IMG/VR virus record: IMGVR_UViG_3300038701_002238
Coordinates: 1 to 33,672 of that record
From: a virus
Length of the DNA: 33,672 nucleotides
Direction: 5' to 3' (one strand)
Shown: one piece after another, positions 1 through 33,672 of the stretch
Numbering within the stretch: the stretch's first letter is position 1
Layout of the letters: each line of letters begins with the position of its first letter
Position numbers and translations under genes: made by a program
Notes under the pieces: generated by a model
Databases searched by the model: none
Told to the model about the DNA's origin: nothing
What the model saw: the letters and a program-made list of their open reading frames with translations, nothing else

Positions 1-126
1 AAGATATTAACCTTCATATTGATGAAATTTTTATAATGAAAGAATTTAGGAAAGATAAAAAGGCTAGTGAACTAATTGATATTTTAGCGAGCATGGCCCA
101 AGTAAATGATAAAAAATTTGTAACAT
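1..126. repeat. Terminal direct repeat, left copy
   Basis: These 126 bases are identical to 33544-33669 at the other end. The repeat lies inside a single open reading frame and has no features of a packaging terminus, so it most simply shows that the sequence is circular or circularly permuted, as expected for a headful-packaging P22-like phage. A genuine short direct terminal repeat cannot be excluded from sequence alone. Confidence 0.95.
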
Positions 127-266
127 GTTGTTGTGATGTTGAAAGCGTAGACAGTTCAAAAGAACAAAAAAGCGTTAAAACTGGAGCAATAAAAGCGGCT
201 CTCTCTTATGGTTTTATACCTCATGAGGCGCATAACAGTAGATTAACTTTTCACAAGGAAGTGTAA
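1..266 (+). CDS. GNAT-like virion-region protein, 3' part of a junction-spanning gene
   Basis: This is the C-terminal part of a gene that starts at 33468 and runs through the circular junction; joined, it encodes 113 residues. The frame is open from the first bases, so the internal ATG at 36 is not the real start. The pattern I-x-E-I-F-I-M-K-E-F-R followed by a helix rich in K, L and I, and a later S-Y-G-F-I-P segment, resembles the acetyl-CoA-binding half of GNAT folds, as in podoviral gp13-type proteins. That is inference from the pattern. It sits between tail-completion genes and ejection proteins, so a role in virion assembly is likely. It stops 1 bp before the next ATG. There is an unusual C-C-C-D run near the middle. 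Confidence 0.75.
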   Translation, partial: DINLHIDEIFIMKEFRKDKKASELIDILASMAQVNDKKFVTCCCDVESVDSSKEQKSVKTGAIKAALSYGFIPHEAHNSRLTFHKEV

Positions 267-267
267 T

Positions 268-990
268 ATGGGTGGAGGCGGAGGCGGTGGCCTTATATCT
301 AAAGCAACGGACGCGGTAGGTTTAACAGACTCTGGCGCTGGAGATAGAGCCTTAGATGCTCAGCAAGGTGCAGCGAGAAAGTCCGATAGGTTTGCGAGAA
401 AGAAATATAGTGAATCTAAAAAGAGATTAAAGCCATACTTAGAAGGTGGTCAAAAATCGTTTTCAGATTTAATGAATTTCAACGATAACACTCAAAACTT
501 CCAAGATGCGCAGGGGCATTTTCAAGGTCACTCTGGTGTTTTTGGTATGGAGGATTTTGAGAAGGATCCAGGCTATGACTTCCGAATGCAAGAAGGAAGA
601 AAAAACATAGAAAGATCAGCCGCGGCTCGTGGTCGTATGGCATCAAGTGCAGGACTTAAAGCTCTTGCTAAGTTTGGTCAAGATTATGCGAGTAATGAAT
701 ATGGAAATGCTAGAAACAGATTCAACGAAGATTATGGCAATGCTTATAACCGTTTTAATGCCGATAATAGTAATAAGTTTAACAGACTAAACTCACTTGC
801 AACTTACGGAATGAATGCAGCTAACTCTATCAATGGGCTTGCAAGTAATCTTTCTAATTCATACGCAGCAACACAGGCAGGACTCGGAAATGCAGCAGCG
901 GCAAACGAAATGAGTCGTAACCAAAATGGGCTTGGTGGTCTTTGGTCTAAAGGTATGCAATTAGGTGGAATGTACATGGGGAGCAGATAA
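268..990 (+). CDS. DNA transfer (ejection) protein, P22 gp7-like position
   Basis: The 240-residue protein opens with seven glycines after Met, then a charged helical region. Around residues 110-150 it carries the block D-P-G-Y-D-F-R, E-G-R-K-N-I-E-R-S-A-A-A-R-G and L-K-A-L-A-K-F-G-Q-D, which recurs in many podoviral and siphoviral DNA-transfer/tail-tip proteins. The C-terminal half is rich in N, A, Y and R with a repeated N-x-x-N-R-F-N pattern, ending in a glycine/methionine-rich hydrophobic tail. It is the first of three ejection genes whose stops and starts overlap. Known members of this class are packaged in the virion and pass into the host envelope with the DNA. Glycine-rich hydrophobic ends suit membrane insertion. 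Confidence 0.85.
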   Translation: MGGGGGGGLISKATDAVGLTDSGAGDRALDAQQGAARKSDRFARKKYSESKKRLKPYLEGGQKSFSDLMNFNDNTQNFQDAQGHFQGHSGVFGMEDFEKDPGYDFRMQEGRKNIERSAAARGRMASSAGLKALAKFGQDYASNEYGNARNRFNEDYGNAYNRFNADNSNKFNRLNSLATYGMNAANSINGLASNLSNSYAATQAGLGNAAAANEMSRNQNGLGGLWSKGMQLGGMYMGSR

Positions 991-1943
991 TGTTTAACAC
1001 TAATATATATTCGCAAAAAACTTCACCAGACCTAGCAGGGAACGCGCAAAAAGGTTTTTCACTTGGTCAGATGATTAAAAAGAATCAACTTGGAAATAAA
1101 AAAAGAGAAGAGCAAGCAAAATATAAGCAAGCATTTTCAAATTATGTTGGTGGCGACCAAAAGGCACTCGGAGAGATGGCGAAATATAATCCTGAGATGG
1201 TTTATAAAATGCAAGACATGGAAGCCCAGAAAGAAATGAACACTCAAGACAGAGAACTCAATAACAGCTTAAAAAGGCAACAATTAAGAGAGCTTCAAAA
1301 TAAAAGAAATATGCCTAAATTATCTGAAGCACAAAAGGTTTATGACAGAGAGTCAGCCAAAGAGCTTGCAAAATTTGAAGTCGGTGGCGGTGTTGCAACT
1401 GTAAATAAGAATAAAGGGTTATTGCAAAACGCTATCAGCAAACTTGGTGAAGAGGGTGATATTGCTGGGGGATTCTCTACAAAATTACCATGGTTTGGTG
1501 ATGATAAACAGCAAGACTGGGTTAACCCAGACATGGCAGGGGTGCGAGATGATATTAGGAGTGCAATACAAGGCTCTTTAAAAGCCACACTTGGTGGTCA
1601 ATTTACTGAAAAGGAAGCTGAACAGATGTTTGCAAGGGCTTTTAATCCGAGATTAAGTGATGATGAAAATATCAGAAGAGCTAAGTCAGTGATGTTTGAG
1701 CTTGATGGTATAGCGGATAACAAGTCAGCAGCTTCAAAATATTTAAAAGAGAATGGAACTCTATCAGGATTTCAACCACCAAAACAAAAAAGCCTCCCTT
1801 CTCACTACGACAAAAAAGGAAGCAAAGGGCAAATTGACATCATGGGAATAAGTAGCGCCTATGCTGCTGATCCTGTTGAAACTCAAAACAGAATCAAAAA
1901 AATGAGTAGAGAAGAAAAGTTGCGATTATTACAAGGTAAATAA
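990..1943 (+). CDS. Putative ejection protein, P22 gp20-like position
   Basis: A 317-residue, mostly helical, K/Q/E-rich protein whose ATG overlaps the stop of the previous gene by one base (TAATG) and whose own stop overlaps the next ATG. Residues about 60-120 are predicted coiled coil by composition. The family is assigned from position between the gp7-like and the large gp16-like protein rather than from a clear motif. Near the C terminus (about residues 283-296) is a short hydrophobic stretch M-G-I-S-S-A-Y-A-A-D-P that looks like a signal-peptidase-type A-x-A site, odd this far into a protein. Such internal A-Y-A-A motifs may mark processing or membrane contact in ejection proteins, but that is inference. 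Confidence 0.7.
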   Translation: MFNTNIYSQKTSPDLAGNAQKGFSLGQMIKKNQLGNKKREEQAKYKQAFSNYVGGDQKALGEMAKYNPEMVYKMQDMEAQKEMNTQDRELNNSLKRQQLRELQNKRNMPKLSEAQKVYDRESAKELAKFEVGGGVATVNKNKGLLQNAISKLGEEGDIAGGFSTKLPWFGDDKQQDWVNPDMAGVRDDIRSAIQGSLKATLGGQFTEKEAEQMFARAFNPRLSDDENIRRAKSVMFELDGIADNKSAASKYLKENGTLSGFQPPKQKSLPSHYDKKGSKGQIDIMGISSAYAADPVETQNRIKKMSREEKLRLLQGK

Positions 1944-3793
1944 TGAAAAATGATTTATCAAAATTAAGTGATGCAGAGTTAGATAAAATGCTTATGAATA
2001 AGGTTTCAAGCGTTTCCAAGTCTAGTGACTTTAGCTCTATGAGTGATGATGAGTTAGATCAAGCATTATATAAAAAAATGTCAGCTCCTAAGCCTGCAAA
2101 AATTGATAAAGACAATGACACAATGGCGACTATTGAAGGTTTTGGGCAAGGTGCGACACTTGGTTATCTTCCACAACTGCAAGCAAAGCTCGAGCCTGTA
2201 ACAGATAGAATATTCAATGCGTTTGATTTTTCAGATGATGCGGATAAAGTTGAATTGGCCCCAATATCTCAACTAACCTCTAATGATGAAAATTATATTC
2301 AATCAAGAGATTCAAATATAAGAAGAAATCAAGAGCTTCAAGAAAATAATCCATATTCTTATAACATTGCACAAGTTCTAGGTGGGGTTACAGGTGGTGC
2401 AGGTTTACCAGTCGGGCAAGCTGCAAATACTATTAAAGGAGCTTCAAAGCTAGGTGCTGCTTATGGTTTATTATCCAACCCCGAAGATGTAGAGGGAGTT
2501 GTAAATGAAATGCAATTAACTCCAAGACTTAAAAATGCTGTTGTTGGTGCAATAACAGGGGCAGGAGCACAAAAGGGGCTTGAAAAGATAGCTAAAATTT
2601 CAAAACCACTAGCTCAAAAACTTATGAAAAGCGCAGAGAGAAAAGCAGCAAAAGCGCTAGGTGCTGAACGTGGAACCATAAAGAAACTAGGTGATGATAA
2701 AGTCAGAGAGGCAGGGCGCTATGCACTTGATAATGACGTTTTAGACGCTTCCGTTTTTGGTAATACTGAGAAGATGATAAGCAAGAATAAAACAGCTCAG
2801 TCGAAGGCTGGGGAGCTTATGAGTGATGTTTATGACCAGATAGATGATAATGGTCTAAGAGAATTTAGCCCATTAGATGCTGCTGCAAAAGTAGATGACC
2901 AGGTTGGAGATTTCTGGGCAAGATCACCACTAAATAAATCTGAAAATAACCAATTTGAAAATACTATAGAAGCGATACTTCAAAGAGGCGGAGATTCTGG
3001 TGAAAATATCGCAATTAAGGAAGCTCAAAAACTTAAGCAAGAGCTCGGAAAAGTAGCAAACTGGAAAAACAACGTAAATATAACAGATAAAGAAAAAATG
3101 GCTCGAGAAAGCTATGGAATAGTTAACGAGATGATTAATGAGGCAGTTGATAGTGGTGCGGAAAAAATAGGAAATAAAGATTTACTTGGGCAATTAAAGA
3201 AAGCAAAGAAAATGTTCTCTGGTAGTAAAGTAGCAGAAGAACTTCTTGAAAATAAAAACGCTAGAGAGCAGGGTAATAAATATATTGGCTTAACTGATGG
3301 CATCTGGGGCGGTGCTGCCCTAACTGCATTCGGCCCTAAGGGGTTGGCGATAATTGGAGCTAAAAAGATAGCAGAGAAATACGGCCCACAAAATACTGCA
3401 AGGTTTTTAGACAAAGTTGCAAAGGGTATTCAAAAAACACCAATGATTAAGAAATTAGCAAACGAGAATCCTGCTGCTTTTCAAGCAATGGTTTATCGCA
3501 TAGGTGCAAAAAATGAAGCTAAGTTTGGTTCTGATGTTGTTAATGGTTTAAAAGCTGCTGATAACGAGGTTAAAGGTGAAGATAAATGGGTTTTAAATGG
3601 TCTTGATAAACTATCAAAAGTTGAAGGAATAAATATCAATGATCCAAAAACAATAGAAAGGCTAATTGTCGATAAAAGAGGGGCAAGATACTTAGCAACA
3701 GCCTCCGACTTAAAAAAAGATTCTAAGGCCATGAAAGCCTTAATTGAGAAAATAAAAAAACATATCAAAGATAATCCGAAGGGGCAAAAATGA
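1943..3793 (+). CDS. Large ejection / internal virion protein, P22 gp16-like position
   Basis: The 616-residue protein is close in length to P22 gp16. The first 50 residues contain two copies of a short helical motif, L-S-D-A-E-L-D-K-M-L and M-S-D-D-E-L-D-Q-A-L, each followed by a K-rich turn. These S-D-x-E-L-D repeats are common at the start of large phage virion proteins. Around residues 145-180 a glycine/alanine-rich stretch, and around 452-475 a hydrophobic G-G-A-A-L-T-A-F-G segment, could insert in membrane. The remainder is charged helix. Third and last of the coupled ejection genes. Function is inferred from order, size and composition; no enzymatic motif is visible. Confidence 0.78.
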   Translation: MKNDLSKLSDAELDKMLMNKVSSVSKSSDFSSMSDDELDQALYKKMSAPKPAKIDKDNDTMATIEGFGQGATLGYLPQLQAKLEPVTDRIFNAFDFSDDADKVELAPISQLTSNDENYIQSRDSNIRRNQELQENNPYSYNIAQVLGGVTGGAGLPVGQAANTIKGASKLGAAYGLLSNPEDVEGVVNEMQLTPRLKNAVVGAITGAGAQKGLEKIAKISKPLAQKLMKSAERKAAKALGAERGTIKKLGDDKVREAGRYALDNDVLDASVFGNTEKMISKNKTAQSKAGELMSDVYDQIDDNGLREFSPLDAAAKVDDQVGDFWARSPLNKSENNQFENTIEAILQRGGDSGENIAIKEAQKLKQELGKVANWKNNVNITDKEKMARESYGIVNEMINEAVDSGAEKIGNKDLLGQLKKAKKMFSGSKVAEELLENKNAREQGNKYIGLTDGIWGGAALTAFGPKGLAIIGAKKIAEKYGPQNTARFLDKVAKGIQKTPMIKKLANENPAAFQAMVYRIGAKNEAKFGSDVVNGLKAADNEVKGEDKWVLNGLDKLSKVEGININDPKTIERLIVDKRGARYLATASDLKKDSKAMKALIEKIKKHIKDNPKGQK

Positions 3794-4149
3794 AAAATCT
3801 ATTATTAATATTAATTATCTTCACTAGCTATAATGCATTAGCTTCTAAAAAACTAATAACTGATGCAAGTATGGGCGCAGATGTAACAAGTCAACCAATA
3901 AGTATAGATGCAAAAAAAGGTTACTCGGTTCAATTAATCTATAGCGGTACGCCTAACGGAGCATTTACGCTTGAGGGAAGTGTTGATGGTAGCACATGGG
4001 AGTCAATAAACGGTTCTAATATAACCATCACAGCAAGCGGAGATAGTTTATACAATATATATAACGCTCAATATGCACTTTTTAGACTCGTGTTCACTCG
4101 GGCATCAGGGACAGGAACACTAAACGCTTATTATAAGCTTAAGGAGTAA
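3790..4149 (+). CDS. Small secreted beta-sandwich-like protein
   Basis: The 119-residue product has a clear Sec signal peptide: M-K-N followed by a run of L and I, then an N-A-L-A cleavage site near residue 18. The mature part is S/T/G-rich beta structure with the motif G-S-V-D-G-S-T-W-E-S-I, typical of small beta-domains in phage tail fibres and carbohydrate-binding modules. The ATG overlaps the previous stop (ATGA) and has an AAGGGG ribosome site, so it is translated with the virion genes. A signal peptide on a protein made in the late structural operon is unusual because virion proteins normally stay in the cytoplasm. It could act in the periplasm or at the surface, possibly at lysis. No family was recognised with confidence. 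Confidence 0.75.
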   Translation: MKNLLLILIIFTSYNALASKKLITDASMGADVTSQPISIDAKKGYSVQLIYSGTPNGAFTLEGSVDGSTWESINGSNITITASGDSLYNIYNAQYALFRLVFTRASGTGTLNAYYKLKE

Positions 4150-4152
4150 TCA

Positions 4153-4596
4153 ATGAGATTAGTAATATTTTTACTTTTAATTAGTACGGTTTCTTTTGCG
4201 AACTATGTTGAAATAGGTGTTAATCCTCTTGAAATTTACGTCAAGGCAGTAGATGTAGACACAAATACACTTGTGGGAAGTACAACAGTAATGGATTGGC
4301 AAGAAACTGAAGACACAATGAACTTGTACAATGCAGGAGTTTTTACAGCGCCTCAAGACGATATTTATACAATTAAGTATGCGGTTAGATTTACAGGGAG
4401 TTTATCATCACTTCATATGCGCTATGTTGATGGCTCATTTACTGAGTATATGTGCTTTATAACCTCTTCAACTACCCATATATGTAGTGATCGCATTAAG
4501 CTTGATAGAGGTCAAACTCTTCACTACAGAGTTTTAACAGGTGCTACAACTGCCGATGATCCAACTAGAAACTATATAACAATTTCAAACATATAA
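4153..4596 (+). CDS. Secreted C1q/TNF-like jelly-roll protein
   Basis: The 147-residue protein starts with a 16-residue signal peptide ending S-F-A. The mature part follows a C1q/TNF-like jelly-roll pattern: A-G-V-F-T-A-P followed by a D-I-Y-T-I-K-Y strand, then L-D-R-G-Q-T-L-H-Y-R, and a final short strand N-Y-I-T-I-S-N-I closing the domain. Such domains are trimeric and bind ligands; in phages they usually sit at the ends of fibres. Here the domain is free-standing and exported. It has a strong AAGGAG site and follows another secreted beta-protein by 3 bp, so the two look like a pair. Two cysteines (CFI and CSD) could form a disulfide in the periplasm. The C1q match is from pattern only. 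Confidence 0.72.
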   Translation: MRLVIFLLLISTVSFANYVEIGVNPLEIYVKAVDVDTNTLVGSTTVMDWQETEDTMNLYNAGVFTAPQDDIYTIKYAVRFTGSLSSLHMRYVDGSFTEYMCFITSSTTHICSDRIKLDRGQTLHYRVLTGATTADDPTRNYITISNI

Positions 4597-4605
4597 GGCT
4601 TAGAT

Positions 4606-6915
4606 ATGACTGCAATAGTATGCCCAGAAATTAAAAAACAATATGTCGATGCTAACGGTGATCCTTTAAGTGGCGGCAAGTTGCACGTCTATGAATCTGG
4701 GACAACAACTCCAGTAAATAGCTACACGACAAAAGACGCTGATGTTGCGAACGCTAACCCAATTATTTTAAATTCCAGGGGAGAAGTTGAAACAGGGCCA
4801 TTTTTAAATGCAGGATCTTACAAATTTGTTTTAACTGATTCTGATGATGTAACTATCTGGACTCAAGACAATATTGTAATTAGAGATTTTGGCACTGAAA
4901 TAGATGCAATCGAAGTATCAATTGCAGAAAGTGAAGTTTCAACGCTTGCACCTAATAGACTTATATCAGGTGAGAATTCAGATAATAGTAGCGCGCCTAG
5001 ATTTCTACTACCTGTGGCCTCTAATAATCAAGTAAAAATACTGGCAACATCTACTGACCTAGTTTACTCAGTCGAAGGCACTCAATACACGCTAGATAGC
5101 GATACTGTAGCAAGTGGTCTTTTAAGCCCTCCAACTTCAAATAATACAGCAGATATTAATGACTCTGTGGTTAGTGAGCAGGATTATGTTAAAACGCTCG
5201 GAATGTTTGGAACCTCAATTCCCATTGACAACATTGGTAGCGAGATTACAAGCTTAAACGGGAAATTAGCAGCTTTCAAAATAGAAGGCTCAGATGTTGA
5301 ATATATAATAGCTAGGGTAGATTCTACCAACTCGAGACTAATTGAAGTTGTTAGAGGTTGTTTTTATGATTCAAATGGAAATCTAACAGTATCAAAAGCC
5401 TTTGCTGATGATGACACTGTTACGCTAATGAAGCTTACATGGATATATCTAAATACATCAGGACAGATGATAGTAAGCTATAACGAGCCTTTTTATTCTA
5501 CGACACAGCCAAGCTCTCCAACTGATGGTGATATGTGGTACGACCTAACTAATAAGAAATGGAAAAGGTTTAATTCAACTGCCTTTGCTGATGCTTCCGT
5601 GACATTTCTGGGAACATGTATTCAAGACGAAAACGATGTCACAGTGGGTGCAAGGCCTGAGTTTTTCCATGCATCTTATAATGAAGATAATTCAATATCT
5701 CTTGAATATGTTTCAGCTACTCAAGTTAGAAGTAGAGAGAATAATAATTGTATAAATGTAAATGGATTTTCTTATGTTTTAAAAGATAGTTTTATTACTT
5801 GGGATATTACATCTCATTTAGAAAGTGGAGAGAGTGAAGACTCCGATTTAACTTTTTTCTGCTATCTTGATGAGGGGGGCGATCCTAAAATGTCAACAAA
5901 ACCACCGATTGAACTTGAGGGAAGGTTAAAAGGGTCTTATCACCCTTCTGAAATGTGGCGATATGTTGGTTCCATTTATAATGATGAAAATGATGATTTT
6001 GTCGAATCAAGCTTAGTTAAAAGTGAGAAAGAATCTATTTTTGACAGTTCTCTTATTAAGTCAGAGCAAGGCAGCGGTAACACGATAAATTTAACTCACT
6101 TTGATAGATATGTTTTTTGTGATGTTTTATCAGGTGCAGTAACGGTTAATTTACCTAGTGCTAAAAATGTAGAAAGCAAAAAAATAACTATAAAGAGAAA
6201 CGATGTTTTTGGCGGTATTAGAAAAGATTTAACAGATTCAGAGGTGACAACTGGCACAGATAACTTAAATATAGATGGCCATGGTTTTACTACAGGTAAA
6301 AAAGTTAGAATATCAAACAGTGGTGGCGCAGTACCTACAGGCTTGGCGGTGCTAACTGACTACTATGTAATTGTTGTTGATGTTGATAACATAAAGCTTG
6401 CATCTTCAAGGGCGAATGCTGACTCTGGCACACCTATAGATATTACTGCCGCTTCTGGTGGTGGTACTCACACAATAGAGCCTCAAGAAAATTCACTTAC
6501 AATTAATCCAGTTTCAGGACAAACCATCGAGGGTGAAAGTTCAAAATTATTATATGGGGAGAATGAAATAATTGAGCTTCTTTCTGATGGTAGTAATTGG
6601 GAGTTGTTACACAGAGACAATGGAAACAATATAACTGAAAGTGAAATAATTATAGGTAAGTGGGACAATGAAACTCTGTATAGAAGATTTTTTAGAGAAG
6701 AAAGTCGGGCAGATGGCTTAACAATAGTTACTGGTGTCTCGAATCTCATTTCAACTGTTGGGTGGTCAAAAGTAGGATCGTTTAAAAGAACTATGAACTA
6801 CGGTATCAGTGGGACTTTCTCAAGAGTTGACTTTGATGATGCTGCTGGCGACTTAGAAATAAATTCTAGTGCTAGTTATGTGTCTGAGTTTTACGTTGAT
6901 TACACTAAATCATAG
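4606..6915 (+). CDS. Tailspike / tail fibre with P22-type head-binding N terminus
   Basis: 769 residues. The first 95 or so residues match the head-binding domain shared by podoviral tailspikes: an opening K-K-Q-Y-V-D-A-N-G-D-P-L, then G-G-K-L-H-V-Y-E-S-G-T, N-P-I-I-L-N-S-R-G-E and a strand ending I-W-T-Q-D-N-I. A middle segment near residue 300 has P-S-S-P-T-D-G-D-M-W-Y-D, a short module common in tail fibres. Around residues 550-625 is another phage module with L-N-I-D-G-H-G-F-T-T-G, L-T-D-Y-Y-V-I and I-K-L-A-S-S-R-A-N-A-D-S. No pectate-lyase-like beta-helix repeats, SGNH or other enzyme motif is seen, so it looks like a binding fibre rather than a depolymerase. It attaches to the virion and recognises the host surface. 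Confidence 0.88.
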   Translation: MTAIVCPEIKKQYVDANGDPLSGGKLHVYESGTTTPVNSYTTKDADVANANPIILNSRGEVETGPFLNAGSYKFVLTDSDDVTIWTQDNIVIRDFGTEIDAIEVSIAESEVSTLAPNRLISGENSDNSSAPRFLLPVASNNQVKILATSTDLVYSVEGTQYTLDSDTVASGLLSPPTSNNTADINDSVVSEQDYVKTLGMFGTSIPIDNIGSEITSLNGKLAAFKIEGSDVEYIIARVDSTNSRLIEVVRGCFYDSNGNLTVSKAFADDDTVTLMKLTWIYLNTSGQMIVSYNEPFYSTTQPSSPTDGDMWYDLTNKKWKRFNSTAFADASVTFLGTCIQDENDVTVGARPEFFHASYNEDNSISLEYVSATQVRSRENNNCINVNGFSYVLKDSFITWDITSHLESGESEDSDLTFFCYLDEGGDPKMSTKPPIELEGRLKGSYHPSEMWRYVGSIYNDENDDFVESSLVKSEKESIFDSSLIKSEQGSGNTINLTHFDRYVFCDVLSGAVTVNLPSAKNVESKKITIKRNDVFGGIRKDLTDSEVTTGTDNLNIDGHGFTTGKKVRISNSGGAVPTGLAVLTDYYVIVVDVDNIKLASSRANADSGTPIDITAASGGGTHTIEPQENSLTINPVSGQTIEGESSKLLYGENEIIELLSDGSNWELLHRDNGNNITESEIIIGKWDNETLYRRFFREESRADGLTIVTGVSNLISTVGWSKVGSFKRTMNYGISGTFSRVDFDDAAGDLEINSSASYVSEFYVDYTKS

Positions 6916-6934
6916 CTAAACAAGGAGTGAGCTG

Positions 6935-7177
6935 TTGAAAGTTGTTGTAGATTGGGTTTTAAAAATCATAAGTACAATTATAATGGGTGTGGCCCTGTAT
7001 ATATTTAATAGTTTTCAAGCTTCTTTCAAAGACATGAAAAATGATATTTCTCAAATGAAAGACAGTATCGTTGATTTAAATACCAAATTCGCAGTTTATA
7101 ACGAAAAACAAATTTATTCACAAAAAGAAAGGTCTAGGCTTGAAAAAAGAATTGATCGTTTAGAGGAAAGAAAGTGA
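6935..7177 (+). CDS. Membrane-anchored coiled-coil lysis protein (holin or i-spanin candidate)
   Basis: 80 residues, starting at TTG with a strong AAGGAGTG site 10 bp upstream. One N-terminal transmembrane segment (about residues 6-25, I-I-S-T-I-I-M-G-V-A-L-Y-I-F) is followed by a charged heptad-like coiled coil ending R-L-E-K-R-I-D-R-L-E-E-R-K. N-terminal TM plus periplasmic coiled coil is the layout of Rz-type i-spanins, but the protein is about half their length; single-TM small holins are the alternative. It overlaps the endolysin gene by 4 bp (GTGA), which places it in the lysis cassette. Confidence 0.7.
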   Translation: MKVVVDWVLKIISTIIMGVALYIFNSFQASFKDMKNDISQMKDSIVDLNTKFAVYNEKQIYSQKERSRLEKRIDRLEERK

Positions 7178-7605
7178 CAAAATCGTTAATGATCTTAATG
7201 GCAATGCAATATCTAAACACACCTTATAAGTGGGGTGGAAATTCCTATGATGGCCTTGATTGTTCGGGATTTGTTCTTAAGGTTTTACATGATGTGGGCA
7301 TTACGCTTCCTGATATGACCGCCAATGATATTTTTGAATATTGTCAGAAGAAAGGCGAAAAAGTTTATTCAGATGAATGCGATGCTCTTTTATTTTTTGG
7401 AACGAAAAACAAAATCACTCATATTGCTATTTCTATGGGTGTAATTGAAAACAAAAATTTAATGATCGAAGCAGGGGGAGCAGGGCGCAGTTCTTTAGAA
7501 ATGAGCAAAGCTGAACTAGCTAAGCGTGATGCAAGAGTGAGAATAAAAGAAGTATCAAGTCGTAAAGACTTATATGCATCAATATATTTACCTTACAAGG
7601 AGTAG
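7174..7605 (+). CDS. NlpC/P60 family endolysin
   Basis: 143 residues with the NlpC/P60 cysteine-peptidase signature: Y-K-W-G-G-N-S-Y-D-G-L-D-C-S-G-F with catalytic Cys at residue 30, and the histidine in I-T-H-I-A-I at residue 83. A polar third residue may lie near I-E-A-G-G (about 99). The family cuts peptide bonds in the peptidoglycan stem. There is no signal peptide, so it would need a holin to reach the wall. The GTG start overlaps the TGA of the upstream membrane protein, implying coupled translation. The domain fills the whole protein, with no extra wall-binding module. Confidence 0.9.
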   Translation: MTKSLMILMAMQYLNTPYKWGGNSYDGLDCSGFVLKVLHDVGITLPDMTANDIFEYCQKKGEKVYSDECDALLFFGTKNKITHIAISMGVIENKNLMIEAGGAGRSSLEMSKAELAKRDARVRIKEVSSRKDLYASIYLPYKE

Positions 7606-7608
7606 TAA

Positions 7609-7875
7609 ATGAGTGAAGAAAAGAAAACACCATTAAAAGAATTAAAAGAGGGCGCTAAGGCGATTGGATATTTAGCAGGTGAGATTACTGAGGCTACAAA
7701 AGATGGACTTGGTATTGAGGATCTCAAGTCAGTTAAAGACATTATTGATAACCAGGCAATTGTTAGAGGTGGAATTGAAGGAATCGATGAGGCTTCTTTA
7801 AAAGGGCTTTCTTATGATGAAATTCTCGGAGTTCTTTTATCAATGAAAGAAGGTTTTGATATTGGGATTAAATAA
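7609..7875 (+). CDS. Small acidic protein of the lysis region
   Basis: 88 residues, behind an AAGGAG site 3 bp after the endolysin gene. Alternating charged and small hydrophobic residues suggest two or three helices; there is no transmembrane segment or cysteine. The stop shares its last base with the ATG of the next gene (TAATG), so it is co-translated with the lysis proteins. I do not recognise the family. Confidence 0.7.
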   Translation: MSEEKKTPLKELKEGAKAIGYLAGEITEATKDGLGIEDLKSVKDIIDNQAIVRGGIEGIDEASLKGLSYDEILGVLLSMKEGFDIGIK

Positions 7876-8099
7876 TGATTTCTAATTTATGGGCACTGAT
7901 TAAAGCGGTGCCTGTTTTAATTACTACATTCAAGCAACTTGTTGATTTATATGTTAGTGAGCAAGTTAAAGCAATAAGAGCAGAACACATAACTATAGAT
8001 GACCAGAAAAATGCTCTCTTAAAGGCAATTGAAAATGCACAAACAAACGAAGAAATTCTTGCTCATTCCGTTACTTTACGCAATCTTAATAGGGGCTAG
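7875..8099 (+). CDS. Small protein with hydrophobic N terminus (lysis cassette)
   Basis: 74 residues. Residues about 3-28 form a long hydrophobic/amphipathic helix (L-W-A-L-I-K-A-V-P-V-L-I-T-T-F), followed by a charged helix likely to be coiled coil. The start overlaps the preceding stop. Its last 65 bp overlap, in another frame, the start of a lipoprotein-like gene. A membrane-tethered helical protein with an out-of-frame overlapping lipoprotein is the arrangement of Rz/Rz1 spanin pairs, although this protein is short. An i-spanin role is inferred from that arrangement only. Confidence 0.65.
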   Translation: MISNLWALIKAVPVLITTFKQLVDLYVSEQVKAIRAEHITIDDQKNALLKAIENAQTNEEILAHSVTLRNLNRG

Positions 8100-8355
8100 T
8101 TGCGAGAATGAAAGGGCTTCAAATTATTTTAACAGACCTGTTTTAAAAGAATGTATTACGGCCATTCAAGATGGTGCAACACTTGGAATGATGGCTTGTG
8201 ATGGTAAATTAGTCCCAATACCGTCAAAAATGGTAGTGCCTCAATCAAACGAAGACTACAAGAAAGCATCTAAATACTACAGCGATAGGGAAATAGGGCA
8301 CTATATTTGTTATAGATTTCCGAGAAAATGCCAAAAGCGAAGGTATAGGGATTAA
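8035..8355 (+). CDS. Lipoprotein-like protein overlapping its upstream gene (o-spanin candidate)
   Basis: 106 residues from the ATG at 8035, chosen because AAAGG lies about 9 bp before it; a TTG two codons upstream is the alternative. The N terminus is K-K-F-L-L-I-P-L-L-Y-A-I-L-I-G-A-S-C, a signal sequence ending at a cysteine with an imperfect lipobox (I-G-A-S-C). The mature part has four more cysteines and a basic tail (R-F-P-R-K-C-Q-K-R-R-Y-R). It starts inside the preceding gene in a different frame, as Rz1 genes do. An outer-membrane lipoprotein role in lysis is plausible. The Cys-rich C-terminal domain is not typical of Rz1 and may do something else. Confidence 0.7.
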   Translation: MHKQTKKFLLIPLLYAILIGASCENERASNYFNRPVLKECITAIQDGATLGMMACDGKLVPIPSKMVVPQSNEDYKKASKYYSDREIGHYICYRFPRKCQKRRYRD

Positions 8356-9312
8356 ATGAATCTTCACGAGATTGTTTCTAATTATAAGAAAATCTCGAAG
8401 GAATTAGGAAAAACGCCCACCATTAAGGAAATAGTAAAACACTCAAATATAAGTAAAAGACAAATAAACAAATATACTCATAACGAGCTTTGCAGAAAAG
8501 CAGGGCTTAATCCAAACACCAATACGCATGGTTTTGAAAAAATAACTATAGAGATTAGGCCACCGAAGATATTAATACTCGATATTGAAACTGCGCCTAT
8601 GCTCGTTAGAAGTTATGGGTTATGGAATCAAAATATATCAACAGGGTTTATCGTTAAAGATTGGTATATGATCTCATTTGCTGCTAAATGGGCGAATAAG
8701 AGTAAGTTCTACTACGCAGACACAAGATATACACACGAGAATGACCTTGAGCCATCAAAGCTCGCTCATAGCCTAATAGAACAGGCTGATGTAATTGTAG
8801 GTCATAACCTAGACCGCTTTGATATGAAAAAGCTCAATACAAGATTTCTAAAGCACAATTTACCACCGATTGGAAAAAGACAAACGATAGACACTTTAAA
8901 GATAGCTAAAAAGTATTTTGCAATATCTTCAAATAAACTAGATTACATCGCTAAATTCTTAGGGATTGAAGGTAAGAGGAAATCCAAAAAGTATAGTCAA
9001 CAAGAAATGTGGAACGGCTGTTGTGAGGGGATTTTAGATTGCTTTAAGGAAAATGAAAAATACAACAAGCAAGATATTACTGTGACGGAAGAGGTTTTTG
9101 ATAATCTCAAGAAATGGGATGAAAATTTAAACTTCCAGGCATATTACGGCAAGAAAGTTTGTATTTGTGGAAATGATAAATATAGAAAAGATGGGTTGCG
9201 TTATTCTAAGCAAGGTGCATTTCAAAGATTTAAGTGCTTAGAGTGTGGCAAAAATTACACTGGAAAAGAAAATCTAATTGATAAAGACTTAAGAAAAACA
9301 TTTTACAAGTGA
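8356..9312 (+). CDS. DEDDy 3'-5' exonuclease-like protein with HTH-type N terminus and zinc ribbon
   Basis: 318 residues with three parts. Residues 1-55 form a small helical domain (L-G-K-T-P-T-I-K-E, C-R-K-A-G-L-N-P) resembling the helical repeats of homing endonucleases. Residues 70-255 are an RNase H-like DEDD exonuclease: D76/E78 in L-D-I-E-T, D156 in G-H-N-L-D-R-F-D, and Y236-N-K-Q-D240, which makes it the DEDDy type of DnaQ and family-B polymerase exonucleases. Residues 268-300 are a C4 zinc ribbon (C269, C271, C294, C297) with G-L-R and Q-R-F-K-C. No polymerase domain follows. It begins 1 bp after the lipoprotein stop and is the penultimate gene of the late strand. A DNA-processing role is likely; the substrate is unknown. 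Confidence 0.85.
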   Translation: MNLHEIVSNYKKISKELGKTPTIKEIVKHSNISKRQINKYTHNELCRKAGLNPNTNTHGFEKITIEIRPPKILILDIETAPMLVRSYGLWNQNISTGFIVKDWYMISFAAKWANKSKFYYADTRYTHENDLEPSKLAHSLIEQADVIVGHNLDRFDMKKLNTRFLKHNLPPIGKRQTIDTLKIAKKYFAISSNKLDYIAKFLGIEGKRKSKKYSQQEMWNGCCEGILDCFKENEKYNKQDITVTEEVFDNLKKWDENLNFQAYYGKKVCICGNDKYRKDGLRYSKQGAFQRFKCLECGKNYTGKENLIDKDLRKTFYK

Positions 9313-9318
9313 GGTTAA

Positions 9319-9624
9319 GTGAAGAAGTTCAAGAGCCATAAAATTGAAATCATGGGCAAAGAAGTTTTAGTTAATTTTATACCTCACGTTATCCACAGTG
9401 GGCAATATTGGTCTGGAATGTTTTATCCCGATAAATGGCTCATAGAAATTGCAACAGAAGGTAATACCGAGGACTTTATAAAGCATACTTTTTTACATGA
9501 ATTAGGCCATGCAATCACTTATCGAATAGGTGCAATACAGGCAGATTTTAGCAATGATCTTCAAGAAATGATTGTCGAAAACTACGCTACTGTTTTAACT
9601 GAGCTGTGGGATTTCGAGTTATAA
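9319..9624 (+). CDS. Small zinc metallopeptidase-like protein (HELGH)
   Basis: 101 residues from GTG with an AGGTTAAG leader. The zinc-binding motif T-F-L-H-E-L-G-H-A-I lies at residues 57-66 (H60, E61, H64), with a downstream helix Q-E-M-I-V-E (residues 82-87) that could give the third ligand, as in gluzincins. This minimal fold is common in phages and resembles ImmA/IrrE-like peptidase cores without the HTH part. No substrate can be inferred. It is the last gene of the rightward block, immediately before attP. Confidence 0.8.
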   Translation: MKKFKSHKIEIMGKEVLVNFIPHVIHSGQYWSGMFYPDKWLIEIATEGNTEDFIKHTFLHELGHAITYRIGAIQADFSNDLQEMIVENYATVLTELWDFEL

Positions 9625-9633
9625 TTAACATTA

Positions 9634-9666
9634 TTTTGTGACACTTTTTGTGCGCCTTTTGTGCGC
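9634..9666 (+). repeat. Left arm-type repeats, TTTTGTG x3
   Basis: TTTTGTG occurs at 9634, 9646 and 9657, spaced 12 and 11 bp, about one helical turn. The last two are followed by CGC (TTTTGTGCGC). They are likely integrase arm-type binding sites on the P side. A similar TTTGTGCGGA is present in the opposite orientation at 9978-9987, close to the integrase stop. Confidence 0.6.
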
Positions 9667-9711
9667 ATATTTTTATCACCTTCATAAGTAATTAAAATGT
9701 TTATGTTTTTT

Positions 9712-9748
9712 AGAGAGTTGCGAGGGTTCAAGTCCCCCACAACTCTTA
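9712..9748 (+). other. tRNA 3'-end-like segment, probable attP core
   Basis: The segment has a T-arm-like hairpin, GAGGG-TTCAAGT-CCCCC (9722-9738, one A:C mismatch), whose loop fits the tRNA consensus TTCRANY. An outer 7-bp stem AGAGTTG/CAACTCT (9714-9720 with 9740-9746) surrounds it. No D-arm or anticodon arm is present upstream, so it is not a tRNA gene. Phages that integrate into tRNA genes carry just such a 3' fragment, which rebuilds the host gene after integration. Crossover in the 7-base T loop is the usual location. Confidence 0.65.
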
Positions 9749-9812
9749 ACTATGATAATCGATTTATTTTTTCATTATACTGTAAAGCAGAGTCACTTAA
9801 AACAAAATATAA

Positions 9813-9843
9813 ATCCGCAAAGATTCCGCAAAGATTCCGCAAA
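9813..9843 (-). repeat. Right arm-type repeats, TTTGCGGA x3
   Basis: Read on the minus strand, TTTGCGGA occurs three times with an exact 11-bp period (TCCGCAAA at 9814, 9825 and 9836 on the plus strand). The helical phasing and position opposite the left array relative to the core fit P'-side integrase arm sites. Confidence 0.62.
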
Positions 9844-9888
9844 TTATAAGTTTTTGATTTTTAAAGAGTTAAGAAGCGTAAGTAATTG

Positions 9889-9938
9889 ATTTAGTGGTAG
9901 CGTCGGGCAGAGTTGAACTGCCAATTATGACACTAAAT
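9889..9938 (-). other. Second tRNA 3'-end fragment with encoded CCA
   Basis: On the minus strand the sequence has a perfect T arm, GGCAG-TTCAACT-CTGCC (9922 down to 9906), then seven acceptor-strand bases CGACGCT, a discriminator A and CCA (down to 9895). This is the exact layout of a tRNA 3' terminus. There is no matching 5' acceptor strand (AGCGTCG) or anticodon arm upstream, so it is a fragment. It is enclosed by an 8-bp inverted repeat, ATTTAGTG (9889-9896) and CACTAAAT (9931-9938). It lies outside the arm arrays, between them and the integrase, so it may be a relic of another integration site or a structured element. Confidence 0.6.
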
Positions 9939-9999
9939 AGTAATGATTTCGGTTGCTTGTATGGCGTTGTTTTTTCATCCGCACAAATTCCGCATATAA

Positions 10000-11295
10000 T
10001 CACTGAGCTTCTTTAAACTCTAAAATATTAAAAGCGTCGTTAACATTTTCACTTTTTGCATAAACATATCGTTCCATTAAGGTCTTTGCTCTAACTCCTG
10101 ACATTTTTTCTAGTACCGAAATGCTTACGCCGTTTGACTCTAAGTGTGATAAAAGTGCGTGTTTAATCTCATACATATTCAACTTAAATGTAGGTGTTTT
10201 TTTGAGTCCAGATAATTGGACAGCTTCACGCCATGCTCTTTGTATAGGTCTATCTGAAATTGAGTCTTTGTATTTACCTTTGAATATAAAAGAGTCTAAT
10301 TCGTTTTCTATGCTTACATATTTTTGAAAAATCTCTCTAGCCTCACTAAGAAGAGGTAGGGTTAATTTAGAGTATTTTTCTCCTTCACCTTGAGACTTTC
10401 TTCCGGTTGTTAACTCACCTTCACTAAAGTGTTCGTCAAAAGTTATTGTGTGATTTACAAAATCAATATCGTTCCAACGCAAAGCCCTAAATTCTGAAGG
10501 TCTGACAGGATAGAAGAGAGCAAGACTTATTATGTCTTTATACTTTTCGTTTTTCACCTTGCTGCATATTAATTTGGCTTGTTCATAATTCATTATCTCA
10601 ATGCGTTTTTTAGATGATTTGACTTGATCTAGGCGAGGCACACTCTTGATATGCCCTAATCTATGGGCCTCAAACAAAATGGTTTTAAGCTCATTTACAG
10701 TGTAATTAATTGTGTTTTCTGTTGCATCGTAATTAACTCTAAAGCCTCTTACTTTGTTGGTGTTGATAAGATTTACTGGTTGCTTTTTAAAAAAATTCTT
10801 TAGGTGGTTGCAACTTTTAACCTTGTTTTTATATCCTGACTTTGTAATCTCTTTGTTTTTCCATCTTTTAAAATGGAAAGGGAGATATATCTGGTCTACA
10901 AAGTTGGTAAACTCTAATTGTTCTCGCATTTTCTTTGAGTCATAATCTCTATAATCAAAATCACCACTTTCTAGTTCTGCTCGAATATTCTCAAGAGTGT
11001 TTAAGCAACGGCCAGCTTTTTCTAATCTTCTACCATTTTGGTCGTGCCTAATTGTTACGCTTTTTTTCTTACCAAGATCATCTTCAACCCTTGCTACAAT
11101 TCTAAACCTTAGAGGGTGCTTGGAGCATGAGGCACAACGAGGGATGAGGATGCTTTCATCAAATTCATAATATTCGTTAAATTTGCCACCACAGCGGCAC
11201 TGATTTGACTTGTTTTCATCAGCGTATATTTTAGCACTCAAGAAGTTGCCCTTGTTTAAAGAGTTTTGAATGTTAAAAAATACGGCCTTTTTCAT
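10000..11295 (-). CDS. int: Tyrosine recombinase / phage integrase with N-terminal zinc motif
   Basis: 431 residues. The N-terminal region has a C-x-C...C-x-x-C zinc-ribbon-like motif (C33, C35, C54, C57), followed by a SAM-like core-binding region (about 125-225) and the catalytic domain (235-425). Arg I is R265 in Y-P-V-R-P-S-E-F-R-A-L-R-W, a probable catalytic Lys is K308 or K310, and the nucleophile is Y410 in M-E-R-Y. The usual H-x-x-R box reads Y375-E-I-K378-H, and the second His position is Val (G-V-R), so two or three normally conserved residues are replaced. The gene ends beside attP and carries out phage integration and excision. The ribosome site before the ATG is weak. Confidence 0.92.
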   Translation of the reverse strand: MKKAVFFNIQNSLNKGNFLSAKIYADENKSNQCRCGGKFNEYYEFDESILIPRCASCSKHPLRFRIVARVEDDLGKKKSVTIRHDQNGRRLEKAGRCLNTLENIRAELESGDFDYRDYDSKKMREQLEFTNFVDQIYLPFHFKRWKNKEITKSGYKNKVKSCNHLKNFFKKQPVNLINTNKVRGFRVNYDATENTINYTVNELKTILFEAHRLGHIKSVPRLDQVKSSKKRIEIMNYEQAKLICSKVKNEKYKDIISLALFYPVRPSEFRALRWNDIDFVNHTITFDEHFSEGELTTGRKSQGEGEKYSKLTLPLLSEAREIFQKYVSIENELDSFIFKGKYKDSISDRPIQRAWREAVQLSGLKKTPTFKLNMYEIKHALLSHLESNGVSISVLEKMSGVRAKTLMERYVYAKSENVNDAFNILEFKEAQ

Positions 11296-11354
11296 TAATT
11301 ATCAATTATTCCTTATTTGCTGTGTGTTAATTCCATATTCCAAAATAGAATCAC

Positions 11355-11591
11355 TTATTTTATATTTAACTTTTCTTCAAGTTTTGATTTAATCTCATCC
11401 ATATCAGCCCAATTTTTAACTTCTAAATTTAGGAGACAGCATATATTTTCAAATGAAGTACAATATTTATTATGCCAAATAGTATCGACCACAGCGGTGT
11501 TAATATTTTCCTCTTTAAAAAATACATCATATGTTAATTGCCTAAGAGCACTTAAATAATTTTTATTATCGCAACATGTTCCATCACTCAT
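11355..11591 (-). CDS. Small cysteine-containing hypothetical protein
   Basis: 78 residues with six cysteines and an acidic/lysine-rich C terminus (D-E-I-K-S-K-L-E-E-K-L). A TAGGAA ribosome site lies 6 bp before the ATG. It is the last gene of the leftward early block before the integrase. No family was recognised; the Cys spacing does not give a clear zinc motif. Confidence 0.62.
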   Translation of the reverse strand: MSDGTCCDNKNYLSALRQLTYDVFFKEENINTAVVDTIWHNKYCTSFENICCLLNLEVKNWADMDEIKSKLEEKLNIK

Positions 11592-11602
11592 AATATTCCT
11601 AC

Positions 11603-11821
11603 CTATTTTATTATTTTAGATGTTAAGTTCAACAAAACGCACAGCTCATTGTGGAGAGCCAACCCAGTGTTTGTCTCGTATAAACAAAAATCACCAGATA
11701 TTAAATTTTCCACTAGCCACTTGTGTAAATGGAAGTGTTTTTCTAGTAGCTCTTGGTGATTAGCACTTAACTGAGAAAGCTCTTCTTTTAAGTTGATACT
11801 CTCATCTCTTTTATTTTTCAT
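11603..11821 (-). CDS. Small helical hypothetical protein
   Basis: 72 residues, beginning M-K-N-K-R-D-E-S and continuing as amphipathic helix. A CGGAG ribosome site precedes the ATG. It lies 11 bp upstream of the following small gene. No known domain was recognised. Confidence 0.62.
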   Translation of the reverse strand: MKNKRDESINLKEELSQLSANHQELLEKHFHLHKWLVENLISGDFCLYETNTGLALHNELCVLLNLTSKIIK

Positions 11822-11873
11822 ACTAATCTCCGTATATTATAAATAAATGCGCTTTTCCGTATAAGTAGTCTCG

Positions 11874-11999
11874 TTACTCTTCTTCATCTTTATAGCAACC
11901 GCCTAGCCACCTATTATCCGGCTCGTATACTAATATTATTACAAAAATCTCATGCACTAAAATTAAAAGCCTCTTGGCTTTACCAATAAAATCGCTCAG
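11874..11999 (-). CDS. Possible 41-residue single-TM protein with non-ATG start
   Basis: An open frame just after the first HNH gene encodes L-S-D-F-I-G-K-A-K-R, then a hydrophobic segment L-L-I-L-V-H-E-I-F-V-I-I-L-V-Y and an acidic tail ending K-D-E-E-E. There is an AGGGAG site 8 bp before a CTG codon at 11999, the only plausible start with a ribosome site; a GTG further in lacks one. Basic residues, then a membrane helix, then a polar tail look like a real small membrane protein, but the start codon is rare, so confidence is low. Confidence 0.35.
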   Translation of the reverse strand: MSDFIGKAKRLLILVHEIFVIILVYEPDNRWLGGCYKDEEE

Positions 12000-12003
12000 A
12001 AAG

Positions 12004-12549
12004 TTATCTCCCTGTTAACCACGACCACGTTGTGCCGTTCTTTATATTCTTAATGTTTTCCACTTCAACATTAAACTTTTCAGCAAGCTCCTTAATTGTG
12101 TGAGTATCAAACATCCCGCACATATTCGTCACCTGCTTATTAGTCAGTTTTGTTTTACCGCTATCTTCGCCACGCTTTTGCCACCCACCAGTCATTATCA
12201 TTGCGTGATTAATGTTGTGTTTCTGGTCGCACCACTCGAGATTGGAAGCCTTGTTATTTGTTTTGTCTCCGTCAATATGATTAACATAGGGGTAGTTATT
12301 GGGATTAGGGATAAAGTGCTGAGCGACTAATCTGTGAACCCTTAGTGTTTTTGTTTTTCCATAAGAGATAGTAGGTAGCACATAGCAGTAGCCCCAATTA
12401 TTAGGCGGAGTTTTCATCATCTTTTCCTTAACATTTTGGTAAACGCCGCGACGGAAAATCTTTCTCGCATTGCTCCTTACTCTGCCATGATTGCTAATTG
12501 AGTAATTACCCTTAAAACCATCTATATCTTTCCATATTTCACTATTCAT
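12004..12549 (-). CDS. HNH homing-type endonuclease with NUMOD4 domain
   Basis: 181 residues. The N terminus matches NUMOD4 (W-K-D-I-D-G-F, Y-S-I-S-N-H-G-R-V-R-S). The HNH nuclease core follows at about residues 93-133: H-R-L-V-A-Q-H-F-I-P, then N-H-I-D-G-D-K-T-N-N and N-L-E-W-C. The C terminus (about 145-180) is a NUMOD1/HTH-like DNA-binding segment starting K-L-T-N-K-Q-V. These are free-standing mobile nucleases common in phages. A GAGGT ribosome site overlaps the stop of the preceding small gene. It shares architecture with the protein at 13395-13925, but the two sequences differ widely. Confidence 0.9.
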   Translation of the reverse strand: MNSEIWKDIDGFKGNYSISNHGRVRSNARKIFRRGVYQNVKEKMMKTPPNNWGYCYVLPTISYGKTKTLRVHRLVAQHFIPNPNNYPYVNHIDGDKTNNKASNLEWCDQKHNINHAMIMTGGWQKRGEDSGKTKLTNKQVTNMCGMFDTHTIKELAEKFNVEVENIKNIKNGTTWSWLTGR

Positions 12550-12555
12550 TCTACC

Positions 12556-12696
12556 TCATTTTAATAATTTGCACTTATCTCTTAGTGAGTCGCCAAACTT
12601 AGAATCCATCAAAAAGTTTCCAAGCTCAGACACCAAGTGAAACGGCATAAAAAACGCTATAATAATTCCTAAAATTAACCTGTAAAAATATTTCAT
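12556..12696 (-). CDS. 46-residue membrane protein
   Basis: An ATG with a GAGGT ribosome site overlapping the stop of the upstream small gene encodes M-K-Y-F-Y-R, a hydrophobic helix L-I-L-G-I-I-I-A-F-F-M-P-F, then a polar tail ending K-C-K-L-L-K. One probable transmembrane segment. It lies in a tight run of small leftward genes and its stop codon overlaps the ribosome site of the HNH gene. Function unknown. Confidence 0.62.
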   Translation of the reverse strand: MKYFYRLILGIIIAFFMPFHLVSELGNFLMDSKFGDSLRDKCKLLK

Positions 12697-12704
12697 AATT
12701 TACC

Positions 12705-12863
12705 TCATTTTATACGCTCAATAGTTCTTCTTAGAAAATCTCTATGAGAATCCATTTCTTTCAATAATTTCTCTTCACCTTTTAATTCGCCATATAGTTT
12801 TCCAAAGAAGAAAGCTAAGATTAGCGGTGAAATTCTTATCAATACTTCTGAAAACAGCTCCAT
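12705..12863 (-). CDS. 52-residue membrane-anchored protein
   Basis: A strong AAGGAGA site precedes the ATG. The product starts M-E-L-F-S-E-V, has one hydrophobic segment (L-I-R-I-S-P-L-I-L-A-F-F-F-G) and a charged helical tail (E-E-K-L-L-K-E-M). Its TGA overlaps the ribosome site of the next small membrane gene. N-terminal TM plus short cytoplasmic helix is typical of phage accessory membrane peptides; no function can be assigned. Confidence 0.65.
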   Translation of the reverse strand: MELFSEVLIRISPLILAFFFGKLYGELKGEEKLLKEMDSHRDFLRRTIERIK

Positions 12864-12876
12864 AATCGTCTCCTTT

Positions 12877-13026
12877 TTAAAATGTTAATTCATAACCAAG
12901 CTTACTCATAACTTTTTCAAGCTCTTTAACTTTTGGTTTATCTTTATCTGCTTTCTTTAAAGTGCCTGTAGTATTAACAATTTCTTGCATTAACTTTAGT
13001 GCTTTTTTGACGTGTTTTTCTTTCAT
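12877..13026 (-). CDS. 49-residue lysine-rich helical protein
   Basis: The ATG is preceded by TGGAGTA. The product is basic and helical (K-H-V-K-K-A-L-K-L-M-Q-E) with a central K-K-A-D-K-D-K-P turn and a C-terminal helix E-L-E-K-V-M-S-K-L. It is followed at once by the two small membrane-protein genes. No family recognised. Confidence 0.58.
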   Translation of the reverse strand: MKEKHVKKALKLMQEIVNTTGTLKKADKDKPKVKELEKVMSKLGYELTF

Positions 13027-13179
13027 TATTACTCCATATTCTAATTAATAGGCGAGTAGTTTTAAGTGATACTCAGCACTCAGTAGTAGTTAACATAGCT
13101 TTACTACTGGGAATGGTTTTTAGGGCTTAAGGCAACAACCCATGGGCTACCACGCCCAGAACCAGCTCGATAATCTAAA
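13027..13179 (-). other. 153-bp intercistronic region with hairpins
   Basis: No open frame of more than about eight codons with a ribosome site was found. Two hairpins are visible: CAGTAGTA/TACTACTG (13081-13088 with 13102-13109, 13-base loop) and GGGC/GCCC (13144-13147 with 13154-13157). No U tract follows either on the minus strand, so a simple terminator is unlikely. The GC content is higher than the surroundings. It could be a small structured RNA or a processing site in the leftward transcript. Confidence 0.35.
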
Positions 13180-13386
13180 TTATTTTATTGTTATACTTAA
13201 ATTGCTAATAATTTCTTTTCCTTTTACTTCAAAGCAACTTATATTATCCAAAGTGCAAACGTAATCTAGCATGCATTCTTTGATAATTTCCTGAGCCTCT
13301 TTTTTTGTATCTGCCATGCCATAAAACTCCTCACAGCCGTAACTTCCATAGAGTATAATATATCTACCTGTTCTTTTTTTTGTCAT
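13180..13386 (-). CDS. Small hypothetical protein
   Basis: 68 residues beginning M-T-K-K-R-T-G-R-Y, with a mixed beta/alpha pattern: a strand Y-I-I-L-Y-G-S-Y-G, a helix K-K-E-A-Q-E-I-I-K-E-C and a strand I-S-C-F-E-V-K-G-K. This beta-alpha-beta-like order is seen in small phage accessory proteins. The ribosome site is weak (AAGG, about 12 bp away). Function unknown. Confidence 0.58.
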   Translation of the reverse strand: MTKKRTGRYIILYGSYGCEEFYGMADTKKEAQEIIKECMLDYVCTLDNISCFEVKGKEIISNLSITIK

Positions 13387-13394
13387 ACAAACTC

Positions 13395-13925
13395 TTACCT
13401 TTTATTATGTTGTTTATAATCAATCACATTCATCCAACTCCAAGCCTTACCGCTTTTAATAGAGCTTATGTTAGCTTGGGTTACTCCATAGTGTTCTGCT
13501 ATTTTCCATTGTGGCATGTAACCTAAGAATGTCTTAATCGTTAGTATCTCCATATCATCTAATACGGTTTTTGGGTTATCAGTACCGAACATGCCAAACT
13601 TTAACCCAGTATCAAAAGCATGTTGAGTATTCTCTTGATTTGTCATCCACTCCAAATTTGAAACATGGTTATTATTTTTATTGCCATCTTTATGGTTTAC
13701 TTGCCATTTATCCTTAGGTTTTTCAATAAAAGCCTCTGCTACTAATCGGTGTCTCATTTTACCTATTGTTTTTCCATTCTTTCGCAGAAATATTTGGTGG
13801 TAGCCGCGTCGATTTTTACCGCCGATTAAAACGGTTGGAGTTTTCTTTTTATAGCTAACAACTTCACCATTTTCATTGACTGTGTAGCCGTCGAAATTTT
13901 TTATATTTTTAACTCTGTATTTCAA
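13395..13925 (-). CDS. HNH homing-type endonuclease, NUMOD4-like, second copy
   Basis: 176 residues with a shortened NUMOD4-like start (F-D-G-Y-T-V-N-E-N-G-E-V-V-S), an HNH core (H-R-L-V-A-E-A-F-I, then N-H-K-D-G-N-K-N-N-N and N-L-E-W-M) at about residues 58-95, and a C-terminal HTH (W-K-I-A-E-H-Y-G-V-T-Q-A-N-I-S-S-I) that probably binds DNA. It ends K-A-W-S-W-M, close to the T-T-W-S-W-L end of the other copy, so they share ancestry. It lies 9 bp from the next gene and 21 bp from the previous one, as expected for a free-standing insertion in an operon. Confidence 0.9.
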   Translation of the reverse strand: MKYRVKNIKNFDGYTVNENGEVVSYKKKTPTVLIGGKNRRGYHQIFLRKNGKTIGKMRHRLVAEAFIEKPKDKWQVNHKDGNKNNNHVSNLEWMTNQENTQHAFDTGLKFGMFGTDNPKTVLDDMEILTIKTFLGYMPQWKIAEHYGVTQANISSIKSGKAWSWMNVIDYKQHNKR

Positions 13926-13946
13926 AAATGATTTCCTTTGTTTTAT

Positions 13947-14255
13947 TTAGTAGCTATTAGGTAAAAATGATTCAATACAATTAAACCTATCATCCGACCA
14001 ACTAGCATCTTCATTCCTTTCGTATATGCCAGACCAATCCATAAACGACCCATCGCTAAAACTATAGGTGTTTCTATACTCTGAGCGAATAGTTCTCGGT
14101 CTTGTCTGTTCTTTTTGAAAGTAAGCTTCACCGTCACTAAAAACCAAGCACTTTTCACCTTTTTTAATTATGCGCCCCTCATTATTCCAATCTTCATAAC
14201 TTCTTAATTCTGCCTCATAGATAAGGTCTTTTATCAGCAATTCATTTAAAGTCAT
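13947..14255 (-). CDS. Hypothetical early protein
   Basis: 102 residues with an AAGGAGA site before the ATG. The sequence has beta-rich, charged patterns (G-E-K-C-L-V-F-S-D-G-E-A-Y-F, Y-S-F-S-D-G-S-F-M-D-W-S-G) and many Trp/Tyr/Arg. A start M-T-L-N-E-L-L and an I-I-K-K-G-E-K-C strand slightly recall DNA-modulation proteins, but I cannot assign a family. Confidence 0.65.
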   Translation of the reverse strand: MTLNELLIKDLIYEAELRSYEDWNNEGRIIKKGEKCLVFSDGEAYFQKEQTRPRTIRSEYRNTYSFSDGSFMDWSGIYERNEDASWSDDRFNCIESFLPNSY

Positions 14256-14283
14256 AATTTCTCCTTAATCTATTCGCTTTTAT

Positions 14284-14502
14284 TTATCTATTAACAGGTG
14301 ACTTGCGTTGAATTTTAGCTCGATCATGCATTGCCAACCTAAAATTTTCAGCAAGATCGTCGATTTGTTTCTCTGTTAAATCTCCAAGCGCTACTTTTGG
14401 TGACTCTCTAAACCCGTCTTGGCGTTTACCTGTGCAGCTATTATCTATAATAATAAAGTTTGGTACAGTAGGGGTTTTAAGCTTAAAAGTTATTTCACTC
14501 AT
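14284..14502 (-). CDS. Small hypothetical protein
   Basis: 72 residues; an AGGAAAG site precedes the ATG. It has a beta strand (P-N-F-I-I-I-D-N-S) followed by R-E-S-P-K-V-A-L-G-D-L-T and a basic helical tail. It lies immediately downstream of the broken methyltransferase in the leftward operon. Family unknown. Confidence 0.6.
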   Translation of the reverse strand: MSEITFKLKTPTVPNFIIIDNSCTGKRQDGFRESPKVALGDLTEKQIDDLAENFRLAMHDRAKIQRKSPVNR

Positions 14503-14517
14503 ATATTCTTTCCTCTT

Positions 14518-15193
14518 TTATTTGTTAGCTTCGCAAAAAGCACTCGCAAAACCGTAGGGAGTCATGCTCCTTAGTACCTTTCTTTTTGAGTACCCTGTTT
14601 TCTCACAATAACCTTCGGGTATGTTTTTCATATCAGCAAAATGTTCAACAATAGACACAAAATCTTTTGCCCCAGAGCTGTGAGTAATTTCCCTTGGTTT
14701 TACTGGATTTTTTTTAGGAATATTAAACATGCCCCACAATGCTGTTTTCTTGGTATAGGCATCGCCATGGTCACAGGGGTTAAACTTATAATATGGATCG
14801 CCTAAGAATCTATTTAAATAACCACTCGCCGGATTCTCTAAAGCCCAAAACTTTAGATAAGAATTATTCTTTCTGAATTTATCAAAATAACACTCGTTAA
14901 CAACACTTAGGCAAGAGTAAACAATATCCAAGCCAGCCCTTAAGTCTCTAGGTTCTTTTGCTGTTTTGTCGTTTCTAGCCAAAGAAAACATAGTACAAGG
15001 TGGCGCAAATAAGACACCATGAGGCTTTAAGGATACGCAGTAATCTTGAACTTCTTTTTTTTGTTATATCATAGTCTGGCAATGTCAAAACCCTAACATC
15101 ATAGCCTTTTTCTTTATATGGTAAAGACCAGGACCCTGTTCCACCACAAATATCTAATATAATTTTCTTGTTATTATCCATAATAATTTTCAT
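14518..15193 (-). pseudogene. C5-type DNA methyltransferase-like gene interrupted at an A8 run
   Basis: Two overlapping frames together encode one protein. The first (from 15193) holds motif I, I-L-D-I-C-G-G-T-G-S-W-S. The second continues with the PPC motif, F-A-P-P-C-T-M-F-S-L-A, then W-A-L-E-N-P and later conserved-looking blocks. Both are typical of a phage C5-cytosine methyltransferase family. The frame breaks at eight A residues on the coding strand (plus 15055-15062); removing one A, or a +1 shift, restores a single frame of about 220 codons. Seven A's would be in frame. Causes could be an indel error, true inactivation, phase variation or slippage. The ATG at 15193 overlaps the upstream TGA (ATGA), which supports this start. 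Confidence 0.8.
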
Positions 15194-15366
15194 CCTTTTA
15201 CATTGTTTTTAGTTAGGTGCCATTTATCGCAAAGACTGCACCTATAAGTACTTTTTAGTTTTTTATATTCTTTACTTACTTTTAACCACTTCATTTCTTT
15301 TAGAGCTTCTTCTCTGGTGTTGAAGCCTCTTTTGGTGATGTATTTTGAAGCGCAATTTTTTATCAA
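15190..15366 (-). CDS. 58-residue basic protein with CxxC...H motif
   Basis: A TTG start with a TTAGGG site 7-8 bp upstream gives a product of basic helix (R-E-E-A-L-K-E-M-K-W-L-K) followed by Y-R-C-S-L-C-D-K-W-H-L-T, a compact zinc-finger-like motif found in small phage proteins. Its TGA overlaps the methyltransferase ATG, so the two are probably translationally coupled. An ATT two codons earlier is an alternative start. Likely nucleic-acid binding, by inference. Confidence 0.65.
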   Translation of the reverse strand: MIKNCASKYITKRGFNTREEALKEMKWLKVSKEYKKLKSTYRCSLCDKWHLTKNNVKG

Positions 15367-15374
15367 AACAATCC

Positions 15375-15575
15375 CTAACCGTTTGTGTTGAAGTACTCTT
15401 GCGCATGTTTATGAATATCGCCATGGTTTAAATGATCTTCATCTGCACAATATTCTAAATAAGACTCTGCTTTTTCCAGTTGGCTTTCGAGTTCTGCAAT
15501 TTCTTTGTTTAGTTCAGCTATATGATTTTTTTTAAGCATTTCGTCTAAGTCTTTACTCCAAGCATCTTCACTCAT
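15375..15575 (-). CDS. Small coiled-coil protein
   Basis: 66 residues with an ATAGGAGA site. An acidic N terminus leads into heptads (I-A-E-L-N-K-E-I-A-E-L-E-S-Q-L-E-K-A-E) and an H-rich tail (H-L-N-H-G-D-I-H-K-H). The stop lies 8 bp before the next start. The histidines could bind metal. No family recognised. Confidence 0.62.
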   Translation of the reverse strand: MSEDAWSKDLDEMLKKNHIAELNKEIAELESQLEKAESYLEYCADEDHLNHGDIHKHAQEYFNTNG

Positions 15576-15672
15576 AAATTCTCCTATATAATCCTATTCC
15601 TTTTAATTCTGCACCTAGTACTCGCAGACTTATAACTTAAAACTCGTTAACCAATAACTAGGATATGGCATT

Positions 15673-15765
15673 TCATATTTGCCCCAATATTTTTAATAAT
15701 TGATAAACTACTGCAAGAGACACAATCGCTAGTAAGTATAAAATTGAGTTTTCTTTTTCGATCAT
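15673..15765 (-). CDS. 30-residue membrane peptide coupled to upstream peptidase gene
   Basis: The ATG overlaps the TGA of the metallopeptidase gene (ATGA), with a GAGG site 8-11 bp upstream. The product, M-I-E-K-E-N-S, then L-Y-L-L-A-I-V-S-L-A-V-V-Y, then Q-L-L-K-I-L-G-Q-I, is a single transmembrane helix with few flanking residues. Start overlap and a clean membrane helix support a real gene despite its size. About 100 bp with no gene follow before the next cistron. Confidence 0.55.
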   Translation of the reverse strand: MIEKENSILYLLAIVSLAVVYQLLKILGQI

Positions 15766-16358
15766 CTCAAAACCCTCACATTGCATCTATACCTCCAAGG
15801 CATGTACCAGATTCGTTTGCAAACTTTTTTTGTTTTAATTGGTTCAAGTGCTACAATATCTGCGCACAGTTCGACTGCATAATTTATAAAGTATGCAAAT
15901 GATTCTCTGAAAAAAGGGCCTGAATGTCTCGCGCCCATTGTATGCCCAACGCCTTCATGACCTAGGTTCGCTACAACCTTTATATCCTCCGTAGTGTCAA
16001 AGAATCTTGTGTTAATATGAATAGTTGGCTTGCCTGGATTCATATACCCCACAACTTTTGACCATAAGCGACCTTTAAAATCATCAATAATTAATTGTAA
16101 AACATAATCTTTTTTATTATTCCATTCTTCGTTGGCTTCCATAAGATATTTATAAATCTCTTCATTGGACATTTTTAAGAAAGGGGAGCCTTTACTTTCA
16201 CCCTTTAGCCATTTTTCTCTATCCATATTTAAAATTAAATTCTTAAATTTATCAGATTGAATTATTTGTAATAAATAATTTGCGCATCTCTCTGCTTTTT
16301 TACGTCTAAACTCTGTGTTGAGTTTTCTTGTATCAATTTCAATTCCCTTAATTTTCAT
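15762..16358 (-). CDS. Putative metallopeptidase with HExxxH motif
   Basis: 198 residues, helical in the N-terminal half. The active-site-like segment is L-G-H134-E-G-V-G-H139-T-M-G-A-R-H145. It resembles the metzincin pattern HExxHxxGxxH but has one extra residue between E and the second His, giving HExxxH as in TldD/PmbA-type peptidases, though nothing else resembles those. The following helix (E-S-F-A-Y-F-I-N-Y-A-V-E-L-C-A-D) would pack behind the site. It overlaps the HTH gene by 11 bp upstream. A peptidase role is inferred; it may be inactive or a new variant. Confidence 0.7.
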   Translation of the reverse strand: MKIKGIEIDTRKLNTEFRRKKAERCANYLLQIIQSDKFKNLILNMDREKWLKGESKGSPFLKMSNEEIYKYLMEANEEWNNKKDYVLQLIIDDFKGRLWSKVVGYMNPGKPTIHINTRFFDTTEDIKVVANLGHEGVGHTMGARHSGPFFRESFAYFINYAVELCADIVALEPIKTKKVCKRIWYMPWRYRCNVRVLR

Positions 16359-16548
16359 TTCTGAAATACTCCCTTAAGTCTGTCTTAAATTCTGTCATTA
16401 TCTTTTGAGTCATTTTATAACTTGGTTTGAGTAACCCTCGCTCAATCTTAGATAATGTGCCTTGAGGTAGATTGATTCTTTCTGAGAACTCTTTCTGCTC
16501 AAGGCCGTTATTTAATCTGAATAATTTTACCCAATTAGTTTTATCCAC
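16348..16548 (-). CDS. XRE-family HTH regulator
   Basis: 66 residues from GTG at 16548, chosen because GGAG sits 7 bp before it; longer ATG starts upstream lack a good site. The HTH core is L-E-Q-K-E-F-S-E-R-I-N-L-P-Q-G-T-L-S-K-I-E-R-G in the middle, followed by a short helix. It starts inside the end of the zinc-motif gene and overlaps the metallopeptidase gene, so the three are translated together. An HTH beside a metallopeptidase recalls ImmA/ImmR-type pairs, but the peptidase motif differs. Confidence 0.78.
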   Translation of the reverse strand: MDKTNWVKLFRLNNGLEQKEFSERINLPQGTLSKIERGLLKPSYKMTQKIMTEFKTDLREYFRNEN

Positions 16549-16753
16549 AATAAAGCTCCGCATGACCATTAAGCCATGTTTCATGAACTCGCTCGTTTTC
16601 CTTTTTGGCTTTTCTTTTCTTGTTTGCAGTGTTCCAGTCTAAGCACCTTGCGCATGACAAAGTTAAACCATCATTAGATTTGTCACTCATGTTAAAAAAT
16701 TCAATACTCTTTGGATAAAATTTCGCACAGTTTGTGCATTTTTTAATTTCCAT
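16541..16753 (-). CDS. Small CxxC-CxxC zinc protein
   Basis: 70 residues: C-T-N-C-A-K-F-Y-P near the start and C-A-R-C-L-D-W-N about 25 residues later, then a K/R-rich helix. This four-cysteine pattern, with S-x-E-F-F and D-G-L between the pairs, is the zinc finger found beside or fused to HNH nucleases; here no H-N-H residues follow. It may be a stand-alone DNA-binding remnant of such a nuclease. Confidence 0.7.
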   Translation of the reverse strand: MEIKKCTNCAKFYPKSIEFFNMSDKSNDGLTLSCARCLDWNTANKKRKAKKENERVHETWLNGHAELYCG

Positions 16754-16770
16754 ATTTCCCCCATATTCCT

Positions 16771-17175
16771 CTAGAAAGGTAAATCGTCACCGCTATAATT
16801 ATTATGATTATTCTCAAGAGGGGAGGTATCACCCTCCCCAGATTTCCCAGAATTATCAGAGTTGCCCCCGATAAATTGAACTGATAACGCTACAAACTCA
16901 CTAATATATTTTTTATTACCGTCTTTGTCTTCATATGATCTTGATGTGAATTTAGACTCAATATAAACTTCTTTGCCTTTTGAAATGTATTGCGCGCATA
17001 CTTCCGCTAATTTATTCCAAACAACAATATTCACAAATTGAGTACTTTCTTTTTCTCCGTATTTCTCGTTGATTGCTACTGAAAAATTGCAAACTGATTT
17101 TCCACTTGTAGTAGTTTTTAATTCTGGAGCCTGTGTCGCTCTGCCTATAAAAATACATTTGTTTAAATTAGCCAT
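16771..17175 (-). CDS. ssb: Single-stranded DNA-binding protein
   Basis: 134 residues from the ATG at 17175, which has an AGGAG site 5 bp upstream. An OB-fold SSB pattern is clear: N-K-C-I-F-I-G-R-A-T-Q-A-P-E-L near the start, F-V-N-I-V-V-W-N-K-L-A-E mid-domain and G-K-E-V-Y-I-E-S-K. After a Gly/Ser/Asn-rich linker the protein ends D-D-L-P-F, the acidic tip that recruits partner proteins. It would coat ssDNA during replication and ERF/exonuclease recombination. Confidence 0.95.
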   Translation of the reverse strand: MANLNKCIFIGRATQAPELKTTTSGKSVCNFSVAINEKYGEKESTQFVNIVVWNKLAEVCAQYISKGKEVYIESKFTSRSYEDKDGNKKYISEFVALSVQFIGGNSDNSGKSGEGDTSPLENNHNNYSGDDLPF

Positions 17176-17791
17176 TTTTACTCCTATAATTTTTAATACA
17201 CTTCGTTGCATCTATCTCTTCTTTAAATGAGCCGAGTCTCTTCTTTTTCTTATTTTCATAGACGACAACCTCCCATTTTTTGCTGGATCTACTAAAGTAA
17301 ACTCCTTGATGTTTTGATGTGCCTAGTTGTTTCAATCTCTTGTTTTTTGCTTGAATTTCCCATGTAGCCCAGCGACAATTTTTTGGATCGTAATTGCCCT
17401 CGTTATCGATCCTGTCAAGAGTTGTGTCCTTAGGCCTAACCCCCATGTCTGCTAAAAATTTCTCAAAACTGTTCCACCTAACACAAAATGATATTCCTCT
17501 TCCTCCATAGTTTTTATACTCGGGAACATTTTTATTGAGGCACCTGTTTTTCATCGAGCACCATGATTTATAGGTTGGTGTTCTCGACATATTGTGTTTG
17601 GATAGTTTTTCAACCCTCCTCTCAGTCCTTAAACACCCACAACTCAGAGAATATTTTCCAATTCCATCTTTTCTAATAAGTTTTTGCTTTCCACATTCGC
17701 AAGAGCATAAAACTTTTTCTCTGCTTGTTTTGGAGTTATACTCATTTAAATTATAAGTTAGCCTTCCTTCTTTTTTTGTTAACTTACTCAT
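17168..17791 (-). CDS. HNH endonuclease with AP2 DNA-binding domain
   Basis: 207 residues from the ATG at 17791, which has AAGGAG upstream and overlaps the preceding TGA (TGATG). An N-terminal Cys cluster (C-S-C-E-C-G, C-G-C) may bind zinc. The middle holds Y-G-G-R-G-I and L-D-R-I-D-N-E-G-N-Y-D-P-K-N-C-R-W-A-T, the HNH-family core of phage and plastid homing nucleases. The C terminus (about 158-205, K-H-Q-G-V-Y-F-S through L-G-S-F-K-E-E) is an AP2/ERF-like fold, which places this in the HNH-AP2 family. It overlaps the ssb start by 8 bp and is likely a mobile gene inserted in the replication operon. Confidence 0.9.
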   Translation of the reverse strand: MSKLTKKEGRLTYNLNEYNSKTSREKVLCSCECGKQKLIRKDGIGKYSLSCGCLRTERRVEKLSKHNMSRTPTYKSWCSMKNRCLNKNVPEYKNYGGRGISFCVRWNSFEKFLADMGVRPKDTTLDRIDNEGNYDPKNCRWATWEIQAKNKRLKQLGTSKHQGVYFSRSSKKWEVVVYENKKKKRLGSFKEEIDATKCIKNYRSKNG

Positions 17792-18360
17792 CAAGCACTC
17801 CTTAAATTTTTATTTTCTAATTCATCTAAATATCTTTTTCCCCAAGTTGGATAATTGGGGTTATTTTCTTTTTTACCTTTTTCACAAAAACAATTAAAAA
17901 CTCTATCAGCCATATAAGGTCGTATTTTTGAAGTAGCAAAAACTAATCCAATATCATTGCAGTGCTTACACTTTGACTGATTTAACCTTGATAATCCTGT
18001 CTTGATAGAATCCAATGCTTTTACGTTTCCATTAAGGCCCTGCATTAAACCTTTACTTATTTGCCCTAATTGCTCGGGCGTAAACATAGATTTAAATTCT
18101 TTTGATTCTTTGTTTTTTTGCTCGTTTCTATTTTGAACAATGAAAGGCTCAGCAATTTGCCTAAATTTAATTGGGGTAGGTGCATAACCACCTTGCATGA
18201 GTATTTCATCGCATACGCGCTTAAATTGATTTATCTTAAGAGTTTTCACTTGCTCATAAATTAATTGAACTTTTCTTTGAGAAAACTTATTAGCACCAAA
18301 CTCATCAACAATATCTTGAATGAGTGCTTGAAAGTTTATTCTTGGTAGGTATTCAGACAT
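17791..18360 (-). CDS. Replication-accessory protein with zinc motif
   Basis: 189 residues from the ATG at 18360 (GAGGTG upstream; overlaps the initiator stop). The N-terminal half is helical (I-Q-D-I-V-D-E-F-G-A, F-K-R-V-C-D-E-I-L). The C-terminal part has C-K-H-C-N-D-I-G and C-F-C-E-K-G, a four-Cys zinc site. Proteins of this layout sit next to phage replication initiators and may act as helicase loader or replisome partners. Function inferred from position. Confidence 0.72.
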   Translation of the reverse strand: MSEYLPRINFQALIQDIVDEFGANKFSQRKVQLIYEQVKTLKINQFKRVCDEILMQGGYAPTPIKFRQIAEPFIVQNRNEQKNKESKEFKSMFTPEQLGQISKGLMQGLNGNVKALDSIKTGLSRLNQSKCKHCNDIGLVFATSKIRPYMADRVFNCFCEKGKKENNPNYPTWGKRYLDELENKNLRSA

Positions 18361-19120
18361 TTGACACCTCTTCACTAGCGTTAACAAGTGCAAATAAATC
18401 AACCTTCGCGTTATTGCCCCCATATTGACCGTTTAAGACATCGATGATTTTTTCCTTATCGATTAACCAGTCAAGGGTGCAGACGAAGTTAGACGCTGAA
18501 TTTGAGCCATTTAAGAACGTGTCTGATTTGATGTGCTCAAAACAGTTTTCCCATGTTGCTATTTTCTTTAATTCTGGATTAAGTTTAAGTAATTCAAAAA
18601 AGTTTTTGGTTGTTTCAGATTTTAAACCGATTGAGGGTTTTAATTTTCCATTACCTGAACAAATAACATTCCAACTTTGACGAACATCATCAAAAATAGT
18701 TTTCTCGCTCGCCTTTAAAGAAAGAATATTATTCTTTTTCTCTTTCTTATTCTCTTTCTCTTTCTTACGCGCGTTTTGACCGCGCATAGACCGCGCTTTT
18801 TTGAAGTCTCTACTCATTAATTCTAACAAGATAGATGAGTCAAAAATATATTCACTATCATTTGAACTTATTTTCCAAACTGTTTCTACACTGTTTGAAA
18901 ACAAGAACGTCTCCATTTTGTTATAGGTTCTAAACCGTAACGTATCCTTTACGACCCTTTTTTTAACAGTTATAGATTTTGAATCTTCGCTAAATTTTTT
19001 CCCTAAAAGGCCCATCAAAAGCCAATATTTCCCAAAGCCATCAGTTCCAAATTCATCAAGTATCTCAGCAATGCTGTTGTTCTCTTCATGTGCATTTGTG
19101 TAAAATTTAATCCATTTCAT
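18353..19120 (-). CDS. Replication initiator / replisome organiser-like protein
   Basis: 255 residues. The N-terminal domain (M-K-W-I-K-F-Y, I-L-D-E-F-G-T-D-G-F-G-K-Y-W-L-L) matches the winged-helix start of phage and plasmid replisome organisers of the DUF4373 type. A very basic linker of K, R, E and N (about 110-135) joins it to a C-terminal helical part. The gene contains paired 11-bp-period repeats (18778-18796) next to a purine-rich tract that could be the origin. Its partner overlaps its 3' end. Confidence 0.82.
   Translation of the reverse strand: MKWIKFYTNAHEENNSIAEILDEFGTDGFGKYWLLMGLLGKKFSEDSKSITVKKRVVKDTLRFRTYNKMETFLFSNSVETVWKISSNDSEYIFDSSILLELMSRDFKKARSMRGQNARKKEKENKKEKKNNILSLKASEKTIFDDVRQSWNVICSGNGKLKPSIGLKSETTKNFFELLKLNPELKKIATWENCFEHIKSDTFLNGSNSASNFVCTLDWLIDKEKIIDVLNGQYGGNNAKVDLFALVNASEEVSNV
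18719..18796 (-). other. Candidate replication origin inside the initiator gene
   Basis: GACCGCGC occurs at 18778 and 18789 (11-bp period), next to a partly related CGCGCG, within an otherwise AT-rich region. On the coding strand this is followed by a nearly 50-base purine-rich run. Phages such as lambda and P22 place iterons plus a strand-asymmetric, easily melted tract in the initiator gene. Coding for a basic linker could also explain the bias, so this is only a candidate. Confidence 0.35.
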
Positions 19121-19169
19121 TTCTTAGCCTAATCCAATTCAATTTCTGTGTAATCTTCAAAATCTTCCA

Positions 19170-19796
19170 CTAGCTAACTCCCATGGCATCGATTGAATTT
19201 AATTTCTCAAGTCTTTTCTTAATTTCATCACTGCAAAAAATTAAATTCTCTTCTAATTGAGAAATGAATTTTTCGTCACGCTCTACGACAACGTGCAGGC
19301 CTCTTATTTCTGGATGATATGATCCAAAAATCCATTTTTTAAAGCCAGTGACCAACATAGAGCCTTGAACTTGTTGAAAATATTTCTGAGGTAATTTTCC
19401 AGATGATAAATAGGATAGATGATTGTGTGGAAGTGGGCATTTTAACTCTAAACCTATTTCGTTTTCTAAATCTAAAGCATCAGGGGAGCAACCAAAGCCA
19501 CCCTTGATAGATTCTAAAAAGCCACATGGTTCAAAATTATGGTCGTAAGCAAAATTAAAGAATTCTAATGCTTCACTCTCTAACTCTTTTCCTCTTAACA
19601 TAGCATCGCTTTGAAATGTCTCGTCAGGTTCACCTAATAATATTTCAGCCACTGCTCTATTAATAAGCTCTTCACTAGATGCAGATAATTTACCTGTTTT
19701 TGTGGTAATTTTATCAAATACCGAAGCCGTTAGCTTACCAAGTCTTGCTTGAAACCACTCGTCTGATCCTTGCTCACATTCTATTATCCTATACAT
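19170..19796 (-). CDS. YqaJ/lambda-exo-type recombination exonuclease
   Basis: 208 residues. The start, G-S-D-E-W-F-Q-A-R-L-G-K-L-T-A-S, is the signature of YqaJ viral recombinases. Metal ligands fit the PD-(D/E)xK fold: E72/E74 in G-K-E-L-E, D106 in C-S-P-D-A-L, and E117-x-K119 in L-E-L-K-C-P. It would resect 5' strands of dsDNA ends for the ERF annealing protein encoded just upstream; the two genes overlap by 13 bp. Together with SSB they form a complete phage recombination module. Confidence 0.93.
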   Translation of the reverse strand: MYRIIECEQGSDEWFQARLGKLTASVFDKITTKTGKLSASSEELINRAVAEILLGEPDETFQSDAMLRGKELESEALEFFNFAYDHNFEPCGFLESIKGGFGCSPDALDLENEIGLELKCPLPHNHLSYLSSGKLPQKYFQQVQGSMLVTGFKKWIFGSYHPEIRGLHVVVERDEKFISQLEENLIFCSDEIKKRLEKLNSIDAMGVS

Positions 19797-20512
19797 TGCA
19801 ACCTCTTCTGTTTGAGAAGATTTATAACTTTTTTCGCCTCTAAGAATGATAGAGCTTCTAGTGAATCTGTCTTTGCAAATTTGAGCACCTTTTTTAAGTC
19901 GGTGTCAGTGTTAGAGATTAGATTGTCAATTTCAGCTAATTGACTCTCACTAATAGTCATATCAATTGCTCTATTAGCATCATCATCTTCTTCGGCGGTA
20001 ACAATTCCAAGAGCGTTTTCAAGCGCAACTCTTTTTGCATAAGTCAGTGCTGATTTTGCCCTTTGGCTTGCATTCATTCTGTTGTCGTCATGTAGTGGGT
20101 TAAAGAAATATGAATACTCTTTTTCATGGCCACTTTTGTGATGAATTGTTGTTATTAATTTTCTAATTTCAGCTTGACCACTCTCTTCTACATTGAAGGA
20201 GTAGGCTAATCCCCATTTACTCAGTATAGGCTTTATTTGGAATACTATTTCATCTAATGGAGAGTAGTTATATTTTGTTTGGCTTCCAGTTTTCTTGGAA
20301 GTGAAGTCAATTTTCTTAATCCTTCTTATTATTGGGCACTCGGCTTGAAAACCAGAAAGGGCTATTTGGAAGTCTCCCTTTGCCTGCCTTTCTTCCATTT
20401 TTATCTGTAAATCCAAAAACTTCTCTAATCTTTCAGGATCAATGTCTTTTCTTTGCACTATTTCAACTAGTGCATTTTGCATGTTGTTGTTTTCATCTTT
20501 ACTATTACTCAT
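19784..20512 (-). CDS. erf: ERF-family single-strand annealing recombinase
   Basis: 242 residues from the ATG at 20512, with GAGGT upstream; an in-frame extension further upstream lacks a site. The ERF core is visible: F-L-D-L-Q-I-K-M-E-E-R, then K-Y-N-Y-S-P-L-D-E-I and I-K-P-I-L-S-K-W-G-L-A, followed by Q-R-A-K-S-A-L-T-Y-A-K-R and an acidic A-E-E-D-D-D segment. It anneals complementary strands during phage recombination and circularisation, with the exonuclease downstream. P22 Erf is the founding member. Confidence 0.93.
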   Translation of the reverse strand: MSNSKDENNNMQNALVEIVQRKDIDPERLEKFLDLQIKMEERQAKGDFQIALSGFQAECPIIRRIKKIDFTSKKTGSQTKYNYSPLDEIVFQIKPILSKWGLAYSFNVEESGQAEIRKLITTIHHKSGHEKEYSYFFNPLHDDNRMNASQRAKSALTYAKRVALENALGIVTAEEDDDANRAIDMTISESQLAEIDNLISNTDTDLKKVLKFAKTDSLEALSFLEAKKVINLLKQKRLQCIG

Positions 20513-20513
20513 T

Positions 20514-20687
20514 TTATACCTCACATTCTTTGCTACAAAAATTATGATTAGATTCCGCATCACTAATACTTGCATCAAATTTACAATTGCATTTTTCACA
20601 TGTTTCTATTATTTCTTGTCGCTCTTCATAACCATAAGGATCATAGTGGCGATTATATTCAGATTCTCTTTGTTCCCAATTATCCAT
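20514..20687 (-). CDS. 57-residue cysteine-motif protein
   Basis: ATG with a GAGGT site; overlaps the upstream gene by 8 bp and ends 1 bp before the erf ATG. The product is acidic (D-N-W-E-Q-R-E-S-E-Y) with C-E-K-C-N-C in the middle and C-S-K-E-C near the end, a probable small zinc finger. It is a good candidate for a regulatory or host-interaction protein of the early operon. Confidence 0.68.
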   Translation of the reverse strand: MDNWEQRESEYNRHYDPYGYEERQEIIETCEKCNCKFDASISDAESNHNFCSKECEV

Positions 20688-20976
20688 TTATTACCTCACT
20701 TGAAAGTTCGAGTTTTTGAATTTCTTTGGCCCAATATTCACGAGCAGTTTTCTTAATTTTTTCTTGTAAGCAAATAAACGCATAAGGATTCAAAGAGAAA
20801 AAATACTTTGCAGCATGAGAGCCTTTATCATTGTCATATATTTTAAAACTTTCTAATTTTGGCTGAAGTGTCTTTTCACAAAATGAACTCTCAGCAAGAA
20901 GAAGTAAGTTAAAAACTTCTCCATTAATTTCTAGTTTTTCATTTACTGAATGTGTTTCAACCCAATTTAAATCCAT
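20680..20976 (-). CDS. Early hypothetical protein
   Basis: 98 residues from the ATG at 20976 with an excellent GGAGG site; an ATG four codons earlier lacks spacing. Mixed alpha/beta, with E-I-N-G-E-V-F-N-L-L-L-L, then a helical C-terminal half. It is the second gene of the leftward early transcript and lies directly downstream of an operator copy. Family unknown. Confidence 0.7.
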   Translation of the reverse strand: MDLNWVETHSVNEKLEINGEVFNLLLLAESSFCEKTLQPKLESFKIYDNDKGSHAAKYFFSLNPYAFICLQEKIKKTAREYWAKEIQKLELSSEVING

Positions 20977-20989
20977 AAAAACCTCCAAA

Positions 20990-21024
20990 ATTTGCCGTAA
21001 AAATCCATTCTGTAAAAATTACAG
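20990..21024. promoter_or_regulatory. Operator region in front of the second early gene
   Basis: The palindrome CTGTAAAAATTACAG (21010-21024) matches 13 of 15 bases of the operator at 21375-21389. Next to it, ATTTGCCGTAAA (20990-21001) is the exact inverted repeat of TTTACGGCAAAT at 21322-21333. Two motifs shared with the switch region suggest that the repressor or Cro protein also controls expression here. Confidence 0.65.
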
Positions 21025-21087
21025 TTATATAAATAAATCCTGTTTTTGATTAAAGCCTCGTGCTATTTGTTTTGCGTCCCTCGTGGA

Positions 21088-21312
21088 CTAGGCTACTTGA
21101 TCTACTTCATCAAATAGCTCTTTAACATTTACCTTTAAAGCCTTGGCTAATTTAGTCATGCTGTTGGCAGACAGTGAATGACCATAATTACCCTTGTAAA
21201 GCTTTCTTACGATTGACTCTGATAATTCCGATTCGTAAGAAATTCTACTCAATTCTTTTCTTCCGTTCTTTTGTACTTGTTGCTCTAAAAGTTTCTTTAT
21301 TGTTTTCTTCAT
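21088..21312 (-). CDS. Cro-like HTH regulator
   Basis: 74 residues from the ATG at 21312. Residues about 20-65 form a Cro/C1-type HTH (L-S-R-I-S-Y-E-S-E-L-S-E-S-I-V-R-K-L-Y, then M-T-K-L-A-K-A-L-K-V-N-V-K-E-L-F). It is the first gene of the leftward early transcript and diverges from a larger HTH gene, which is the position of Cro in lambdoid switches. There is no obvious ribosome site at this ATG, and the longer frame upstream has none either. Confidence 0.8.
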   Translation of the reverse strand: MKKTIKKLLEQQVQKNGRKELSRISYESELSESIVRKLYKGNYGHSLSANSMTKLAKALKVNVKELFDEVDQVA

Positions 21313-21321
21313 GTGTAATAC

Positions 21322-21405
21322 TTTACGGCAAATCACGACGTAAATCAAGCTCGTGAACGACATAATATGGAGTTTTGTAATTTTTACAAGGGTTTAAGAT
21401 ATAAG
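21322..21405. promoter_or_regulatory. Divergent early/repressor promoter region with operator
   Basis: The operator TTGTAATTTTTACAA (21375-21389) is near-palindromic. A leftward promoter fits TTGTAA (complement of 21384-21389) with TATTAT (complement of 21362-21367), 16-bp spacing. A rightward one fits TTGTAA (21375-21380) with GATATA (21398-21403), 17-bp spacing, so the operator overlaps both -35 boxes. TTTACGGCAAAT at 21322-21333 is a further shared motif. The rightward message would begin at or near the ATG at 21407, implying a leaderless transcript. Confidence 0.65.
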
Positions 21406-21406
21406 T

Positions 21407-21799
21407 ATGGTAACGGCTAGTGAAATTTTCATTAAAAACCTTATAGACTTGAGAGAGTCTAAGGGATTGACTCAGGCGAATGTTGCTGAAAGCCTGGATA
21501 TTACCCTTAGAAGGTATCAGAGATATGAGTATGGAGATAATTTTCCTAAACCGGAAACCATTGATTTAATTGCTGAGTTCTACCAAATTGAAGCTTACGA
21601 GCTCTTATCAGAGAGGAATAGTGCGTCCAACCTGATAACATTAAAAAGTGTTTTTGATGTTCTATCGAATAAGGCTAATTTAATCGAGAAAATGTCTAAG
21701 ATCCCGAGCGACTCAAGAGCGTGGCAGGGTATAGAGGCAATGATTAACGGCGCTTTAAACGAGGTTGAGAAGAAGAGTCAGCGCAAGAAGGAGAGCTAA
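21407..21799 (+). CDS. CI-like XRE repressor candidate
   Basis: 130 residues. The N-terminal HTH (G-L-T-Q-A-N-V-A-E-S-L-D-I-T-L-R-R-Y-Q-R-Y-E) is a canonical XRE domain, followed by a helical C-terminal half without the LexA-type autocleavage domain. It diverges from the Cro-like gene, so it is the best candidate for the lysogeny repressor. With no serine-lysine peptidase domain, induction must work otherwise than by RecA-stimulated self-cleavage. No good ribosome site precedes the ATG. Confidence 0.8.
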   Translation: MVTASEIFIKNLIDLRESKGLTQANVAESLDITLRRYQRYEYGDNFPKPETIDLIAEFYQIEAYELLSERNSASNLITLKSVFDVLSNKANLIEKMSKIPSDSRAWQGIEAMINGALNEVEKKSQRKKES

Positions 21800-21944
21800 C
21801 AAGTCTTAATTTACTCTTTTTACGTATTTGAATTTCGATAACCACATACTCATTTTCACTAATTAAGGAACCTTCCTTCATTCCAGAATCATTAAAGCCT
21901 TTAAAAAACTCAAATAATTTATAAATCAAGTTATCAATATCCAT
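21744..21944 (-). CDS. Possible small protein convergent with the repressor
   Basis: 66 residues; the C-terminal 18 codons are antisense to the repressor end, and no ribosome site precedes the ATG. The first 45 residues (L-I-Y-K-L-F-E-F-F-K-G-F, N-E-Y-V-V-I-E-I-Q-I) look protein-like, while the C terminus (S-S-P-S-C-A-D-S-S-S) looks like shadow sequence. Uncertain; the intergenic space is otherwise empty. Confidence 0.35.
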   Translation of the reverse strand: MDIDNLIYKLFEFFKGFNDSGMKEGSLISENEYVVIEIQIRKKSKLRLVSSPSCADSSSQPRLKRR

Positions 21945-21966
21945 TATTTATATTCTAAAGGTTTAT

Positions 21967-21986
21967 GGTAAAATACCGTATAGGTA
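21967..21986. promoter_or_regulatory. Overlapping palindromes before the lipoprotein gene
   Basis: GGTAAAATACC (21967-21977) and TACC-GTATA-GGTA (21974-21986) overlap, about 45-65 bp before the lipoprotein ATG. The GTAA/TTAC-like half sites resemble but do not match the switch operators. It may be a separate control site for a gene expressed in lysogens. Confidence 0.4.
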
Positions 21987-22031
21987 ATATATTCTGTTAA
22001 GAATTAAGAAAATCTTAATATAGGGGCGCTT

Positions 22032-22346
22032 ATGAGAATTTTAATTATACTTAGTTTACTTGCTTCGTGTGCAACATCAACAATAGTTACAAAGCCAACA
22101 AAGCCAAAGCACGCACCAAAGGGATATGTTCCAGTAGGTGTTGCCAGATATTTAAACCAGGGCGCAGATTCTATTATTGAAAAAAGAAGGGAGCATGCTT
22201 TTAAATCTATGAGCGATTCATGTAAGGGCGATTACGAAATCCTCAGAGAAGGTGAGAAAAAAGGCAATTCTTGGGTAGATAATAGCGCAGGATATACAGC
22301 CATTAAGTCTAAGCGATATTGGTATATTGAATTTAAATGTAAATAA
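22032..22346 (+). CDS. Small lipoprotein, possible lysogenic conversion protein
   Basis: 104 residues with a short type II signal, M-R-I-L-I-I-L-S-L-L-A-S-C, and a good lipobox (L-A-S-C at residues 10-13). The mature part is basic at first (K-P-T-K-P-K-H-A-P-K), then alpha/beta with two more cysteines, C-K-G-D-Y-E and a terminal F-K-C-K. A GGGG-type ribosome site precedes the ATG. It stands alone between the repressor and the late block, the usual place for genes expressed from the prophage, such as superinfection-exclusion lipoproteins. That role is inference. Confidence 0.78.
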   Translation: MRILIILSLLASCATSTIVTKPTKPKHAPKGYVPVGVARYLNQGADSIIEKRREHAFKSMSDSCKGDYEILREGEKKGNSWVDNSAGYTAIKSKRYWYIEFKCK

Positions 22347-22401
22347 GGGCCCGAAATAATTAGATATTTAAAAATAATATCTTATTGAATTACTTTTTTA
22401 C

Positions 22402-22439
22402 TTCACAACTCCCCATAGGTTAATTCTATGCTTTATGTA
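22402..22439 (+). promoter_or_regulatory. Candidate promoter for the late-block leader, leaderless start
   Basis: TATGCT (22427-22432) is a fair -10 box, with a weak TTCACA about 19 bp upstream. Transcription would begin at about 22438-22440, at the ATG of the next gene, which has no ribosome site. An AT-rich inverted repeat, AGATATT/AATATCT, follows the lipoprotein stop just upstream and may weakly terminate. Confidence 0.4.
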
Positions 22440-22735
22440 TGGATAAAAACCTTATTGATTTAAAACAAAAAATCCCATCAATTGCAGAGCTTGAAGAGGC
22501 GCATATTCTTAATGTACTTGAGCTTTGCGAATACAAGAGAAATGAAAGCGCCACAGTCTTAGGGATTTGCAAAGAAACTCTATGGTACAAGATTTGTAAG
22601 CTCGAAGAAAAAGGGCATACAATTCCTCAGTATCAAAACAAAAAATTAGAAATTAAGCATCAAAGAAAGCTTTTCCCAACGAACAAAGAAAGGCTTGCGT
22701 ACTATAACGATATTATAAACAGGGATTTTTTATGA
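22439..22735 (+). CDS. Fis/NtrC-type HTH protein, late-regulator candidate
   Basis: 98 residues. Residues about 18-55 match the Fis/NtrC C-terminal HTH (E-E-A-H-I-L-N-V-L-E-L-C, then A-T-V-L-G-I-C-K-E-T-L-W-Y-K-I). No ATPase or receiver domain is present. It is the first gene on the strand that carries terminase and head genes, so it may activate or antiterminate late transcription. It overlaps the next gene by 4 bp (ATGA). Confidence 0.75.
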   Translation: MDKNLIDLKQKIPSIAELEEAHILNVLELCEYKRNESATVLGICKETLWYKICKLEEKGHTIPQYQNKKLEIKHQRKLFPTNKERLAYYNDIINRDFL

Positions 22736-23178
22736 ACGAAACGCAAAGAAGCAAGCTTCTTAACATTAAAGATCACCTAGAGCTAGATAAAGATTTAAAG
22801 ATAAAAGACTTGGAAAAGGAAAATGCGTTTCTGCTCATTCAAGTGAATAAGTATAAAAAAAGGCAAGTTGTTGAGGTCGGTAATAATGAAATATTTGAAA
22901 GGGCCAATGCTAAAATCAAAAAAATTAAAAAAGCACACTCTGAGCATTGCTTAAATATCACAAAAGCTAAGAATAAGTACAGAGACCTTATGATCAAAGA
23001 AATGAATATGAGAAAATTTATAGAAAAAATGATTAAAAATAAGTTTGGCTCTGATGCATTTATAGAGATTATGAATCATATTGATAATCCAGACAAAGCT
23101 AGGAACTTCCCAACAATCGAAAGGCAAGATAGATTTAAAGAGGCAAGAGAGGTGTATTTAAATGAACTCAAGAAATAA
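22732..23178 (+). CDS. Coiled-coil hypothetical protein
   Basis: 148 residues, highly charged (K, E, I, N), with continuous heptad-like helix from about residue 15 to 100 (K-I-K-D-L-E-K-E-N-A-F-L-L-I-Q-V). The C terminus has a short globular-looking segment (F-G-S-D-A-F-I-E-I). It is coupled to both neighbours, overlapping the nuclease gene by 17 bp. Family unknown. Confidence 0.7.
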   Translation: MNETQRSKLLNIKDHLELDKDLKIKDLEKENAFLLIQVNKYKKRQVVEVGNNEIFERANAKIKKIKKAHSEHCLNITKAKNKYRDLMIKEMNMRKFIEKMIKNKFGSDAFIEIMNHIDNPDKARNFPTIERQDRFKEAREVYLNELKK

Positions 23179-23458
23179 AGGTCACTCTTTTGAGAGAGAT
23201 ATTGCAAAGAAATTAAGGTGCGTTTTTCCAAGTGCTCGAAGGCATCTCGAATATCACAAAGAAGACTGTAAGGGCTTTGATTTAGATAATACTGGAAAAT
23301 TTAAAATTCAATGCAAGAGAGGGCGTAACTATGCACCTATCAACAAGATAGAAGAGCCTGAATTGTTGGAGGGTGAGGCGCCTGTGTTAATTACAAAGGG
23401 TGATAAGAAGAAAATTGTTGTTTGTATGTATTTTGAAGATTGGATTAAATTACTTTAA
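23162..23458 (+). CDS. PDDEXK-like nuclease (phage resolvase type)
   Basis: 98 residues. N-K-G-H-S-F-E-R-D-I-A-K-K-L near the start gives the conserved Glu; G-F-D-L-D-N gives the acidic residue, and F-K-I-Q-C-K-R-G provides the Q/E-x-K part of the PD-(D/E)xK fold. Small proteins of this layout in phages are Holliday-junction or repair nucleases. It lies just before the packaging genes, where a resolvase-type nuclease would prepare concatemers. Confidence 0.78.
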   Translation: MNSRNKGHSFERDIAKKLRCVFPSARRHLEYHKEDCKGFDLDNTGKFKIQCKRGRNYAPINKIEEPELLEGEAPVLITKGDKKKIVVCMYFEDWIKLL

Positions 23459-23470
23459 AGGGGTTTTATT

Positions 23471-23644
23471 TTGGATAATTTACCTAGGAAAAATGAACAC
23501 AAGCTCTCATGGGCTAAAACTGTTAATCACTCGGAAGATGTTGGAGAAGTTTTAAATAGGCTTAGCAAAGAGGGTGTTAATGTTTGTGAGATCATAAGAA
23601 TTGCAACACGTGAGTATTTAAGAAAGCACAAGCTTATAGATTAA
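23471..23644 (+). CDS. 57-residue ribbon-helix-helix-like protein
   Basis: TTG start with AAAGGGG upstream. The product has a basic N terminus (L-P-R-K-N-E-H-K-L-S-W), a strand-like W-A-K-T-V-N and two helices (V-G-E-V-L-N-R-L-S-K, then V-C-E-I-I-R-I-A-T-R-E-Y-L-R-K). That fits the ribbon-helix-helix fold of small DNA-binding proteins. It lies immediately before the small terminase, where it might regulate the late operon. Confidence 0.6.
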   Translation: MDNLPRKNEHKLSWAKTVNHSEDVGEVLNRLSKEGVNVCEIIRIATREYLRKHKLID

Positions 23645-23648
23645 TATA

Positions 23649-23672
23649 TTTATATATTTTTATGTATATAAA
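23649..23672 (+). promoter_or_regulatory. AT-only inverted repeat before the small terminase
   Basis: TTTATATA and TATATAAA form an 8-bp perfect inverted repeat with an 8-base loop, 20 bp before the terminase ATG and just before its AAGGA site. It could be an mRNA hairpin affecting initiation or a DNA binding site; packaging sites of P22-like phages also lie in this gene region. Confidence 0.35.
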
Positions 23673-23692
23673 ATAAGGATTAATATTTAATT

Positions 23693-24166
23693 ATGTCAAA
23701 TAAGAAAGATCCAAAATCAAATCTAACGCCCAAGCAAGAATTGTTTTGCATGGAATACCTTAAAGATTTAAATGCGACACAGGCAGCGATAAGGGCTAAA
23801 TACAGCGAGAAAACTGCGCAAGAGCAAAGCTCGAGACTGTTATCAAATGTTATGGTGCAACAATTCATACAAAAGCAATCTAGTAAGAAGATGAAAAAGC
23901 TAGATGTTGAAGCAGAAGATATAATTAAATCAATTATTGAGATTCGTGATATATGCGCAAAGACTGTTAAGGCTCAAAGAAAAGATGGTGAGGAAGTCGA
24001 GTCTTGCGTTGATGCTAGTAGCGCAATTAAATCAAATGAGCTTCTTGGTAAATACATTAAAATGTTCACAGATAAAATTGAGCTATCTGGTGATGAAGAA
24101 AAGCCAATTACCGTTAAGAACATTGATCTTGCTGAAAGGCTTAAAAGCTTAAAGAAGAAAAGCTAA
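23693..24166 (+). CDS. terS: Terminase small subunit (Terminase_2 type)
   Basis: 157 residues. The N terminus L-T-P-K-Q-E-L-F-C-M-E-Y-L-K-D-L-N-A-T-Q-A-A-I-R-A matches the HTH of Terminase_2-type small subunits, followed by A-Q-E-Q-S-S-R-L-L-S and a helical oligomerisation region. It recognises the phage pac site and recruits the large subunit, whose ATG overlaps its stop (TAATG). Confidence 0.93.
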   Translation: MSNKKDPKSNLTPKQELFCMEYLKDLNATQAAIRAKYSEKTAQEQSSRLLSNVMVQQFIQKQSSKKMKKLDVEAEDIIKSIIEIRDICAKTVKAQRKDGEEVESCVDASSAIKSNELLGKYIKMFTDKIELSGDEEKPITVKNIDLAERLKSLKKKS

Positions 24167-25677
24167 TGAATCTCTCTGATTTAACGCGCAAACAATCAAA
24201 TGAATTATACATAGATGTTCTAGCTGATAATGATATTGAGACAATGCGCGAGCTTTGTAAGACTGATTTATTCTTTTTAATGACAGTTGTTTTCAATAGA
24301 AAGGATATTGATAAAGATTTTCTTTATGATAGATGCAGAGAGGTTGAAGCAAATCCTGATGACTATTTAGATTTATGGGCAAGAGAACATTACAAATCTA
24401 CGATTATTACCTATGGAAAAACAATTCAAGATATTTTAATTGACCCTAATATCACAGTGGGTATTTTTAGCCATACAAGGCCCATTGCAAAAGCCTTCCT
24501 GGATCAAATAAAAAGAGAGCTCGAGTCTAATACTTTTCTGCAAGATTTATTTCCAGACGTTTTATATAAAAAACCTCAAAGTGAAGCTACTAAATGGAGT
24601 CTTGATTCTGGTATTATTGTAAAGAGATCACAAAACTCAAAAGAGTGTACGGTTGAGGCTTGGGGTTTAGTTGATGGTCAACCAACTGGTAAGCATTTCA
24701 AAAGATTGATTTATGATGATGTTGTCACGAGAGAGTCAGTAACCACACCAGAGCAGATTAAAAAGACTACAAGCGCACTTGAGCTTTCGTATAATTTAGG
24801 TGCTAAAGGTGGCTCACGGCGCTTTATAGGCACTAGATACCATGCAAATGATACCTATAGAGTGATAATGGATAGAGGCACAGTAACACCTAGAATTTAT
24901 CCTGCACGAGAAGGCGGAAAGATTGATGGCAAGCCTCTTTTTTTAACTGAGAAAGAATTAACTGAGAAACGTAGAGATATGGGCCCATATACTTTCGGAT
25001 CACAAATGCTTCAAAATCCTGTAGCTGATAATTCGATGGGCTTTAAAACTGAATGGCTTAGTTATTATGAAAAAGCAAACTTAGATTTTAAGGGTTGGAA
25101 TTTATATGTCATTGTTGATCCTGCCAATGAGAAAAAGAAGTCTAATGATTATACTGTCATTGTAGTTATTGGACTTGCACCTGATGGTAATTATTATTTA
25201 ATTGATGGTGTAAGAGATAGGCTTAATTTAACCGAGAGAACTTCAAAGGTTTTCGAGTTTGTTAGAGAGTACAACCCATTAAAGGTTATCTACGAAAAGT
25301 ATGGCATTCAGTCGGATGACCAGCACATAAAGTATGTAATGGAGCAACAAAACTATAGATTCAACATTATGACCATTGGCGGTGCTACACCAAAGAATGA
25401 CAGAATTAAAAGACTTATACCTATATTTGAGCAAGGCAAGTTTTGGCTACCTAAAAAGCTATTTTTTACAGATCATGAAGGAAAAACAAAAGATTTTGTA
25501 AGAGATTTTATTGAGGATGAATTTGATTCTTTTCCTGTGTGTATTCACGATGATATGCTTGATTGTATAGCTCGAATAGTTGATCCAAAAGCCTTTGTGA
25601 TATTTCCAAAACCTAAGAAAGAAAAGAAAGATAGCAATATTAATATAATACATGGGCAGGGTTCATGGATGGGGTGA
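24166..25677 (+). CDS. terL: Terminase large subunit
   Basis: 503 residues. The ATPase has an atypical Walker A, W-A-R-E-H-Y-K-S-T (71-79), and Walker B L-I-Y-D-D (181-185). The nuclease domain has D318 in I-V-D-P-A, E377 in I-Y-E-K and H-D-D-M-L-D (461-466), typical RNase H-fold acids. It pumps DNA into the prohead and cuts concatemers by headful packaging. The following small gene starts downstream within a few bases of its stop. Confidence 0.95.
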   Translation: MNLSDLTRKQSNELYIDVLADNDIETMRELCKTDLFFLMTVVFNRKDIDKDFLYDRCREVEANPDDYLDLWAREHYKSTIITYGKTIQDILIDPNITVGIFSHTRPIAKAFLDQIKRELESNTFLQDLFPDVLYKKPQSEATKWSLDSGIIVKRSQNSKECTVEAWGLVDGQPTGKHFKRLIYDDVVTRESVTTPEQIKKTTSALELSYNLGAKGGSRRFIGTRYHANDTYRVIMDRGTVTPRIYPAREGGKIDGKPLFLTEKELTEKRRDMGPYTFGSQMLQNPVADNSMGFKTEWLSYYEKANLDFKGWNLYVIVDPANEKKKSNDYTVIVVIGLAPDGNYYLIDGVRDRLNLTERTSKVFEFVREYNPLKVIYEKYGIQSDDQHIKYVMEQQNYRFNIMTIGGATPKNDRIKRLIPIFEQGKFWLPKKLFFTDHEGKTKDFVRDFIEDEFDSFPVCIHDDMLDCIARIVDPKAFVIFPKPKKEKKDSNINIIHGQGSWMG

Positions 25678-25681
25678 GTTT

Positions 25682-25945
25682 GTGAATATAATCGAACAGA
25701 TAGAAAAAGAATCTTTGAGTAGTTGGAATAGCTTTAACGAGGTTGAGACAATCTTGCTAGAAGTGCCACCTGAGAAGATTGATTTCAAAATTCATAACGC
25801 CTTAGTTGATATTAAGAAATTCACTAAAAAAGGTTGGGATAAGAAGTTATTAAAGGCACAGACAGCTTTAAATAATCTCATTCGAATAAGAGCAGTTTAT
25901 GTGGAGAGTGATTTAATTGCACCTCTTGAGGGAGAAAATGGGTAA
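25682..25945 (+). CDS. Small helical protein between terminase and portal
   Basis: 87 residues from GTG at 25682 (GGGGTGAG just upstream); an in-frame ATG inside the terminase end is less likely. Mostly helix, with E-Q-I-E-K-E-S-L-S-S-W and D-K-K-L-L-K-A-Q-T-A-L-N. It overlaps the next gene by 8 bp. Function unknown; position suggests a packaging or head-assembly helper. Confidence 0.65.
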   Translation: MNIIEQIEKESLSSWNSFNEVETILLEVPPEKIDFKIHNALVDIKKFTKKGWDKKLLKAQTALNNLIRIRAVYVESDLIAPLEGENG

Positions 25946-26141
25946 TGTCGCTTTTTTCCCGATTAAGTTTATCCAAAAACCTGAGAAGTTAATTGCTCTT
26001 GAAAAACTACAGGCTCAAATAAAATACACTAATCAATGCATCGACACTCAAGAAAAAGATAATCCCTTTATGAAAATGGTTAGAAAGCAAAAACTTGCTA
26101 ATAGTTTGAGAGCTCAAATGCACGTAATCAAAGAGCAGTAA
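25938..26141 (+). CDS. Small basic helical protein before portal
   Basis: 67 residues from the ATG at 25938 (GAGGGAG upstream). A hydrophobic start, M-G-N-V-A-F-F-P-I-K-F-I, is followed by long charged helices (I-A-L-E-K-L-Q-A-Q-I-K-Y, V-R-K-Q-K-L-A-N-S-L-R). No family recognised. It is followed by a 65-bp AT-rich gap. Confidence 0.65.
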   Translation: MGNVAFFPIKFIQKPEKLIALEKLQAQIKYTNQCIDTQEKDNPFMKMVRKQKLANSLRAQMHVIKEQ

Positions 26142-26156
26142 TAATATATATAAAAA

Positions 26157-26206
26157 AGTATTATTAAGTATTATTATACAGCAAAATTATTCTTTAACAT
26201 TTAAAC
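26157..26206 (+). promoter_or_regulatory. AT-rich leader with tandem repeat before portal
   Basis: AGTATTATTA occurs twice in tandem (26157-26166, 26167-26176), then AT-rich sequence up to the GTG start of the portal gene, with no ribosome site. A promoter with a leaderless or weakly initiated message is possible, which would separate portal expression from terminase. The evidence is composition and the missing ribosome site. Confidence 0.4.
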
Positions 26207-28360
26207 GTGGAAAAACAATCAAATGACAACGAAGATGTTTTAGTTCGCGCTAAAGAAAGGTTTTCAAACGCACTCGAAGTTGAGTCAGAGAACTTGCGTC
26301 TTGCTGATGAAGATATGCAGTTTAGAGCAGGAGAGCAATGGCCCGAAGAAATTAAAAGGCAAAGAGAGCGCGATAACAAGCCATGTTTAACAATCAACAG
26401 AATCCCTCAAAATATCCACCAAATCACAAACGATCAAAGGCAAAATAGGCCATCAATTAGAATCAATCCTTTCGACGACTATGCAGACGTTGAAACGGCA
26501 AAAATATTACAGGGATTAATAAGAAACATTGAGAATAATTCTCATGCTGATGTTGCTTACGATGTGGCAGCTGACCACGCAGTAACAGGTGGTCGCGGTC
26601 ACTTTAGAATTAAGACTGATTACTGCGATCATATGACCTTCGATCAAGACATTAAAATCTGTGCAATCTTCGATCAAAACGGTGCGATTCTTGATCCTTC
26701 ACATAAACAACCAGACGGCTCAGACGCTAGCTTTGGCTTTGTTTATGAAGATATTTCAAAAGATGAATTTAGAGCGCAATGGCCTGACTCAAAGATGTGT
26801 GAGGCTGGCTTTGATTGGGGCGATGTTGATGCTCTGTGGTCTGATAAAAATACCGTAAGAATAGCAGAATACTTTGAGAAAACTTATAAAAAAGACACTC
26901 TTTATCTGCTTGAAGATGGCTCTACAGTTTTAAAGTCAGATATTAAAAAGAATAAAGAAACTGTTAACGCTTTAATGGAGCAAGCAGGAATTGAGGATTT
27001 AGATTCCTACCTTAAAAACCTAGAGAGTCGTGAAACTCAAGTGCCAATTGTTATGTGGTACAAAATGAATGGTGAAGAAGTTTTAGAAAAAACTGAGTGG
27101 CCATCAAAATATATCCCAATTATTCCAGTTTACGGCGAAGTTCTTTATGTAAAAGGAAAGAAAGTCACTGAGGGGATAGTTAGACACGCTAAAGACCCAC
27201 AAAGAATGTACAACTACTGGGCAACTTGTGAGACTGAGACAATTGCACTAGCTCCAAAGGCTCCCTTTATAGGTGCGGAAGGTCAGTTTGAAGGTCATGA
27301 AGCTAAGTGGAATACTGCCAATGTTAAAAACTGGACGTTCTTAGAATATAAACCAACTTTGCTTGATAATGGGCAAATGGCACCACCGCCACAAAGACAA
27401 TATGGTGAAGCTAATACTCAACATATAACACAAGCTAGAATGCTTGCTAGTGATGATTTAAAGGCTACTACAGGTATCTATGATGCTGCCCTTGGCAATC
27501 AATCAAATGAGCAAAGCGGTGTCGCTATACGTTCACGCTCAATGCAATCTCAAACAGGTAATTTTCATTTTATAGATAATCTTTCAAGGTCAATCGCTCA
27601 TGCAGGGCGAATCATTGTCGAGCTTATACCTGTAATTTACGATACTGAGAGAGCAGTCAGGGTTATTGGTACAGAAGATGAGCAAGAGTTAGTTCACTTA
27701 AATAAAGTTTTTACAGATGAGAAAGGCGAAAAGAAAAAATATGATGTTTCACTTGGAAAATATGATGTTGTTGTTGATGTAGGCCCGAGTTATGCAACGA
27801 AAAGGCAAGAGGCAGTCGCTTCTATGCTTGATCTTTCACGTTCTAATCCTCAATTAACTGCCGTTGCTGGCGACTTAATGGTTAAGAATATGGATTGGCC
27901 ACTAGCCAATGAAATATCAGAGAGAATTAAGAAAACTATTGATCCTAAAATTCTTGGTGAGAATGAGGGTGAAGTACCGCCAGAGATTCAAGCTCAAATG
28001 GATGAGATGAATATGATTATCGAGCAAATGACCGCTCAACTAGATGATGCAAGATACAAGCTTGATAACAAAACCTTAGAGCTCGAATCTAAAGAGCGAA
28101 TCGAATTTGCAAAGCTTGAGAATGATCTAAGAATTAAAAGTGCTGAACTAAGTGTTAAAGAAAGCGCAAATCCTAATCAAATATCAATTCTATTACAAGA
28201 AATCGCACAAATTAACGAACGTATGGAGCTACTTAAAATCGATAGCCCTATCTCGCAAGATGAAATCGCTGAACAACTAGAAAACGAAATACAAAATAAT
28301 AACCTTCCTGGTGGGGTAGCACCAGAGAATACGGGCCATGCGCCTATGGGAGAAATTTAA
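26207..28360 (+). CDS. Portal protein, P22 gp1-like
   Basis: 717 residues, close to P22 portal (725). The start region R-A-K-E-R-F-S-N-A-L-E-V-E-S-E-N and D-M-Q-F-R-A-G-E-Q-W-P, then I-N-R-I-P-Q-N-I-H-Q-I-T-N-D-Q-R-Q-N-R-P, are typical of the family. The C-terminal 120 residues are a long helical barrel-like region (Q-M-D-E-M-N-M-I-I-E-Q-M). It forms the dodecameric ring for DNA entry and exit. The GTG at 26207 is the first possible start after an in-frame stop, and no ribosome site is visible. Confidence 0.94.
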   Translation: MEKQSNDNEDVLVRAKERFSNALEVESENLRLADEDMQFRAGEQWPEEIKRQRERDNKPCLTINRIPQNIHQITNDQRQNRPSIRINPFDDYADVETAKILQGLIRNIENNSHADVAYDVAADHAVTGGRGHFRIKTDYCDHMTFDQDIKICAIFDQNGAILDPSHKQPDGSDASFGFVYEDISKDEFRAQWPDSKMCEAGFDWGDVDALWSDKNTVRIAEYFEKTYKKDTLYLLEDGSTVLKSDIKKNKETVNALMEQAGIEDLDSYLKNLESRETQVPIVMWYKMNGEEVLEKTEWPSKYIPIIPVYGEVLYVKGKKVTEGIVRHAKDPQRMYNYWATCETETIALAPKAPFIGAEGQFEGHEAKWNTANVKNWTFLEYKPTLLDNGQMAPPPQRQYGEANTQHITQARMLASDDLKATTGIYDAALGNQSNEQSGVAIRSRSMQSQTGNFHFIDNLSRSIAHAGRIIVELIPVIYDTERAVRVIGTEDEQELVHLNKVFTDEKGEKKKYDVSLGKYDVVVDVGPSYATKRQEAVASMLDLSRSNPQLTAVAGDLMVKNMDWPLANEISERIKKTIDPKILGENEGEVPPEIQAQMDEMNMIIEQMTAQLDDARYKLDNKTLELESKERIEFAKLENDLRIKSAELSVKESANPNQISILLQEIAQINERMELLKIDSPISQDEIAEQLENEIQNNNLPGGVAPENTGHAPMGEI

Positions 28361-29275
28361 ATGAGCAATGAAACTGATTCGATCGAAGTTCAAACTAATG
28401 AAAACACTACAGAGATAGCTACTCAAGGAGTGGAAAATAATCTTAGTGATGAAATTGAAAACGAAGAAGAAACAAGCACCGATTCTGACGACAACATGGA
28501 AGATGACGCAGAAGAAAACGAAGAAACTGAGGACTCGGACACTCAGGAAAAGGAAGGTGAAGAGGTATCTAATAAGCCTAAATCTAATGGGTTTAAAAAG
28601 CGCATTGATAAGCTTAAAAGAAAAGAGGCTGATGCTCTTAGAGAAGTTGAATACTGGAAAGCTAAGGCGCTACAGGAAAAAAATCAACTTGAAAAAGAAG
28701 AGCCAAAAGCTAGCGTTCAAAGTGACTCAAAGCCGACACCAGATGATTTTGAAACTCAAGAAGAGTTTATTGATGCTCTGACAGATTGGAAATTAAACAC
28801 TGCTTTAAAACAAAAAGATGAAAACTCGAAGAAGGATTCTTTGAGGCAAAAAGAAATTGAGACTGCACAGAAATGGCAATCTAATATAGAAAAGTTTTCT
28901 CAAGAGAATAATGTTGAAGACTTTGGGGATTTCATTGAAGAGAACCTTGACGGAATTTCAGCAAGCGAAACTGTTGAGAGGGCAATCCTAGAAAGCGATC
29001 TAGGCCCTAATATTCTTTATCATCTAGCAGAAAATCCAGACTTAGCAGAGAGAATAAGTAAACTCTCAGACACTCAAGCTCTTATGGAGATTGGTGTTAT
29101 CAAGAGTCAATTGTCTAAACCAAAACAAACAAAACAAACAACAAAAAAGAAAACTAATGCGCCTACTCCGATAGCTTCGGTTCGTGGTGGTGGTGTGGCC
29201 AACAAGTCACTAAGTAATCCTAACCTCACACAAGCAGAATATGAAGCTCTTAGGGCGCAAAAATCAGCAGTCTAA
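28361..29275 (+). CDS. Scaffolding protein
   Basis: 304 residues. The first 75 are extremely acidic (E, D, T, N), followed by K-R-I-D-K-L-K-R-K-E and a largely helical middle. The C terminus is basic (K-Q-T-K-Q-T-T-K-K-K-T), as in P22-like scaffolds whose basic end binds coat. It begins 1 bp after the portal stop and precedes coat, the standard scaffold position. It directs prohead assembly and then leaves the capsid. Confidence 0.92.
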   Translation: MSNETDSIEVQTNENTTEIATQGVENNLSDEIENEEETSTDSDDNMEDDAEENEETEDSDTQEKEGEEVSNKPKSNGFKKRIDKLKRKEADALREVEYWKAKALQEKNQLEKEEPKASVQSDSKPTPDDFETQEEFIDALTDWKLNTALKQKDENSKKDSLRQKEIETAQKWQSNIEKFSQENNVEDFGDFIEENLDGISASETVERAILESDLGPNILYHLAENPDLAERISKLSDTQALMEIGVIKSQLSKPKQTKQTTKKKTNAPTPIASVRGGGVANKSLSNPNLTQAEYEALRAQKSAV

Positions 29276-29294
29276 TAGCTGAAAAGGAAAAGAA

Positions 29295-30536
29295 ATGAGT
29301 AATTCAATATTAACAGATTCAATTATCGTCAAAGAGGCGTTAATGGAGCTTAAAAACCAGTTAGGTTTTACAAAGTCAGTAAATCGTCAATACGATGATA
29401 AGTTTGCAGTTGAAGGTGCGAAAGTTGGTAGCACAATTAATATTAGAAAGCCATCAAGATACACTGTTACAGATGGTGCAGTTCTTAATGTTCAAGATTC
29501 TGAGCAAGAAACTGTTGCTTTAACGCTTGATACACAAAAGCATGTTGGTATGGGGTTTTCAAGTAAAGACTTAACTCTATCTCTTGATAGATTTAACGAG
29601 CTTCATATTAAGCCAGCAGTTACAACTCTTGCAAACGCTGTTGATTTTTCTGGGTACCAAGCAATGTATAAAAATGTATTTAGCTCTGTAGGTGTACCTA
29701 GTGCAAGTGCATTTCCATCAACGCTTAAGGGGTTTACTCAAGCTAAAGCAAAAATGGCTTCTCTTGGTTCAGCGATTGATCCTTTAGTTGCTATAGTTGA
29801 TCCTCTAGTTGAAGCTGAAATGGTTGAAGGTCTTAAGGGGCTATTTCAATCTTCTGAGCAGATTAAGCAACAGTATGAAAAAGGAACAATGGGCTTTGCT
29901 GGTGGTTCTAGGTTTAAAATGTCTCAAAACGTATCAAAGCATACTGCTGGTTCAGTTGCTGGTACACCTGCGGTAGATACAACTATCTCTGCTAACGGTG
30001 CGGCGGCAATCCACCTTGATGGCATTACAGGTTCGATTTCTAATTGTTATAGAAAAGGTGATGTAATTCAAATCGGTGGAGTTTATGCAGTTAACCCACA
30101 AACAAAACAAAGCACAGGGCAATTGGCTCAATTTGTTGTCACTGCTGATACTGATTCTGATTCAAATGAGATTGCATCTCTTCCAATTTCACCAGCAATT
30201 TATGCGTCAGGGCCTAAGCAAAATGTTGATGCATTTCCAGTTGATGGCGCTCTAGTTACATTGTTCGGCCATGCAAATAGTTATGCAGGGGTAGTTGCTC
30301 CACAAAACATGGTTTTTCACAAAGACGCCTTTGCTCTTGGTTGTGCTGACTTAGTACTACCAAAAGGAATGCACATGGCGGCAAGAGCTAGTGATCCTGA
30401 GAGTGGTTTATCAATCAGATTGATTTCTGGTTATGACATCGTAAACGATAGAATGAACTCAAGACTTGATATTTTATTTGGTTGGAAGTGTTTATATCCT
30501 GAATTTGCTTGTCGTGTAGTTGGTCAACCAGCTTAA
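29295..30536 (+). CDS. Major coat protein, P22 gp5-like
   Basis: 413 residues (P22 coat is 430). The N-terminal S-I-I-V-K-E-A-L-M-E-L-K-N, the K-V-G-S-T-I-N-I-R-K-P-S-R-Y strand and A-V-D-F-S-G-Y-Q-A-M-Y agree with P22-type coat. About residues 235-320 (C-Y-R-K-G-D-V-I-Q-I-G-G-V) would be the inserted I-domain. An AAAGGA ribosome site precedes the ATG. It forms the HK97-fold shell. Confidence 0.93.
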   Translation: MSNSILTDSIIVKEALMELKNQLGFTKSVNRQYDDKFAVEGAKVGSTINIRKPSRYTVTDGAVLNVQDSEQETVALTLDTQKHVGMGFSSKDLTLSLDRFNELHIKPAVTTLANAVDFSGYQAMYKNVFSSVGVPSASAFPSTLKGFTQAKAKMASLGSAIDPLVAIVDPLVEAEMVEGLKGLFQSSEQIKQQYEKGTMGFAGGSRFKMSQNVSKHTAGSVAGTPAVDTTISANGAAAIHLDGITGSISNCYRKGDVIQIGGVYAVNPQTKQSTGQLAQFVVTADTDSDSNEIASLPISPAIYASGPKQNVDAFPVDGALVTLFGHANSYAGVVAPQNMVFHKDAFALGCADLVLPKGMHMAARASDPESGLSIRLISGYDIVNDRMNSRLDILFGWKCLYPEFACRVVGQPA

Positions 30537-30551
30537 TTTTTAATTAATAAT

Positions 30552-30570
30552 TAGGGGCGCATAGCCCCTA
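30552..30570 (+). terminator. GC-rich hairpin after coat (attenuator-like)
   Basis: TAGGGGC and GCCCCTA form a perfect 7-bp stem with a 5-base loop, 15 bp after the coat stop. No U run follows, so full termination is doubtful; it may stabilise coat mRNA or reduce read-through to the next genes. Confidence 0.5.
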
Positions 30571-30585
30571 GTATAAGGAGTTTAT

Positions 30586-30855
30586 ATGAATACTGAAACG
30601 GACACTTTAGATATTAAGTTGCCAGTAAGTCCAGAGCAAGCAGATGCAATGACTGCTCAACTTACAACAATTACACCAGCTGACGCAGAAGGTTCACCTG
30701 ATTATGCAATTGCAGCAATTACTAACTCTACAGCTTATGGCTTTGCTTCGGCTCAAGAGGCTATCACTGTATTGTATGTAATTAAGAATTTACAAGAAAG
30801 ACTTTTAGAAGTTGAAGCGATTCTTGAAGATCTTAATGCTGTAGCAGCTAACTAA
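30586..30855 (+). CDS. Small acidic head-region protein
   Basis: 89 residues, acidic, with an ATAAGGAG site. It has L-P-V-S-P-E-Q-A-D-A-M-T-A-Q-L-T and A-Y-G-F-A-S-A-Q-E-A-I-T-V-L, ending in a helix E-R-L-L-E-V-E-A-I-L-E-D. It sits alone between a hairpin and a strong terminator, which suggests its own expression level, as for a decoration or accessory head protein. Function not recognised. Confidence 0.65.
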   Translation: MNTETDTLDIKLPVSPEQADAMTAQLTTITPADAEGSPDYAIAAITNSTAYGFASAQEAITVLYVIKNLQERLLEVEAILEDLNAVAAN

Positions 30856-30867
30856 TTAAATTAAATG

Positions 30868-30895
30868 AGCACTAAGTGAGAGCTTAGTGCTTTTT
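30868..30895 (+). terminator. Rho-independent terminator
   Basis: AGCACTAAG and CTTAGTGCT form a 9-bp perfect stem with a 6-base loop, followed by TTTTT. It lies 13 bp after the preceding stop and 12 bp before the next ATG, within the late operon, so it probably acts as a partial terminator that lowers expression of tail genes relative to coat. Confidence 0.8.
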
Positions 30896-30906
30896 AAGGG
30901 CTAAAA

Positions 30907-31155
30907 ATGAGTAAAGAAAAAGACATATTCCCTAAGTGGAAATTTCACAAAGATGAAATTGAGGGAAAGATATTTAAAAGCGAAGAAGATTTTAAAAAAG
31001 CTGGTGATGGTTGGGTTAATAGCCCTGTATTGCTTAATCAAGATGTTAAAGAGGACGTTGCTGATTTATCTAATGAAAAAAAAGTAACAAAAAAGAAAGT
31101 AAGTAAAAAAGCAAGTAAGAGAGTGAGTAAAAAAGTTTCAAAAAAGGTTGTGTAA
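30907..31155 (+). CDS. Head-region protein with lysine-rich repeat tail
   Basis: 82 residues. The first 50 (F-P-K-W-K-F-H-K-D-E, F-K-S-E-E-D-F-K-K-A-G-D-G-W-V-N-S-P) match small phage proteins found after coat. The last 25 are tandem K-K-V-S-K-K/K-K-A-S-K-R-like units. Such a basic tail would bind DNA or the acidic capsid interior. It directly precedes the gp4-like gene. Confidence 0.7.
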   Translation: MSKEKDIFPKWKFHKDEIEGKIFKSEEDFKKAGDGWVNSPVLLNQDVKEDVADLSNEKKVTKKKVSKKASKRVSKKVSKKVV

Positions 31156-31857
31156 ATGACTACGGCAAGAGATTTAATTCAAGATGCATTTGAAAATATT
31201 GGTATTCTTGCCGAGGGTGAAGCAATGAGCGCTGATGCTGCTCAAAAAGGTTTAAGAACTTTAAATCAAATGATTTCTAGTTGGAACACTCAAAACCAAA
31301 CTGTTTTAGGTATTCAGATCGAAGAGCTTTCTTTAGTTATAGGTCAGACAAGCTACACGATGGGTTCTGGTGGTGATTTAGATACAACAATACCGATTTA
31401 TACAGACTGTGCTTTTATTAAGCTTTCAGATAATATTGAGTACCCTATAGAGGTAATTGATAATAAAAAATACGGTGATTTAATCTTAAAAACTGAGCAA
31501 TCATCAATTCCAAGGCAGATTTATATAGATAAAGGTTATCCGCTAAAAACAATTAAAATTTATCCTAAACCGAGTCAAACAAGTACGCTTATCCTTCATA
31601 ATTATAAACAAATTACAAGCTTTTCAGGTCTTGCGAGTTTAGCAAATTTACCGCAAGGGTATGAAGAGGCAATTACATATAATCTATCAATAAGACTTGC
31701 ACCAAAATATGGTAAGTCTATCTCTCCAGAAGTCTCAACTATTGCAAGTCAGTCGCTGAGTAACATTAAGAGAGTTAATTCAAGCATGAGAGAGGCGCAA
31801 TTAGATCCTGCATTAGCGTCTTCTCGCTATGGATTTAATTGGAGAACTGGCGAATGA
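31156..31857 (+). CDS. Tail-accessory protein, P22 gp4-like
   Basis: 233 residues. The N terminus T-T-A-R-D-L-I-Q-D-A-F-E-N-I-G-I-L and A-A-Q-K-G-L-R-T-L-N-Q-M-I-S-S-W are signatures of the gp4/packaged-DNA-stabilisation family that binds under the portal. It is longer than P22 gp4 (166). It ends 4 bp into the gp10-like gene (ATGA). Confidence 0.88.
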   Translation: MTTARDLIQDAFENIGILAEGEAMSADAAQKGLRTLNQMISSWNTQNQTVLGIQIEELSLVIGQTSYTMGSGGDLDTTIPIYTDCAFIKLSDNIEYPIEVIDNKKYGDLILKTEQSSIPRQIYIDKGYPLKTIKIYPKPSQTSTLILHNYKQITSFSGLASLANLPQGYEEAITYNLSIRLAPKYGKSISPEVSTIASQSLSNIKRVNSSMREAQLDPALASSRYGFNWRTGE

Positions 31858-33284
31858 AGTTAGATGGTTTTATCGGGCCTAGTTATACATTAGATTCGAG
31901 AAGCATCGACTCTCAAAGGTGTGTGAATCTTTATCCGAAGGTTAATGAACTTGGTAAGGGTAAAGAGAGGCAAGTTGCAAGTTTAATAGGTACGCCTGGC
32001 TTAAGACTTTTAACCACTCTTGAAAATGGGCCTATAAGAGGCTCTTACAGAGCTTCAAATGGTCTGCTCTATGTTGTTAGTGGCGAAGGTCTATACTACG
32101 TTAATTCATCGTTTACAGGCATTAAAATAGGTGATTTAGAGACGAGTACTGGTGTTGTTGATTTTGCTGATAACGGAACTACTTTAGTCATTGTTGATGG
32201 CCCTAATGGTTATCATCACACACTAGGTTCATTATCTTTAACTCAGTATGGTGATGCAAGTTGGTTAGGCTCATCTAAAGTCGGCTATATCGATAGTTAT
32301 TTCATGTTTAATGATCCTAACACAGGCGTATTTTATCACTCTAATCTAAATAGCACAGTAATAGATGCTCTTGATTTTGCAAACGCAGAAGGAGCTCCAG
32401 ATAACATTGTGTCGACTTTGATTAATCATAGAGAGGTATGGCTTTTCGGAGAAGATAGCATTGAAGTTTGGTATAACTCGGGTGCTGCTGATTTTCCTTT
32501 TGAGCGCGTTAGTGGTGGTTTTATAGAGTTTGGTTGTGCCGCTGCTCATAGTGTTGCAAAGATTGAGAAGATGAATTTTTGGCTAGGTCGCAACAAAGAA
32601 GGTCATGGAATAGTTTATGCTGCCCAGGGCTTAGCACCTCAGAGAATTTCTACTCATGCAGTAGAGCTTGCCATTCAATCTTATGGTGATATTTCAGACG
32701 CTACAGCTTGGACTTACCAAGAAAACGGCCACTCATTTTATGTATTAAATTTTACTAGTGCTAATACTTCATGGGTTTATGATTTAAGTACAAGGCTATG
32801 GCATGAGAGAGCATATTTAAATGGTGGGGATTACAAAAGACACAGAGCAAATTGTCATTCGTTTGCATATAACACGCATATTGTTGGTGATTATGAAAAC
32901 GGCAATCTTTATGCGCTAGAATCAAATTATTATACAGATAATGGTCAAGAATTAAGGCGCATGAGAATTGCACCACATATGTCTAATGACCTTAAGAGAA
33001 TACAATATCATTCATTTCAGTTAGATGCGGAAGTTGGTGTCGGCTCAATAGAAGAAAGCCAGGGCAATGATCCTGAGGTAATTTTGCAATTTTCTAATGA
33101 TGGCGGTTTTACATGGTCAAACGAGAAGAGAACAAAACTTGGTAAGATAGGTAATTATTTAACACGAGTAATGTGGCGAAGATTAGGCATTGCAAGGGAT
33201 AGAGTTTTTAAGGTTGTGATTTCTGACCCTGTAAAGATTGCTTTAATTGGCGCTCACATAGAAGTGGAAGGATTAAGGGATTAA
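31854..33284 (+). CDS. Packaged-DNA stabilisation protein, P22 gp10-like
   Basis: 476 residues from the ATG at 31854 (GGAG 9 bp upstream; overlaps the preceding stop), close to P22 gp10 (472). Residues 4-30 (F-I-G-P-S-Y, S-I-D-S-Q-R-C-V-N-L-Y-P-K) and A-S-L-I-G-T-P-G-L-R-L-L match the family. Beta-propeller-like repeats fill the middle. It is a hub component joining the tail machine to the head. Confidence 0.9.
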   Translation: MKLDGFIGPSYTLDSRSIDSQRCVNLYPKVNELGKGKERQVASLIGTPGLRLLTTLENGPIRGSYRASNGLLYVVSGEGLYYVNSSFTGIKIGDLETSTGVVDFADNGTTLVIVDGPNGYHHTLGSLSLTQYGDASWLGSSKVGYIDSYFMFNDPNTGVFYHSNLNSTVIDALDFANAEGAPDNIVSTLINHREVWLFGEDSIEVWYNSGAADFPFERVSGGFIEFGCAAAHSVAKIEKMNFWLGRNKEGHGIVYAAQGLAPQRISTHAVELAIQSYGDISDATAWTYQENGHSFYVLNFTSANTSWVYDLSTRLWHERAYLNGGDYKRHRANCHSFAYNTHIVGDYENGNLYALESNYYTDNGQELRRMRIAPHMSNDLKRIQYHSFQLDAEVGVGSIEESQGNDPEVILQFSNDGGFTWSNEKRTKLGKIGNYLTRVMWRRLGIARDRVFKVVISDPVKIALIGAHIEVEGLRD

Positions 33285-33285
33285 C

Positions 33286-33468
33286 ATGGCCGAAAAATTC
33301 ACTCCAATTCCCAATAGATCACCACTAACAAATGAAAGCGGTTTAATCTCACAAGCATGGAGGCAATTTCTTAATGCTATTTTTGGAGATATTTATAAAA
33401 GAATTGAAACTCTTGAAACTCAAAGCGCAGATTATGAATCAAGAATAGATGCACTGGAGAATCCTTAA
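33286..33468 (+). CDS. Short coiled-coil tail-region protein
   Basis: 60 residues with an AAGGGA site. I-P-N-R-S-P-L-T-N-E-S-G-L-I-S-Q-A-W-R-Q-F-L-N is a conserved opening of small phage proteins, followed by a coiled coil (R-I-E-T-L-E-T-Q-S-A-D-Y-E-S-R-I). Such proteins may trimerise like a short tail-needle or fibre linker, in the position of P22 gp26, but far shorter. Its stop overlaps the next ATG. Confidence 0.7.
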   Translation: MAEKFTPIPNRSPLTNESGLISQAWRQFLNAIFGDIYKRIETLETQSADYESRIDALENP

Positions 33469-33672
33469 TGTTTAGCGATTATGTCAAAGAGAGAGGAAAA
33501 GAATACATAGAAACTGAGCACGGTTTCGCTGTTTATCATATGGAAGATATTAACCTTCATATTGATGAAATTTTTATAATGAAAGAATTTAGGAAAGATA
33601 AAAAGGCTAGTGAACTAATTGATATTTTAGCGAGCATGGCCCAAGTAAATGATAAAAAATTTGTAACATCCT
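33468..33672 (+). CDS. GNAT-like virion-region protein, 5' part of junction gene
   Basis: ATG overlaps the previous stop (TAATG). The product begins M-F-S-D-Y-V-K-E-R-G-K-E-Y-I-E-T and is truncated by the window end. It continues in frame at base 1, giving 113 residues in all, described at 1-266. The last three bases (CCT) differ from the corresponding left-end bases (GTT). Confidence 0.85.
   Translation, partial: MFSDYVKERGKEYIETEHGFAVYHMEDINLHIDEIFIMKEFRKDKKASELIDILASMAQVNDKKFVTS
33544..33669. repeat. Terminal direct repeat, right copy
   Basis: Exact copy of 1-126. Identity ends at 33669; the final three bases of the window diverge from the left copy. Confidence 0.95.

Follow-up and report, generated by a model that had tools for sequence, protein, structure and literature searches.

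In the late operon of a P22-like phage, two small adjacent genes, ORF-A and ORF-B, encode proteins with predicted cleavable Sec signal peptides, and ORF-A is, judged on its sequence, a phage tail-accessory domain, cytosolic in its relatives, in exported form. The sequence analysed here, referred to below as the window, is a whole virus record of 33,672 bases that encodes a P22-like portal and coat, a gp10-like head closure protein and a gp7-type ejection protein. Its two ends are near-repeats of each other, which indicates that it is probably a complete genome, either circular or permuted.

Late-gene context and signal peptides

The late genes run from the terminase (position 24166) through the portal and coat genes, across the ends of the window, and on to the ejection genes (268-3793), ORF-A, ORF-B, the tailspike gene and an NlpC/P60 peptidase gene. 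The ejection genes include one for a P22 gp7-type DNA ejection protein (268-990, plus strand; phrog_598, E=7e-30) and, at the P22 gp16 position, one for a large ejection protein (1943-3793, plus strand). The tailspike (4606-6915, plus strand) is 769 aa long, with a head-binding-like N-terminal domain as in its relatives and no signal peptide. Downstream, the peptidase gene (7174-7605, plus strand; PF00877) encodes a cell-wall peptidase that is a probable endolysin.

ORF-A (3790-4149, plus strand) encodes 119 aa, comprising a Sec signal (aa 1-18) and a 101-aa mature beta-sandwich, while ORF-B (4153-4596, plus strand) encodes 147 aa, comprising a Sec signal (aa 1-16) and a mature domain of C1q/TNF-like type that contains two cysteines. 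The predicted signal peptides are MKNLLLILIIFTSYNALA (3790-3843, plus strand), followed by SKKL in the mature protein, and MRLVIFLLLISTVSFA (4153-4200, plus strand), followed by NYVE. Both N-termini have n-, h- and c-regions of the SPase-I type, with mean h-region hydropathies of 3.42 for ORF-A and 3.38 for ORF-B. These calls were made with a rule-based predictor that scored 17 of 2760 shuffled N-termini as positive (0.6%), a rate at which an adjacent pair of signals is not expected by chance.

Both genes are tightly packed for translation, with the large ejection gene before them and the tailspike gene after. The ATG of ORF-A lies in an ATGA overlap with the upstream stop codon and has an anti-SD energy of -5.4; M28, the sole alternative start within the gene, has no SD, and translation from it would lose conserved sequence. 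The ATG of ORF-B lies 3 nt past the ORF-A stop and has the strongest SD (-6.6). The SD of a second ATG within the gene, at M47, is weaker (-4.7), and initiation there instead of at the first ATG is possible. A sequence-only reading of this DNA had placed two adjacent Sec-signal proteins between the ejection genes and the tailspike, and their coordinates and signals hold as described there. The objection that the true starts lie downstream of the signals is answered by the ATGA overlap and the SD energies, with M47 left as a possible start for ORF-B. That both proteins are cytosolic, through chance hydrophobic N-termini or misassigned starts, draws on the use of a rule-based predictor for the signal calls and on the internal ATG of ORF-B, and is very improbable given the low false-call rate, the strong SDs at both first ATGs, and the recurrence and cysteine parity described below. 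Export is the best-supported step in our interpretation, and a well-supported one at the level of sequence prediction.

Predicted folds and relatives

The claim that ORF-A is a beta-sandwich was borne out by a confident AF2 model with seven strands (pLDDT 86.5). A profile search identified 14 IMG/VR loci that partly overlapped earlier matches, and ORF-A was aligned over the full domain length with 11 relatives (alignment A3, 12 sequences). Identity to ORF-A was 23-37% over the whole mature domain, with an SGTGTLNA motif in common. The relatives are mostly 110-137 aa long and none of the 11 has a signal peptide; as mature ORF-A corresponds to an entire cytosolic relative, the signal must have been added. 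They form a family of ~112-aa phage proteins (L118-L129), encoded beside tail-fibre genes, that resembles ORF-A in domain, size and the C-terminal position of the motif, and differs from it in that the window copy alone carries a signal peptide. Where the locus is visible, the usual place of the relatives also matches that of ORF-A, with a large ejection-type gene on the upstream side and fibre-like genes downstream. In Foldseek comparisons, the closest solved phage folds were YomS (TM 0.65) and XepA (TM 0.60), neither of which was among the ORF-A profile matches to PDB sequences, and the closest predicted viral structures were uncharacterised phage proteins of ~110 aa. A Pfam match to ETX_MTX2 scored 17.9 bits against a cut-off of 22 and was rejected.

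The best match of ORF-B was to the C1q-like domain of a 917-aa protein from MW202898, a podovirus that is not P22-like (29% identity over 108 aa, E=9e-9). This protein is tail-fibre-like, has a signal peptide, and matches BclA_C at E=4e-4, below the cut-off. Related C-termini are found in exported proteins of two portal relatives (L085 and L095), and marginal PDB matches to the PRD1 minor capsid protein and Eiger (by profile) and to EMILIN-1 (by single sequence) are all of the C1q/TNF kind. Direct IMG/VR searches with ORF-B and with the ejection protein found no close relatives. The C1q-like character that the sequence-only reading had proposed, here a resemblance to a C1q/TNF-like fibre tip, is supported at the level of sequence; the AF2 model of ORF-B, from which a jelly-roll fold was to be judged, reached a pLDDT of 42. 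Two further candidates were set aside, namely a Pfam PA14 match (13.4 bits, cut-off 24) and a match to the Kyle tail sheath that is antisense to the gene.

Recurrence of exported late proteins in related phages

To survey recurrence, we collected relatives of the portal protein and read their tail regions. On the portal tree, which includes neither Rhodoferax phage P26218 nor MW202898, the window falls in a clade of nine (support 100/98) of which seven carry exported ORFs, compared with one of 14 phages outside it. The export label is clustered on this tree, with 9 of 500 shuffles as low, yet four changes are needed to explain its distribution. In six of those seven clade phages the exported proteins are encoded in the virion, tail or lysis region, and several are fibre-like; one, of 668 aa, matches the tail fiber family phrog_18345 (E=4e-16). 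Exported ORFs were seen in L081, L082, L084, L085, L093 and L095, and in L102 two exported ORFs lie in tandem ahead of the terminase, the fibre slot of this phage being beyond the available stretch. None of the other phages searched carried ORF-A and ORF-B together as an exact pair.

Among five reference P22-like records, that of Rhodoferax phage P26218 has one strong signal-peptide ORF, P26218_24, between its tailspike and lysis genes. Our call agrees with the genome description of this phage, which, in the portion drawn on here, gives exactly one SignalP match and no gene name for it (PMC4657236). MW202898 shows the export pattern outside P22-like phages. Across exported proteins whose mature form contains cysteine, 12 of 13 have an even number, as disulfide bonding would predict, whereas the figure for neighbours is 63 of 136 (Fisher p=0.002); ORF-B has two cysteines and ORF-A has none. 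The proposal that exported tail or adhesin domains occur in the virion operon is well supported, and gains further from the cytosolic ORF-A relatives and from recurrence in the portal clade. The two proteins may be virion proteins, as the sequence-only reading implied, although XepA, a phage protein of similar fold, is not found in mature particles.

Several other features of these loci were observed. The tandem exported ORFs of L095 (1139-2040) and L102 (4851-5749) are paralogs of 147-152 aa with two cysteines each, one of which was scanned and gave no family match. Both contigs lie in a MAG with an archaeal 16S and were read as mis-binned, so this route to a host was rejected; nor was a tRNA found as a host clue. 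In L093 (reverse strand, 4455-11246), five consecutive exported beta-rich ORFs follow a short head-binding protein. A search for the Peptidase S74 chaperone domain found it not in the exported fibres but in an unusual place, in or beside gp7-type ejection proteins (G002:C1:21146-21292, G003:C1:4491-4646 and G004:C1:23899-24051).

Possible functions of the exported proteins

The sequence-only reading put forward three roles, namely coating the host, blocking superinfection and joining particles at lysis, and judged on sequence any of them may apply. Our preferred, if tentative, explanation is that ORF-A and ORF-B are late, Sec-exported adhesin-type domains derived from tail-fibre accessory proteins that occupy receptors around lysis. 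They would be translated together with the ejection genes; the added signal would then carry them into the periplasm and be cleaved off, with ORF-B probably becoming disulfide-bonded. At or around lysis they would reach the cell surface and the medium, where the released domains would bind glycans or proteins of the envelope. The dying cell, its debris or the envelope would thus have their receptors occupied, and progeny or superinfecting virions would not be wasted on them. The operon position, signal peptides, signal-free ORF-A relatives, recurrence and cysteine parity are observed; we infer actual export, ligand binding and receptor occupancy. As the 769-aa tailspike is intact, ORF-A and ORF-B need not be its receptor-binding part, and for these small proteins the likeliest role seems to be that of free adhesins occupying receptors or the envelope. 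Against this explanation, little time is left for a late protein to protect the cell that produces it, the domains could be active on the envelope instead of adhesive, and long exported fibres alongside short cytosolic tailspikes favour a two-part fibre in the phages that have them.

The main rival is that the exported proteins join the particle at lysis, as distal receptor-binding pieces. Folding and disulfide formation would take place in the periplasm, and the pieces would be added to cytosolic particles bearing a short anchor once lysis brings the two compartments together. P22 tailspikes attach in vitro to finished heads, which is in keeping with such late joining. Head-binding proteins, identified by HMM, are short (474, 212, 206, 221 and 234 aa) in phages with long exported proteins, whereas 13 others are mostly 359-769 aa (p=0.023), although this comparison is a small one made post hoc, in which L082 is truncated by the end of its contig. 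MW202898 encodes a 305-aa protein that by eye resembles the N-terminal domain of T7 gp17 and, after it, the exported 917-aa protein with the C1q tip. The short anchors suggest that the exported fibre is a distal particle part in those relatives; however, no shared docking segment is evident by eye at the mature N-termini, and the window tailspike is full length, making this arrangement possible but on the whole unlikely here. More broadly, it is doubtful that tailed phages have split receptor-binding fibres, in which a cytosolic anchor is joined only at lysis by a distal part that is Sec-exported and stabilised by disulfides, and to which ORF-A and ORF-B may belong. Some phage host-binding parts are probably sent outside the cytoplasm.

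Two known kinds of exported phage protein offer further alternatives. PBSX XepA and SPbeta YomS share with ORF-A a C2-like beta-sandwich fold and a phage late region, and XepA is described, in the portion of the report drawn on here, as exported, absent from mature particles and cytotoxic (PMC6834076). An exported domain that disturbs the membrane or envelope and aids lysis would fit both the Foldseek matches and the lysis genes downstream. It is improbable, since TM values of about 0.6 indicate likeness at the level of fold only, ORF-A relatives adjoin fibre genes, and ORF-A has a single domain, as does YomS, which is non-toxic according to the same portion of that report; XepA is there a two-domain protein, and no signal peptide is given for it. 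A moron or lysogenic-conversion origin, with expression from the prophage, is suggested by the integrase-like ORF identified by eye at 10000-11295 and by the position of P22 sieA, which lies between genes 16 and 9. SieA is an envelope-located prophage exclusion protein that blocks superinfection at the ejection step; it has three transmembrane helices in the inner membrane and no signal, in contrast to the predicted cleavable signals of ORF-A and ORF-B, in which no hydrophobic segment was seen beyond the signal. Lambda Lom is a precedent for a signal-peptide protein encoded among tail genes, but is an outer-membrane beta-barrel, unlike either protein. The ATGA coupling, the lack of an excess of promoter-like matches (10 found, 14.6 expected from shuffles) and the descent of ORF-A from a family of the virion operon, not from a host gene, render this origin quite improbable.

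A host-encoded parallel is known in Bdellovibrio, which exports phage-fibre-like adhesins with TNF/C1q-like tips (PMC10769870). These MAT fibres share with the window proteins a signal peptide, phage-fibre-like parts and C1q/TNF-like tips, but are ~1000 aa long with beta-helix shafts and, by description, a conserved beta-rich domain after the signal, whereas the window proteins are phage-encoded and comprise 119 and 147 aa. Exported late proteins encoded by phages are already known, as with Lom and XepA; in the open-access literature searched, we came upon no account of a podovirus tail operon encoding a virion-operon domain in exported form. The prevailing view is that dsDNA phages make and assemble their tail fibres in the cytoplasm. 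Export of fibre-like proteins by a clade would alter this view of how receptor-binding parts are made, or would alternatively reveal a secreted class controlling adsorption and superinfection, and Rhodoferax phage P26218 provides a cultured system with an exported late protein.

Elsewhere in the window, an ORF with a signal at 8029-8355 overlaps another at 7875-8099 and is possibly an Rz1-like spanin, and an early-region ORF at 22032-22346 has a lipoprotein-like signal, MRILIILSLLAS followed by C, and may be an exclusion gene. Three ORFs (12004-12549, 13395-13925 and 17168-17794) are homing-endonuclease-like by eye.
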